DNA of 52,959 nt from a virus: the IMG/VR virus record IMGVR_UViG_3300026130_000007, positions 1 to 52,959 of that record; one strand, given 5' to 3'. The notes beneath the pieces were generated by a model, which saw only the letters and a program-made list of their open reading frames with translations, was not told the origin of the DNA and searched no databases. The translations under genes were made by a program, and so were the position numbers. Of this stretch, positions 1-52,959 are shown in pieces (within the stretch, counting starts at the first letter, position 1; every line of letters starts with the position of its first letter).

Positions 1-416
1 TTATCACGATATGCAATAGAGATGATAGGGTGATTCGCTTGCTCTGGATGAGGGAAGCCGTCATCAGATGCAACCTCGATATCGATGTTACCAATGCGAA
101 TGTACTTTAGATTGTATTTGATTGTGCTAGGATATGCTTCTGCTAGAAACTGTGCAACAAAGTTAGCATTACCATACGTCTTGAAGTTATCAACGTCTTC
201 ATAGCGTTTAGCGAAGTCTTGTGCTTCTGACATAGACTCAAATTGCATAGGCTCGACTGGGATACCGTCAAATGAAGTCCACTCGCTTTTCTTATTAGAT
301 GGGAGAAACATCGTAGGTTTGAATGGAACTTTTTTATGAATGCGATGGCCATGTGAATCGTAGCCACGAAACAGAATCTTGTTACCTAGGCGATGTACAG
401 ATGTGTAGAAACTCAA
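1..416 (-). CDS. 43: DNA polymerase gp43, N-terminal part (gene runs off the window)
   Basis: This is the N-terminal ~138 residues of a T4 gp43-type family B replicative DNA polymerase; the rest lies beyond base 1. The segment is colinear with T4 gp43, including a PTMF box near residue 35 and the IDIEVAS stretch near residue 115, which is the Exo I motif of the 3'-5' proofreading exonuclease (metal-binding Asp and Glu). There is no ATG at the right place: an in-frame TGA lies directly upstream, and the only sensible start is the TTG at 416-414, preceded by an AAGAGGTG ribosome-binding site. Polymerase would work with the clamp gp45 and loader gp44/gp62 encoded upstream in the same direction. 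The gene has its own promoter (451-480) after a terminator, so it can be expressed apart from the upstream Sm-like/peroxiredoxin genes. Confidence 0.93.
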   Translation of the reverse strand, partial: MSFYTSVHRLGNKILFRGYDSHGHRIHKKVPFKPTMFLPSNKKSEWTSFDGIPVEPMQFESMSEAQDFAKRYEDVDNFKTYGNANFVAQFLAEAYPSTIKYNLKYIRIGNIDIEVASDDGFPHPEQANHPIISIAYRD

Positions 417-450
417 TTGTCACCTCTTGATTGTCATAAATTACTGGTGA

Positions 451-480
451 ATTGTACATTATATAGAATGCTTTTGTCAA
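451..480 (-). promoter_or_regulatory. sigma70-type promoter for gp43
   Basis: On the minus strand TTGACA (480-475) is followed after 18 bases by TACAAT (456-451), about 35 bases before the gp43 start. A TATAAT is also present (464-459) but only 10 bases from the -35 box. It sits immediately after the terminator at 484-506, which fits a new transcription start for the polymerase gene. Confidence 0.6.
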
Positions 481-483
481 GCG

Positions 484-506
484 AAAAAGGGGTGCTTTCG
501 CACCCC
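484..506 (-). terminator. Rho-independent terminator after the Sm-like gene
   Basis: On the minus strand a 7-bp stem GGGGTGC / GCACCCC with a GAAA tetraloop is followed by TTTTT. It begins just after the stop codon of the gene at 512-793 and separates that transcript from the gp43 promoter. Confidence 0.88.
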
Positions 507-511
507 CAAAG

Positions 512-793
512 TTAGATAATGATTGAAGAATCTCTAGTAATGATCTTACCAAAGACTTTTTGCCACTGCTCTCGCAGGTCCTCGTGCGGTTCAATTACAT
601 ACATCACAAACTTTGCATCAACACTTAACTTATCAGTTTTAGCGTATGGGAGGTAAGGGGCTAACCCAATAGAGTTTTGTTGTGTTGGTACAATAAGCGC
701 TAGGTCTTCTAGCGTATATAGATCACCTTCTACACTAACCTTACATAGCAACTCTTCACCAGTAGATAGGCGAACAATTTTTGGATCACTCAT
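512..793 (-). CDS. Small Sm-like beta-barrel protein (hypothetical)
   Basis: A 93-residue protein of unknown function. Its N-terminus (IVRLSTGEELLCKV) has the 'strand, TGE/TGQ turn, strand' look of Sm/Lsm-like phage proteins, and the same pattern occurs in a second gene of this window (16623-16994, VKLKTGQDVVGVL). Both continue with an 'L.NP/IVP' strand and end in a helical tail. The shared plan suggests they are paralogues; if the Sm-like guess is right they might bind RNA, but that is inference from pattern only. The gene starts 1 base after the peroxiredoxin stop, so it is translationally linked to it, and it is followed by a strong terminator. It lies between the peroxiredoxin gene and the DNA polymerase gene. 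Confidence 0.72.
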   Translation of the reverse strand: MSDPKIVRLSTGEELLCKVSVEGDLYTLEDLALIVPTQQNSIGLAPYLPYAKTDKLSVDAKFVMYVIEPHEDLREQWQKVFGKIITRDSSIII

Positions 794-794
794 A

Positions 795-1313
795 TTATAT
801 TCCTTGTAGTTTATCTAATACATATTCAGGTGCTGATACCTCGTAAGGATCAGTTGGGCAGTTGTGCATACGACCATCTTCTGCCCATAGTTTCTTCACT
901 TCAAGATTATCAACAAGCATAGCATAGCGCCAAGAACGTGCACCAAATCCTAAGTTACCTTTTTCAACAAGCATACCTAGTCCGTGTGCAAACTCACCGT
1001 TACCGTCAGGCAGCATCTTTACATTCTTGATGTTTTGTGACTTTGCCCACTGATACATTACAAAAGCATCGTTGACAGATGTACACCAGATTTCATCGAT
1101 ACCTTGTGCAACGAAATCGTCATACAGTTCTTCATAACCCGGAAGTTGTGAGTTAGAACAAGTTGGTGTGAAAGCGCCAGGCAGACCAAAGATAATGACT
1201 TTCTTTTCTGAGAAGATATCTTTAGTTGTCTTGTACACCCACTTGAATGGGTTATCACCTTCAATTGATTCGTCACGTTCACGCATGTAAAACATAAAGT
1301 CAGGTAGTAGCAT
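795..1313 (-). CDS. Peroxiredoxin (Prx5-type thiol peroxidase)
   Basis: A 172-residue AhpC/TSA-family peroxiredoxin of the Prx5 (redoxin) type, which reduces hydrogen peroxide and alkyl peroxides at a peroxidatic cysteine. The signature PGAFTPTCS (residues 45-53) gives Cys52 as the peroxidatic residue, followed by the typical LPGYEEL helix. A later GARSWRYAMLVD segment carries the conserved Arg region, and further cysteines (about 77 and 152) could resolve the sulfenate. The size is normal for Prx5 and no signal peptide is visible, so it should act in the host cytoplasm. It follows hsp20 and precedes an Sm-like gene, forming a small stress-type cassette between dUTPase and DNA polymerase. The ATG start has GAGGTG 11 bases upstream. 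It likely protects the infected cell or phage enzymes from oxidative stress. Confidence 0.93.
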   Translation of the reverse strand: MLLPDFMFYMRERDESIEGDNPFKWVYKTTKDIFSEKKVIIFGLPGAFTPTCSNSQLPGYEELYDDFVAQGIDEIWCTSVNDAFVMYQWAKSQNIKNVKMLPDGNGEFAHGLGMLVEKGNLGFGARSWRYAMLVDNLEVKKLWAEDGRMHNCPTDPYEVSAPEYVLDKLQGI

Positions 1314-1347
1314 AAAGTAAATTTCACCTCATATTATAATTAAAGTA

Positions 1348-1370
1348 GGGCTAAGCATTACACCTAGCCC
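1348..1370 (-). terminator. Hairpin between hsp20 and peroxiredoxin genes (possible weak terminator)
   Basis: On the minus strand GGGCTA / TAGCCC forms a 6-bp stem with an 11-base loop, followed by TACTTTAATT. The tail is only partly T-rich, so it may be a weak terminator or an RNA-stability or processing hairpin. Confidence 0.4.
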
Positions 1371-1394
1371 ATTTGCTTGATCGTTGCTTGATTG

Positions 1395-1835
1395 TTACTC
1401 AGAAAGAAATTCTGGTTTTGACGTAGAACCACCAATTTGGATAGTACGTGGCTTTTTCTTTTCTGGGATTACATTTTCAAGTGTAACAGAAAGAATGCCG
1501 TTTGTCAAGTCAGCACCAATAACTTCAACGGTGTCAGCAAGCGTAAACGTGCGTTTGAAGTCACGTGTACCAATGCCTTTGTGAATGTATGAATCGGGCG
1601 ATTCATCACGCTTAGATGAACCCTCAACCACTAGTACACCATCTTCTACTGAAATAGACAGTTCTTCACGCTCAAAGCCAGCAACTGCTACTTCTACACG
1701 ATATAGATTTTCATCTGCTTTAATGATGTTGTACGGAGGATAGTTTTGTTGGTTTTTGTTAATAGAATGCATCTTATCTAGAATGCGATCAAAGCCAACA
1801 AAGAAAGGGTCTTGAGGAAGTTGTGTAAATGTCAT
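1395..1835 (-). CDS. hsp20: Small heat shock protein (Hsp20 / alpha-crystallin family)
   Basis: A 146-residue IbpA-like small heat shock protein, an ATP-independent holdase that keeps unfolding proteins soluble. The alpha-crystallin domain runs from about residue 35 (YNIIKADENLYRVEVAVAGF) to about residue 130. It includes the ELSISVEDGVLVVEG strands and the GVL-type motif NGILSVTLEN followed by IPEKKKPRTIQI. A short N-terminal DPFFVGFDRIL segment and a short C-terminal tail are typical. Hsp20 genes are common in cyanophage-type T4 relatives and are thought to help virion assembly. Here the gene has a TATAAATA late promoter directly upstream (1895-1902) and a good AAAGGAGA ribosome-binding site, so late expression alongside capsid and tail proteins is the simplest reading. 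Confidence 0.95.
   Translation of the reverse strand: MTFTQLPQDPFFVGFDRILDKMHSINKNQQNYPPYNIIKADENLYRVEVAVAGFEREELSISVEDGVLVVEGSSKRDESPDSYIHKGIGTRDFKRTFTLADTVEVIGADLTNGILSVTLENVIPEKKKPRTIQIGGSTSKPEFLSE
1480..1508 (-). promoter_or_regulatory. Possible internal sigma70-type promoter in hsp20
   Basis: TTGACA (1508-1503) with a 17-base spacer to TACACT (1485-1480), reading towards the peroxiredoxin gene. It lies inside the hsp20 coding sequence and the -10 box is only a 4/6 match, so it may be chance. Confidence 0.28.
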
Positions 1836-1866
1836 AATTGTATCTCCTTTAAATTAAGCAAGATTT

Positions 1867-1891
1867 GCGTGAACCCATCTGGCGTTCACGC
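1867..1891 (-). terminator. Hairpin downstream of dUTPase, upstream of hsp20
   Basis: A perfect 8-bp inverted repeat (GCGTGAAC / GTTCACGC, 9-base loop) lies between the dUTPase stop and the hsp20 start. On the minus strand it is followed by AAATCTT rather than a clean T-run; the T-rich tail (TTTTATTT) is on the plus strand. It could be a weak terminator for the early transcript or a stabilising 5' hairpin for the hsp20 late mRNA, since it lies just inside the transcript expected from the late promoter at 1895-1902. Confidence 0.5.
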
Positions 1892-1894
1892 TTT

Positions 1895-1902
1895 TATTTA
1901 TA
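1895..1902 (-). promoter_or_regulatory. Late promoter (TATAAATA) for hsp20
   Basis: An exact T4-type late promoter box TATAAATA on the minus strand, 60 bases before the hsp20 start and just after the dUTPase stop codon. Confidence 0.72.
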
Positions 1903-1906
1903 TGAC

Positions 1907-2416
1907 TTATAGAATACCAGTGCTACCAAAGCCGCCAGTTCTATTAGTCTTTTCGACAGGCTCAACGTCTGTCACTTCGATAGAGACTCTTACGTTCTCT
2001 ACCAGTTCGCCTTGTGCTACTCGCATACCATCTTCGATATCGAATGGCACAAACGAATTACTAAACAGCATAACATAAGTTTGCTGTACATAGTCAGCGT
2101 CTACTACGCCTTCGCAGTTCGCTACAGTAATACCGCTTTTCAACGATAGACCAGAGCGAGGATGAATGCGTAGAGACTGAGTTTCATCTAGATCAAAGAT
2201 TAGTCCCGTAGGCACTAATACCCTGTCACGATGATAGATTGTAACTTTACCGCCTACTACTTTGCGTTTAGATTTGACGTTACTCTGATTGTAAACAGTG
2301 ATTTCATCACCTTCACGTAAGCTAGCTTTTAAGTCAAAGCAGGCAGCCCAATCACTACCATACTCTGGTAAATGCGCTTCTTCAAATAGTTTATAACATG
2401 ACAAAGTTTTCTTCAT
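1907..2416 (-). CDS. dut: dUTP diphosphatase (trimeric dUTPase)
   Basis: A 169-residue trimeric-type dUTPase, which hydrolyses dUTP to dUMP and pyrophosphate, keeping uracil out of DNA and supplying dUMP for dTMP. All five family motifs can be seen: motif 1 around residues 20-31 (GSDWAACFDLKA), motif 2 HPRSGLSLKSG (85-95), motif 3 GVVDADY (103-109, catalytic Asp and substrate Tyr), motif 4 GMRVAQGELV (130-139) and the glycine-rich C-terminal motif 5 RTGGFGSTG (159-167) that closes over the active site. An insertion of about 20 residues (charged, residues 37-60) between motifs 1 and 2 makes it slightly longer than bacterial dUTPases. It follows regA after an 8-base gap in the replication operon. 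Confidence 0.95.
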   Translation of the reverse strand: MKKTLSCYKLFEEAHLPEYGSDWAACFDLKASLREGDEITVYNQSNVKSKRKVVGGKVTIYHRDRVLVPTGLIFDLDETQSLRIHPRSGLSLKSGITVANCEGVVDADYVQQTYVMLFSNSFVPFDIEDGMRVAQGELVENVRVSIEVTDVEPVEKTNRTGGFGSTGIL

Positions 2417-2424
2417 TTCAATCC

Positions 2425-2814
2425 TTACTTTTTCTTACCAATGCTGTATTTTGCAACTAGCTCCCATTCGTCTTTGTCTTTGAATGGTAGAATCTTGATT
2501 TGTGACATAGGCGCCACTGGCTCTTTAATTTTATCAGCTTCTACTAGCTTTAGCAAGCCCCATTCTTGAAGCAAGTTGACAATTGTGTTTCTACGTGCTT
2601 GATCTTCTTCTGAGAAGTCATTAATCTTACCATCAAGCATAAACAGTTCTTTAAAGTGTACGATGTAGTACTTACCTTGCTTATGTAAGATATGGCACGA
2701 TTGATATAGTTTTCTATCTTTTTTTGAGGCAATGCCGATGCGGGTTAGAGTCTCTTTAATCTTTAGGAAACTCTCTTCATTTGGTAGCTCGACCTCCACG
2801 AGTTTTTCAATCAT
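2425..2814 (-). CDS. regA: RegA translational repressor
   Basis: A 129-residue homologue of T4 RegA, the RNA-binding protein that represses translation of phage early mRNAs by covering their start regions. Colinearity with T4 RegA is strong: residues 22-34 read IKETLTRIGIASK against VKETLTRMGIANN in T4, followed by LYQSCHILHKQGKYYIVHFKE and then the WGL segment and a DEWELVAKYSIG C-terminus. Its place directly after gp62 with an ATGA start/stop overlap is the same gene order as in T4 (44-62-regA-43), although here dUTPase, hsp20, a peroxiredoxin and an Sm-like gene lie between regA and 43. Confidence 0.96.
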   Translation of the reverse strand: MIEKLVEVELPNEESFLKIKETLTRIGIASKKDRKLYQSCHILHKQGKYYIVHFKELFMLDGKINDFSEEDQARRNTIVNLLQEWGLLKLVEADKIKEPVAPMSQIKILPFKDKDEWELVAKYSIGKKK

Positions 2815-3206
2815 TTCTGAATACCACCTGTCTCTTGTTGTTCTCTTATCATGTTCAATTGTTCACTGGACAACAAAGAAAGATAGTCTTTGCCAATAGT
2901 TGGGTTACACTTATAGTATTCGCATACCATTTCCAAGTCTTTGTCACCAGCATTCTTAACCCATTTTGCATATCGCTTCTTAGGTCTAATACTATTTAGT
3001 AAAAACTCATACTGAGGACGATTGTCGAGATCATGGTATTGATTCATTAAATTAGCATGTAGTATAGTGTCAACGTGGTATGATAACGCATTGTTAACAA
3101 CCCATGCATTGTAGCCTTTCTCGGCTAGCGTGTCATTCTCACTGTCACGCATTAGATTCTTCTTATTCTGTGTGATAGAGTTTACATAATCAAACGGGTT
3201 AGCCAC
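2811..3206 (-). CDS. 62: Clamp loader small subunit gp62
   Basis: A 131-residue T4 gp62-like protein, the non-ATPase subunit that joins four gp44 subunits to load the gp45 clamp. Recognisable pieces are NNALSYHVDTILHANLMN (near residues 38-55) and LLNSIRPKKRYAKWVKN (near 69-85), which match T4 gp62 NALSQFPECMPAVYAMN and MAAVPRGKRYGKWAK. It is shorter than T4 gp62 (187 residues), as in many distant T4 relatives. The start is GTG at 3206, overlapping the end of the upstream zinc-ribbon gene by 8 bases; the stop overlaps the regA start (ATGA). Translational coupling is therefore likely at both ends. Confidence 0.9.
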   Translation of the reverse strand: MANPFDYVNSITQNKKNLMRDSENDTLAEKGYNAWVVNNALSYHVDTILHANLMNQYHDLDNRPQYEFLLNSIRPKKRYAKWVKNAGDKDLEMVCEYYKCNPTIGKDYLSLLSSEQLNMIREQQETGGIQK

Positions 3207-3372
3207 TTTCTACCTCACTGTCTTCTTTCAAATATTCTTCTTCACACTTTTCACACATATATGCTGTACCAACTTGATCGTCAGCATAGCGATACTTGAT
3301 TTCAGCAGGTCTATCTGACTTAATCTTAGCATCGCACATTAGGCATTTCTTCTTAGGCTTCAGGAATGGCAT
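3199..3372 (-). CDS. Zinc-ribbon mini-protein (57 residues)
   Basis: A short gene that is easy to miss. The ATG at 3372 overlaps the end of the MazG-like gene by 20 bases, and the TAA at 3201-3199 overlaps the start of gp62. The protein begins MPFLKPKKKCLMCD and contains two cysteine pairs, CLMC (residues 10-13) and CEKC (residues 40-43), spaced as in a treble-clef or zinc-ribbon fold, followed by an acidic tail. It exactly fills the gap between the MazG-like gene and gp62, with coupled overlaps on both sides, which supports it being real. Function unknown; a nucleic-acid-binding or protein-adaptor role is a guess. Confidence 0.82.
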   Translation of the reverse strand: MPFLKPKKKCLMCDAKIKSDRPAEIKYRYADDQVGTAYMCEKCEEEYLKEDSEVESG

Positions 3373-3631
3373 CGATCAAACTACTCCAAGTTTTTAGCTT
3401 TTCTTTCTTGACACCAGAACGCTTGTAAATTGCTTCTTCTGTAATCAAGCCATAGTCTATCATAAGATCGATCATGCAGTAAACATCACCAACTTCTTCT
3501 ACTAGCTTGTTCTTCTGCTCTACGCTGATATCACCAAAGTCGTTAAACATGCGAATGGTCTTCATGCAGACTTGAGTAAGTTCGCCACACTCTTCGGCTG
3601 TGATTGCCATTAGTTCTTGTAACTTGTTCAT
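3353..3631 (-). CDS. MazG-like NTP pyrophosphohydrolase
   Basis: A 92-residue all-alpha MazG-type protein. The metal-binding signature is visible as ITAEECGELTQ (EExxE type) followed about 35 residues later by KLVEEVGDVYCMIDLMI (ExxD type), the arrangement used by MazG-like enzymes to cleave (d)NTPs to (d)NMP and pyrophosphate. The start chosen is the ATG at 3631, because it forms an ATGA overlap with the gp44 stop; a TTG two codons upstream is less likely. It sits between gp44 and gp62, which are adjacent in T4, so it is an accessory insertion in the clamp-loader operon. The substrate cannot be read from the sequence; it may clear unwanted nucleotides or act on (p)ppGpp-like signals as proposed for some phage MazG proteins. 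Confidence 0.85.
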   Translation of the reverse strand: MNKLQELMAITAEECGELTQVCMKTIRMFNDFGDISVEQKNKLVEEVGDVYCMIDLMIDYGLITEEAIYKRSGVKKEKLKTWSSLIDAIPEA

Positions 3632-4569
3632 TTCCAATCAACCTCTGCCATTAGTGTAGCAAGTGCCGCAACACGATTGATTTCTGAGTTAGCAACAAAT
3701 GCTTCTTTGTACTGATATTCAGCAAGAATTACGATAGCATCCGCTACGCTTTGAGTGCTTGAAATCTTAGTCGGTAAAATGTCATATAGTTGACGATACA
3801 GTACGGCAGAATCAACATCAGTATTCTCAGCAACCCATTTGCGTACTTCTGTAAAGTTACGCTCTTTCATTAGATTGATAAGGGTTGTGATATTGTCTGT
3901 TGACTTATTAGCTAGTACACCAGCGTCAATGCGACCAGTAGCAGAGTAACGCTGTAGTTCATTAAGGACTCGGCGCCAATCAGGAAAGTGGAGTTGCACA
4001 AGTTCAGCCACAGTCTTTTGATCATATTCAATACCTTCTTTCTCTAGAATGTTACAAGTTCGCTTGAAGAATTGCGAAGCAAGCACAGGCTTTTCAGATT
4101 TTGGAATGTTAAACTCAATCACGCTACAACGTGAGTGAAGGGGTTCGATGATTCGATTCTTGAAGTTACAAGTAAGAATGAAGCCACAGTTTTTGCTAAA
4201 CTCTTCCATGAAGTTGCGTAGTGCAGGCTGAGTAGAGTTAGCGTTTAAGTAGTCGGCCTCATCTAAGATTACATACTTACGACCGCCTGTGAATGATACA
4301 GAAGATGCAAAGTTTGCAATCTCAACACGTAGCGTATCGATGTTACCATTCATAGACCCGTTGATAATGATGTAATCTGCACCAATCTCTTCAAGCATTG
4401 CTTTAGCGATAGTAGTCTTACCTACACCAGCTCGGCCTGATAGAAGTAGATTAGGTACGTTGTCTTGATCGACAAATTGCTGAAATGTTTGTTTCAGTTC
4501 TTTTGGTAGGATAGTATCAGATACTTTGGCTGGACGGTATTTTTCAACCCAAAGATAGTTGTCTTGCAT
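3628..4569 (-). CDS. 44: Clamp loader large subunit gp44 (AAA+ ATPase)
   Basis: A 313-residue T4 gp44-type AAA+ ATPase that opens the gp45 clamp and places it on primer-template DNA. The N-terminus NYLWVEKYRPAKVSD is typical of the RFC/gp44 family. Walker A is LLLSGRAGVGKTTIAKAM, Walker B is YVILDEADYL, and the SRC motif with the arginine finger is PLHSRCSVIEF. I chose the ATG at 4569 (MQDNYLW) because GAGG lies 8 bases before it; an ATG two codons upstream is possible, and further upstream the reading frame runs into the terminator of the previous gene. The order gp45, small ORF, gp44, gp62, regA resembles T4 with insertions. Confidence 0.95.
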   Translation of the reverse strand: MQDNYLWVEKYRPAKVSDTILPKELKQTFQQFVDQDNVPNLLLSGRAGVGKTTIAKAMLEEIGADYIIINGSMNGNIDTLRVEIANFASSVSFTGGRKYVILDEADYLNANSTQPALRNFMEEFSKNCGFILTCNFKNRIIEPLHSRCSVIEFNIPKSEKPVLASQFFKRTCNILEKEGIEYDQKTVAELVQLHFPDWRRVLNELQRYSATGRIDAGVLANKSTDNITTLINLMKERNFTEVRKWVAENTDVDSAVLYRQLYDILPTKISSTQSVADAIVILAEYQYKEAFVANSEINRVAALATLMAEVDWK

Positions 4570-4574
4570 GTTCA

Positions 4575-4607
4575 TAACCTCATAATATAATAGTGTAAAG
4601 ATTGTAG
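4575..4607 (-). promoter_or_regulatory. Possible sigma70-type promoter for gp44
   Basis: Directly after the terminator at 4607-4637 the minus strand reads TTGCTA, 17 bases, TATTAT, then ATGAGG as ribosome-binding site. The boxes are imperfect, but the position right after a strong terminator suggests a fresh start for the gp44-MazG-62-regA-dut transcript. Confidence 0.42.
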
Positions 4608-4637
4608 CAAAAAGAAGGGGGCTTTGCAACCCCCTTC
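4607..4637 (-). terminator. Rho-independent terminator after the small ORF
   Basis: On the minus strand GAAGGGGG / CCCCCTTC (8 bp, loop TTGCAAAG) followed by TTTTTG. It lies just after the stop codon of the 74-residue gene and ends the gp45-containing transcript. Confidence 0.9.
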
Positions 4638-4647
4638 ATAGGTTATG

Positions 4648-4872
4648 TTATTCTGCGGCTTCTTCTGCAACCTCTTCAGTTGCTTCTGCACCCTCTTCAC
4701 CTGCTTCACCTTGAGCACTCTGTAGGAATGCAGCAAAGCGATCACGAACGGTGCCTACAGCACTCATTTCTTCACCACGAATGGCGCCACGTTGTACACA
4801 AGCATCGATTACTTGTAGTGCCGCAGAAATGTCTTGTAGAGTTAGGCCTTGGTTTTGAACTTGTTCAGTCAT
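4648..4872 (-). CDS. Small conserved hypothetical protein between gp45 and gp44
   Basis: A 74-residue protein with a helical N-terminal part (LTLQDISAALQVIDACVQRG, residues 10-29, then AIRGEEMSAVGTVRDRFAAFL) and a very acidic, Ala/Glu-rich C-terminal tail (residues 55-74). A small ORF with the 'VID...RGA...EE(M/L)S.VG' pattern in this position is, to my recollection, widespread in marine T4-like phages, always without an assigned function. It has a good GGAGC ribosome-binding site, follows gp45 by 14 bases and is closed by a strong terminator. The acidic tail might mimic nucleic acid or contact the clamp or loader, but this is speculation. Confidence 0.82.
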   Translation of the reverse strand: MTEQVQNQGLTLQDISAALQVIDACVQRGAIRGEEMSAVGTVRDRFAAFLQSAQGEAGEEGAEATEEVAEEAAE

Positions 4873-4886
4873 AATATTGCTCCTTA

Positions 4887-5537
4887 TTAGCGAGATTCGA
4901 TTGCAATCCAGTATTGTACTTTGTCAGATTTAAAATGAGCCATACCTTTAGAAGACAAAGCAACTTCATAATCGGTTGGCATTAGTTTTAGGTTTTCAGT
5001 CTTAATGACCATTGAGAAATCTTCTGCATCAACGTCTTCTGCGACAACTACGCTATACGTATCAGCAGTTGGATTCTTACTATCAACAGCAGATAGTGTA
5101 ATAGTATTTTCAGTGCATGTAAAGGCAATTTCAGGTAAATTTAGTACGCCTGCCGCACGGATAACACCTTCGATATCAGACCAAGAGATATCCATCGTTG
5201 CTTCTGGGTTAGGGACAACGATATCTTTGTCTGGTGGAGAAACGATCATGTTCTCAGAAGTGTATGTGTACTTGAGACTGCTACGATCACCTTTAATGTT
5301 GAATTGATTGTCACCAAACACAACATCTGGGTCATTGAACAGATTCAGAGTAGCTAGAAAACGTGATACATCATAGACGCCTGCTTGCTTATCAATAGTC
5401 TCTGATACAGTAGCGGCTGCCATGACTGTTTTCTGTGGAGAGATAGTGCGAATAACTTGCCCTGGTTTGAAGATAACACTAGGGTTGATAGCAGAGAAGT
5501 TTTTCAAAACACTTAGAGTTTCATTGCTGAATTTCAT
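4887..5537 (-). CDS. 45: Sliding clamp gp45
   Basis: A 216-residue homologue of T4 gp45, the trimeric DNA sliding clamp. The N-terminus (SNETLSVLKNFSAINPSVIFKPGQ) matches T4 gp45 (KDTTALLKNFATINSGIMLKSGQ) and the fold-wide pattern of alternating strands continues to the C-terminal KVQYWIAIESR. In T4 the clamp tethers the polymerase and also activates late transcription together with gp55 and gp33. The ATG at 5537 follows AGGTGA with 7 bases between. An overlapping early and late promoter (5595-5625) in front of the gene fits this double role. Confidence 0.96.
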   Translation of the reverse strand: MKFSNETLSVLKNFSAINPSVIFKPGQVIRTISPQKTVMAAATVSETIDKQAGVYDVSRFLATLNLFNDPDVVFGDNQFNIKGDRSSLKYTYTSENMIVSPPDKDIVVPNPEATMDISWSDIEGVIRAAGVLNLPEIAFTCTENTITLSAVDSKNPTADTYSVVVAEDVDAEDFSMVIKTENLKLMPTDYEVALSSKGMAHFKSDKVQYWIAIESR

Positions 5538-5556
5538 TATTAAGTCACCTTTACAA

Positions 5557-6465
5557 TTAATATAAGCCTTTGAGGCTGTTCAAGTTCGTAGTGTTATTTA
5601 TACTCGGTTCATTGTCTGTTGTCAAGTAATTTTTTCTATTTGATGATTTATTTGCACCTGGAGTAGCTTGTATCTGTGCTAGATGAGGCAAACTACCACT
5701 AAAGACATATGAACCAATATGCTTAGATTTCATCCAAGGGCACATCCATATCTTTAGACCGATCTTACGTGCATACTGACTAAACATATAGTCTTCTGAC
5801 AAGTAGCGCTTAGACTCTGGATCAATCACACAATCAAAGAATGCTGTAATCTCACGTGTACCGTCAAAGTGCTTTGTACGACCGTGGTCTGGTTTGTACT
5901 TCAATTCAGGATACGCTTCACTATACTTGATTAGAGCCTTCTTGTCAATCATCATAAAGCCAGTTCCACCTTCTGCAATCTCAACTGGCTCATCGACACG
6001 AAAGGTTTTGACACCTTTAACAGTATTGAATACGTAGTCACCAACATAGTTCTCAAGATCGAATGGGTTGTCAACTTTACCTTGCTCAACAGCCATCTTC
6101 ACTTTCTCCCAAGAGATAGTTTTCTTAGGGTATGGACCAGTGACGATATCATAGCCTTTATCACTGTCGCATAGATGTAGCAGAGTCATAACGTTACGTG
6201 CATCAAAACCAATATCACTGTCAATAAACAACATATGGGTAGAGTCACTACGCAAGAATTCATCTACGCAATAGTTACGTGCTCTTGTGATTAGAGACTC
6301 ATTAAACAAGAAGTAGTACTTAATGTCAATACCCATCTTACCACAAAGCAGAGTTAGATCATTTGTTGCTTTAGTATACATACCTGCACACTGACCACCG
6401 TACATTGGCGTAGCGACAAACAATCTTTTCTCTTTAAGTTTTTCTAGATCGATTTCAATCTTCAT
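5557..6465 (-). CDS. Glycosyltransferase (GT-A type)
   Basis: A 302-residue predicted nucleotide-sugar glycosyltransferase. It begins with RLFVATPMYGGQCAGMYT, typical of a GT-A family seen in T4-like phages, and carries HMLFIDSDIGFDARNVMTLL (near residues 82-101) with the DxD metal/nucleotide-sugar motif DSD. Later conserved-looking parts are VTGPYPKKTISW, EIAEGGTGFMMIDKKAL, and a catalytic-type SEDYMFSQYARK (near residues 223-234). The C-terminal 40 residues are Asn/Ser-rich and probably disordered. No membrane segment is visible. The target is unknown: modified DNA bases, virion proteins or host surface glycans are all possible. The start overlaps the upstream gene by 11 bases, and the gp45 promoters lie within its 3' end. 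Confidence 0.8.
   Translation of the reverse strand: MKIEIDLEKLKEKRLFVATPMYGGQCAGMYTKATNDLTLLCGKMGIDIKYYFLFNESLITRARNYCVDEFLRSDSTHMLFIDSDIGFDARNVMTLLHLCDSDKGYDIVTGPYPKKTISWEKVKMAVEQGKVDNPFDLENYVGDYVFNTVKGVKTFRVDEPVEIAEGGTGFMMIDKKALIKYSEAYPELKYKPDHGRTKHFDGTREITAFFDCVIDPESKRYLSEDYMFSQYARKIGLKIWMCPWMKSKHIGSYVFSGSLPHLAQIQATPGANKSSNRKNYLTTDNEPSINNTTNLNSLKGLY
5595..5625 (-). promoter_or_regulatory. Overlapping early and late promoters for gp45
   Basis: On the minus strand TTGACA (5625-5620) is followed by exactly 17 bases and then TATAAATA (5602-5595). The first six bases (TATAAA) serve as a -10 box with near-consensus spacing, and the full octamer is the T4-type late promoter. The site lies 58 bases before the gp45 start, inside the end of the glycosyltransferase gene. 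The same start region could be used early by host sigma70 and late by gp55. Confidence 0.72.
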
Positions 6466-7060
6466 TATATTTTCTCTTAGTAGCCTCGAACTTTTCAGCT
6501 AGTTCTAGTTGCTCTTTAATCCACTTAGCAGACTGCTTTGCGCTGAATGCTTCAGTTGCAACTTTAGGCATACGATCATCTTCACCGATACCACGAATAA
6601 CAGAAGCGCTCAACATCATAGCTGAAGCCATAATCATACAGACTTGGTGTAGACCCGAACCATCTGCGCCATCGTCATAGTTATGACCACGTTCAAAGTC
6701 ATCAATGTGGCGCTTAAGACTATCGATCATCTGTTGCCAAGGAAGACCTTTCTCCCAGTTACGATCTGCATACTTCTTAGCACCATACTCTAGTGAGGCA
6801 GCGCCAGCAGCAAGAGCTTCTAGCGGTAGTTGACGAAAGTATGGTACACCAAGAGCTTCACGCTGAGCACCAGTCTTAGATGCATTGTATTTAGGTATTT
6901 CATTCATCCAATGATCTGGATCAACTTTATCAGTATCGTCATAAAACGCTCTGGGAACACCTGGTTCATGGTCATCAGCTAATCGATTGTAATATGCTCT
7001 AGCCACTGAGGACCACTCTTCGGGTTTGGCGTCATCAATACTTTTGATTCTATCACTCAT
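6455..7060 (-). CDS. dATP/dGTP diphosphohydrolase-like protein (DUF5664)
   Basis: A 201-residue protein whose central part matches the family formerly called DUF5664, now linked to dATP/dGTP diphosphohydrolases (MazZ-like). The key stretch runs from LEYGAKKYADRNWEKGLPW (near residues 90-108) through MIDSLKRHIDDFERGHNYDD to SGLHQVCMIMASAMML, giving the helical His/Glu/Asp pattern of that family. A different N-terminal extension of about 75 residues precedes it. The expected reaction is cleavage of purine dNTPs to dNMP plus pyrophosphate. Its start overlaps the dexA stop (TAATG). Together with MazG-like and dUTPase it forms a nucleotide-pool set. MazZ in known phages supports 2-aminoadenine genomes, but no PurZ is present in this window, so a different purpose is likely. 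Confidence 0.75.
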   Translation of the reverse strand: MSDRIKSIDDAKPEEWSSVARAYYNRLADDHEPGVPRAFYDDTDKVDPDHWMNEIPKYNASKTGAQREALGVPYFRQLPLEALAAGAASLEYGAKKYADRNWEKGLPWQQMIDSLKRHIDDFERGHNYDDGADGSGLHQVCMIMASAMMLSASVIRGIGEDDRMPKVATEAFSAKQSAKWIKEQLELAEKFEATKRKYNED

Positions 7061-7692
7061 TATCTTTCAACCTGTTCTAAATCATTCTCGGCACGACAAA
7101 TAGCTTGAAGTCTTAAGATATCTGCGGCAACATCGTGTGTACTATCGTGACCTACAAATGCTTCTTTCCAATATGCTTCATCTGCAACTGGGACAAAGCC
7201 ACTTCGTGTGCTGAAGTCAAATTTAGCATCGATGTATGTGCGAATGTCACGTATGCGCCACCACTTCAAGTATTCATTCATAAGAAGATGTTGATCAAGC
7301 TGGTTCATCACACGTTCAAGCAAAACTGGATCAAACGAGTTACCACGTGACCACCAGTAATTGATCTTACCCACACTTCTTAGATAAGAGAATATATTAG
7401 CAGAAAACTCTTCTATTGTCAAGTCATCTGGTTTAGGTAATATCTTTTTCTTAGCTTCTTTTGATTGCTTTCCCCACCAAGCTAGATCATCTTTAGTATA
7501 TGAACAACCACGTGCAACTTGATCAGCAACAGAAAGTTTATCTGTCTGTACTTGTGCGGTAAGTTCTTCAAAAGAGTAAGGATCACTAGTAAAGCGATCC
7601 CAGTCAAACGCTACATACGCAACGTCAATGATAGGGCATTTCATAACGTTCTGCCCTATCGTTTCAAAGTCAAGAATAAAATCTTGATTCAT
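7060..7692 (-). CDS. dexA: DexA 3'-5' exonuclease
   Basis: A 210-residue DnaQ-like (DEDD) exonuclease homologous to T4 DexA. Exo I is FILDFETIG (residues 5-13, Asp and Glu), the middle DEDD Asp falls in WWSRGNSFDPVLLERV (Asp near residue 117), followed by WWRIRDIRTYID, and the last motif is GHDSTHDVAADILRL (HxxxxHD, near residues 181-195). T4 DexA shows the same blocks (IIDFETMG, WCRGMSFDFPIL, NQRDIRTRIEA, AHDSIHDCAKDI). It probably degrades DNA ends during recombination or host DNA breakdown. ATGA overlap with the upstream DUF262-HNH gene implies joint translation. Confidence 0.93.
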   Translation of the reverse strand: MNQDFILDFETIGQNVMKCPIIDVAYVAFDWDRFTSDPYSFEELTAQVQTDKLSVADQVARGCSYTKDDLAWWGKQSKEAKKKILPKPDDLTIEEFSANIFSYLRSVGKINYWWSRGNSFDPVLLERVMNQLDQHLLMNEYLKWWRIRDIRTYIDAKFDFSTRSGFVPVADEAYWKEAFVGHDSTHDVAADILRLQAICRAENDLEQVER

Positions 7693-9080
7693 GCAGCCTC
7701 CAAAGACTCAAGGAATTGTTTCTTATATTCATGTGCATTCATATCTTGCATACGACGGTTGTGCTCTGCACTAATTACAACCAAGTTACTGTAGTCAGTT
7801 TTACCACCTTTTGAGTGAGGTATAATGTGACCACCTTGTGCGTCTTTCATAGTCAAAGGCTCACCAGATACCCAACAAGTGTAGTCTTGCTCCATAAGCT
7901 TTAGTTCAATGTCTTTTCGATTGAAAGTACGGTTCTTATCAAGCCCAATAACAGTAGCTTCTGTCAAGTCCATGTATTCTAGCATCCACTTGATAGTGTT
8001 GTCAAACTTGAATTGGGTATTGTGCTCACCCAAGTGCTGATTGAATGCTTCAACAATGGTTCGTGTGTCATCGTACACATCAATCTTCAAACGCTTTGGA
8101 TTTCGTGGATTGAATAGCTGAAACACACGATCAAATTCACGGGCAAAAGCATCATAGTCATTCACTCGGAAGTCACCATTTGTTTCTTTAAAGTAGAAGA
8201 ACAAACGATAGAGCATGACATATCGACCTTTAGTGATACCTTTGTTCACTACTGACTTATAGCTCTGTGAACATTTCAAAATGAAATCTAGGCACTCTTT
8301 AAGCTTCTTGCCAATTTTGTTAACTTCTTTCTGATCTAGATTTGCATCTTCATACATTTCTACAAGCTTTTTGTTTGGTGAAACGATAGCTTTTTCACCT
8401 TTGTAAATCATGTATGTAATACGTGATACAGTTTCTTCAATAGCTAGTCGATCATTGTTGAAGTCAAGGTTGATCAAAGCTTTCTTCTTACTACGACCAC
8501 TTTCTTCAAATAGAGCATGTGGAGTTGTTGCAGTCTGCGGAATGATGCGAACAGCTTCACGAATCAGGTTAGCGATTGGCATATCACCGTATGAGTTTAG
8601 AGTCTCTTGGAAGTTGACTTCAGTGATATTGTTGACTTCACGAAATATTTCACCTTTCTGCTGATTAGTCAATGGACCATAGATAACAAATCGCATTGGG
8701 TAATTCAACAACCATTCACGCTCTTCTTTAGTCAATTCATTGACGTACTTCTCACCTACAATAGAAGATTTGTGTGTTGGAAAGTCGCCATTCAAGAAGC
8801 CAATTATTGTACGCTTACGATTACCACCATCAATTGATTCATACTCGTATCGACCTTCAGGCTCTTCACAAATACGAATCTCACCTATATCACGACCACG
8901 CAAGATACAATCGATGATACTCTGCTGTTTAGATGGCTCAGATGCGCCTATTGGATTCGGGGAAACGTCTGGTCGCTGAGTGACTGGATTACAGTCAATG
9001 CTCAAACGCATAGCCCAGAACTCACGAATGTTCATTTGCTTGAGTGTCCAAGTAGGTGCTTTAGGCGGTGGTAGTATCAT
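7689..9080 (-). CDS. DUF262 plus HNH nuclease (GmrSD-like architecture)
   Basis: A 463-residue protein with an N-terminal DUF262 (ParB/GmrS-like) domain and a C-terminal HNH nuclease. The DUF262 part shows NPVTQRPDV near residue 31, KQQSIIDCILRGRDIGEI (51-68) and the nucleotide-binding signature SIDGGNRKRTIIGFLNGDF (82-100, the 'DGqqR' motif). The HNH part is CWVSGEPL then GHIIPHSKGG and YSNLVVISAEHN near the C-terminus. Fused DUF262-HNH proteins include GmrSD-type nucleases that cut modified DNA in an NTP-dependent way; others have different specificity. In a phage, next to a predicted DNA-modification set, it could degrade host or rival-phage DNA while sparing modified phage DNA. That role is inference. 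A TTGACA-type promoter (9115-9143) precedes it. Confidence 0.85.
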   Translation of the reverse strand: MILPPPKAPTWTLKQMNIREFWAMRLSIDCNPVTQRPDVSPNPIGASEPSKQQSIIDCILRGRDIGEIRICEEPEGRYEYESIDGGNRKRTIIGFLNGDFPTHKSSIVGEKYVNELTKEEREWLLNYPMRFVIYGPLTNQQKGEIFREVNNITEVNFQETLNSYGDMPIANLIREAVRIIPQTATTPHALFEESGRSKKKALINLDFNNDRLAIEETVSRITYMIYKGEKAIVSPNKKLVEMYEDANLDQKEVNKIGKKLKECLDFILKCSQSYKSVVNKGITKGRYVMLYRLFFYFKETNGDFRVNDYDAFAREFDRVFQLFNPRNPKRLKIDVYDDTRTIVEAFNQHLGEHNTQFKFDNTIKWMLEYMDLTEATVIGLDKNRTFNRKDIELKLMEQDYTCWVSGEPLTMKDAQGGHIIPHSKGGKTDYSNLVVISAEHNRRMQDMNAHEYKKQFLESLEAA

Positions 9081-9114
9081 AACGTATCTCTCTCAATTAT
9101 CAACTTACTTTACT

Positions 9115-9143
9115 AATGTAACTTAGTAGTGTGTTAATGTCAA
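9115..9143 (-). promoter_or_regulatory. sigma70-type promoter for the DUF262-HNH gene
   Basis: TTGACA (9143-9138), 17-base spacer, TACATT (9120-9115) on the minus strand, 35 bases before the DUF262-HNH start. The -35 box overlaps the end of nothing coding: it lies just after the stop of the sigma-4-like gene (9149). Confidence 0.55.
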
Positions 9144-9148
9144 GGGTT

Positions 9149-9394
9149 TTATGCAAGATTTAGATTTGCGATTCGACCACGTAGAATTCGATGAACATGC
9201 TCAATGATTGCACGAACACGAATAGCAGTTATCTCAAACTCTTCTGCGATTCTAGCGTATGGCATATCATATGCATAATGAGCAACAAATATCTCGATGT
9301 TGCGCTCTACTTTTTCAGCGTCTTCTTTTTTAGCTTTACGTAGGTATGCTTCAAAAAGTTTTTCGATGATCATTTTGTTTTCAGCGATATGCAT
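9149..9394 (-). CDS. Sigma region 4-like helix-turn-helix mini-protein
   Basis: An 81-residue protein. The C-terminal half, MPYARIAEEFEITAIRVR followed by AIIEHVHRILRGRI (residues 44-75), has the shape of sigma70 region 4: helix, 'IAEEF.IT..RVR' turn and recognition helix, and a basic end. The N-terminal half is a charged helix (LFEAYLRKAKKEDAEKVERN). Stand-alone region-4 proteins can bind the beta-flap of RNA polymerase or the -35 box. In T4 the late co-activator gp33 binds the same beta-flap, but the present protein lacks a recognisable C-terminal clamp-binding sequence, so a gp33 role is only a possibility. It has its own small promoter-like element upstream and is followed by the DUF262-HNH promoter. 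Confidence 0.72.
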   Translation of the reverse strand: MHIAENKMIIEKLFEAYLRKAKKEDAEKVERNIEIFVAHYAYDMPYARIAEEFEITAIRVRAIIEHVHRILRGRIANLNLA

Positions 9395-9425
9395 AATTAA
9401 TCTCTCTTCTCAACACTACAAAGAC

Positions 9426-9454
9426 ATAGTAATCGATAAGAAGAGAGATTGCAA
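9426..9454 (-). promoter_or_regulatory. Possible sigma70-type promoter for the sigma-4-like gene
   Basis: TTGCAA (9454-9449), 17-base spacer, TACTAT (9431-9426) on the minus strand, about 32 bases before the start of the 81-residue gene. Its layout copies that of the neighbouring promoter at 9115-9143, including the CCC before the -35 box, but both boxes are imperfect. Confidence 0.42.
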
Positions 9455-9468
9455 GGGCTTAAACAAAA

Positions 9469-10179
9469 TTATTTTATGGCAATTGCACCAACAAACAAGT
9501 GATTCTGCCAGAAGGTTTGAACTGAATTGAAGCCCGCTGTTGATAGCATTTCGTTCAACTCACTCCAAGTATTTGGTTTGAGCATACTACGTAGATCACG
9601 CTCTTTGTCCATAATATCTTCTACAGTGAAGTTCTCACGTTTAAAGTCGTAATACATGAATGTTAGCATATCTTGAACCTTAGGACTGCAAGAATATGTC
9701 TTCTCGGCAAAAACAAATGCACCACCAGTATTAAGACCTTTATAGATTTTATTAAGAACATCTTGCCTATCTTTGTGTGGCATAAACTGTAGTGTAAAGA
9801 TAGATGTTATCATAGAACAATTAGCGAAATCAAACTCACGTACATCAGCTTGTCTAAGATCGATTTCGGGATACTGGCTCATTCTTTTTTTCATGTCATC
9901 AACAAAACCATCTGCATAGTCGATACCTCGATATCGTGCCTTTGGTGCAAAATGATGATTCTGGTCATACATAGCGGCAAGAGTCTTACCAGTAGAACAA
10001 CCGATATCGACAACATTAGTATCATTCTCTACGAAGTACTTCGACATTTTAACAATATCGTCATGGAGAGAGGAGTAGTGTCTAATGCTCATATCGATAT
10101 GATTATCAAAACCCTCTTGGCGGTGTGCAAATGTGAAATCGTTTGCACTAGCAACAGTAGACTTTTCACGATCTTTCAT
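9469..10179 (-). CDS. cmoA: CmoA-like carboxy-S-adenosylmethionine synthase
   Basis: A 236-residue class I methyltransferase-fold protein that aligns end to end with bacterial CmoA, which makes carboxy-SAM from SAM and prephenate. Shared blocks: HYSSLHDDI (residues 34-42, E. coli PGYSNII), the SAM loop VVDIGCSTGKT (56-66), ADVREFDFANCSM (111-123), FTLQFMPHKDRQDVLNKIY (128-146), GLNTGGAFVFAEK (148-160), YDFKRENF (177-184), LRSML (196-200) and the C-terminal FWQNHLFVGAIAIK. Arg197 falls on E. coli Arg199 and Tyr35 on Tyr39 by my alignment; the Arg contacts the carboxylate of carboxy-SAM. These residues argue for a carboxy-SAM synthase, not a plain methyltransferase. The gene starts 4 bases after a DNA methyltransferase with an unusual motif X. 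No CmoB is visible in this window, so the usual tRNA U34 role would depend on host CmoB. Confidence 0.87.
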   Translation of the reverse strand: MKDREKSTVASANDFTFAHRQEGFDNHIDMSIRHYSSLHDDIVKMSKYFVENDTNVVDIGCSTGKTLAAMYDQNHHFAPKARYRGIDYADGFVDDMKKRMSQYPEIDLRQADVREFDFANCSMITSIFTLQFMPHKDRQDVLNKIYKGLNTGGAFVFAEKTYSCSPKVQDMLTFMYYDFKRENFTVEDIMDKERDLRSMLKPNTWSELNEMLSTAGFNSVQTFWQNHLFVGAIAIK

Positions 10180-10183
10180 AATA

Positions 10184-11410
10184 TTAGCCCTTTAGTTCAT
10201 TGTATGGTTTCAACACATTCTGATATATCGACTTAGCAACTTCAGCCATCATCTTAGGCGCAACCATGCGACCAATGCGCTCGGCTTGCTGATCAAATGT
10301 ACCAGTTAGCTTATAGTCATCAGGTAGCGACATTATAACCTTTAGCTCTTGTATTGTCAACTTACGATTTTCAGCGTAGTGGAATACACCAGATAGACCA
10401 CGCTTCTGACCTTGTTGAGTCAAAGTTGGACTAGGTAGATGTGGTGCAGGTCTGATCATGTTGAAGCAAGAACCTTTTGGATTCCAACTGCGAAACTCTG
10501 GATCACTTGGTTTAGTATGCTTGAGTGGTCGAAACGGTAGCGGGTCTAGAAACTTCTTCTGAAACGAATTCTCGTAGAAGTCACGTAGCATCTGCACTTC
10601 TTCAGGATCATTCTCAATATCTTCAATAGCTGATTCAAGACTGACTGGTTGTGCGACAGTCTTAGCAGGAAAGATACCGTTTAGATTTAGAACATTTAGA
10701 CCAATAGCATCACAAACATCTTCACGAACACAAATAAAGATAGTACGCTCACGTGCTTGTGGAGTACCATAATCTGCGGCATTTAGAACTTGATACGTTA
10801 CTTGATACCCAATAGCTTCGAATGACTTGATGAACTCAAACAGCTTCTTCTGGGCTTCACCAAACGTAATGCCTTTGACATTCTCTGCAACGATAACCTT
10901 GGGTTTAATGTCTTTAGCTACACGAATGAACTCTAAGAACAAGTCCTCAATACCTTCCTGAGTCTTACCGTCAGAGTACTTCTTGATACCCTCTTTAATC
11001 TTTAACTCACCTTCTTGAACGATGTTACCGTCTTCATCAAAGTAAGTTTTGCGAGTATCTTCAGCATAGCCAGCCCAACCCTTTTCACGCTTACCCGCTA
11101 CAGAGAATGCGGAACATGGTGGAGAGCCGTCTAGAATATCTAGCTCTCCCACCTTAAGGTTTGCCATCTTTAAGAAGTCTTCACCAGAGTACTTTTTGAT
11201 ATCATCAACTAATACAGGAGTGTCTGGGTAGTTCTCCTTATAAGATGCAATAGCTTCTTCTACAAACTCATTAATGAGTAGTATATTACCGCCAGCGAGG
11301 CGATAGCCAGTGGAGCTACCTCCACCTCCGGCGAAACAACTAACGACTGAAAATAATTTTTTATTCGATTCATTTTTAACATCTTCGACTGTATACTTTT
11401 GGTATTTCAT
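10184..11410 (-). CDS. Cytosine-C5 DNA methyltransferase with Asn-to-Arg change in motif X (candidate carboxymethyltransferase)
   Basis: A 408-residue cytosine-C5 DNA methyltransferase. In order: motif I SCFAGGGGSSTGY (residues 24-36), motif IV GSPPCSAFS (95-103, catalytic Cys99), motif VI ENVKG (176-180), motif VIII QARERTIFI (218-226), a short target-recognition region (about 230-345), motif IX ENRKLTIQEL and motif X ERIGRMVAP (377-385). Motif X normally reads G-N-x-V; here the Asn is Arg381 (codon 10268-10270). An engineered M.MpeI variant with a basic residue at this Asn is reported to accept carboxy-SAM and make 5-carboxymethylcytosine. With a carboxy-SAM synthase gene directly downstream, this enzyme is a candidate natural carboxymethyltransferase. 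I chose ATG 11410 (GAGGG ribosome-binding site) over the TTG at 11422. A consensus sigma70 promoter lies upstream (11479-11507). Confidence 0.93.
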   Translation of the reverse strand: MKYQKYTVEDVKNESNKKLFSVVSCFAGGGGSSTGYRLAGGNILLINEFVEEAIASYKENYPDTPVLVDDIKKYSGEDFLKMANLKVGELDILDGSPPCSAFSVAGKREKGWAGYAEDTRKTYFDEDGNIVQEGELKIKEGIKKYSDGKTQEGIEDLFLEFIRVAKDIKPKVIVAENVKGITFGEAQKKLFEFIKSFEAIGYQVTYQVLNAADYGTPQARERTIFICVREDVCDAIGLNVLNLNGIFPAKTVAQPVSLESAIEDIENDPEEVQMLRDFYENSFQKKFLDPLPFRPLKHTKPSDPEFRSWNPKGSCFNMIRPAPHLPSPTLTQQGQKRGLSGVFHYAENRKLTIQELKVIMSLPDDYKLTGTFDQQAERIGRMVAPKMMAEVAKSIYQNVLKPYNELKG

Positions 11411-11418
11411 CTTTGCCC

Positions 11419-12228
11419 TCAAAATAAAGTTGGACCTACGTCTTGCCAGTCTCGGACTAGATCCATGACTCTTTGCCTATTATATAGGTTTATGCTTTTG
11501 TTGTCAAGCAACTTTTCAAAGTAGTCAGGAATACCCGCAACTAATTGTAGGTTCTCATGTTTGCGTCTCTTGATCTGTTTAATCTCTGAGAACGCTTCAT
11601 GTATGGGCGCCTTTTGGGATGGTTTATTGAAAAAGTCCCAGTCGTGTTGCATCATCCAATCAGCAACTTCAGGTTCAAGATATGGTGCGATTAATTTCAT
11701 ACCATACTCTTCTGCTAGTTGCCTTTGCTGTAGAACACCCGCTGGATTCTCTGCCCCGAAGTAGTCTGTGCGGAACTTATCGAAAAGCTCTTTAGTGTGT
11801 TTGAAATGAATGTTAGCACGTTTAGAAACACCGTACCAACCATCAGCCGCTACACCAGACAATACTACTTTCTGTTCAATCTTTGGATACACATACAAGA
11901 ATGGAAATGTGCATTCAACTTGGGTCTTCTTCTTACAACCGTACCTATTTATAAGAGTAAAGAAGTCATCGGCTATATTATCTACGGGTACATTAACGCC
12001 AACGAAGTCCCAACCAAAATGCTCTGCAACGTCTTTAGCACCTAGACTATCACTAGTCTGTTTACCGTTAACGTACATGCTATACCCAGTAACTTTCTTA
12101 CCGAGTCTATGTGCGGCTAGCGCACACGTGATACTATCTGTTCCTGCCGATAAAAGAACGGCAACCTCATCAATACCTTGAGATTGCCTTTCTACAATAT
12201 CGACAATGATATCGTCAATATTTTTCAT
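11419..12228 (-). CDS. Asparagine synthetase-like ATP-dependent ligase (no glutaminase domain)
   Basis: A 269-residue stand-alone homologue of the synthetase (C-terminal) domain of AsnB-type enzymes. The PP-loop for ATP pyrophosphatase chemistry is LSAGTDS (residues 26-32). The AsnB-like VLSGVAADGWYG (122-133, compare LSGEGADEVFGG) and APYLEPEVADWM (181-192, compare PFLD...) follow, then a KAPIHEAF stretch. Proteins of this family adenylate a carboxylate and form an amide. The N-terminal Ntn glutaminase domain of AsnB is missing, so the amine donor would be free ammonia or another amine. It starts on the gp46 stop (TAATG), and its stop lies within the ribosome-binding region of the DNA methyltransferase. 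In this context its substrate may be a carboxylated base, but free aspartate or another acid cannot be excluded. Confidence 0.82.
   Translation of the reverse strand: MKNIDDIIVDIVERQSQGIDEVAVLLSAGTDSITCALAAHRLGKKVTGYSMYVNGKQTSDSLGAKDVAEHFGWDFVGVNVPVDNIADDFFTLINRYGCKKKTQVECTFPFLYVYPKIEQKVVLSGVAADGWYGVSKRANIHFKHTKELFDKFRTDYFGAENPAGVLQQRQLAEEYGMKLIAPYLEPEVADWMMQHDWDFFNKPSQKAPIHEAFSEIKQIKRRKHENLQLVAGIPDYFEKLLDNKSINLYNRQRVMDLVRDWQDVGPTLF
11479..11507 (-). promoter_or_regulatory. Perfect-consensus sigma70 promoter driving the DNA methyltransferase
   Basis: TTGACA (11507-11502), exactly 17 bases, TATAAT (11484-11479) on the minus strand. It lies within the last codons of the ligase gene and about 70 bases before the methyltransferase start. 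Both boxes match the consensus fully, so strong early expression of the methyltransferase and the CmoA-like gene is expected. Confidence 0.75.
11946..11953 (-). promoter_or_regulatory. Possible internal late promoter in the ligase gene
   Basis: An exact TATAAATA on the minus strand, but inside coding sequence (the LINRYG region of the ligase). It could give late expression of the methyltransferase and CmoA-like gene, or be chance. Confidence 0.25.
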
Positions 12229-13937
12229 TATGCTGCCATTCTACTAAAGTTCTTCACTTTCTCAAATCTTACTACATGATCAAACTTCTCATACAATTGA
12301 TCACCTTTATGACTAATTATAAAGATGTTTGAGTCTGCTGTCAACTCATTTATGATCTTAAGAAATTCATCAGTACCAGAGGTGTCTAATGAAGAATCCA
12401 TAATCTCATCCATAATGAGTAGGTTAGTCGATACTGAGTTTCTTAGTTTACTAACGGCTCGCCACGTGAATAGTAGGGCAAGGTCAATACGTAGCTTCTC
12501 GCCTTCGGAGAAAGAAGCATAAGAAAACACATCACGAAAACGGCTCTTAATAGTCTCATTGAAGTTTTCATCCAATTCAAATTGCACAAAGAAGTCCATA
12601 GCGGCTAGGTACTTGTTAATGAGTTTGTTCATAACAGGTACGTACTGCTTAATGATTCGAGTCTTGATACCACCATCTTTCAACATAGATGATACAATAC
12701 CCAAAGTCTCTTTATCTTCAAACAACTGATTTTGCTTGTTATGATAAGTTACTAGATCATCTTCAAGTTTAGCAATAGAAGTAGTATCGATAGCTTCTAC
12801 CTGCTGTTCTGCATTTGTCAACTCTTCTTTGATTGCTTTGCAAGTATTCATTGCAATCTTGTAGTTTGCGTTATGCTCAGACATTTCTAGGTTCTTAGCT
12901 GAGATTGTAGATTCAACACCATCAATCTCTTCTAGTCGAGTCTCTACACTATTAAATCGATCTTGCAATTGTTCTCTTGCTGATTCGACTTCTGAGATTT
13001 TGGTTGTGGTTCCTTCGATCTCTTGTGTTTTGAACTCATGTTCGATACCTTGTCTACAGGTTGGACAATCATCGTGTTCCCTATAGAATTCGATATCTTT
13101 TCGTAGTTTCGATAGTTTATTGGAAAGTTGACCATCAATTTTCTGTAGCTCCTGTAGCTTCTTCTTCATAGAAGCTTTGTCAGATACGCTCTGGGTTAGT
13201 TCTGTAACTTCATCCATTAGCGTCTGTACAGCTTCCTGCTCTGCTTCAATAATACTTATCTGTTCCTTGAGTTTAGCTTTAAGCTTGGCTACTTCACCCT
13301 CTCGCAACTGACGAATAGATTCGTTATGCTCTTTAGCGCTATCAATCTTATTCTCAAGTAAATCGATCTGGTACTTGATTTCTTGAATCTCTTCTTTATT
13401 ACTAGATACACGCTCTTTCAATAGTGTATTCATCACAGTAAAGATTTGAATATCAAGTAGGTCTTCGATTACTTCACGGCGATCTTTTGCGCTCAACTGC
13501 ATGAACGGTACAAACGTACTAGAACCAAGAACAACTACTTGACCAAAGGACTTGTAGTTCATCTTCAAGATGTTTTCTTCTAGATATGCTTGATAGTCAC
13601 GTACTGCGGCATCTTGATTGACTAGTTCACCATTGCACCAAATCTCAAAGATGTTGGGTTTGATACCACGCTTAATGTTGTACTTCTTCTTACCAATCTC
13701 AAAGTCTAACTCTACTCGCAAGTCTTTCTTGTTGATAGAGTTTAGCAACTGTGGCTTCTTAATGTTACGAAACGCTTTACCGTACAATGCAAAAGCAATG
13801 GCGTCAAGCATAGTAGACTTGCCTGCACCATTGTCACCAACGATAAGCGTAGACTTGTTACGATCTAGCTCAATCGTAGTCCACGCATTACCAGTTGAAA
13901 GAATGTTCTTAAAGCGTACTTCTTTGAATAGAATCAT
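12228..13937 (-). CDS. 46: Recombination endonuclease subunit gp46 (Rad50/SbcC-like)
   Basis: A 569-residue SMC-type ATPase homologous to T4 gp46, which with gp47 resects DNA ends for recombination-dependent replication and helps degrade host DNA. Walker A is IVGDNGAGKSTMLDAIAFAL (residues 32-51). Two long coiled-coil arms flank the zinc-hook motif CPTCRQG (near residue 290). The ABC signature is FSEGEKLRIDLAL and Walker B is LLIMDEIMDSSLD near the C-terminus, followed by the D-loop and a switch His in FIISHKGDQ. It overlaps the gp47 stop (ATGA) and its own stop overlaps the ligase start (TAATG). Confidence 0.97.
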   Translation of the reverse strand: MILFKEVRFKNILSTGNAWTTIELDRNKSTLIVGDNGAGKSTMLDAIAFALYGKAFRNIKKPQLLNSINKKDLRVELDFEIGKKKYNIKRGIKPNIFEIWCNGELVNQDAAVRDYQAYLEENILKMNYKSFGQVVVLGSSTFVPFMQLSAKDRREVIEDLLDIQIFTVMNTLLKERVSSNKEEIQEIKYQIDLLENKIDSAKEHNESIRQLREGEVAKLKAKLKEQISIIEAEQEAVQTLMDEVTELTQSVSDKASMKKKLQELQKIDGQLSNKLSKLRKDIEFYREHDDCPTCRQGIEHEFKTQEIEGTTTKISEVESAREQLQDRFNSVETRLEEIDGVESTISAKNLEMSEHNANYKIAMNTCKAIKEELTNAEQQVEAIDTTSIAKLEDDLVTYHNKQNQLFEDKETLGIVSSMLKDGGIKTRIIKQYVPVMNKLINKYLAAMDFFVQFELDENFNETIKSRFRDVFSYASFSEGEKLRIDLALLFTWRAVSKLRNSVSTNLLIMDEIMDSSLDTSGTDEFLKIINELTADSNIFIISHKGDQLYEKFDHVVRFEKVKNFSRMAA

Positions 13938-15001
13938 AGGCTCATTGCCTCTTGATATAGCTCATTCAAGAACTTCTGAATCTTCACTTTATCACCCTTA
14001 ATCTCTAAGTTATCAACGTATTGACGCAAGATGGTCATAGTGTCTTGCGCCTCATCGATAAGCTCATCTTCATTAATTACGTCAAGATTTTGATGATCCT
14101 CAACAACTTTGATATCAGCAGGTGCCGCTTTCTGCAAGCGGTCTAAGAATAGATCAAAGATGTAAGGATTCTCTTTCTTGCTTACTATAACTTTAATGAA
14201 AGTATTTGTCAATGGAGAAGTGTCAAGATTTGCAACATCTTCAATAGTCATATCAGCATCATCATACGTGATCTTGTGGAACAAACGTAGAGGATTGCGT
14301 ACATATGTCATTTTACGTGTTGATGTGTCAAACACACTAAAGCCACGCTTCTGGTCATAGTCAGACCACGTTAGCTCATATTGGGCACCTAGATATGTAA
14401 TGTTACCATGTGAAGATGGTTGATGAAAGTGACCAGAGTACACTGCATCGAACTTAGAGAACACATTACGGTCCATACCGTGATCGCAGATATGACCCTT
14501 GTCCATTTCATAACCAACAATCTCGAAGTGACCCATTAGAATCTGCGCTTTAGTCTCAGCCATAGCTTTCATAGAGGCATCGTGATTCTCAGCACAAATC
14601 CACGGAGCAAGCATAATCTTACAGCCGTCCATGTCTAGCTCTACTGGTTCTTCCCAGAATAGATGTAGATTATCATAGCTTGAGTTGCCATACAGTTGAC
14701 GTAGACTGTTTACGTCATTAGTATTCTTGAAGTAAGTGTCGTGGTTACCTGCGATCATGTATAGCTGAATACCCTCTTCAGCGCACACTCGCATAAACTG
14801 CTCTTCAAGATTCTTTGCTGTTACAAAGTTAATGTACTTGCGTCTATCTGTAACATCGCCTAAGTGAAAGATCGTCTTGATATCGTTTTCACGTAAGTAT
14901 GGAAAGAACACCTCACGATAGAACTGGTGTTGGTGCTCTGCAATAGCCGCATTGTCATTACGTGCTCCAAAATGTGTATCGTTTAATATAGCTATACGCA
15001 T
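13934..15001 (-). CDS. 47: Recombination endonuclease subunit gp47 (Mre11/SbcD-like)
   Basis: A 355-residue calcineurin-like metallophosphoesterase, the nuclease partner of gp46. Metal-binding motifs are in the canonical order: ILNDTHFGARND (D-x-H, residues 4-15), HLGDVTDRRKY (GD, near 46-56), AGNHDTYF (GNH, near 99-106), ILMGHFEIVG and VYSGHFHQPS (GHxH). The C-terminal 100 residues form the capping/dimerisation part. The order 47 then 46, with a 4-base overlap, is that of T4. ATGAGG lies 7 bases upstream of the start as ribosome-binding site. Confidence 0.97.
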   Translation of the reverse strand: MRIAILNDTHFGARNDNAAIAEHQHQFYREVFFPYLRENDIKTIFHLGDVTDRRKYINFVTAKNLEEQFMRVCAEEGIQLYMIAGNHDTYFKNTNDVNSLRQLYGNSSYDNLHLFWEEPVELDMDGCKIMLAPWICAENHDASMKAMAETKAQILMGHFEIVGYEMDKGHICDHGMDRNVFSKFDAVYSGHFHQPSSHGNITYLGAQYELTWSDYDQKRGFSVFDTSTRKMTYVRNPLRLFHKITYDDADMTIEDVANLDTSPLTNTFIKVIVSKKENPYIFDLFLDRLQKAAPADIKVVEDHQNLDVINEDELIDEAQDTMTILRQYVDNLEIKGDKVKIQKFLNELYQEAMSL

Positions 15002-15014
15002 ATATTCCTCATAA

Positions 15015-15854
15015 TTAACTTGGTAATGAATCGATGTAGCGCTTAGCTTCTGATTTACTAAACAGACCTACACGTACCATTCTCTCAATTAGTGGTATTG
15101 CATCTTGCTTAGATACAGGTACCAATTCGCCTACATTGTAACAGTAATTTGCTACTGTGTCAACCAATTCTTGCTCTGTCATAACTCCATCCTTTCCAAC
15201 ACGAAATGCTGGGTCGATTCCATTAGCATAGAACTTTTTGTACAAGTGCTTACTAATACCAGTAGCTTCTTTGAAATCATTCCAACCTAGATATGTTTCG
15301 CCATTGTACTCTATTCTTAATGCAGTCTTTTCTTTAGACTTTTGTGCACCGCTCTTAGAACGTTCTCTTTGTTCTTTTAGATACTGGTCGTAGTTTTCTT
15401 TGCGCTTAGCGTTTAGATCGTTCATTCGCTCAGACTGCGCTTCTCTACGCTCTACTGCATCTTCCCACTGTTTATAAACACCCTCAGTTACTTTAGTTAT
15501 CCACTCAGGGTTTTGTTTAGAAGGGTGATTCTCTTTTAAAAAGTTAGACCAAGCAATTCTAAATGCATTGTACTGTCTAGAGTTTAGTGGTTCAGTTTTA
15601 CCGTGAACAATTCTATGTAATGCCCATTGCATCTTATAGTAATCATTACCTTCTGTGAACTTAACTAACAGTCTATGTGCTATGTAATGCTCTCTTGCTG
15701 TTAGATTGACTAGATTCTCAGGGTCGTCTGAGCCACCAAGACTTCTAGGAAGAATATGGTGACTCTCGCAGTAGCATTCATTTTTGTCTAGTTGATCAAC
15801 CTTGCGCTTATTGATTAGCTTATCGTAGATTCTTTTGTATTTGTTATCTATCAT
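15015..15854 (-). CDS. HNH homing-type endonuclease
   Basis: A 279-residue HNH nuclease of the free-standing homing type common in T4-like phages. The N-terminus (YKRIYDKLINKRK) and the HNH core SHHILPRSLGGSDDPENLVN followed by LTAREHYIAHRLL (together residues 31-64) are typical; the His pair and downstream Asn and His are the nuclease residues. A basic middle region (about 110-170) and a C-terminal part with a possible NUMOD-like DNA-binding helix (LGWNDFKEATGISKHLYKKF) follow. I prefer the ATG at 15854 (GTGGGG ribosome-binding site) to the GTG at 15866. It lies between gp55 and gp47 and has its own late promoter (15888-15895), as homing endonuclease genes of T4 often do. Its target is probably in a neighbouring gene of related phages that lack it. 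Confidence 0.9.
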   Translation of the reverse strand: MIDNKYKRIYDKLINKRKVDQLDKNECYCESHHILPRSLGGSDDPENLVNLTAREHYIAHRLLVKFTEGNDYYKMQWALHRIVHGKTEPLNSRQYNAFRIAWSNFLKENHPSKQNPEWITKVTEGVYKQWEDAVERREAQSERMNDLNAKRKENYDQYLKEQRERSKSGAQKSKEKTALRIEYNGETYLGWNDFKEATGISKHLYKKFYANGIDPAFRVGKDGVMTEQELVDTVANYCYNVGELVPVSKQDAIPLIERMVRVGLFSKSEAKRYIDSLPS

Positions 15855-15887
15855 TACGTACCCCACGTTACTCGGTGTCTGTAATGA

Positions 15888-15895
15888 TATTTATA
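15888..15895 (-). promoter_or_regulatory. Late promoter (TATAAATA) for the HNH endonuclease gene
   Basis: An exact TATAAATA on the minus strand in the 35-base gap between gp55 and the HNH gene, 34 bases before the preferred start. Confidence 0.7.
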
Positions 15896-15900
15896 CAAAA

Positions 15901-16479
15901 CTATTCCTCGGGAGGCGGGTTTTCCTCAACTATTTCATCATCATCCATGAACTTCTCTAGTCCACGTTTAGTCTTACTCTGTTGCTTCTTCTTAGACTCC
16001 ATACGCTTTTCATATGTAGCAACAAAGTCATTCATATAGTCATTGTCTAAATCGATATAGTTAGGATCACCCACATCATTGTCACCATCACGCTCTACAG
16101 CGGTATCGTGAATGACTGAGTTTTCGATAACCTTATGTCGAATATACAGTTGTTTCTTCTCTTTGTCAATACGTCTTAAGAATGCATACCAGATGATCTG
16201 TGTGAAGTATGCAAACGGATTACTAGACTTAGTTGGATCAAAGTTGCCTAGTGCTTGTACAGCATTTTCTAGACCATCGCTGATCATTTCGTCTTTATAC
16301 GTGTAACCCGAAAAGTTAGGCTTAGTAGCTAGTCTAGTAGCAATCTGATAAAGACATTCGCCAATGTAGTTAGGAATACGTGGCTCTGGCTTGCCTTCGG
16401 CAATCGCTGTCGCACACTGATTCTTATACTCAACAATAGCTGCTAAGAATTCTGGATTGTTAACATAATTTCTGGACAT
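15901..16479 (-). CDS. 55: Late sigma factor gp55
   Basis: A 192-residue homologue of T4 gp55, the small sigma-like factor that directs host RNA polymerase to TATAAATA late promoters, with the gp45 clamp as activator. The conserved core is NFSGYTYKDEMISDGLENAV (near residues 55-74) followed by GNFDPTKSSNPFAYFTQIIW and AFLRRIDKEKKQLYIRHK, corresponding to sigma regions 2.1-2.4. T4 gp55 ends with a clamp-binding SLDFLYEAND; here GLEKFMDDDE near residue 175 is the closest match, followed by an extra Glu/Pro tail ending PPPEE. The start is ATG 16479 (GAGG, 5 bases); an ATG one codon upstream is equally possible. Many late-type promoters in this window are its presumed targets. Confidence 0.93.
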   Translation of the reverse strand: MSRNYVNNPEFLAAIVEYKNQCATAIAEGKPEPRIPNYIGECLYQIATRLATKPNFSGYTYKDEMISDGLENAVQALGNFDPTKSSNPFAYFTQIIWYAFLRRIDKEKKQLYIRHKVIENSVIHDTAVERDGDNDVGDPNYIDLDNDYMNDFVATYEKRMESKKKQQSKTKRGLEKFMDDDEIVEENPPPEE

Positions 16480-16504
16480 CATCACCTCATATAATTTTTT
16501 ACAT

Positions 16505-16534
16505 AATATAGCAGATGTAGTGGTGGGTTGTCAA
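16505..16534 (-). promoter_or_regulatory. sigma70-type promoter for gp55
   Basis: TTGACA (16534-16529), 18-base spacer, TATATT (16510-16505) on the minus strand, 26 bases before the gp55 start, in the 143-base intergenic region. It would give early or middle expression of the late sigma factor. Confidence 0.62.
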
Positions 16535-16568
16535 GGGCGTCTTTTTTGATTATTTTTATAAGATACCC

Positions 16569-16597
16569 TTGACAGGTATTGGTAGGCTCTGTATAAT
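16569..16597 (+). promoter_or_regulatory. Perfect-consensus sigma70 promoter on the plus strand (antisense direction)
   Basis: TTGACA (16569-16574), exactly 17 bases, TATAAT (16592-16597) on the plus strand. It is the only strong promoter facing right in the window and points into the 3' end of the Sm-like gene and uvsW, both transcribed the other way. No plausible plus-strand gene follows. It is back-to-back with the gp55 promoter. A short palindrome GGCTT/AAGCC lies right at the predicted start. Confidence 0.62.
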
Positions 16598-16622
16598 GGC
16601 TTCTAAGCCCTATAAGATAACT

Positions 16623-16994
16623 TTAATGCTTTGTAGATAGATATGCTTCTTCTAATGATGAAAGTATCTCTTCGACTTCGGAATCATTGTATTCTTTCTG
16701 AGGTGCTTCGTCAAGACCTTCACTGTTGTCGAATTGATGCATTCGCTCAAGAAACGATTCATAGTAGTTGATTGCTTTATCATTAGCAATATTTATGTAG
16801 TGAGAATCGGAACGATAAAAGACGGCAGTCTTTTCAGTAGAGAGCATCATCCATGTCTTAGCATACAATCCATCTTTAGGATCGAATCCAAACTCTACTG
16901 GGTTCACTAGCACTACAAAGTCTTCACCCGTATCTTGTAAAACACCAACAACGTCTTGGCCTGTTTTGAGCTTTACATTTAGGTACTCTGCCAT
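16623..16994 (-). CDS. Small Sm-like beta-barrel protein, second copy (hypothetical)
   Basis: A 123-residue protein related in pattern to the gene at 512-793: residues 3-17 read EYLNVKLKTGQDVVG, followed by alternating strands (EDFVVLVNPVEFGF, YAKTWMMLST, TAVFYRSDSHYINI) and a helical, acidic C-terminal tail. This is compatible with an Sm/Lsm-like small barrel, but the family assignment is from pattern only and the function is unknown. The start chosen is ATG 16994 with AAGGAG 6 bases upstream; a GTG at 17009 is less likely. It follows uvsW closely. A plus-strand consensus promoter at 16569-16597 points into its 3' end, so antisense control is conceivable. Confidence 0.75.
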   Translation of the reverse strand: MAEYLNVKLKTGQDVVGVLQDTGEDFVVLVNPVEFGFDPKDGLYAKTWMMLSTEKTAVFYRSDSHYINIANDKAINYYESFLERMHQFDNSEGLDEAPQKEYNDSEVEEILSSLEEAYLSTKH

Positions 16995-17005
16995 TGTTTG
17001 CTCCT

Positions 17006-18457
17006 TCACTTCATGTCAATATTATATATACGAAACTCAAAACCCTCATTGCTGTAAATCTTTACACGCTCTTTGAAGTGCCTTACAGCGAAGTTTTCTT
17101 TTGCTTTCCACTGTAGATCGTCTACAATATCATACAGTGTTGCTTTCTCTTTACCGTTTCCTTTACGTAGTACACGACCAATTGATTGCAGATTTCTTAT
17201 CTTAGATTTAGAAGGGGAAGCAAAGATAACATTGTCAAGGCGCTTAATATTGACACCAGTAGAAAAAGTGCCATAACTGGCAAGTATAATGTTATCACTA
17301 CTGGACTCAGCAATGTGCCTAACCGCTTCCCTATCTTCTGCGTTAACACCACCATGAATGAAGTGTACGGCTTTTTCATCATGCTCAAGCATAGGCGCCA
17401 GAATACGACCGTGTTTGTCAACAAATTGAAATAGTATGAGTGTATTCCCTTTGAGTGACCAAGCCAAGTTTCTAATGAACTTGTTTCTTGCTTCGTTTTG
17501 TACAATCCAATTAATCTCTTCTTGATACGACTTATTTTTATTTATCTTTCTAATTTCAGGGCTATATTGAAGAACAAGTGCCTTGATATCGAATGTAGCA
17601 AGTGTCTTCTCTTCAATAAGTTTCTTAGTCTCAGTAACTTGAAATACTGGACCAAACAGACCTTCTAGTACTAGTTTATGTGTCTGTGATTCGTCTAGTG
17701 TACCAGTGAAGCCATAACGATACTTAACGTGAGGAGTCTTCTCCATAACTTTAGTCAGAGACTTAGCTTTGAACAAGTGCGCTTCGTCACCAATCACAAC
17801 GTCAAACTTTTCGTACCACTGCTTAGGCAGCTTGTAGATAGACTGCCATGTTGTTATTGTGTAGTCAGCATCTACATTCTTATCTACGCCACCCATGATT
17901 CTGTGAATATCAAGTGGACGCTTTTTGTTGTAGTCGAGAAAGTCTGTAGCCATCTGTGATACGAGTGAAGTAGTTGGTACTACAACTAGAACTTTTCGAC
18001 CTTGCTCTACGTGATAACGTGCCGTTAAGTAAATGATGTATGACTTACCAGATGCAGTTGGTGATAGAAAAAGACCACGATTCATGCGTAGTGCATGTGC
18101 TACAGCATTATTTTGATAGTCACGTGGATCAAATGCACAGTCAAACTCTTTAGCTAGATTGTAACCTGCATTAGCGTCAAACTCTTCTGGTATAGCTAAG
18201 CGTGGATCAACTTCTACTTCGTAGTCACGGGCTTTACAAAACTTTAGTACGTACTGATACAGACCAGCGTAAACAAGACCAGTCATTGAATTGAATAGTC
18301 GAACTTTACCATCCCACATACGATTCTTGTATGCGGGCATGAACTTGTAGCCAGGCACGAAAAACTCAAAGTATTCGCTAAGCGCCATTTTGATTGAAGG
18401 CTCAGCGTGAATACGTATGTTGATTTCGTCTACCTTTTCAATACGCACTAGTTCCAT
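17006..18457 (-). CDS. uvsW: UvsW helicase
   Basis: A 483-residue SF2 helicase homologous to T4 UvsW, which unwinds R-loops and branched recombination intermediates and helps the switch from origin-dependent to recombination-dependent replication. The N-terminal ~110 residues form the UvsW DNA-binding module (AEPSIKMALSEYFEFFVPG, NRMWDGKVRLFN). Motif Q/I: RDYQNNAV and LSPTASGKSYIIYL (Walker A). Motif II: VVIGDEAHLFK (DEAH). Motif III: YGFTGTL. Motif IV-VI: GNTLILFQFVDKHG, ASYGTFSTGVNIKRL and LQSIGRVLRKGNGK. Length is close to T4 UvsW. It follows uvsY directly, so recombination functions form one transcript. Confidence 0.96.
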   Translation of the reverse strand: MELVRIEKVDEINIRIHAEPSIKMALSEYFEFFVPGYKFMPAYKNRMWDGKVRLFNSMTGLVYAGLYQYVLKFCKARDYEVEVDPRLAIPEEFDANAGYNLAKEFDCAFDPRDYQNNAVAHALRMNRGLFLSPTASGKSYIIYLTARYHVEQGRKVLVVVPTTSLVSQMATDFLDYNKKRPLDIHRIMGGVDKNVDADYTITTWQSIYKLPKQWYEKFDVVIGDEAHLFKAKSLTKVMEKTPHVKYRYGFTGTLDESQTHKLVLEGLFGPVFQVTETKKLIEEKTLATFDIKALVLQYSPEIRKINKNKSYQEEINWIVQNEARNKFIRNLAWSLKGNTLILFQFVDKHGRILAPMLEHDEKAVHFIHGGVNAEDREAVRHIAESSSDNIILASYGTFSTGVNIKRLDNVIFASPSKSKIRNLQSIGRVLRKGNGKEKATLYDIVDDLQWKAKENFAVRHFKERVKIYSNEGFEFRIYNIDMK

Positions 18458-18463
18458 AAAATA

Positions 18464-18901
18464 TTACATTGCTCCAGTTCTAAAGCGCTCCCAGTCTACG
18501 ATAGTCTTCAACTGAAAGCCTCTATTGTTTATCATTTTTATAATAGATTCTAGATAACTTACTTTCTCTTCTTGCATACCGATACGTAGTGATAGCTTGA
18601 TAACATCATCGTCTGCTTCGATATAAGAAGGTACATCTGACTTGAGTATTTTTAGAGGTTGAGGTTCCCAGCCATATTCTTTCAACTCTTCAATATCTAG
18701 TTCACCACGATAGTATTCGCCTTTGAGCTTAACGAGTTTCTTGTAATCTGCTTTAAGCTTCTTTAGACGTAAGCCTTCGTCAACGTAGACACGGAAGTAT
18801 TTGTTGTGTAGCTTGGGTATGTTAGCTGATTCGCTAGAGATATTTGTTTGATCAATCTCACTGTCATTCGCCCACATTTCATAGATTTCTTCAATATTCA
18901 T
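18464..18901 (-). CDS. uvsY: UvsY recombination mediator
   Basis: A 145-residue homologue of T4 UvsY, which loads the UvsX recombinase on gp32-covered single-stranded DNA. The helical profile and key blocks match: an early ID.T...SESANIPKLHNKY segment, then LKADYKKLVKLKGEYYRGEL (compare the KARLDYYSGRG region in T4), a long helix ending EKVSYLESIIKMINNRGFQL and a C-terminal IVDWERFRTGAM (compare IKHIQDMRAFEAGK). I prefer ATG 18901 (GAGG, 5 bases) to the GTG at 18907. UvsX itself is not in this window. Confidence 0.9.
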   Translation of the reverse strand: MNIEEIYEMWANDSEIDQTNISSESANIPKLHNKYFRVYVDEGLRLKKLKADYKKLVKLKGEYYRGELDIEELKEYGWEPQPLKILKSDVPSYIEADDDVIKLSLRIGMQEEKVSYLESIIKMINNRGFQLKTIVDWERFRTGAM

Positions 18902-18937
18902 AATCACCTCATTTCAAAAAACATCACGTTACAGTAC

Positions 18938-18945
18938 TATTTATG
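18938..18945 (-). promoter_or_regulatory. Late promoter (CATAAATA) for uvsY-uvsW
   Basis: CATAAATA on the minus strand, one base off the T4 late consensus, overlapping the stop of the tube-like gene and about 37 bases before uvsY. Confidence 0.55.
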
Positions 18946-19435
18946 CTCCTTTCACAGAGATATCGTAAGACGAATACTTAAACGATAGCGATACTGTTGG
19001 TGGTGCAATATCTGTTTGCGATGTAGACAGATCAATGTTACCTACACTAATTGGGAACAAGTCTTTAAACGTAACTTCGATATTAGCGTTTTTGTTGCTA
19101 TTCATAATAGTAAGAGTAGCGTCTGAGTATAGACCTTGATCGCTTGTAGATAGCTGGTTGTATTGTTCAAAGCCTTCTGGTTTAGTTAGCGCAATCAACC
19201 AACGCCATACATCAAGATAAGAAGTCATATCTTCATCTACAACAATAGTCATCTGTAGATCACCAAACTCTACTTTATCGCCATGATGATAGATCGTTTT
19301 AAATGGTGTAAATTGTGTAGTGTAACCAGAAGAGATATCAGGCAAAGTAACACCTTGAATGTAAAACTCTACATTCGGTAGTCGTTGAATAGTAAAGCGA
19401 AACTCTACTGGATTGATAAAATTAAAGTTTGTCAT
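18941..19435 (-). CDS. Second tail-tube-family protein (gp19-like)
   Basis: A 164-residue protein of the contractile-tail tube fold. It shares with gp19 of this window (24982-25536) the order 'FRFTIQRLPNVEFYIQGVTLPDIS', a central hydrophobic segment MTSYLDVWRWLIALTKPEGF (the equivalent in gp19 is NAMEQWMANIN), and a final DLFPISVGNIDL...TVSLSFKYSSYDI block (gp19: GLFPTTISSIEMDW...TFQVTFQYDYWDV). In T4 the tube protein gp19 has a baseplate paralogue, gp54, and others; this one may be a tube terminator or initiator or a second tube subunit. It follows the major capsid gene, as in many marine T4-like phages, and has its own late promoter. Confidence 0.82.
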   Translation of the reverse strand: MTNFNFINPVEFRFTIQRLPNVEFYIQGVTLPDISSGYTTQFTPFKTIYHHGDKVEFGDLQMTIVVDEDMTSYLDVWRWLIALTKPEGFEQYNQLSTSDQGLYSDATLTIMNSNKNANIEVTFKDLFPISVGNIDLSTSQTDIAPPTVSLSFKYSSYDISVKGA

Positions 19436-19462
19436 GTTGACCTCTCTTATGATCTGTATTAC

Positions 19463-19470
19463 TATTTATG
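19463..19470 (-). promoter_or_regulatory. Late promoter (CATAAATA) for the tube-like gene
   Basis: CATAAATA on the minus strand 28 bases before the start, between the gp23 terminator and the gene. Confidence 0.6.
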
Positions 19471-19477
19471 CAGACAT

Positions 19478-19504
19478 AAAAAAAGGGAGTCTCGAAAGAC
19501 TCCC
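19478..19504 (-). terminator. Rho-independent terminator after gp23
   Basis: On the minus strand GGGAGTCT / AGACTCCC (8-bp stem, TTCG loop) followed by seven T. It ends the major capsid transcript. Confidence 0.93.
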
Positions 19505-19534
19505 CAAAACGTTCGGTTAACCGACTTCTTATTA

Positions 19535-20761
19535 TTAGAGTAGGTTAGTTACCGCAGTACGACGGTAGTAAACGTTAGTGTTAGCCGCTAGTGCACCTTG
19601 GTTAGCGTCAGAAGCGCCACGTGCAAATGGGTTAGCAACCATGCCGTAGCGAGTCTTGAAGCCAAGCTTAGACTGGAAGCTGTTTTCACCAACTGCACGA
19701 ACCATTTGTAGAGGTACGTATGGGCAGTAGAAGATACCAGCGTCAAATGCAGATGCACCTTTGTAGCCAACTACTAGGTAGTTAGAACCAGCATATGGGT
19801 CGATGTATACACGGAAACGACCGTTTAGTACACCAGCGAAAGTGTTGCCAGTGTCATCTGGGTTTAGGTTGTTAGCATTTAGAGCAGGAGTGTAATCTAG
19901 AACACCAGCCATTTGTAGAGCAGATGCAACATCAGATGAACATAGGATGATGTTACCTTTACCACGGCGAGTATCTTTAGCGATTTGGTTTGCTTCTTTC
20001 TCGATCTGGAACATTAGACCTTTGAATTTCTCAACAGACCAACGACCGTTAGCGTCAACGTCTAGATCGAAAGTACCAGCAGAGGCAGTATCTTGTGAAC
20101 CTGCAACAGCGTTAGTGCGAACAGTGTTCACTACTTCACGGTTGATCTCAGCTAGTAGTTCAGCAGAAAGCATGTTAGCTAGCTCAGTTTCAGCGTCAAG
20201 ACCGTGGATTGCTTTAAGGTCTTGAGCAAGTTCAGTAGTGTACTCTGCTTTCAATGCACGTGATTGAGCAGTTACAGATACTTTATCGATGCTGAAAGAC
20301 ATTTCAGCGAATTCATCACCTACACCATCACCTAGAGCTTCAGCATCACCAGTTGCCATAGCACCAGAGAAGGTTGAATCAGCTTCACCGTAGAAAGCTT
20401 CATCGCCAGCAGTAGTAGCACCACGAGTAGTTGCGTACTTAGAACGCATTGCAAAGATTAGACCAGTAGGACCAGTCATTGGCTGTACGCCAGCAATGTC
20501 GTATGCAACTAGGTTAGGCATAGCACGGCGAACGAGAGAGATAAGTACTGGATCGTAGTTATCAACGTTAGCAGTGTTGTTAGCAGGTGCCGCTTCTGAT
20601 AGGAAAGAAGACGGTGAGTAAGACTGACCTTCTTTGAGAGCAGTTTCAGTGTTTTCAAGCAAAGTTGCAGTTACAGCTTGACGATGCTTGTCTTTGATAC
20701 CTGGAAGCGCCTCATGCTCAAGGATAGGCCCCCACTTTTTCATTAGTTCTTCGTTTCTCAT
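19535..20761 (-). CDS. 23: Major capsid protein gp23
   Basis: A 408-residue HK97-fold major capsid protein of the T4 gp23 family. After an N-terminal scaffold-contact region the block LISLVRRAMPNLVAYDIAGV and QPMTGPTGLIFAMRSKY (near residues 77-113) is the family hallmark (T4: MVRRAIPNLIAFDICGVQPMNSPTG). The C-terminal half contains the usual KGLMFQIEKEANQIAKDTRRG and PYVPLQMVRAVGENSFQSKLG blocks. A gp21-type cleavage site L-S-E|A occurs at residues 54-57, which would remove the first 56 residues on maturation. I chose the ATG at 20761 because AAGGAG precedes it by 8 bases; a longer frame upstream has no ribosome-binding site. A late promoter lies upstream and a strong terminator downstream. 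Confidence 0.97.
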   Translation of the reverse strand: MRNEELMKKWGPILEHEALPGIKDKHRQAVTATLLENTETALKEGQSYSPSSFLSEAAPANNTANVDNYDPVLISLVRRAMPNLVAYDIAGVQPMTGPTGLIFAMRSKYATTRGATTAGDEAFYGEADSTFSGAMATGDAEALGDGVGDEFAEMSFSIDKVSVTAQSRALKAEYTTELAQDLKAIHGLDAETELANMLSAELLAEINREVVNTVRTNAVAGSQDTASAGTFDLDVDANGRWSVEKFKGLMFQIEKEANQIAKDTRRGKGNIILCSSDVASALQMAGVLDYTPALNANNLNPDDTGNTFAGVLNGRFRVYIDPYAGSNYLVVGYKGASAFDAGIFYCPYVPLQMVRAVGENSFQSKLGFKTRYGMVANPFARGASDANQGALAANTNVYYRRTAVTNLL

Positions 20762-20795
20762 TTGATTTTCTCCTTTTTGAGATGTATTCAAGTAC

Positions 20796-20803
20796 TATTT
20801 ATA
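20796..20803 (-). promoter_or_regulatory. Late promoter (TATAAATA) for gp23
   Basis: An exact TATAAATA on the minus strand, 35 bases before the gp23 ATG. It lies just upstream of the gp22 stop. Confidence 0.78.
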
Positions 20804-20809
20804 AATTTT

Positions 20810-21739
20810 TTACTTTACAAAACGAGAGATGCTATCCACATAGGCGGCAACAGCAGGATCGATTGCAGGCGCCTTTGCTTCTTCTACAACTTCTTCTTCG
20901 AGATATTCAGTCGCATCTTCCTGTGCAACAGCAGACTCGGCAAAGTAGCTTTCTTTGATAGCAACTAGCTTCTTAGCGTAATCTTCAACAGAATCGAAAG
21001 AAACGCCTTCAGCTAGCACACCAAGTTTGTCAGCTTGAGTCTCAGTAAGACCTTCAGCGACAGTGCGGAAAGTAGCAGCTAGTTCTAGCTGTTCTTTCTC
21101 TTCACGTAGAGCCATCATCTGTTCTACAACTTCATTGTATTTAGTAGTAGATTCTTCAAGCTTAGTTTCCATTTCAGCAACAGCATCTACAGTTTCTTCA
21201 TCGATCTGTAGGTTGTGCTCAGAGACTAGGCCTTTGATGCCGTCAAATAGTGACTCAGCAACTTGTACCTTGATGTTGCTTTCTAGTGCAACTTCGTTAG
21301 CTTCCATCCAGTGCTCAACTACGTAGTCGAGGTAAGAGTCAACTTTTTCTACGATATCGTCAATAGCAGTAGAAACTTGCTCTTGTAGATCAGCTTCAAA
21401 CTGTTCTGCTAGAGCTTCTTTTTCAGCTAGTACTTTCTCATGTACAGCGGCTTCAAATACTGCTACTGTTTTAGATTTAAATTCTTCAGAAACTTCCTGA
21501 CCTTCAAAGAGACCAACGAATGCTTCAGCTAGAGCTGGCTCCTCAGCAACTTCTTCTTCAGAAATTTCTTCTTCTTCTTCTTTAACTGCTTCTGGAGCAG
21601 ATTTTTTATCGGCCTTGCGCTTCTTGTCGTTGCCGCCTTCAGGTGTTACTGCATCAGCAGATTCAGAATCTTCACCTGTAGCTTTGGCTTCGTCAAGTTC
21701 TAAGTCAAGATCCTTTTTCATTTCTAGTTCTTCACTCAT
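20810..21739 (-). CDS. 22: Prohead core scaffold protein gp22
   Basis: A 309-residue, very acidic and helix-rich protein in the gp22 position between the protease gp21 and the capsid protein gp23. The sequence is dominated by Glu/Ala/Val with long coiled-coil stretches (for example ETKLEESTTKYNEVVEQMMA, LREEKEQLELAATF) and ends SRFVK. It would form the inner scaffold of the prohead and be degraded by gp21. Low complexity in the first 75 residues (Glu/Asp runs) makes sequence matching weak; gene order and composition carry the assignment. Confidence 0.9.
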   Translation of the reverse strand: MSEELEMKKDLDLELDEAKATGEDSESADAVTPEGGNDKKRKADKKSAPEAVKEEEEEISEEEVAEEPALAEAFVGLFEGQEVSEEFKSKTVAVFEAAVHEKVLAEKEALAEQFEADLQEQVSTAIDDIVEKVDSYLDYVVEHWMEANEVALESNIKVQVAESLFDGIKGLVSEHNLQIDEETVDAVAEMETKLEESTTKYNEVVEQMMALREEKEQLELAATFRTVAEGLTETQADKLGVLAEGVSFDSVEDYAKKLVAIKESYFAESAVAQEDATEYLEEEVVEEAKAPAIDPAVAAYVDSISRFVK

Positions 21740-21776
21740 TTGACTTCTCCTTAGTTTAAAAGTATTGCTACCTTAT

Positions 21777-21784
21777 TATTTATA
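21777..21784 (-). promoter_or_regulatory. Late promoter (TATAAATA) for gp22
   Basis: An exact TATAAATA on the minus strand, 38 bases before the gp22 start. Confidence 0.75.
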
Positions 21785-21788
21785 TGAA

Positions 21789-22484
21789 TTACGATTTAGA
21801 CAAAGATTTCAAGAATTTCTCGAAAATTACAGCCGCTTTCTCTTCAAGTTGTTGCTTAGAGTAACGACCAGTAGCTTTGATCTCTTCTTCAATCTCGTCA
21901 AAGGCATTAGCCATCGTCCAAGAAGATGAGGCAACATCGTAAACCCAGTCAACACCTTCCATAACACCTTTAACAAATGCATCTGGTGCAGATGGGTCAG
22001 CAACGATATCACCAGCCGTAGCTAGCATGAAGTCATTTTGCACTTCCATGATACCGCTTTCGTTTTTCTTGATAGAACCCATACCACGTGAAGAGATACC
22101 TAGATTTGCGCCTTCATCAATTAGATTCTTTACGATTTTACCCATCGGCGTATCCATGATTTTAGCACGACCGACTACGTTAGAACCATCTTCACGTAGC
22201 TCAGTGAACATATGAGATACACGATCTAGATTAATAGTTGGACCTGCTGGATGACCAAGTTCACCGTATGCACGATTCTTAGTCACATAGTTCTCATTGT
22301 AGCGAGCAGTTTCACGCATAAGAACTTCTTTAGGATATACACGACCATTTCTATTCTTGATATCACCTTGCATGATGATACCTTCGATGAAGTAATTCTT
22401 GCCTTTAGCGTTGCCTTCTTCATCAAGAATATCTTCTGAAATGTATTGAACTTCTTCTACAAGTTCTTTAATTAATAGTGACAT
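21789..22484 (-). CDS. 21: Prohead protease gp21
   Basis: A 231-residue T4 gp21-type serine protease that cleaves scaffold and capsid precursors. Characteristic blocks are GIIMQGDIKNRNGRVYPKEV (near residues 35-54), AYGELGHPAGPTINLDRVSH (catalytic His region, near 92-111) and ANLGISSRGMGSI (catalytic Ser region, near 145-157). The C-terminal ~40 residues are a charged helix (EIEEEIKATGRYSKQQLEEK). The start overlaps the stop of the upstream core protein gene (TAATG). Confidence 0.95.
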   Translation of the reverse strand: MSLLIKELVEEVQYISEDILDEEGNAKGKNYFIEGIIMQGDIKNRNGRVYPKEVLMRETARYNENYVTKNRAYGELGHPAGPTINLDRVSHMFTELREDGSNVVGRAKIMDTPMGKIVKNLIDEGANLGISSRGMGSIKKNESGIMEVQNDFMLATAGDIVADPSAPDAFVKGVMEGVDWVYDVASSSWTMANAFDEIEEEIKATGRYSKQQLEEKAAVIFEKFLKSLSKS

Positions 22485-23101
22485 TACATTGCCTCCTTAG
22501 CGAATTTTACAATTTGCTCAAAGCCTTTCTTGTCACCAGTCATAACTTCTTGCATCTTTTTCTTATTTGCAGAGTTTAGACTTTTAAATAATTCTGAAAC
22601 GGCATCAGCGTCTTCTTTTGAAAGCTTTACCATGCTACCGTCGTTTAGCTTCATGCTACCAGCTTTAACAGCTTCCATTAGCTCGACTTCTTCTTTCATA
22701 GCCATCTTGGTTGCAGTGGCATACATTACCTTTTCAGCGTCTTCACCATACTTGTCTTTGAAATCACCGATCTTTTTCTTCATCGACTTAATGATTTCTT
22801 CACGCTTTTTGTACTGCTTCTCAGACATTTTCTCTTCATCAAAAGAGCATTCGTGGTCTTCACCACGCTTGTATGACTTACCGCAGTCAGGGCATTCGAT
22901 AGACTCAGCTTCTTCATATACAGCTTCGTCATCTTCGTGATCCGCTTTGCGCTTAGCTTTTTTAGCTTTAGCTACAAACTGATCTTCTTCTGACTCTGGA
23001 TGATCTTGTTTGTCTACAATGTGTTTGTCTGCAAAACGCTTTTCGTCAGGTGATTTAATCTTATCGACAGTTTCACCTAGCATTTCTTTAAAACTTTTCA
23101 T
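22484..23101 (-). CDS. Prohead core protein, gp68 position, with a zinc-finger-like insert
   Basis: A 205-residue, highly charged protein in the place of T4 gp68 (between gp67 and gp21). It begins MKSFKEMLGETVDKI and ends with a KLSKEDADAVSELFKSLN and MTGDKKGFEQIVKFAKEAM segment like other core-associated phage proteins. The odd part is a CPDCGKSYKRGEDHEC motif (near residues 70-85), which has the Cys and His spacing of a zinc-binding finger, in the middle of a Lys/Glu-rich low-complexity region. Assembly-core function is inferred from position; similarity to T4 gp68 itself is weak. Confidence 0.7.
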   Translation of the reverse strand: MKSFKEMLGETVDKIKSPDEKRFADKHIVDKQDHPESEEDQFVAKAKKAKRKADHEDDEAVYEEAESIECPDCGKSYKRGEDHECSFDEEKMSEKQYKKREEIIKSMKKKIGDFKDKYGEDAEKVMYATATKMAMKEEVELMEAVKAGSMKLNDGSMVKLSKEDADAVSELFKSLNSANKKKMQEVMTGDKKGFEQIVKFAKEAM

Positions 23102-23113
23102 GGCTCAACCTTA

Positions 23114-23320
23114 TTATTCTACTTCTGAATCTACTTCAGCGGAAGCTTCGACTTCAGCAGGAGCTTCTGCTACTTGATCTTCTACACTGCCACTGTACAT
23201 AGAGTCGTACTTTGCAGCAACAGCAGTTTCTACTTTACCAGCCATAACAGAATCAAAAGCTTTTTCAAACTCACTAGCATCTTTAGAAAGTGCGCTGTGA
23301 ATCATATCTTTAATGCTCAT
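23114..23320 (-). CDS. 67: Prohead core protein gp67
   Basis: A 68-residue small acidic protein between the portal gp20 and gp68, matching T4 gp67 (PIP) in size, position and style: MSIKDMIHSALSKDASEFEK at the start, then an Ala/Val/Glu-rich C-terminal tail. T4 gp67 is a core component cut into internal peptides by gp21. The assignment rests mainly on gene order and composition. Confidence 0.8.
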   Translation of the reverse strand: MSIKDMIHSALSKDASEFEKAFDSVMAGKVETAVAAKYDSMYSGSVEDQVAEAPAEVEASAEVDSEVE

Positions 23321-23350
23321 AATAATACCTCTCTTTATATTTGATATAAC

Positions 23351-23358
23351 TATTTATC
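23351..23358 (-). promoter_or_regulatory. Late promoter (GATAAATA) for gp67-68-21
   Basis: GATAAATA on the minus strand, one base off the consensus, 31 bases before gp67. Confidence 0.55.
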
Positions 23359-23374
23359 ATTTTGTAATATTCGA

Positions 23375-24916
23375 TTAAAACTCTTGATCAAACTCATCGT
23401 TAGGGTCTGGTTCTTCTTCTTTTTCTTTTTCAATCTGTTTACTAATCTCTTCAATGTCTGTATCATTCATGTATAGAACGTTACGCTGAATCCATTGTTT
23501 AGAGTAGTAGCGACCAGTGTAGTCATCAATATCACGTAGTAGCTGTAAACGATTCTGTAGAATCTCAGATTGCTTCAACTCTTCAAAATGGTTGTCTTGC
23601 ATAAAGTCATAACGTAGTGCAGACTGAATGGCTGGCCACTCTTCTGGGGTGATCACGCCTTTTAGAATTAGTTGCTTCTCTAGTACTTTATCGAATAGAA
23701 TAGAGAATCTAGCACGTAGTCTGCGAATAAACTTACCAAACTTAATTTCGTCACGACTAATCTCAGATGCACGACCTAAGGAGAATCCAGCATCAGCTTC
23801 CATACGTGATAGCGGTACGTTCAGTGATTTAAACAAACGTTTTTGGAAATACAATACGTCTTCCATTTCACCTAGATTCTGACCACCAGGTAGAGTAGTG
23901 ATTTCTGTACCTCTACCACCCTCACGGCGTGGGAGCCAGAAATCATCTGTCATGCTCATGTGTCTGCGATCATCACGAACTTCGCCTGAGTTCATATCGT
24001 ACACTAAGCGATTTTTATGCTTAGCCATCATATCACGTAGATATTGCTCAGCTTTCATCTTAGGTAAGTTACCTACATCGATGTAGAATACTCTGCGCTC
24101 AGGCGCACGTGATATACGATAGATTACTACAGCATCTTCCATCATACGCAATTGATTCAAAGGCTTGATTGCTTTGTGAAGATGTGATAAAACTAGTGTA
24201 TTGTTTTCGTTTAGTACGCCTGAGTTACAATTTACAATAGAGTCTTTAGCGATACGTAGACCGCTTGCATTTACATTGCTACCTTCAAACCCTTGCTGAA
24301 TGCTTGACGCATTCTGCATGTGGAAGCCTCTTTCGCTGTAAATGTAGTACTCATTCTTAATACGCTTCATAAAACCAGCATTACCATCAGTATTGGTACG
24401 CTGTTTTTCATACTCACGTACTTTACGAATTTTACGTGGGTCGATATATCTTAGCTCTTGAATACCTTTTCGTGGTTGCTTTTCGTCAATCATTACGTGA
24501 TAGTTCAAACGACCATCTACGTACCACTTCTGAAAGATATCATAGCCTTGATTAGAAAAGTCTAATAGATTAAGAATCTGATCAAACTCTTCACGAATTC
24601 TTTCTTTGATGTTATCAGATAGTTCTAGATCATCTGTAACACACTCAACAACTTTTTCAGACTCAGAGATAACAATAGCTTCGTTAACGATATCGTCAAC
24701 GGCCTGTTGAACTTCTGGTTGCTGTAACATACCACGGTATTTTTGAACGAGTTCGGCCTCTGACTTAGCAGTACCCTCTAAGTCAATAAAGCTACTCATT
24801 GCTCCGCCAGCGGCAGCTACCGATACGGCACCATCATCCTTTTGCGGCTCAGCAAAAGACTTGATGTTCTTATTCTCTTCTTTTTTACGTGTTATCTCAA
24901 ATCCGAATAGTTCCAT
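23375..24916 (-). CDS. 20: Portal vertex protein gp20
   Basis: A 513-residue portal protein of the T4 gp20 family, forming the dodecameric DNA gate in the capsid. Typical blocks are the N-terminal ELFGFEITRKKEEN, LVQKYRGMLQQPEVQQAVDD and IVNEAIV (near residues 58-84), FDQILNLLDFSNQGYDIFQK, LRYIDPRKIRKVREY, YRISRAPERRVFYIDVGNLP (near 275-294) and the C-terminal RRLRARFSILFDKVLEKQLI. The size equals that of T4 gp20 (524). Confidence 0.97.
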   Translation of the reverse strand: MELFGFEITRKKEENKNIKSFAEPQKDDGAVSVAAAGGAMSSFIDLEGTAKSEAELVQKYRGMLQQPEVQQAVDDIVNEAIVISESEKVVECVTDDLELSDNIKERIREEFDQILNLLDFSNQGYDIFQKWYVDGRLNYHVMIDEKQPRKGIQELRYIDPRKIRKVREYEKQRTNTDGNAGFMKRIKNEYYIYSERGFHMQNASSIQQGFEGSNVNASGLRIAKDSIVNCNSGVLNENNTLVLSHLHKAIKPLNQLRMMEDAVVIYRISRAPERRVFYIDVGNLPKMKAEQYLRDMMAKHKNRLVYDMNSGEVRDDRRHMSMTDDFWLPRREGGRGTEITTLPGGQNLGEMEDVLYFQKRLFKSLNVPLSRMEADAGFSLGRASEISRDEIKFGKFIRRLRARFSILFDKVLEKQLILKGVITPEEWPAIQSALRYDFMQDNHFEELKQSEILQNRLQLLRDIDDYTGRYYSKQWIQRNVLYMNDTDIEEISKQIEKEKEEEPDPNDEFDQEF

Positions 24917-24932
24917 ACTTTATTCCTTAACT

Positions 24933-24956
24933 GAAGGGAGGACAATGCCTCCCTTC
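24933..24956 (-). terminator. Hairpin between gp19 and gp20 genes
   Basis: A 9-bp perfect stem (GAAGGGAGG / CCTCCCTTC, 6-base loop) in the 65-base gap after gp19. No T-run follows on the minus strand, so it may be an inefficient terminator or an mRNA-end stabiliser for the very abundant tube transcript. Confidence 0.5.
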
Positions 24957-24975
24957 TCTACTTTAATTACTAAAG

Positions 24976-24983
24976 TATTTATT
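24976..24983 (-). promoter_or_regulatory. Late promoter (AATAAATA) for gp20
   Basis: AATAAATA on the minus strand, one base off the consensus, overlapping the gp19 stop codon and 60 bases before gp20. Confidence 0.5.
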
Positions 24984-25536
24984 AAGCGTTTGTACCGCCA
25001 TTTCCAGTAACACCACCAGTAACGTCCCAGTAGTCATACTGGAATGTAACCTGGAAAGTCTCAATTGCATCAGTAGTACCCCAATCCATTTCAATAGAAG
25101 AAATAGTAGTTGGGAACAAACCGTTGAATGAGTAAGTTCTTAGCGGTGTGCCAGTCTTAGAGTACTGCGTAATCTGAGCCTGAGCCTTGTACTGGTTAGG
25201 TGAAGCGCTTGCTAGTGGGCGAATATTACCTTGATGGGTATTGATATTAGCCATCCACTGTTCCATTGCATTACGCACTAGAAAGTCTTCATCGTTGATA
25301 ATAGTAACTGTCCATTCAGCGAAAGTACGGTCACCAGCGATTTTTACCTTACGGCCAAAGTAGGGCACTTCAATAGTGCCCAAAGTAGCCTCTGGAATTG
25401 AAGCCGCTTGAACCATGAATGGTACTTTAAGATCGGCGATTCCATTGATCGGGTTAGTGATCTGTACTTGGAATAGCGATGCTTTTGCACCACCGAAGGT
25501 CAGTTGGCTCTTGATTTCATTAATGTTGAAAGCCAT
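24982..25536 (-). CDS. 19: Tail tube protein gp19
   Basis: A 184-residue contractile-tail tube subunit. It follows the sheath gene gp18 and precedes the portal gp20, as in T4. The start FNINEIKSQLTFGGAKASLF and FQVQITNPINGIADLKVPFM match the gp19 family, as do ASIPEATLGTIEVPYFGRKV, the helix NAMEQWMANIN and the C-terminal GLFPTTISSIEMDW and TFQVTFQYDYWDV. A Gly-rich tail (GVTGNGGTNA) ends the protein. It has an AAAAGGAGAAAAGC ribosome-binding region. Confidence 0.95.
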   Translation of the reverse strand: MAFNINEIKSQLTFGGAKASLFQVQITNPINGIADLKVPFMVQAASIPEATLGTIEVPYFGRKVKIAGDRTFAEWTVTIINDEDFLVRNAMEQWMANINTHQGNIRPLASASPNQYKAQAQITQYSKTGTPLRTYSFNGLFPTTISSIEMDWGTTDAIETFQVTFQYDYWDVTGGVTGNGGTNA

Positions 25537-25562
25537 GTTGCTTTTCTCCTTTTAACTCTATC

Positions 25563-25570
25563 TATTTATT
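25563..25570 (-). promoter_or_regulatory. Late promoter (AATAAATA) for gp19
   Basis: AATAAATA on the minus strand overlapping the gp18 stop and 27 bases before the gp19 start. Confidence 0.52.
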
Positions 25571-27512
25571 AAAACTGACCAACGATTTCACTAAACTCTA
25601 CACCAGTTCTAACTGCAACAAAGTTGAGTTGAATGAAGTTGATTGAGCGAGCAGGCTTGATGTAGATATCACCTACAAAACGATTGCTGTCAATTACTTC
25701 ACCAGTGTTATTAGTTTCATCACACACGACTCGGAAATCGTAGATACCACGACGGCCTTGTACGTCACGTAGGAACGGTTCAACTAGATTTCTAAACTGC
25801 GCTCTAGTGAATTCATCGTTGAATTCGAATAGAGTGTACTTAGATGCACGTGCGATAGCTTTCTCAAGAACGATAAACAAGCGGCGAACGTTAATACGAT
25901 CAAATGCGCTTGGCTTAGCTTGAAGAGTCTTATCACCGAACAATACAGTACCTTCGCCAGCTTGAGTAATTACTGGGTTGATACCTTTCTTGTACAACTG
26001 ATCACGGAAAGCTTTAGATGGGTTCCAAGCTAGTTTAACAACGTTCTTAACTTGACCACGGTTGTAGCCTGCAGGCGAGAACCAAGGATCACGAACATCA
26101 TCAGTGCGTACACATAGACCAGCAATGTCACCATTGAGTGGAGTGTATACGTAGCGATCATTGTACTTGTCGTAGCGGTATTTGTAACCACTGTCCATCA
26201 CACCGTAAGAAGATGATGTAACGCCAGCACGGAACGCAACTACGTTATCTGTAGCAGTAGACTGGCTAGATACACCAACAACATCTTCACGCTTAGGTGA
26301 GATAAATGCGATACAGTCTTTGCGTACTTCACATACGTTTTGGATGATGTAGTTCGCTAGTTCGTAACCGTTTTCGCCGATTGCTTTACCTTGTAGAACA
26401 AGTGATATGTCAACTTCTTCTGAGTTAGCAAACTCATCATAAGCCATTGAAACGCCACCTAGAACTTCTGGTGCAGTTTCGTCAAAACCGTCTACACCAT
26501 TTTCTAGCTGTTCGATGCCGGTAGTAGCAGAAGGTACAATAGTAGCTGCAATGTAAGCAGAACGTTGTTCTAGAACGTCTAATACGTAATTGTTAGTGCC
26601 GTCTTCTTTACGAGCACCTTCAAGTGAAGAAACGTTTTCGTAAACCTCTACTACAGAACCTTCAACACCAGTGAAAGAACCAGAAACGTCTACTACAACA
26701 ATGTGCATATGTGAAGCATCTGGTGCATCATCAAAGATGGCTTTCGCATCAGTAGAAGCTACGTCCCAGTTTGCTGGGGTAATTACTTCTACACCTAGAC
26801 TGTCACCGAGTGCACCAGGATACTTAGCAGAAATACCAGAAGTTGTGTTAGATGCTGCGCTAGCACCACTTTCTGCACGTACAACATATAGCTTGTTACC
26901 GTAAGCTAGGAAATCAGCAGCGGTAAACCAAGTCTCTACGTTAGACCATGCGCTAGTAGTGTAAGAGTCTGCAACACCTTGAGTGCGAGTAGTAGCACCT
27001 TGTACAAAGTCGGTAGATGATCCTGTGTACGCTAGAGTAACATCGAAGTCTAGAACGTTACCAGCTTCAACGTATTTAACTTCTAGAACACCAGAAGTAT
27101 TTACCGCTTGAATATTCGTTACGCCTGCAGCCTCGATTGCAGTCTGTAATGCTGCCGCTAGATCATCTACAGTACCGAACCCATTGGCTTGACCTGCTTG
27201 TGCAGTAGTGAAGTCTACGCCACCAATGGTCAATGTGTATGTATCCGTAGTATCGTTATTATCAGAGGCGAGTACTAGATTGTCGAATGAGATAGTTTCG
27301 ACTGTACCCTGTACTAGAGTGGTAGTGCTTGTAGAGTGTGGACGACCGAATCTTTTTACTAGATCGTCTTCAGAGCTTACAAGTACCCTTTCACCAACAG
27401 GACCCCAACGGAAAACGCCTGCGATGGCACCTTCTGTAGTGGAGACTGCTGGCACAACTGTAGTAAGATCGATCTCACTAACATTTACACCTGGACTTAC
27501 TTGAAATGCCAT
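25569..27512 (-). CDS. 18: Tail sheath protein gp18
   Basis: A 647-residue contractile tail sheath protein. The start FQVSPGVNVSEIDLTTVVP and STTEGAIAGVFRWGP is the hallmark of the family, and the conserved C-terminal sheath domain is seen in CVRTDDVRDPWFSPAGYNRG (near residue 467), NPVITQAGEGTVLFGDKT, RINVRRLFIVLEKAIARASK and the last strands VGDIYIKPARSINFIQLNFV. The protruding middle domains (about residues 60-350) are more variable. Length is close to T4 gp18 (659). Confidence 0.97.
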   Translation of the reverse strand: MAFQVSPGVNVSEIDLTTVVPAVSTTEGAIAGVFRWGPVGERVLVSSEDDLVKRFGRPHSTSTTTLVQGTVETISFDNLVLASDNNDTTDTYTLTIGGVDFTTAQAGQANGFGTVDDLAAALQTAIEAAGVTNIQAVNTSGVLEVKYVEAGNVLDFDVTLAYTGSSTDFVQGATTRTQGVADSYTTSAWSNVETWFTAADFLAYGNKLYVVRAESGASAASNTTSGISAKYPGALGDSLGVEVITPANWDVASTDAKAIFDDAPDASHMHIVVVDVSGSFTGVEGSVVEVYENVSSLEGARKEDGTNNYVLDVLEQRSAYIAATIVPSATTGIEQLENGVDGFDETAPEVLGGVSMAYDEFANSEEVDISLVLQGKAIGENGYELANYIIQNVCEVRKDCIAFISPKREDVVGVSSQSTATDNVVAFRAGVTSSSYGVMDSGYKYRYDKYNDRYVYTPLNGDIAGLCVRTDDVRDPWFSPAGYNRGQVKNVVKLAWNPSKAFRDQLYKKGINPVITQAGEGTVLFGDKTLQAKPSAFDRINVRRLFIVLEKAIARASKYTLFEFNDEFTRAQFRNLVEPFLRDVQGRRGIYDFRVVCDETNNTGEVIDSNRFVGDIYIKPARSINFIQLNFVAVRTGVEFSEIVGQF

Positions 27513-27567
27513 TTCATTTCTCCTTGTTATTGTGAGTTATTAGATTTCAATAATCTTCTTGTCTTTA

Positions 27568-27575
27568 TATTTATA
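27568..27575 (-). promoter_or_regulatory. Late promoter (TATAAATA) for gp18
   Basis: An exact TATAAATA on the minus strand 56 bases before the gp18 start, in the gap after gp17. Confidence 0.75.
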
Positions 27576-27586
27576 AAAAGAGCGAT

Positions 27587-29206
27587 CTAGTAGTTGAAGA
27601 AAGAACTTCCGAAACCACCGTTCATGTTCTCAGATTCTTCAAGATCGTAGTCATTGAAACCTAATGGGAGTAGATTATCCATCATTTCGTCTTCATTTCT
27701 TTGTCTTAATGCGGCCATTGTATTTATGTCAGTCATGTCTCTAAAGAATGTCTGATCACTTAACCACCCAAATAAGACAAGACACATTACCAAGTCATCA
27801 TGGCAGCCAGATTCAGCCTCATATGATACGCCCTTTCTAGAGAAAGTTGACAATTCATTAATAGTATCAAAGTCATTGACAACCAATTGATCTTGCTCTA
27901 TCATCATTTTGAGCATATTACAACCGATTGCTTTTACGCTTTTAGTTGTGCGAATACCTTTGTCAACGTTCTTACCGAAACCAGCAGAGATTCGCTTACC
28001 TGATCTACCAGCAGATTCAGTGAATAGTAGTGTTTCCACTTCATAATCAAAGTGCAAGATTTGCGATACTTGCTCTCCGATATCATTGATTTCGATTAGA
28101 GCATACGCTTCATTATATCCCTTCAATGTTCTATATATAACTTCAGCGTAATCAATAGGGGTAACCATATTGTCTCTGTATGAAGCAACTTGCTTGTATG
28201 GCATCTTGCTTACATCTAGAACTTGAAAAGCAGAGTAGTCTAATCCCTTGCCACGAGACACGTCCACTGTTACAATATACGTATTACCTTTAATCGGTCT
28301 TTCGTATACTTTTAGCCCTTGTACATCAGACAGTGGATCACGAATCACAAGAGCTTTGAGTTTATTACCCTCAATCAGAGTACCAGAGCTACCTAAGAAC
28401 TGACATTCAAATTCTTGTGCGAACTTCTGATAGTCATGGTCCATTGCTTGTAGCGTTTCTTCTTTCCACTTTTCATCACGACCAGGCACATCATACCACA
28501 TCACTTCTAAGAACTGATAACCGTTCTTGCCTTCTCTTGCGCCTTCACAAGTCTTGTAGAAGTGATTCAGACCGTTTGGTGTACTAGTAAAGAGAATCTT
28601 AGTTGTATTACCAGATGAAATAGTCGGGAATACAGAAGCAAAGAATTCATCCCAGTTTTCTACGAAAGCCGTTTCATCGATATACAGAAACGATATAGAC
28701 TTACCTCGGATAGCAGAACTTGATGTAGCTCCTGCAATGATTTTACAACCGTTTTCAAATTCAACACTCCCCTTGTTCCATTCGATCACGCCTTGCTGCA
28801 ACCACTTGGGTAGTGCTTCGTATGCAATCTTGATACGATCAAGAATCTCACGTGCGGCATCACCTTTGTTTGCAAGTAGTGCAACAGTCTTATGATCGTG
28901 AAATAGAACATAGTGAAGAATAACAGCAACAGCAGTAGTAGTCTTGCCAGCTTGTCGTGAAGTGTTCACAGCCATACGTCTATGTGCTGTAATAGTTCTA
29001 ATAATAGTCTTTTGATATTCGTACAAACGAATAGGAATCAGACCGTGGTCAACGTGTACGATCTGAATGTATTTCTCTGCAAAGTAGATAGGATCTTTAG
29101 CACACTTGACATACTCTTGAATCATTTCAGGAGTAAATTCGATAGGTAGTCCTTTGCGCTTTAGATTAACGTTACCGTTATATCCTTTATCAATCAGTTG
29201 GGTCAT
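27587..29206 (-). CDS. 17: Terminase large subunit gp17
   Basis: A 539-residue DNA packaging motor and nuclease. ATPase domain: adenine-binding YEYQKTIIRTI, Walker A NTSRQAGKTTTAVAV (near residues 80-94; T4 SRQLGKTT), Walker B SFLYIDETAFVENWDEF (near 172-188) and coupling motif FTSTPNG. RNase H-like nuclease domain: first Asp in YIVTVDVSRGKGLDYSAF, Glu in ALIEINDIGEQV, last Asp in GCHDDLVMCLVLFGWL, corresponding to T4 Asp401, Glu458 and Asp542. Its start overlaps the gp16 end by 17 bases. Confidence 0.98.
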   Translation of the reverse strand: MTQLIDKGYNGNVNLKRKGLPIEFTPEMIQEYVKCAKDPIYFAEKYIQIVHVDHGLIPIRLYEYQKTIIRTITAHRRMAVNTSRQAGKTTTAVAVILHYVLFHDHKTVALLANKGDAAREILDRIKIAYEALPKWLQQGVIEWNKGSVEFENGCKIIAGATSSSAIRGKSISFLYIDETAFVENWDEFFASVFPTISSGNTTKILFTSTPNGLNHFYKTCEGAREGKNGYQFLEVMWYDVPGRDEKWKEETLQAMDHDYQKFAQEFECQFLGSSGTLIEGNKLKALVIRDPLSDVQGLKVYERPIKGNTYIVTVDVSRGKGLDYSAFQVLDVSKMPYKQVASYRDNMVTPIDYAEVIYRTLKGYNEAYALIEINDIGEQVSQILHFDYEVETLLFTESAGRSGKRISAGFGKNVDKGIRTTKSVKAIGCNMLKMMIEQDQLVVNDFDTINELSTFSRKGVSYEAESGCHDDLVMCLVLFGWLSDQTFFRDMTDINTMAALRQRNEDEMMDNLLPLGFNDYDLEESENMNGGFGSSFFNY

Positions 29207-29615
29207 CGTTACGCATATCCTTCAATAATTGCTGTAGCTCAGCAGTAGAGCCAACAAACAGATTATTATTCGTCACATTCTTTCCATCTTGCGTTTCTTG
29301 CTTGCTGTCCTTTTCTTTCTTCTCGCTCATAGCAACTAAGTCTTTGTTAGCGTCTACAAGCGTTTTCATAATCGTAGAAACGACTTCATAAGCACGTGGA
29401 TGCTCAGATGCTTTTGCAAGATCAAGCATGTCTTCTAGTGCTTGAGATCCCTTTTCAATCACGTTGTAAAAATTAGTACGTGCGTATTCATAGTCTGCTT
29501 CAGACTTAGAATCTGGATCGTTACTAATCGTTACAGGTCTAGCTTCAACTATTTCACCCATAGAAGGCTTTTCGATTGGAGCTATTCCCAAAGCATCAGC
29601 AATATCATCTTTCAT
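29190..29615 (-). CDS. 16: Terminase small subunit gp16
   Basis: A 141-residue protein immediately before gp17 in the gp16 position. It is mostly helical: a central part SEADYEYARTNFYNVIEKGS and ALEDMLDLAKASEHPRAYEV (near residues 38-78), followed by a charged coiled-coil (LVAMSEKKEKDSKQET). This resembles the ring-forming core of T4-like small terminases, which recognise DNA and stimulate gp17. Its stop overlaps the gp17 start; its start overlaps the gp15 stop. Confidence 0.93.
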   Translation of the reverse strand: MKDDIADALGIAPIEKPSMGEIVEARPVTISNDPDSKSEADYEYARTNFYNVIEKGSQALEDMLDLAKASEHPRAYEVVSTIMKTLVDANKDLVAMSEKKEKDSKQETQDGKNVTNNNLFVGSTAELQQLLKDMRNDDPTD

Positions 29616-30421
29616 TACTGAATATCCTCAATATCTTGGACAGTTACGATATATGCCCAATTATCATTAATGTCTATATCTGCATAATCTACAGTATCAT
29701 CTAGTGAAGTTGTTGGTTCATTATTAGCAGTAAGACCAGGTTGTACATTAACTTTGATATCTGGGTATGTGATATCATCATTAGTCGTAACTTTAGCTTC
29801 AGAAAACTTAATCACTTTCTTATTGCTAGTAGGTCCGAAGTAGTAACCTTTAAGTGTGAAAGATAGCGTCCAGATCAAAGCACGGCGCTCTTCAAAAGAA
29901 CCTTCGTATACGTCTTCAGTGCTAACAGAATTCAATACAACTGGAATATCAACATACAAATCTAGTTCATCTAGTATCTTAACAGATACAGTAAAATCAG
30001 GCTTGAAGAAAGGTAGAATCTGTTCTAGAATCTTTGTTCCATCTTCATTATATTTAGTCATAATGTTCAATTGAAACTCAATGTCATATGGAGCAGGTGT
30101 ATACTGAGTTTGCAGTGAGTTTGTAATAGCCGCACCAGCACGAATCATATTGTTTCGTGGTAGATTGCGCTCAGCACTATAGGTCATACCAGTGATCTCA
30201 AAAGAGATGCGTGGTAGAGTCATTGCTGGAGCATCTAGATTAGGGTCTTGCTCAAGTCTAGCAAGAATCTTTTGCATAGGCGCATAGTTAACTGGCACCT
30301 TCATTGTTTGACTATACGAGCCATCATTATTAGTACGCACAATGCTTATATCATTGAACAGCGTACCAAATACTGCTACATATCGTCTCGTAGTCTCATT
30401 GTAAAAGTCTCTACCAAACAT
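29615..30421 (-). CDS. 15: Tail sheath stabiliser / completion protein gp15
   Basis: A 268-residue homologue of T4 gp15, the hexameric ring that caps the tail and joins it to the neck. The start MFGRDFYNETTRRYVAVFGT and LFNDISI, the block MQKILARLEQDPN and the later ALIWTLSFTLKGYYFGP are the typical features, and the length equals T4 gp15 (272). Its start overlaps the gp14 stop by one base. Confidence 0.95.
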   Translation of the reverse strand: MFGRDFYNETTRRYVAVFGTLFNDISIVRTNNDGSYSQTMKVPVNYAPMQKILARLEQDPNLDAPAMTLPRISFEITGMTYSAERNLPRNNMIRAGAAITNSLQTQYTPAPYDIEFQLNIMTKYNEDGTKILEQILPFFKPDFTVSVKILDELDLYVDIPVVLNSVSTEDVYEGSFEERRALIWTLSFTLKGYYFGPTSNKKVIKFSEAKVTTNDDITYPDIKVNVQPGLTANNEPTTSLDDTVDYADIDINDNWAYIVTVQDIEDIQ

Positions 30422-31488
30422 TAGAAGTTATCCTCTCCAAATGGGTTCTCCGCTGAAAAGTCTAGAATGTTGTCAGCGATTGATTCAATTTCTGCGTTAT
30501 CTGCAAGTGGATCTGTTACGTCTACATCGTAAGTTAGATCGTCAATCACAATCTCATATCCCATCCAACGTTCAGATACGGGTGATACTGACTCATAGTA
30601 GTAAGTACCTTTGAATTGTGGTGTGAAGATAACTTTGGCACCTGGTTGTCCTGGTGTACCAATGTACTCAAGATTTTCGTCTAGCACTTCACCACCTTGA
30701 CTGATTAGCTTGTCTGTTACGCTAAGAATAGTGAAGCCATCTTCAGTGTTTGTAGACAGTGACGGATCACTCAAATCAAACGTAATCGGAACACCAAGCT
30801 GCCCATTAACAACTGGCGCTTCTTTGCCATCTAGATAGAATGCTCTTGCTTGTTCAAAATTTGGCTCATCGAACATATCAGCGTATGGGTGATTCTCTGT
30901 TTTAGAATCAACAGTAACAAAGAAAGTGAAGTCGTCACTACCGATAAATGTGCGATATTGCTCAAAGTAATCGTCAATAAAGTCTTGACCTGTTTCAAAT
31001 CTTTCGTTACTATATTCAAATAATTCGCAACGTAGGTCATAAGTTTGTAGAGATCCCATCTGATAGAAGATGGCTTCATGCTCTACGTGCATTACTTTAA
31101 AGAACTTGTTATTGAGTGGGAAGTAGATTAGATCGCCTTCCATCGGTCTTGTTGTATCGTCATGTGTACGATATGCGCCTACTTCTTGATCATAGGTGCG
31201 AATCGCAACAGTCAATGTCATACTGTCACGAATCTGTAGACCAAACTTAGATAGGAAGTCACCTTCGCCCTCAAAACCATCAACACTCTTGACATACATT
31301 TCTACCATGTATGCATCTTTAAAGATAGGCATATCGTCTTCATTTAGAAGTTCATCTTTTGCGCCTATTGTGCGTGGCATGTACCACGTATCTACACCGT
31401 ATATACGAATAGATTCAATTACCAAATCTTCAATTAGATTTTGCTCCATCGAAGCTTGGTAGTTTTCAAAGTAGAAGTTACGAGCCAT
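30421..31488 (-). CDS. 14: Neck protein gp14
   Basis: A 355-residue head-completion/neck protein in T4 order (13-14-15). The conserved core is VIESIRIYGVDTWYMPRTIG (near residues 23-42), FLSKFGLQIRDSMTLTVAIR, EGDLIYFPLNNKFFKVMHVE and FYQMGSLQTYDLRCELFEYS. It is about 100 residues longer than T4 gp14; the extra part (about residues 205-320) includes an Ig-like looking strand region (PITFDLSDPSLST..., VIFTPQFKGTYYYESV). Confidence 0.92.
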   Translation of the reverse strand: MARNFYFENYQASMEQNLIEDLVIESIRIYGVDTWYMPRTIGAKDELLNEDDMPIFKDAYMVEMYVKSVDGFEGEGDFLSKFGLQIRDSMTLTVAIRTYDQEVGAYRTHDDTTRPMEGDLIYFPLNNKFFKVMHVEHEAIFYQMGSLQTYDLRCELFEYSNERFETGQDFIDDYFEQYRTFIGSDDFTFFVTVDSKTENHPYADMFDEPNFEQARAFYLDGKEAPVVNGQLGVPITFDLSDPSLSTNTEDGFTILSVTDKLISQGGEVLDENLEYIGTPGQPGAKVIFTPQFKGTYYYESVSPVSERWMGYEIVIDDLTYDVDVTDPLADNAEIESIADNILDFSAENPFGEDNF

Positions 31489-31494
31489 GAGTAA

Positions 31495-32238
31495 TTAGCC
31501 TATCATATCTGATACTGGTAGAGAGTAAGAAGTAATCATTTCATCTTCTAGTCGTTGAATCTCTTCTCTAGCATCACTTAGAATTTGTTCACCGTTAAAC
31601 TGTAAACCACCTGGTAGTTGCATACCTGAGAACTTAGTCAAGTTGCTACCCCATTGATATTTAATCTTAGCAGTTGCATAGTTTTGTAGCCAGCGATCTT
31701 TCCAAACATCAATGTAAATAGCGGGATCGACAACTTCATAGCACTCAGCTACAATGTAATCGCCTACGTTTAGATTTGACCACTTAGTATCAACGTGCAA
31801 TCTGTTAACGTGTCGATTGTAGCGAATAGGTTGCATACCAGTTAGCATTTCTTCCATCATCTGTAAATGAGCCATTGACAAATAGAAGTTAGTCAAGTTA
31901 TAATCAGTTATCTCATGTAAATGATTCAAAAGAAACTGATACTGTGCGCTAAACATATTGTTACTAAATGCGGCAGAAGACGATAGATTGAAAATGTTTA
32001 CAACACCAATCACGTTTTCTGGTACTGGTATCCAGCCGTTCTGAATATCAGGCTCAGTGATAACATGCTTTAGAAAAGTCTTCTGTGCACCATCAAAGTG
32101 ATAGTCCCAGTAGTACGATAGCGCTTCATCAATGCGATCATCCACCTGATCATCATCTACGTTAATTTCAATAACAGGCTTCCCTAGTTTACGCAAGCAC
32201 CATTCTTTGAATTCTTTCTTTGTAGTTGGTTGTGCCAT
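31495..32238 (-). CDS. 13: Neck protein gp13
   Basis: A 247-residue homologue of T4 gp13, which with gp14 completes the head and receives the tail. The N-terminus TTKKEFKEWCLRKLGKPVIE and NVDDDQVDDRIDEALSYYWD (residues 5-44) matches T4 gp13 closely. The block YPLHVDT-like NRLHVDTKWSNLNVGDYIVA and the C-terminal GGLQFNGEQILSDAREEIQR are also family features. It is shorter than T4 gp13 (309). Confidence 0.95.
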   Translation of the reverse strand: MAQPTTKKEFKEWCLRKLGKPVIEINVDDDQVDDRIDEALSYYWDYHFDGAQKTFLKHVITEPDIQNGWIPVPENVIGVVNIFNLSSSAAFSNNMFSAQYQFLLNHLHEITDYNLTNFYLSMAHLQMMEEMLTGMQPIRYNRHVNRLHVDTKWSNLNVGDYIVAECYEVVDPAIYIDVWKDRWLQNYATAKIKYQWGSNLTKFSGMQLPGGLQFNGEQILSDAREEIQRLEDEMITSYSLPVSDMIG

Positions 32239-32248
32239 GTCTTACTCC

Positions 32249-33082
32249 TTAACCAAGTGCTATTGCGTATGCGATCATTGCTTCTGCGTCTGCTCCACCG
32301 CCGCCACCACTTGCAGCAGCTATAATTTCTGAAGCGTGTAGTCCGTCTAGTTTATCTGCATCAAGACCTGAACCGCCACCATCATTACCTGAGTGCCATA
32401 GATTGTACGTACCGCCACCTGTAGTTATTGTACCATTAGCTCTAAGATAATGAGTACCACCGATGTTTGAGCCAATGTAGACGCCATAGCTAGGGTTCCA
32501 ACCGATAGAGTCTGTCATAGCATTACTTGTGATCCAAGTACCAGTCTGAGAACCGAAACTCAAGTCACCAGTCATGGTACCACCTGAAGTAGGCAAGAAT
32601 CCTGCATCGCCCGATAGAGTTGTGCTGATAGCAATGTTACCACTACCATCGAAGTTTGCATTACCTGATACTGCGCCACTAAGGGCAATGTTTCGTGGTG
32701 TGGCAAGCTTAGTAGCAGTATCAGCGTTACCTTTGAACCCACCAGATGCGCTAATAGTACCATCAATTTGAAGCTTATCAGTACCGTTATCTGTGCTAGT
32801 ACCAATCAGAACACGACCATAGTACTCAGCAATACGAACTTCGCCAGTATCATCAACTTCAATAGAAGGAATACCTGAAACATCGTTTACAGAGAAGATG
32901 GTGCCTGTTAGATCGTCACTGATAGAGAACAACTGACCAGCAGAGCCTTCAAAAGAAAGTGTACCATCATCAAGAACAGTCAATGAAACTGTATTATTAT
33001 CTGCGCCAGTAAACTCAATCTTAGGATATGCAGTTTGCCCCTTATTGGGAGTGATTAAAATATTTTTATCTGTGTTTGCCAT
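32249..33082 (-). CDS. Short fibre-like protein (in the fibritin position)
   Basis: A 277-residue fibrous protein located directly before gp13, where T4 has wac (fibritin), but without evident sequence similarity to it. It is rich in Gly/Thr/Ser, with fibre-type repeats: GNADTATKLATPRNIALSGA followed by VSGNANFDGSGNIAISTTL, and LPTSGGTMTGDLSF. Later come YNLWHSGNDGG and LDADKLDGLHASEI, common C-terminal elements of phage tail fibres. It is probably a trimeric fibre attached to the neck or baseplate. Late promoter 33120-33127 lies upstream. Confidence 0.8.
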   Translation of the reverse strand: MANTDKNILITPNKGQTAYPKIEFTGADNNTVSLTVLDDGTLSFEGSAGQLFSISDDLTGTIFSVNDVSGIPSIEVDDTGEVRIAEYYGRVLIGTSTDNGTDKLQIDGTISASGGFKGNADTATKLATPRNIALSGAVSGNANFDGSGNIAISTTLSGDAGFLPTSGGTMTGDLSFGSQTGTWITSNAMTDSIGWNPSYGVYIGSNIGGTHYLRANGTITTGGGTYNLWHSGNDGGGSGLDADKLDGLHASEIIAAASGGGGGADAEAMIAYAIALG

Positions 33083-33102
33083 TGACTAGTCTACCTTAAA
33101 TG

Positions 33103-33636
33103 TTAGGTCCATTTGCTATTATTTATACTCAGCTTATCTATAGCAGTCTGTCTTGTTTCTTCATCAGCAAAGAGAAGTGCAACGGTGATTCGATTACCTA
33201 TCGATACTACTCTATGCCAATCTTGTTCATTCTTAAATTGATTAGTCTTGTATGACCATCCTATAATATCATAGTGTTTTTTGTCTTGACATTCAAAGTA
33301 ACTCCAGTTAGAATCTGAGTAAGTCAGTATCAAGTTATATCCATTTACTTTAGAGTTAGTGTGCCATCCCAAGAAGTCTCCTTCTTTGTATAGGGTTGTC
33401 ATCATAACAATACCGTTTAACTTATTTTGCAATTCATATACAAAGTCAAACTGATACTTACCTGATATGTCGTAAAGAGCATAGTTTTTAGATACGTTAG
33501 AATCACCATCTATCATATCTTCTTTTAGTGAACCACGTTCTAGTCGTGTGAGAGTGATATCTTCCGACTCACTCAGCACACGATCCGAGAACTTATTTAG
33601 AAAGTCATTATGCACATAGCGATGAATGTCTATCAT
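33103..33636 (-). CDS. 2OG-Fe(II) oxygenase-like protein (possible, altered metal motif)
   Basis: A 177-residue protein with a double-stranded beta-helix look. The stretch FLGWHTNSKVNGYNLILTYS (near residues 88-107) and the distal DWHRVVSIGNRITVALLF (near 138-155) resemble the first His motif and the 'H...R.T' end of 2-oxoglutarate/Fe(II) dioxygenases. The first motif is H-T-N rather than the usual H-x-D/E, so it may be inactive, differ in metal binding or only share the fold. It is coupled by an ATGA overlap to the giant adhesin gene, which suggests a role with the fibres (for example protein hydroxylation) and not DNA metabolism. Confidence 0.5.
   Translation of the reverse strand: MIDIHRYVHNDFLNKFSDRVLSESEDITLTRLERGSLKEDMIDGDSNVSKNYALYDISGKYQFDFVYELQNKLNGIVMMTTLYKEGDFLGWHTNSKVNGYNLILTYSDSNWSYFECQDKKHYDIIGWSYKTNQFKNEQDWHRVVSIGNRITVALLFADEETRQTAIDKLSINNSKWT
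33120..33127 (-). promoter_or_regulatory. Late promoter (TATAAATA) for the short fibre gene and neck genes
   Basis: An exact TATAAATA on the minus strand 38 bases before the short fibre start, inside the end of the upstream oxygenase-like gene. Confidence 0.7.
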
Positions 33637-36600
33637 GGCAAGTCAACACCTAGTAAAACATTTCCATTCTGACCTGTATTGAAGCTTCGACACGGTATGT
33701 ACACCCATTTGTTGTTATAAGCAAATGTTGGCCCAGATGATTGTGTGTAATCAGCCGCAATAGTCTCAGCTCCAACATAACTTGCGTTAGCTAGATCACC
33801 GTCAATGAGTTTATATTGATGAACTTTAATTGCCTGAAGCATCACATCAAGCTCTTTCACTAACAATATAGAGCCAGTTGGATCTACTGCAATACCGTAT
33901 ATTTCCTTTCCTAAATCTAGAGTTTGTTCAGGATCTATAGCTATTGGACATATGTGTTCCAATCCTTCTCTCAATCCAGCTCTAATTCTAGCAATAAAAG
34001 TTCTTAGATAAGTGCTATCATTCACAATAACATACCAATACCCATTTACTAGTTCAGCACCCAAAGTCGAAATACTTAGACCAGTCGAGTATACATACGA
34101 AGAATCGCCAAGTCGTTTGTATGCTGGTAACTTAGCTAGGTCAGAATATGATTTACTCATAACTTCTCTTGTAGAATATGGACTCATTTGTATATCTAAA
34201 CCATTAGATAGATCAAACGGCGTATCAGTTTTACCTAAAAAGAACCTACCATTCTGTGAATCGCTATGAATGTATAACGGTCCATCGCCTTCGAGTACTC
34301 TAAGGATATTGGCGTGAGTACAAACAATTCTACCTTTACCATCGTCCCCTAATATATAATTTGCCTGATACGGTACTCCTGCATCAGTTGATTTAATAAA
34401 CCATCGTGCATTTGTAGTGCTAGACATAGGCGAATCAGGAGTTATCGTTGTATTTGGTGCAGATCCACCGCTAATTCCAAACGGGTCACCATCAGTAGCA
34501 CGGAAACTATAGATTCTACCGTCAATCGAAATTGCGCCGCCGTTTTGATAGTAATAATATTCGCTAGCAAAACTTGATGTGAATGATGCTGAAATATCAG
34601 CAAAGGCATGTAAAATACTATTGATATAAAGCGCTCTGCGCCCATTGGGTAATAGATAGAATGTTATACGATATGTTGTTCCAGTGTTGAATGTGTAGCC
34701 ACCACCAGTTATAGTTGTCACTCCACCTTTACTCCAATATATATGCCCAACCCCAGTTAATGCGAACCAATCTGAAGTTCCTGGTATACGTATCTCAAAT
34801 ATTCTATCACTATTTGTTGGCGTTGTATCGAAACGTATTTCAAAATCATACGTTACTGCATCGTTAGGCGCATGAGCAGTATTTCCATTGTTTAGCTTGA
34901 AGCTAGAATATGTTACACCGCCTGGCAATTCGAGAGCACCATTTTGAATACTCATATTCGATAACTCTAACGAATAGTCATTGATAATTTCGTTTAAAGT
35001 ATATCTCGGTGAAACTACGTCAAGAGTGCTAGAGTTTGTCATGTTTTTAAAATGAAACGCTTGAACGTCGCCAGATGTAGTGACACCCAATCCAATCTGT
35101 GCATCTACAGATGCATATTGAATATATGTAGTTGAAGTGCTGAATCCGCTTGGTGCGCTTCCTGGTGAACCATAATACCCTGCGGTCCAATCATCAATGT
35201 TATCGCTTATAGTTCTTAAATCGTAGGGTCTATCAAGAGAAAAAGCTTTAAAGTTAAAATTCGAGTCGCAACAGGTCCATGTAGACCCATCATGGTTAAA
35301 CCCAGAATATGTTTTACGATTAAAATTACCGACATTTGGTGTGTATACTTTAGTAAAATCTAATGTAGTTACATCATATTGAGTTGTCATAGGCACTTGT
35401 CTTGGTAGACCGTCAAAGACTCCAAAAAATATCATAAAGTCAGCCGTAGCTGCAATTAGATAATCATATCCACCAGCAGTATCAGTAGTTACCAAAGTAG
35501 CTGTTGATAAGTCAAACGGCGTTGTTAAATCATATTGAGATATTGTACCATTACCCACTAAATCAAGAATATACAAATGCTCACCGTTTGGTGTAAATGC
35601 CGCAGTCCTATCATAAGTTTCTGGTAGCGCCATCGTTCCCTTTTCAGTAAAGCTTTTTAGATTGCTTACTACATTACTATAATCTGAGTATGTTCCGAAT
35701 TGGGATGCCAATCCAGCAAAATCGCCATTAGGCAATACACATTCAAGACGGGAAATTGCACCATTTTGCTCGAATCCTGGAGTAGCCACGGTTGGTCCAG
35801 CAGTAGCGGTAGATATATCATACTCGCTAGATAGGGTAAATTCACGTACATAATCTCCTCTATAAATGAAAGCTTTTGAGCCATCATTATTGAACATCAT
35901 ACCCCTATCGCCTTCACTCGGGCCTAAACGATAGTCATCCAAGTTGGTATTTTTTTGAGAAGCCGTAGTTAGATCGATATCATAATAAAGCTTACTTATT
36001 TGATTTTTCTTAGCACCAACAAGATAAAGTACGTCATGTTCAGTCGCAATCTGCGAAGACTTGAGTGCTATATTAACGCTAGGTGATGATGTGCTAAGCA
36101 CACGCCTCACACCTTGTGATACTCGAATATTTGAAACCCAACCATTAAATCCATTTCCAGATGAAGTAGTCTCGCCTCCACCTATACGAACTTTTGTGTA
36201 TGTACCATTTGTTTTAGTAGATGCTATATCGGTAGATGTTGTAGCAGAATAAATTGATCCAGCTTCATCTACTTCACCTACCATCCAAAATGTTGTACCT
36301 GCTCCAGCAGTCGAAGAATACGCAACGTATTTCCACCCAGATGGGTCTGGCCCAAGATCGACAGAAGATTGGCCTATAAATTGACCATAACTACCTAGCC
36401 AAGCAGTACATTTAATTTTAGGTACGCTTTTATTACCTTCTAGCGAAAATTCTAATCGACCGTCAGTAGTGTCCTTTACTGACAATATAACGGCTCCGTT
36501 ACCGTAGTTATTGTTAGCAAATGTGTCAACCTTAAACATAAACTCAATTGTGTATGGTTGAGTCGTATCAATTGGAGTGCTAAATGGAATATCTAATCTA

Positions 36601-39242
36601 GATCCTATGTTTTCGGCTGTTAATTTGCTCGCATCGTAATTGTCACGAATATATATTGACTTAACTGATTTATTTGGACCACTCTCAAGTGTCATATTAT
36701 GTGGCAGGAATATTTCATTACCGCTCACATTATCATATAAACCGATATCTTTTGTTAGTTCATACTCAGGTTTAATTGCATTCGGATCTATCCAGTCTGG
36801 CGACATATCAAAAGAATACAGTGAACCAGAGTTTGTAATGCCACTGACCTCAGAATATGGTGCACCTACCCATAATTTACCACCAGTACTAGCATCAGTT
36901 AAAAATGCATACGACTCACCGAAGTTGTCATATGTATCACCAGGGTTGTCTAGTCTTTGTACAAACTCATATGTTTCACCATCAATTTTATAGAAGAACA
37001 TCGCCCCTTGTTCGGTTGGATTAGTTTTCCAATTCTGAGAATTTATTATGAGTGTATCACCTATGCGATATACGTAGTCTTCCGTAGTTGTGAGTCGTTC
37101 AAATCCAGTGAGAGTTGTTATATTCGTTAAACCAGTCTCAGTAGCATTTACTTTCTTCACTTGCACACTAGGACCGCTACTAATTATATAAATGTGATCG
37201 TTATACATAGTAACGGAATCAGTTAGTACACCAGGTAAACTGAATTTAGGTGTAGTAACTTGATTTAATAGATCAGATATTTTGTAGAAGTATACCGTTC
37301 CTGTATTATATCCAGCAGTATCGTCCTGACTTGCAGTTACAATTGCCCACTCATCACCTAGAAAACACCCAGAACCAAATCTATCATAATTATTGGGTAT
37401 TGGGTTAGGAATAGTTACTATATGTTTGCCCGTTATCGTGAACAATTTTGCAATACCAGCATCGGTCGCACCAAGATCACTACTGCGGTCACCTGTTAGT
37501 ATGTATTTACCCATGCCACCTATGTCAAATGGACCATATGTAGTATACACCCCACCAATTTTCTCTTTAGTGTCTAAATTGAAAACATGAATTGGTTTTA
37601 AAAATGGGTTAAAAAATGTTCCAGGAACATGGTTACCTATTCCTGCAATATTACCGTCCATTTTTAGATGGACTGTATATGCACCGTCACCGTAATCCCT
37701 TAAGTCAAGAGTTGAATCTTCGTTGTCAATAAGCTCATCCTTAAACGAGCCAGTTCTAGTATATTTGTTGAATAGTCTGTATATATTTGTAACATTAGAA
37801 TTATGATTAGTGCTAGATATTCTTGTTTTATTAGATGCCGCCTGATATCTGAAAGCTGTGCCTTGATTAACTGAACCGTGTACAGTTTGAACACTACTAG
37901 GATCAAACATAAACGGATCTTTAATTATAACCGTTACATTTTCTTGTAGAGGTATATGATCGCTTGTATACCCAGATGTTGGCATGTTACCATCTAGCTT
38001 ACTAAAATACGATTTGTGTGCGCTGTGATTTAACTGAATTTCAGAAGCATCTAATGCACCATCATAAACAAAGAACTTATCGAAGTATCCATACCAACTT
38101 TGTGCGTATAGATATGCGGATGAGCCAGTTGCACGGCCTATCGCATTGGGTTGAAAGTAGTCGTGTTGACCTGCAGAATTTATTAAAGATCCAGACCAGA
38201 ATTGTTCACCGTTCTTATACCAAGTCACTGTAGCAGTAACGTTATCAAAAACGATTGCGTAATGCTCCCAGACTTGATTGACTTGATTTGCACCAGACGA
38301 TCCAAAACTAAACCCGTTTTGGCGCACCGCTTCTGTTCTGAAGTTAGGTGGATTGTTTTCAAGATGGTTGATTGTACCTGATCCAAAAAGCAATGATCTA
38401 CGTGTCAAGTCTAAGCTGTATTGCCACCAAGTATATGTAACCCCAGTTGGTCTAGTTGCTGGGTTCGTTGTAGCGAGACTTGATGGTATACCGATGTACG
38501 AACCAGTTGGTGATCCGTCAGTTTCACCTGTACCATCAAAGAATACATAAGCACCGTCAGCAGAAACACCAGCAGTACTTAAGTTTAGATTAGTATCACC
38601 GATGATAGATTTCATACTAGTGATAACTCTTTCAGAAGATGCATTGTAAGGTGTAGGTACAGTAATTTCTGGTGGAACAACTTCTACTTGAAAGTTAACA
38701 GCAAAACAACTAATAGCACTATTAGTCCACTCAGACGCAGAGTATGGTTCGATACGTGAACTAGTTACAATTCTATCTGCACCAGATGTATTAGTCCATC
38801 TGAACCAGATTCTAGTCCATTCTTCTGAAGGTATATTGTGTGTAGCAGAACCACCACCTATACCTAGATTAGTATTAAAATCAACAACGTTTAGTTGACA
38901 GTTAAATCTATTTGAAGGCGAAAGCGGATAAACGTAACAACTAACAACAACGTTCCAGTTTTGTGGTACTTTAAGATCATTACCAGTGTTGAATAAATCA
39001 ACCCAGTTGCTAGTAGTTACGACTTTAGATGGCTTATATGCGAATGGAGTTAATTTCTTTAGACCATCTCGATCTGGTAGCTCAGACTCAGATATAAATG
39101 TACCTTGTGTGCCGATGCTACTATACGCTAAGTTTTCGCTCGCAAAGCTAGGAGTCGTGGGTAGCTTACCTCTGTTTGTCGAATCATATGCAAACAAAAG
39201 CTTTTTATCTTTAAAAACAATCTTAGGACCTGAAGTAGCCAT
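33633..39242 (-). CDS. Giant LamG / beta-propeller adhesin
   Basis: An 1869-residue structural protein, probably a tail fibre or host-binding adhesin. At least three concanavalin A/LamG-type jelly-roll domains can be seen: residues about 225-400 (DGAYVFFDGTG, TYTWWQYSLDL, DKFFVYDGALDASEIQLNHS), about 920-1090 (YTIEFMFKVDT, GWVSNIRVSQGVR) and about 1500-1640 (YDFEIRFDTTPTNSDRIFEI, YRITFYLLPNGRRALYINS). Between them are propeller-like regions: FG-GAP-style repeats (YDRFGSGCFLGDEWAIVTAS; YDNFGESYAF) and a set with recurring YDISTATAG / FDLSTATLV / YDVTTLDFT / YDLRTISDN blades. No signal peptide or membrane segment is visible. The start overlaps the stop of the next LamG gene (TAATG) and the stop overlaps the downstream gene. 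Confidence 0.85.
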   Translation of the reverse strand: MATSGPKIVFKDKKLLFAYDSTNRGKLPTTPSFASENLAYSSIGTQGTFISESELPDRDGLKKLTPFAYKPSKVVTTSNWVDLFNTGNDLKVPQNWNVVVSCYVYPLSPSNRFNCQLNVVDFNTNLGIGGGSATHNIPSEEWTRIWFRWTNTSGADRIVTSSRIEPYSASEWTNSAISCFAVNFQVEVVPPEITVPTPYNASSERVITSMKSIIGDTNLNLSTAGVSADGAYVFFDGTGETDGSPTGSYIGIPSSLATTNPATRPTGVTYTWWQYSLDLTRRSLLFGSGTINHLENNPPNFRTEAVRQNGFSFGSSGANQVNQVWEHYAIVFDNVTATVTWYKNGEQFWSGSLINSAGQHDYFQPNAIGRATGSSAYLYAQSWYGYFDKFFVYDGALDASEIQLNHSAHKSYFSKLDGNMPTSGYTSDHIPLQENVTVIIKDPFMFDPSSVQTVHGSVNQGTAFRYQAASNKTRISSTNHNSNVTNIYRLFNKYTRTGSFKDELIDNEDSTLDLRDYGDGAYTVHLKMDGNIAGIGNHVPGTFFNPFLKPIHVFNLDTKEKIGGVYTTYGPFDIGGMGKYILTGDRSSDLGATDAGIAKLFTITGKHIVTIPNPIPNNYDRFGSGCFLGDEWAIVTASQDDTAGYNTGTVYFYKISDLLNQVTTPKFSLPGVLTDSVTMYNDHIYIISSGPSVQVKKVNATETGLTNITTLTGFERLTTTEDYVYRIGDTLIINSQNWKTNPTEQGAMFFYKIDGETYEFVQRLDNPGDTYDNFGESYAFLTDASTGGKLWVGAPYSEVSGITNSGSLYSFDMSPDWIDPNAIKPEYELTKDIGLYDNVSGNEIFLPHNMTLESGPNKSVKSIYIRDNYDASKLTAENIGSRLDIPFSTPIDTTQPYTIEFMFKVDTFANNNYGNGAVILSVKDTTDGRLEFSLEGNKSVPKIKCTAWLGSYGQFIGQSSVDLGPDPSGWKYVAYSSTAGAGTTFWMVGEVDEAGSIYSATTSTDIASTKTNGTYTKVRIGGGETTSSGNGFNGWVSNIRVSQGVRRVLSTSSPSVNIALKSSQIATEHDVLYLVGAKKNQISKLYYDIDLTTASQKNTNLDDYRLGPSEGDRGMMFNNDGSKAFIYRGDYVREFTLSSEYDISTATAGPTVATPGFEQNGAISRLECVLPNGDFAGLASQFGTYSDYSNVVSNLKSFTEKGTMALPETYDRTAAFTPNGEHLYILDLVGNGTISQYDLTTPFDLSTATLVTTDTAGGYDYLIAATADFMIFFGVFDGLPRQVPMTTQYDVTTLDFTKVYTPNVGNFNRKTYSGFNHDGSTWTCCDSNFNFKAFSLDRPYDLRTISDNIDDWTAGYYGSPGSAPSGFSTSTTYIQYASVDAQIGLGVTTSGDVQAFHFKNMTNSSTLDVVSPRYTLNEIINDYSLELSNMSIQNGALELPGGVTYSSFKLNNGNTAHAPNDAVTYDFEIRFDTTPTNSDRIFEIRIPGTSDWFALTGVGHIYWSKGGVTTITGGGYTFNTGTTYRITFYLLPNGRRALYINSILHAFADISASFTSSFASEYYYYQNGGAISIDGRIYSFRATDGDPFGISGGSAPNTTITPDSPMSSTTNARWFIKSTDAGVPYQANYILGDDGKGRIVCTHANILRVLEGDGPLYIHSDSQNGRFFLGKTDTPFDLSNGLDIQMSPYSTREVMSKSYSDLAKLPAYKRLGDSSYVYSTGLSISTLGAELVNGYWYVIVNDSTYLRTFIARIRAGLREGLEHICPIAIDPEQTLDLGKEIYGIAVDPTGSILLVKELDVMLQAIKVHQYKLIDGDLANASYVGAETIAADYTQSSGPTFAYNNKWVYIPCRSFNTGQNGNVLLGVDLP

Positions 39243-40618
39243 TAGTGTCCAAATCTCCCTTTCAATGCGTTATAATTCTGCTTAATCTCTTTTGCTGAAA
39301 GCGCTCTATCGTATGCACGAAATACGTTGTAATCGCCATCTATCTTTCTTGGGTTTGGAAAATTACCGTAACCAAGTGTGTCTATGATTAGACCTGCATA
39401 TGCTGAATTCCAAACATATGATACATGATCTCCACCTTCGGCTTCACCGTTCAAATACATTTGATATCGTGTGCCGTCATCGTAGCACACTAAAACAGCT
39501 TGGTAGTATTGACCTGCTTGAAGAGTTGTGCTACCATACTTCCATATGCCTGGGCTTCTATTCCAGAGTGCTAACTTATTATTTAGAACAGACCAATACC
39601 AGCTATTGTGAGTGATAGAAGAAGCCCCTATAAAATTAGCAGGACTTCTATCACCACCGTCATATGCACCAGCAACAGAATCAAATTTAACCCAACTTTC
39701 TACAGTCCATCCACCGCTTGACTTTATTGTTCTATTATCACCTTCTGTATCAATATAGATTCTGGAATTGAGGCTTGGGGTAAGTTTGAAATTAGCTGGA
39801 TATAATCCGTAACGTGGTTCCCATGTTGCATATTCAAGTTGAAGGGCACGACTTGAACTATAACTACGTATAGAGAAATTTGCACCAACACCGTTTAACA
39901 AGTCTTGTAGCGTAGGTTCATTACCGTCACATACGTCAACACGTGGGTGCCACCACTGTTGATTTGTGCTTGTATCTGTGCTATAATAGAGATAAGTTCT
40001 ATGAATAGCTTGAGTTGTCCCATCAAGCCAGACCATATCACGATTTTCGTTTACAATCTTGTTACCGTTCATGTCCCAAATACCGCTGTCTGGATGGGCA
40101 GATGCTTCTACACCAGTACCGTACGGATGAACGTGACCTACGAATAGATACCAGTCGTTAGCAACACCAGGCCAGCCTCTTGCTGTGAAATATGGGTTAG
40201 TAGTTGTGTTTGTTGAAGTTAACCATCTCACACCTATGTTGCTGCCAGCAGAGTTCTTACCATAAGTCCCTAGATACACACTCCCGTTACCTATAGTTCT
40301 ACGTCTTATCCAAACAGAAAAACGATACATCTTACTCTGATCAACAGGAAAGTTGCTAGAATTCCAACCACCGTCAGCATTCGATGTAGCATCCTGATTC
40401 GACACATCCCAAACCATAGAAGCTCCAAATGGTCCTATAGATTGTTTTCTCGAATTTCCGTCACCGTTTTGACCGTAGAAAGTTTCGCTACCTGAACCTG
40501 TGTACCATGGATATGGTGCAAGAAGGTTAGTAGTAGGGTAGGTGGCAGAGGTGCGTTCTGCATCTATATCAACAACTAGATTTTCACGTACTATTCCAGT
40601 AGAATGAGCTAATGCCAT
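39242..40618 (-). CDS. LamG-domain fibre-associated protein
   Basis: A 458-residue protein with an N-terminal carbohydrate-binding-like beta-sandwich (MYRFSVWIRRRTIGNGSVYL near residues 92-111, NSAGSNIGVRWL, and a phage-type HPYGTGVEASAHPDSGIWDM segment) and a C-terminal LamG-like jelly roll (IKSSGGWTVESWVKFDSVAG near 296-315, HNSWYWSVLNNKLALWN, YYQAVLVCYDDGTRYQMYLN, ending NVFRAYDRALSAKEIKQNYN). The final 'YDRALS..EI.QNYNA' is the common end of LamG domains in phage fibres and is shared with the two neighbouring LamG genes. It is probably a receptor-binding or accessory fibre subunit. Confidence 0.82.
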   Translation of the reverse strand: MALAHSTGIVRENLVVDIDAERTSATYPTTNLLAPYPWYTGSGSETFYGQNGDGNSRKQSIGPFGASMVWDVSNQDATSNADGGWNSSNFPVDQSKMYRFSVWIRRRTIGNGSVYLGTYGKNSAGSNIGVRWLTSTNTTTNPYFTARGWPGVANDWYLFVGHVHPYGTGVEASAHPDSGIWDMNGNKIVNENRDMVWLDGTTQAIHRTYLYYSTDTSTNQQWWHPRVDVCDGNEPTLQDLLNGVGANFSIRSYSSSRALQLEYATWEPRYGLYPANFKLTPSLNSRIYIDTEGDNRTIKSSGGWTVESWVKFDSVAGAYDGGDRSPANFIGASSITHNSWYWSVLNNKLALWNRSPGIWKYGSTTLQAGQYYQAVLVCYDDGTRYQMYLNGEAEGGDHVSYVWNSAYAGLIIDTLGYGNFPNPRKIDGDYNVFRAYDRALSAKEIKQNYNALKGRFGH

Positions 40619-40621
40619 GTG

Positions 40622-41302
40622 TTATACTCCAAATCTAACTCTTGACGCATTAAAATTTTGATATACTTCATCGTCTGATAATGCTGAATTGTATATTCTA
40701 ATAACTGCAATTCCACCAGAAAATTGACGACCAGTACTTTCCATACCGATCTCAACACTTGTTCCAGTTGGCGAGTCGCCAGTTATATTAGAGACTACTG
40801 ATTTAACACCATCTGTAAATTGATTGAGTTGTGATCCTGTCCAAACACTACAAATATGATGCCATTGATATCTTTGCATAGCTGCACCGCTTTCGTGATA
40901 TCCCTCACTGTTTCTTTGATACCAATAGTTACTTAACTTTTGATTAGATTTATTCCAACTCATATATGCGGCTGATCCACCCCACATACGAATGATCGTA
41001 CCTCTATCACCTGACGAAACTTCGTTCTCTGGATATATCCAAGCTTCCATAGTAAGCTTTTCGCTAGGCTGTACTGTTAAAACTGAACTTTCAAAGTATT
41101 GACTGGTACTTGTAAATCTATATGCTTTAGCACCCCCTACGATTTCCACCGTAGGGGATCCATTTTTAAATACACCAGTGCCGATATTATCTGGTATATT
41201 GTACCAGTACACACCGTCACCAACACTCTTACCATTTGCTGCATCTACTGCAAATATTAAGTTGTCAGTGACGATCTTAGGGTTACCATATCCAATGCTC
41301 AT
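40622..41302 (-). CDS. Single LamG-domain protein
   Basis: A 226-residue protein that is essentially one LamG jelly roll. It opens with GNPKIVTDNLIFAVDAANGK, the usual start of these phage LamG proteins, followed by LTMEAWIYPENEVSSGDRGT, WHHICSVWTGSQLNQFTDGV and the closing IAVIRIYNSALSDDEVYQNF. It follows the 1675-residue fibre gene (TAATG overlap) and precedes another LamG gene by 3 bases, so the three proteins are likely made together and may form tip subunits of one fibre. Confidence 0.82.
   Translation of the reverse strand: MSIGYGNPKIVTDNLIFAVDAANGKSVGDGVYWYNIPDNIGTGVFKNGSPTVEIVGGAKAYRFTSTSQYFESSVLTVQPSEKLTMEAWIYPENEVSSGDRGTIIRMWGGSAAYMSWNKSNQKLSNYWYQRNSEGYHESGAAMQRYQWHHICSVWTGSQLNQFTDGVKSVVSNITGDSPTGTSVEIGMESTGRQFSGGIAVIRIYNSALSDDEVYQNFNASRVRFGV
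41134..41157 (-). repeat. Perfect 8-bp inverted repeat inside the LamG gene
   Basis: CCCCTACG and CGTAGGGG separated by 8 bases within coding sequence of the gene at 40622-41302. The mRNA would form a stable hairpin; no function is evident. Confidence 0.5.
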
Positions 41303-44300
41303 TAAACTTCAAACTCCACAGTTAGTTTGTCAACATCTTTACGCTCGCCGTACACTACGTAGAAGCAATCAGTGTTGTTAGAGAACCAAGAACCGTTACC
41401 AACGATAACTTTGTTGTCTTTGATATCTTTAACGTATAGCTTCTGGAATCGACCATTTGCTGTTAGTTGTACAGTGATCGAATCTTCGTGTACTAGACCA
41501 ACCCAGTAATCAGGTAGTTCAATTACGTTAGTACCTTGTAGACGACCACGCACATATACACCGTTCTCAGGACCCTCAAGAGAGCCGTAACGTAGTTTGT
41601 AACCTTCTTTAGTCGGGTGATCAATTGTAAACGACTTCTGGGTAGCAGTTAGTAGTCCAGCAAAGTTTGCATCACCAGACCCACCGTAGATTTCAACTTT
41701 TGGAGCGGATGTAAAGTCTCTCATACGTATTACATCATTCCAGACTTCAACAGTAGTACCCACTTCAAGCTTACCAACTCCTACTGTATTCGTAGTAGTA
41801 TTACCACGAGTAGTAACAGTATCTAATGTATCGCTTTCTGCAACAGAGGTAATATCGCTTAGTAGTGCTACTGTACCAGAAGCATCTGGAAGTGTAATTG
41901 TACGATTAGCAGTTGGATTAGCAGCATCAATAGTGGTGTCATAAGACGCACCTTTAATTTTTATCGTACCATTAATGGAAAGACTGTTATTTGTAAAGGT
42001 ACCTACAGTAGAGCCATTAACCCACACATCTAGATTAGCTAAGTTTGTTTGAATAGCAAAACTAGAAGGATTGCTTCTACCATAACTTAAGCCACCGATC
42101 CACGTAGTTTGATCACTCTCATATACATTGATCTCAGCAATACCGATAGGAGTATCTTGTGTATAAACTTTTAACTGATTCCAGTTAGCTGAAGAGTTAA
42201 CCAATTCACCAATATTAGTAGCGGTAATATTACCCCCATTAACTATCAGGTCTTGACCTATAGTCATATTACCGGTAGAATCTATGAGCGTTGTTTCTCT
42301 ATTTAAACCACTTGTAAGGTTATCCGAAGATGCGTAAACCTTAACGCCACCCTCGCCAGCTAAACGAATAATTTCATCGTTAAATGAAGCTTCAGACATA
42401 ACCGAATCGGCTTCGCCTGTTGTAATAGTCAAATCTTGATCTGTACGGCAATTAATTTGATCTACAAACAATTTACCATTAACGGTAAAGTCACCATCAG
42501 AGTGATTATGATTGTGACTATCGTTACCGACAACAGTCGGAATACTTACTGTCCAGTTTCCGCTACCGTCTACTGAAGCGTTTCCTGAACCAGTTACATC
42601 ACCAGTAAGAGTTACCGTGTTAGTTCTAGCCGTTGTCCACTTGTCAGCGTTAGGGTGATACCCGTCATGGAATACTTTGTTTAAACTACCTAGGGTTTCC
42701 CCTCCCGCAAAAATTTCACCCAAAACGTTTAGTGATATATCACCTGTAGAAGGATGCTGAACATTAGTTGAGGAAGGGCCTAATACAAGACCATACCCCG
42801 CTAAATTTAATTCAGCATCAAATTCATTAAATGTGAGTGCAAGACCTTGGTTGTTATCTGTATCAAACTCTATAGAAGGATAATTTCCTGTAGTTGTATT
42901 AGGCTCATAAAGTCTTATTCTAGGATTTGTTTTAGAAATTACTAAATCGCCAGTTAATGTACCACCTGCTAATGGTAGATGCCCCACTTGAGAATAGGTA
43001 TAAGCTGTATCCCAGTTAGAAATTGTTGATCCGTTAATGGTTCCGATATTAGTTAAATTACGATTTGAGTCTATAACGGTTGTGCCACTAACGCTTATAC
43101 TGCCATCAACGTCCAACGCTGTAGCGGGGGCACTAGTACCAATACCAAAGTTGTTGTTGACCCAGACGTTACCTGTGTCGGCTACTACAAGAGATGCTGC
43201 ATTAGTATTATTAGAATTAGTGCCGAACGAGATACCATTATTATTATAATATCTCGTAATATCTGAGCCAAGAATAAACCCAACGTTACCAAATGCTTCT
43301 GTCCCATAATCAAAGTAGTGAGCGCCATCGTCATTATATGTTACACACGCCTTACCAGCAGTGATTGCCTTAGTAGAGTTAATGTAGTTAATTGTGCTTT
43401 TTACAAAGATTCTACCAGTGTCTCTCAACAAGAACATAGGGTCATCGTCTTTGACGCTAACGCTATTGGAAGGCAATGCAGTGTCAAGATTGAGATCGCC
43501 ACCAACAACAACCCTACCACCAGTTTCTACCCAAAGTGAGATATAAGCGGCAGAGGCATTATTAGGTCTTTCTGCGATTGTCAAGTTGCCTTCAGTGATA
43601 AAGGAAGAACCTTGCTCTACGTAGTTTTGACCATAAAGCGTTACGTTAGCATAACCGGACCACACTGATCCTTGACGCATTAGCAAATTAACTTCTTCGA
43701 TTGCGCCCGAGTTCTGATAGAAGTATGATTCGTATAGTTCTACTTTCCATCGACCTAATCTTGTGCCAGACATGTATTTCGCACTATGAATAATCGAACC
43801 TAAACATATTAGTCTGTTTCTGGCGCCATTGAAATTATCAAGTCGAACATGTTGACAAGAATGGAATTGTAGATTGTCACCAATAGTAGTGTCTTCCCAA
43901 GTGGCTCCAAGACCAATGAGATACAATGTTGACTCTACGTTCTGGAATCTAACTTGATCAGTGACATGAGTTTGCGCTTGAAGTAGAATACCTATCTGAG
44001 TGGGTAGATTTGCACCGAAATACGTGTTTTCATCTATTCCAGCAACAGCATGAGTGTTGACCCACTCTGCGGCTTCAGATAGTGTTGTGAACCATAAGTC
44101 ATAAGTATTGGCTGCAGGTTGAGTATCACCAACGTTTATGATAAAGGCATTATCTCCAAGATAACCCGTTGCAGACCAAGTTAAGTTTGGATCAACAGTA
44201 GTTTTTGGCACTACACCGATACCGTTGATTGTAGTAGCGTTTACTGTTGTAGCATTAACAGTTGTGATATTACCAGTTGTAGCATTTAGGGTAGTAGTGT

Positions 44301-46329
44301 TTGCTGTCGATGTAGTTACTGTATTAGACGAAATGTTATTAGCAGTTACGTCAAACTTAAAGACAGCGGGTGCCCAAAAATCAAATGAACCATTTGTGCC
44401 TGAATTAAGAAACTCAAGAGTGTCTGTATTATAGTCATACTGAATCGTGGCTGCACTACCTTGAAAAGATAGCACCGCATAATCAGTATCGTTAGCAATA
44501 TTGATTTCACCAGACGTTAGCAGATAGCCGTAGTTGCTGATTTCACCTTCTGTAGTATAATCACCAGTCTGGTATGTGGCACCTTTGATATTTCCATAGA
44601 AAATTACATCTTTATTAAAAGCCCACGAGTCGTAAGTAGCATCATATGTGATAGATGCGTTTGCTCCATCAACAGTAATACCCGCACCATTTGCGGCAGC
44701 AGAATCAACGGCACCCTTAGCAAGGGTAATGTTTAGATCGTCAATGTCAAGCGTAGTTGAGTTTAGTGTAGTTGTAGTACCGTCAACTTGCAAGTTACCT
44801 TTAATGACAACAGTACCGCCTGCATCACCAGCGGCTGGTGCAGGGTCAATCCAAATAGTTTGGTTACCTTCAATGACAGAGATTGCATTTGCATCGCCAG
44901 TATCGCTACCTAGAATAATCTTAGAAATCTGAGATCCAGATGAGCTATCATTACGCATTAATTTTAATGCAGTTCCGGCGTTACCAACGATGAATGACAT
45001 AGTACCACTGGTACCATCAGAGCCGCTAATGTACGTTGGGAATGTTGTACCAAAGTAAATATTTTGACCACTATCTATTTCAAGATCACCACCTTGAATA
45101 TATGCAGAAGTGCCTACACCACCGTTACCCTGTACTACTAAAGTTTTGAATGTACCACGACCACCAGCAACAATGTTTTTAGCTACACCAATGCCACCAA
45201 GAGTAATAATAGAGCCAGTTGTTGTAGTTGTAGAATCTGTAGTTGATCCCACACGAAGAGTTTTAGCTACACCAACACCACCCTTAACTACTAGCGCTCC
45301 GTTAGATGTTCCTGTGCTATCTGTAGTTGGCTGAATAGTAAAAGCTGTATTACTTGCAGTAAACGACTCAACCGCAGTGCCGTTAGACGCACTAGATGTT
45401 CTAACAGCAAATGTACCGTCAGTGTTAATAAAGTCAACAATCTTAGCAACAGATCCAGTGCCACCAGCACTTGTTCTCATACCAAATGCTACACTGTCAG
45501 ATGTTGTGTTTGTGTTCTTAAGTGTTAGAAGATTAGAGTAACCAGTTGGGTATGCAAGAGAATAATCGTACTCAATTGTAGATTGCTTACCTGCGTAAAT
45601 CGCACCAGTAACACCTAGACCACCATTAACAGTCAATGCGCCAGTCGAAGTGCTAGTTGAAGCTGTCGTATTTGTTATGCTAATGGCTGAAGAAGTTGAA
45701 GCTCCACGTCCAGTTACGGTTGCTAAAGTATCGCTCTCGGCAGTTAAGAATCCACCGTAGTTACCTAAATCGTTGTTGAATGCAGATAGCTTAATCTCAT
45801 TGATCGACTTACGTGAAGCCGCTGTAGCGTCACCATCTTGTACGATAATTTCTGTATTCGATGTAACATCAGCGATCATATCAGTCAATTCTGTAAAGTC
45901 GAGACTGAAATCAGTACCAGATAGAGCTAGACCATTACCAGCAGTGTAAGTAGTGTCAGTAGAAGAAATTACAATCTGATTTCCAGCTTGTTGCTGTACA
46001 TTTACATTAGTTCCTGCTACAATAGAAACATCATCAACAGATGTATCTCCGCCAGACGCACTAAGACGAATGTAAGCAGTGCCAGCAGTACCAGAGTCTA
46101 CAGCACTTAGATCGTAGTTTACGATTTCTGAGGTAAGAGCAATTGTACCTGAACCACTAAGATCAAGAATGGTATCTTCGGTCGGTTGAATTACGTTGAT
46201 AGTTACAAACTTGCCGTTAGCAAATTGATACTTCAACTTACCTTTTGTTGTAATGTCACCACCAGACGTAATTTCATCTTGTACGTCTAGACCATTCTTA
46301 ACTATGAAGTTTTTATTGATAGTAGCCAA
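41302..46329 (-). CDS. Long tail fibre protein with beta-helix and marine-type C-terminal domain
   Basis: A 1675-residue fibre. The N-terminus (INKNFIVKNGLDVQDEITSG) is the typical attachment segment of marine T4-like fibres. Between about 215 and 400 there are three repeats of the 'GALVVKGGVGVAKTLRVG' kind (GALTVNGGLGVTGAIYAG, GALVVKGGVGVAKTLRVG, GSIITLGGIGVAKNIVAGG). A Thr/Asn repeat (TTLNATTGNITTVNATTVNA) lies near residue 690. A right-handed beta-helix-like region follows (about 750-1000; QTHVTDQVRFQNVESTLYLI, GSSFITEGNLTIAERPNN). The last ~110 residues (SFTIDHPTKEGYKLRYGSLE to KLTVEFEV) form a conserved C-terminal domain often found on marine phage structural proteins. Late promoter 46376-46383 precedes it. 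Confidence 0.87.
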   Translation of the reverse strand: MATINKNFIVKNGLDVQDEITSGGDITTKGKLKYQFANGKFVTINVIQPTEDTILDLSGSGTIALTSEIVNYDLSAVDSGTAGTAYIRLSASGGDTSVDDVSIVAGTNVNVQQQAGNQIVISSTDTTYTAGNGLALSGTDFSLDFTELTDMIADVTSNTEIIVQDGDATAASRKSINEIKLSAFNNDLGNYGGFLTAESDTLATVTGRGASTSSAISITNTTASTSTSTGALTVNGGLGVTGAIYAGKQSTIEYDYSLAYPTGYSNLLTLKNTNTTSDSVAFGMRTSAGGTGSVAKIVDFINTDGTFAVRTSSASNGTAVESFTASNTAFTIQPTTDSTGTSNGALVVKGGVGVAKTLRVGSTTDSTTTTTGSIITLGGIGVAKNIVAGGRGTFKTLVVQGNGGVGTSAYIQGGDLEIDSGQNIYFGTTFPTYISGSDGTSGTMSFIVGNAGTALKLMRNDSSSGSQISKIILGSDTGDANAISVIEGNQTIWIDPAPAAGDAGGTVVIKGNLQVDGTTTTLNSTTLDIDDLNITLAKGAVDSAAANGAGITVDGANASITYDATYDSWAFNKDVIFYGNIKGATYQTGDYTTEGEISNYGYLLTSGEINIANDTDYAVLSFQGSAATIQYDYNTDTLEFLNSGTNGSFDFWAPAVFKFDVTANNISSNTVTTSTANTTTLNATTGNITTVNATTVNATTINGIGVVPKTTVDPNLTWSATGYLGDNAFIINVGDTQPAANTYDLWFTTLSEAAEWVNTHAVAGIDENTYFGANLPTQIGILLQAQTHVTDQVRFQNVESTLYLIGLGATWEDTTIGDNLQFHSCQHVRLDNFNGARNRLICLGSIIHSAKYMSGTRLGRWKVELYESYFYQNSGAIEEVNLLMRQGSVWSGYANVTLYGQNYVEQGSSFITEGNLTIAERPNNASAAYISLWVETGGRVVVGGDLNLDTALPSNSVSVKDDDPMFLLRDTGRIFVKSTINYINSTKAITAGKACVTYNDDGAHYFDYGTEAFGNVGFILGSDITRYYNNNGISFGTNSNNTNAASLVVADTGNVWVNNNFGIGTSAPATALDVDGSISVSGTTVIDSNRNLTNIGTINGSTISNWDTAYTYSQVGHLPLAGGTLTGDLVISKTNPRIRLYEPNTTTGNYPSIEFDTDNNQGLALTFNEFDAELNLAGYGLVLGPSSTNVQHPSTGDISLNVLGEIFAGGETLGSLNKVFHDGYHPNADKWTTARTNTVTLTGDVTGSGNASVDGSGNWTVSIPTVVGNDSHNHNHSDGDFTVNGKLFVDQINCRTDQDLTITTGEADSVMSEASFNDEIIRLAGEGGVKVYASSDNLTSGLNRETTLIDSTGNMTIGQDLIVNGGNITATNIGELVNSSANWNQLKVYTQDTPIGIAEINVYESDQTTWIGGLSYGRSNPSSFAIQTNLANLDVWVNGSTVGTFTNNSLSINGTIKIKGASYDTTIDAANPTANRTITLPDASGTVALLSDITSVAESDTLDTVTTRGNTTTNTVGVGKLEVGTTVEVWNDVIRMRDFTSAPKVEIYGGSGDANFAGLLTATQKSFTIDHPTKEGYKLRYGSLEGPENGVYVRGRLQGTNVIELPDYWVGLVHEDSITVQLTANGRFQKLYVKDIKDNKVIVGNGSWFSNNTDCFYVVYGERKDVDKLTVEFEV

Positions 46330-46375
46330 GGTTCACTCTCCCCAAATAGCTATTGATAACAGATAGATTTAATTG

Positions 46376-46383
46376 TATTTATA
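46376..46383 (-). promoter_or_regulatory. Late promoter (TATAAATA) for the long fibre operon
   Basis: An exact TATAAATA on the minus strand 47 bases before the 1675-residue fibre gene, immediately after a strong terminator. Confidence 0.75.
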
Positions 46384-46385
46384 AA

Positions 46386-46409
46386 GAAAAAGGAGAGCCG
46401 AAGCTCTCC
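46386..46409 (-). terminator. Rho-independent terminator after the 1867-residue structural gene
   Basis: On the minus strand GGAGAGC / GCTCTCC with a TTCG loop, followed by TTTTTC. It directly precedes the next late promoter, so the two units are cleanly separated. Confidence 0.92.
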
Positions 46410-46433
46410 TTTGTTTGTGTATGAAAGAATCTC

Positions 46434-49400
46434 TTATGCTTGAGATTCAGTCCATGTTACACGACCCGCTACTTTTAGCGGTGAACCTGCGTTAATCTCA
46501 CCAGTATCAACTGGCTTGATTGCGATTGTCAAGATATCTGGTCCGTTCGGGAATACACCGTCACCACCTAGAATCGCATTACCCAAGTCTGTGATCTGTG
46601 AAAGATCAAACTCAGATGTGATCTGTAGGCGTTTACCAGTTACTTGGTCAATCGTACCACCCGATGCACGTAGAGATAGAATCAATGATCCACCGCTAAC
46701 CTTATCACCTACTTGGTGCTTAATCAAGTTAGATAGTGAAGGGTTGGTTACATTTTCAAAGTTCAAGTTGTCAAGTGATCCGTTAAGAATTACGTCAACA
46801 TCACAGTCATGCGATACAGTAATACCTAGCTCTCTCAATTGCAACTGCATTCTATTAATGATTTCACGTGCACCTAGCTCACCAGTCAAGTTGTTATCAA
46901 CTGAAGGCGCTAGACGAATAGAAATCAACGGTACATCGCTACGTAGCAAGTCTGCCGAGTCTTCGCCACCAGTAAATGGCGCACCAACAGAAACCTGCGT
47001 AGAACTTGGAACGCTAGGGTATACGCTTGGCGCTCGTCTACTCTTCGTGATAAAGATGTATACGTAGATAGTGCCACCATACTGTTGCGAGTAATCCACA
47101 ATTTCACCATCTAGTTCACCACCACTTGTATAGAGAGGCGTACCAGAAGAGAACGGGTTGGTATTCGTATTGAACTGTAATCTTACATACCAATTGTACT
47201 CTCTGTTACCAGCCCAGCTAGATACTAATGTAGAGGCACTCGCAGTAGTTAACACAGTCGAGTCACCGTTTGTAAATACAAGCGGATTTGATGCCGCTGT
47301 AAATAGATACGCCTTATCGTCATCAAATGTACCATCCATGATGATCGAAGTACCCCAGTGGAATAGACCAGGTACGTATGTCGGTGAACCATAGTTGATT
47401 ACTTCATAACGTGCTGGAATGTTACCAGAACGCATATAAGCTTCTTCTAGTCGGTTGTTGTGGATAAATTCGTGCATGTAACGAACATGACCGTAAGTAT
47501 CTTTGAAACCGAAGCGAATCTTACCAGCACCGTACCAAGAGTAGTCAACGTAAGCCATCTGAATCTTAGTCTTATCAAAGATGTAACCAGAAGGACCAGT
47601 TCCATCGGCTCTGTCTAAATTCCATTGGGTTTTAGGTACCTTAAGGTCTTCTGTCATAGTCATAATAACGTTTGTAGCATTGATACCACGATAAGATGGT
47701 TGAATATGTAAAGTAGTATTATTAACTACTCTAGTAATACGATAAGACATGCCACGAATTACTACATAGTCACCATCTTTCAACTGACCAATCCAGCGAG
47801 TGTCGTTACCAGCTACAACGTTTTCACCATTAGAAACGTTAACTGTACCTGGAAGCTGAGTCACCGAACTTCTACGACAAGCGTACAATTCGTTACCATC
47901 GTATTCAAAGTACATACCATTTTGATAGTCAAATAAACCAGCACGAATAGCTGCATCACCGTAGCCATCGATATTATACTTGATAATACCGTTAGGCGCA
48001 GATGTACGAATGCGACCGCCATGAGGATATCGGAACATATAGTCAGTAGCGTAATCAACATCAAAGGTACCATTATATGTATTGTCGCTAGCGCCGTCAA
48101 TTGTTACGGTGTTGCCGGCAACTAGACCGTGCGGTAATGATGTATACACATACGCATAACTACTGTTACCAGTAACACGTAGAGCAATACGTGAAGGGTT
48201 AAAGTTAATCGCAAGCGATACTTGAATGCCCTTACCAGATTGGTAACGGAAGTACTTACGTGTTTGACGTACAATTGAACTATTAGGTGAAGTACCAGCA
48301 GTAATCTCTACGCCACCATCAAATGGTCTATGTGTGTACGTGCCGTTAGGTCTAACGTTAATCTTAGTTTCAACATAGTATGATGTGCTAGCTAATGATA
48401 TCGGAGATACTGCATTAATAGTCATTTCAGTATCAGTGACAACCGAAGCAATTGTAGCTTGAATATACTCATTTGGAGTAACTGTAGAATCCCTAAATCT
48501 AACAACATCACCAGCTTTGAAGTAACGCTTGAATAGTGTGTCAGTACCATTAATTTTTGAGCTACCAGAAACTAATTCAACTGTACCTAAACCAGGAGAA
48601 ATACCAGAAATAACTGGAGATTCTATTCTAAATGTACCAGTAGCACTAGTAATGTCAATTGCTATACCAGCTCTTGCGTTATCCTCAGTATCAGCTAACT
48701 GAATATTGTCCGGTCCAAGCACGATAGCGTAGTAGGCGTTACCAGAAGTTAGACCACCAGCAGATCCAGAGTCTGCTCTAAATATGACATATTGCACATC
48801 AGCAAACTTGTGATCAGGCACTTCAATCGAATCGGCCGCTGGATCTATGCTTATAACCGGAATATTACGTGAAGGTAGTACGCCACTTGTTGGTAGAATG
48901 ATAGTGTAGTCTGCCGCTTCTTCTATAGTGTAGAAGTTATCTGCTCCACCTATGACCTCATCAGTATACAACTGAACAGCTCCGCTTCCTGCGCTGTTGA
49001 AGTCATAAGCACTGCCACTATCATTAGTCAAGCGAATTCTAGTACCAGATACTATCTGGGCAGATGCCTGAGTTGTACCGCTTGGATCCAAAGAAGGCTT
49101 TTGTAGAGTGTTTATTACAGATTGCGCTAACCCAGAAGCCATCTGAGTACCATCCTCTATAGTACCGTTGCCGCCGTAGTAATTACTAAAGTTTAGATTG
49201 TTGCTTCGTATTGGAATAGTAACCGCAACCTGATATAAACTACGTGCGTTAGTACCACCGTTATCGACAAAAGGCTCACGTGAATAGTAGTTGGAGCTCC
49301 AACCTGGACCATACTCATTCCATCCAGTATTAACTATTGAAATCCTAGTGTGGAGATATGCCATATAGTTACTGTATGCATACTGGAATCTGTATGCAAA

Positions 49401-52037
49401 TGAATAAACCCAATTGTCACCTGGGTAGTAGTAGCTGTATGATCGATTGTTTGAGCTATATCCCCAATAGTTGTAGAGATACCAGTTTCTGTATCCGTAC
49501 CAGTATGTGATACCAGTATCTTCTGGTATTTGCCAAACCTGCATATAGAATGGAGTTTCTTCTCCCTGTGGAGTCGGTGATACAACAGAGTAGTAACCTA
49601 AACCGTTAGCAGGAGTTGATGCCAAAACATCGAAAGCTTTACCAGTTGCAAAATTACCTAATTGGCTGTAGTAGGCTGTGTAGTAATTACTATTAAGCGA
49701 TGATACACGGTAAGTCTCGTACTCGTGATTAAATCTGAAGTACTGGTAATCACCAGTATCATTAAATTGAGTAAACGAGCCTGTATTTGGGTAGTAATCA
49801 TCTATACCTTGCCAGTATAATCTACCATGACGGTCTGCATCCTGATCATTCAAATTTGGAATATATGTTTCATCTATGTATTTGTATGCAGAATCATATA
49901 TACTTTGTACTGTATCATATGCCGTCCATTTTGGAGTAATTATACCAGAGTTTACTGTAGGTGCAGTGCCTGTCGTATTTGTGAAATACAAAGTCTGACC
50001 ATTGAATAGAGAGTGACCGCCATCAATGTAGAAGGTGTCTCTATTTTCATTAGTGATATTAGCATCAGCATTGTATTGACCATTAGCAGACCAAAGTCTA
50101 TCTAGATTTGTTACTTTGAATTTGTCTGGACCAACGGCTGTTACAGCACTCGTTAACGGTAATGATCTACTTGATACGTAAGAAGTTTGATAATATTGTG
50201 TGCTGGTATCTGTACGTACCTGGGGGTTAGAACCAGTACTCAAAGATAGAGTTACAGTATCTCCAGTATTTAGACCATGACTAGCCGCATGAAATGTATC
50301 GGCTTCTGGATCAAAATCCAATGGAACATAGAACATAGTTCCGTCAGTTGGGAAATAGCTGAACGTACCACTTGCAGTACTAAAACCGTTAGCGGCATAT
50401 ACTCTGAAGTAATATCTATCAGGGTACATCGAATTATATTGATTGTTAGCGTACATTGTACGCCATTGGTTGAAATCTTCAACGAAGTTGTAGTTGTTTG
50501 ACGATGAACCAGTGCCACCAAATGTAAAGTTGCTACTAACATATGTACTATAGTAAGGCATGTAGCTATAGGTTAGGAGTCTATAATTTATAGAGTAATA
50601 CCCTAGTTTATATGCAAGCATATGTCTATTTGGATATCCAATTAGTCCGTGATAACCACCCATTCCATTTTCAACAGTGTAATTACTATTGACCTTATCG
50701 GCTCCAGATCGTGTTCCACCTTGCTCCCAAGCCGCATGATAAAAATAAGAGTATCTATCACGACTACTACGATACATATAACGAATATCGTACACTAGAA
50801 TAAACTGGTGTTGTCCGAAGACATGTGTGCCAGTGTTACTTAAGTTGATAGTAGAGTTACCACTATAGTTACCATTATCTGTTTGACAAAGAGTTATGTC
50901 ATCTCCGTTTACAGTTTTAACGTAGTAAAATTGAAAACGCTCTAGGCCACCAATAGGGAGATCACCTTGAGAAGTTATGTACAACAAAGCATAACCTGGT
51001 TGAAGCTCATGGCCCGGTAATGTTATAGTGTTGTTTGTGACATTGATATCACTTTGCAAGATCTTATATGAATAAGACCCTTTCATTTCTTTAGTTTCTG
51101 TCTTAGACATATCTAACGATAAACTAACAGGAATAGTGTCGGCTACATCTAGATATGGTCTACCATCTGGAGCATTAGCAGTAGTATCAACTATATTATA
51201 GAAATACTTTGCGATAGTATTTGTAATATACAAACTACTACCTACTGCAAATCCATGAACGTAAGTAGTCTGTACAGTGATTGTAGACGGATCACCACCG
51301 TCTGTGCGAATACCAGTAGGAGTATCATAGTTTACATCTGCACCAGCATAGAACTGACCTGGAGTAATAGTTGTATATGCAGATTTCAAATCTTCAGTGA
51401 ATTGTGAATTTCTAGAAGCTTTATATACAAATGAAGTAGGTGAAGGTACAGAAGTTACTAGATACTTACCTTCAGCAGTAATACGATTTAGACCTTGAAC
51501 GTCAATCGGTGCACCTACGCTGATACCATGAGGATCAAGAGTTTGAACTTCAATTGCAGAGCTACCTTGTGTTGCTTGAACAGAGATTACATCAGGAATG
51601 ATGTAGTCTGATTGTGCAGAGAAAAACGAAGGAATGTTATTAACAAGCTCGACAGTTTCCCACTTAGAGGGCTGGAGACCGTACTCAAAGTCGGTGTCAA
51701 TCAAGTTTTGTGGATTTGATACACGAAGCTTGTTTACAGGATCAATGAATGATTCAGATGGTTCAAATATACTATAATCTTTCTCTATAAAAATTTGAAG
51801 CGTATCGTCATCAGACATTGCCGTAGTATCATAATCAAGCGTTATGATAGTGCGATCTGTTACAGCGTCAATGGCATAATTCGATATACCGTGAGTCAAG
51901 TTGTTAAACGTGTAAATAGTTTGGTGCGTGGTCGTATTGGTGATAAGAAGTATTCTTTCTCTTAGATGAATACCTCCAATGTACACCTTTCGTGCCGACG
52001 CATCGAACTCATATGTTGTTATTAGTTTCTTACCCAT
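46434..52037 (-). CDS. Very large Tyr-rich virion structural protein
   Basis: An 1867-residue protein that I cannot match to a T4 gene. The N-terminal ~130 residues (KKLITTYEFDASARKVYIGG, LQIFIEKDYS) and the PSKWETVELVNNIPSFFSAQ segment (near residue 122) recur, as I recall, in large baseplate or fibre proteins of marine T4-like phages. Short Ig-like modules repeat the pattern 'V.TLDPHGISVGAPI.V.G', 'TTYVHGFAVGSSLYITN', 'FHAASHGLNTGDTVTLSL', 'YTSLPHGLVAGNTVTIDG'. Between about residues 410 and 960 the composition is extreme, with dense Tyr, Asn and Ser (for example YYHAAWEQGGTRSG, NWYLYNYWGYSSNNRSYSYY). Its position upstream of the fibres suggests a baseplate-associated or fibre-hub role. It ends at a strong terminator. 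Confidence 0.83.
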   Translation of the reverse strand: MGKKLITTYEFDASARKVYIGGIHLRERILLITNTTTHQTIYTFNNLTHGISNYAIDAVTDRTIITLDYDTTAMSDDDTLQIFIEKDYSIFEPSESFIDPVNKLRVSNPQNLIDTDFEYGLQPSKWETVELVNNIPSFFSAQSDYIIPDVISVQATQGSSAIEVQTLDPHGISVGAPIDVQGLNRITAEGKYLVTSVPSPTSFVYKASRNSQFTEDLKSAYTTITPGQFYAGADVNYDTPTGIRTDGGDPSTITVQTTYVHGFAVGSSLYITNTIAKYFYNIVDTTANAPDGRPYLDVADTIPVSLSLDMSKTETKEMKGSYSYKILQSDINVTNNTITLPGHELQPGYALLYITSQGDLPIGGLERFQFYYVKTVNGDDITLCQTDNGNYSGNSTINLSNTGTHVFGQHQFILVYDIRYMYRSSRDRYSYFYHAAWEQGGTRSGADKVNSNYTVENGMGGYHGLIGYPNRHMLAYKLGYYSINYRLLTYSYMPYYSTYVSSNFTFGGTGSSSNNYNFVEDFNQWRTMYANNQYNSMYPDRYYFRVYAANGFSTASGTFSYFPTDGTMFYVPLDFDPEADTFHAASHGLNTGDTVTLSLSTGSNPQVRTDTSTQYYQTSYVSSRSLPLTSAVTAVGPDKFKVTNLDRLWSANGQYNADANITNENRDTFYIDGGHSLFNGQTLYFTNTTGTAPTVNSGIITPKWTAYDTVQSIYDSAYKYIDETYIPNLNDQDADRHGRLYWQGIDDYYPNTGSFTQFNDTGDYQYFRFNHEYETYRVSSLNSNYYTAYYSQLGNFATGKAFDVLASTPANGLGYYSVVSPTPQGEETPFYMQVWQIPEDTGITYWYGYRNWYLYNYWGYSSNNRSYSYYYPGDNWVYSFAYRFQYAYSNYMAYLHTRISIVNTGWNEYGPGWSSNYYSREPFVDNGGTNARSLYQVAVTIPIRSNNLNFSNYYGGNGTIEDGTQMASGLAQSVINTLQKPSLDPSGTTQASAQIVSGTRIRLTNDSGSAYDFNSAGSGAVQLYTDEVIGGADNFYTIEEAADYTIILPTSGVLPSRNIPVISIDPAADSIEVPDHKFADVQYVIFRADSGSAGGLTSGNAYYAIVLGPDNIQLADTEDNARAGIAIDITSATGTFRIESPVISGISPGLGTVELVSGSSKINGTDTLFKRYFKAGDVVRFRDSTVTPNEYIQATIASVVTDTEMTINAVSPISLASTSYYVETKINVRPNGTYTHRPFDGGVEITAGTSPNSSIVRQTRKYFRYQSGKGIQVSLAINFNPSRIALRVTGNSSYAYVYTSLPHGLVAGNTVTIDGASDNTYNGTFDVDYATDYMFRYPHGGRIRTSAPNGIIKYNIDGYGDAAIRAGLFDYQNGMYFEYDGNELYACRRSSVTQLPGTVNVSNGENVVAGNDTRWIGQLKDGDYVVIRGMSYRITRVVNNTTLHIQPSYRGINATNVIMTMTEDLKVPKTQWNLDRADGTGPSGYIFDKTKIQMAYVDYSWYGAGKIRFGFKDTYGHVRYMHEFIHNNRLEEAYMRSGNIPARYEVINYGSPTYVPGLFHWGTSIIMDGTFDDDKAYLFTAASNPLVFTNGDSTVLTTASASTLVSSWAGNREYNWYVRLQFNTNTNPFSSGTPLYTSGGELDGEIVDYSQQYGGTIYVYIFITKSRRAPSVYPSVPSSTQVSVGAPFTGGEDSADLLRSDVPLISIRLAPSVDNNLTGELGAREIINRMQLQLRELGITVSHDCDVDVILNGSLDNLNFENVTNPSLSNLIKHQVGDKVSGGSLILSLRASGGTIDQVTGKRLQITSEFDLSQITDLGNAILGGDGVFPNGPDILTIAIKPVDTGEINAGSPLKVAGRVTWTESQA

Positions 52038-52090
52038 TGATTATAAACCTCATTTCTAGATGGTCTCCAACGAAAATTGTATTACCAAGC

Positions 52091-52098
52091 TATTTATG
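52091..52098 (-). promoter_or_regulatory. Late promoter (CATAAATA) for the large structural gene
   Basis: CATAAATA on the minus strand 54 bases before the 1867-residue gene, just after the stop of the upstream fibre gene. Confidence 0.58.
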
Positions 52099-52099
52099 T

Positions 52100-52959
52100 C
52101 TACACGTGAATTCTAGTTACACGTATTGTAACGTTGTCCAGATTTGTGTCAGTAGCAAGTAGTCTAACTTGTCCAGCAAGAATGTCTGCATCAACACCGC
52201 TTAATACAGAAGTCGTCCCAGTATTAATTTCACCATATTGTGTTAGATAAACATCAGTGCCGTCATGCACAACTAGAACTTCTAGCGCTTGAATACTGTT
52301 AGGAGTAGTTGCAGTACTAACAGCTTCTATGATATACTTAACTGTGGTATAATCAGCTACAGCAAACGCATCAATCGCAAATGATCCAGTACCCGAAACG
52401 GCTCTAGTAGTTTTTAATGACCATTCAACTGGTTTGCTAGTTAGATTCTGATAGTCAGGTCTAATGCCAGAAAAATCAACATTAATATCACCTAACGCAC
52501 CACTTCTACCTAGAGACAATACATTGATATCCGGATCAAACGAAGCGTTATCTAAGAACTGATCAGTATCAACATCTGCGTCAATGATGATACGTTGGTT
52601 GACTTCATCCCAAGAAACTAATGTACTACCTGTACCAACAAACTCAACAAAGTCTGTACTAACGTCACTACCTACAAGCTCAAGTTGAACAGTATTGTTA
52701 GCTTGACTAGAACCATCTAGAGTGTAAGTTGTATTGACTACAGTTTCAGTGCCAGTAGTGACAGATTGAATGTGACCGAATTCGTCTACATTAATATTCT
52801 GGATGTATGTACGACCAGAGTTTGCAGTATTTGCAAATGAAGACGTATCACCGTGATCAATAGTGATCGTAGTTGCGCCAGTATCGTTTACTCCGAATGA
52901 ACCACTGTTCGCAAGACCGTTGCCACCTTCTACAGTTATTGTACCAGCACCAATAGTAG
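52100..52959 (-). CDS. Tail fibre / structural protein, C-terminal part (gene runs off the window)
   Basis: The frame is open from the window end to the stop at 52100, giving the last ~286 residues of a larger protein. A TTG about 140 residues before the end could be mistaken for a start but lies within a continuous coding frame. Visible fibre-type repeats are NVDEFGHIQSVTTGTETVVN (a 'D.FGH...VTTGT' element repeated in many phage fibres), ANNTVQLELVGSDVSTDFVE and VSWDEVNQRIIIDADVDTDQ. The end is a beta-rich domain (VEWSLKTTRAVSGTGSFAID to TIRVTRIHV) of unknown family. Being transcribed before the 1867-residue structural gene, it belongs to the same fibre/baseplate block. Confidence 0.85.
   Translation of the reverse strand, partial: TIGAGTITVEGGNGLANSGSFGVNDTGATTITIDHGDTSSFANTANSGRTYIQNINVDEFGHIQSVTTGTETVVNTTYTLDGSSQANNTVQLELVGSDVSTDFVEFVGTGSTLVSWDEVNQRIIIDADVDTDQFLDNASFDPDINVLSLGRSGALGDINVDFSGIRPDYQNLTSKPVEWSLKTTRAVSGTGSFAIDAFAVADYTTVKYIIEAVSTATTPNSIQALEVLVVHDGTDVYLTQYGEINTGTTSVLSGVDADILAGQVRLLATDTNLDNVTIRVTRIHV

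Follow-up and report, generated by a model that had tools for sequence, protein, structure and literature searches.

Gene cluster in the window

The window (i.e., the whole stretch of DNA that was analyzed) is a single IMG/VR record of 52,959 bases from a marine phage; sheath, terminase, clamp, and gp46-like genes of T4 type are encoded on it. For its first 24 kb, the near DNA matches found in cultured phages were all to cyanophages, and those listed cover a gp23-type head gene. We identified three consecutive genes on one strand, in the order cmoY-cmoX-cmoA and separated by gaps of a few nucleotides; cmoA starts 4 nt past the end of cmoX. These genes and two motifs of CmoX are as follows.

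9469-10179, minus strand: cmoA-like gene, carboxy-SAM synthase, 236 aa (TIGR00740, PDB 4GEK, likeness to S-B43 CmoA)
10184-11410, minus strand: cmoX-like gene, predicted DNA cytosine C5-carboxymethyltransferase, 408 aa (matches to Pfam DNA_methylase and 8YF3)
10268-10270, minus strand: Arg381 codon (CGC) in motif X (GRMV), predicted binder of the carboxy-SAM carboxylate; aligns with Arg350 of SpCmoX
11114-11125, minus strand: motif IV, Ser-Pro-Pro-Cys with catalytic Cys99; aligns with S95-P96-P97-C98 of SpCmoX
11419-12228, minus strand: cmoY-like gene, AMP-forming amide ligase of the asparagine-synthetase family, 269 aa (Pfam Asn_synthase, likeness to SpCmoY)

The ATG at 11410, preceded by an AGGG-type ribosome site, is the likelier start of cmoX; a TTG at 11422 would give a protein of 412 aa. 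CmoX matches Pfam DNA_methylase (E = 5.5e-51), and its best sequence match among solved structures is 8YF3, the SpCmoX enzyme of Synechococcus phage S-B43 (E = 6.7e-106; the runner-up is M.HaeIII, 1e-20). An AlphaFold model was built from 27 homologues (pLDDT 89.0; pTM 0.87), and its low-confidence part comprises residues 101 to 160, that is, the catalytic loop and its insertion. A Foldseek search with this model again placed 8YF3 first among PDB entries (E = 1.0e-38; TM score of 0.93 on the target), with the second-best match at 4e-18.

For CmoA, TIGR00740 is by far the best family (E = 1.9e-36), and the protein also matches PDB 4GEK (E = 2e-28) and is 54% identical to the CmoA of S-B43. Its score of 125.9 bits is below the equivalog cutoff of NCBIfam (193.3); this cutoff excludes the phage branch, because the biochemically proven SpCmoA (115.6 bits) also falls under it. 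CmoY matches Pfam Asn_synthase (E = 2.4e-14); it is an asparagine-synthetase-type ligase that lacks a glutaminase domain, and at 45% identity over 266 residues it is close to SpCmoY. PDB matches of CmoY to designed TIM barrels were spurious and were discarded.

Two other genes on the minus strand of the window were noted. One (7689-9080) encodes a 463-aa protein with an HNH C terminus, the only part recognized by Pfam, and an N terminus that appears DUF262/ParB-like by eye; relatives of this protein occur in 12 of 85 loci. The other (5557-6465) encodes a 302-aa protein that resembles GT-A glycosyltransferases by eye (TPMYGG...DSDIGF) and had no match in the Pfam search.

The motif X arginine and the S-B43 precedent

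The CmoA-CmoX-CmoY system of Synechococcus phage S-B43, which yields 5-glycylcarboxymethylcytosine, was described by Yang et al. (Nat Commun, December 2025; PMC12783734). In that system, SpCmoA produces carboxy-SAM, SpCmoX, for which carboxy-SAM is the only accepted cofactor, generates 5-carboxymethylcytosine in GC motifs, and SpCmoY couples glycine to the carboxymethylcytosine; the glycine amide is present in S-B43 phage DNA (PMC12783734). Arg350 of SpCmoX, which occupies the position of Asn304 in HhaI, touches the carboxymethyl group in the complex with carboxy-SAM (8YF3), and the R350N variant used neither cofactor (PMC12783734). The same study compiled 5,615 candidate CmoX sequences, with IMG/VR among its sources. 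Our literature search for natural 5cxmC found nothing beyond this work.

An earlier note, made from the DNA letters, had placed an arginine (Arg381, CGC at 10268-10270) in the motif X tetrapeptide G-R-M-V, and reading of the minus strand together with the alignment confirmed the coordinates, the residue number, and the motif. The numbering counts from the ATG at 11410; from the upstream TTG, the same residue is 385. Motif X of the window enzyme reads E-R-I-G-R-M-V-A-P-K, and its ERIGRMVAP aligns without gaps with E-R-V-G-R-M-V-P-P of SpCmoX, which puts Arg381 in the column of Arg350. Ordinary SAM-dependent C5 methyltransferases have Asn here (G-N-x-V), as do the ordinary phage C5 enzymes RB16 and IPP14 (GNSV); the window enzyme departs from this pattern. 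Since Arg is retained in every IMG/VR relative of the window CmoX that covers the motif, it represents neither chance nor a sequencing error.

The remainder of the pocket is likewise conserved. Named by Yang et al. as cofactor-contacting or catalytic, residues F25, E47, F48, D69, S95-P96-P97-C98, and R350 of SpCmoX correspond to F26, E48, F49, D70, S96-C99, and R381 of the window enzyme, and all are identical. The window protein thus combines a C5-methyltransferase fold and an SPPC motif with Arg at the R350/N304 position and a cmoA gene in the same genome. Arg381 is predicted, through the alignment with 8YF3, to lie near the transferred group. The earlier note had proposed a natural carboxymethyltransferase, a proposal now supported by the crystal structure and activity of SpCmoX (PMC12783734), by the conserved pocket, and by the adjacent cmoA; a location of Arg381 away from the transferred group, which the note had named as a refutation, is answered by the structural search, in which 8YF3 ranked first for the model. 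The note had also stated that M.MpeI N374K, with a basic residue in place of the motif X Asn, uses carboxy-SAM; this is borne out by Yang et al., who liken Arg350 to this engineered substitution (PMC12783734). An Arg-to-Asn exchange need not turn the window enzyme into a SAM user, since R350N of SpCmoX used neither cofactor.

The window and S-B43 systems share the three genes, the motif X Arg, the SPPC motif IV, every cofactor contact that the paper names, and a T4-like phage as carrier. However, the gene order is A-Y-X in S-B43 and Y-X-A in the window, the identities are limited (approximately 49% for CmoX, 54% for CmoA, and 45% for CmoY), and, compared with SpCmoX, both the catalytic loop and the target-recognition region of the window CmoX carry insertions. 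The PP-loop of the window CmoY also differs, reading SAGTDS where most relatives have SGGxDS. Because of these insertions and this PP-loop, the target and the amine may differ from those of S-B43. Depletion of GC dinucleotides was considered as a hint of the CmoX target, but the odds ratio of 1.08 gave no such hint.

Three other enzymes provide points of comparison. M.MpeI N374K resembles the window enzyme in the exchange of the motif X Asn for a basic residue that allows the use of carboxy-SAM, but it is engineered, has Lys instead of Arg, is CpG specific, and has no partner genes. Enzymes of the M.HhaI type share the fold, the PC and ENV motifs, and the covalent Cys mechanism, whereas they carry Asn304 in the motif X column, use SAM as the donor, and are approximately 20% identical in the structural match. 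The nearest non-Arg relative, the GLMV enzyme of Methylophilales phage Melnitz (37% identity over the full length; SPPC motif), differs from the window enzyme in its Leu in the motif X column, its lack of cmoA, and its adjoining TET/JBP dioxygenase gene.

Motif X and partner genes among homologues

Homologues were collected from IMG/VR with six seeds (i.e., the window CmoX, an Erwinia jumbo-phage enzyme, Melnitz, PaBG, and the non-Arg controls Fpv8 and IPP14), and named phage records were added. The resulting 353 homologues, among which a few records are counted twice, have Arg (113), Met (82), Leu (81), or Asn (77) in the motif X column. A cmoA gene was found within the fetched stretch for 97 of the 113 Arg enzymes and for 0 of the 240 others (Leu, Met, and Asn). 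When sequences were clustered at 75% identity, cmoA accompanied 17/20 Arg clusters and 0/76 others (Fisher p = 3.7e-16, a value that does not measure independent events because the Arg enzymes form essentially one clade).

Of the 16 Arg enzymes whose fetched stretch lacks cmoA, 14 come from Erwinia/Dickeya-type jumbo phages; L037 and L359 are the other two. Whole-record searches located cmoA in all nine of the jumbo-phage genomes examined, at a distance of approximately 17 kb from cmoX in Erwinia phage pEa_SNUABM_16. L037 is short, its contig breaking off just past cmoY, and L359 belongs to a MAG whose assembly holds a cmoA 57% identical to that of the window. No cmoA was found in 17 non-Arg records searched over their whole length, including six complete phage genomes. 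The earlier note had held that Arg being common without cmoA neighbors would count against its proposal; this pattern did not occur among the 353 homologues. A 709-aa Erwinia jumbo-phage enzyme, considered as an Arg type without cmoA, was rejected: its cmoA lies approximately 17 kb away and its extra length is an intein.

Several Arg-type loci showed additional features. All 14 CmoX sequences of the Erwinia/Dickeya jumbo-phage type (L005:5941-8067, L087-L098, and L189) contain an intein of approximately 350 aa, matching Pfam Intein_splicing and Hint_2, whose insertion point (SPP|CFxxDT...VVHN|C) directly precedes the catalytic cysteine, and the unspliced proteins would have no joined SPPC motif. 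Far from its cmoX, pEa_SNUABM_16 carries a cluster (L190:4268-6964; record positions 12267-14966) in which cmoA is accompanied by genes for a DUF1611/DgcN-like protein and for a CmoY-like ligase; the DUF1611 product might supply or activate the amine for a different hypermodification. In five further loci (L079, L080, L083, L084, and L085), two neighboring cmoX genes, both of the Arg type, accompany a single cmoA, possibly representing two DNA target specificities.

In a quick maximum-likelihood tree, two changes were needed to account for the Arg rows, which form essentially one clade, and Arg may have had a single origin. The Arg-cmoA linkage is therefore co-inheritance of essentially one event and not repeated independent evidence. 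The long Melnitz branch was placed beside or within the Arg clade. In Moraxella phage Mcat8 (L004:5959-7663), a divergent Arg-type CmoX precedes a CmoA homologue that is itself very divergent (63.5 bits to TIGR00740), and a CmoY-like gene was not detected there. A scan of genome contigs yielded a single relative, in a Chloroflexi MAG that possibly holds a phage contig.

The non-Arg relatives fall into distinct types. The Melnitz scan revealed GLMVAP in 80/80 Leu-type relatives, and a TET/JBP dioxygenase gene is present in 65 of the 81 Leu-type loci (directly downstream in 62) and in 0 of the 113 Arg loci. TET/JBP enzymes are known to oxidize 5mC or T at the methyl group, and the Leu-type relatives thus presumably still use SAM. 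Loci of the Melnitz type (L003 and L099-L178), in which the Leu motif X methyltransferase is followed by the dioxygenase, suggest a CmoX-related route that combines methylation with oxidation; in Melnitz itself, a RimK-like ATP-grasp ligase is also encoded nearby. A large Met clade (L183, L186, L188, and L199-L278) is of the SPPC type with GMSVPP and has neither cmoA nor TET.

Proposed pathway and significance

The observed arginine, pocket, gene cluster, and Arg-cmoA linkage point to 10184-11410 being, very probably, a cmoX gene whose product carboxymethylates cytosine C5 with the carboxy-SAM made by CmoA, after which CmoY would add an amine and the phage genome would be protected. In this pathway, CmoA would convert SAM and prephenate to carboxy-SAM. 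CmoX would flip out the cytosine, with Cys99 attacking C6, and would move the carboxymethyl group to C5; Arg381, gripping the carboxylate, would favor carboxy-SAM over SAM. CmoY would activate the new carboxylate with ATP and join it to an amine, probably glycine, and the resulting hypermodified cytosine would shield the genome from host nucleases. For the S-B43 system, whose CmoX is 49% identical, other authors have demonstrated all three reactions (PMC12783734), and from these we infer the activities of the window enzymes. Glycine is the likeliest amine of CmoY, and protection from restriction is the probable role in this phage by analogy.

The enzymes may act as proposed except that CmoY uses not glycine but a different amino acid, ammonia, or a polyamine, which would make the final base a new one; we consider this variant distinctly less probable than coupling to glycine. 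The modest identity between CmoY and SpCmoY and the confinement of SAGTDS to eight CmoY loci, that of the window and those closest to it, are in keeping with this variant, as is the report of ligase clusters that differ in active-site residues and have unknown amines (PMC12783734). Against it, the ammonia-type glutaminase domain is absent, and the window CmoY retains the SpCmoY blocks KKT..ECTFPFLYV and YGVSK. A narrower version, in which the SAGTDS subgroup joins a non-glycine amine to 5-carboxymethylcytosine at a non-GC target and yields an undescribed hypermodified base, is a slightly more doubtful proposition. That the window enzyme is an ordinary SAM-dependent 5mC methyltransferase, with a neutral Arg and a cmoA that serves tRNA modification and is a neighbor by chance, is highly improbable: the Pfam and PADLOC models do call it a cytosine methylase and PHROGs labels the CmoA family as tRNA methyltransferase, but Arg was never found without cmoA in the whole genomes that were checked, SpCmoX, which has the same pocket, takes only carboxy-SAM, and Yang et al. 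state, of S-B43, that it has no CmoB homologue (PMC12783734).

Thus, with very probable carboxymethylation by CmoX as the preferred reading, the window is another, real example of the system published in December 2025 and not a discovery in kind; it was Yang et al. (2025) who made the general discovery. One enzyme family seems to follow two routes to a functionalized cytosine, with the motif X letter shifting with the partner. A single residue appears to predict the cofactor of a DNA methyltransferase, and among the sampled phage C5 enzymes the motif X letter tracks the partner: carboxy-SAM synthase accompanies Arg, TET/JBP oxygenase accompanies Leu, and neither accompanies Asn or Met. The letter is therefore usable as a sequence marker for carboxymethylcytosine phages.
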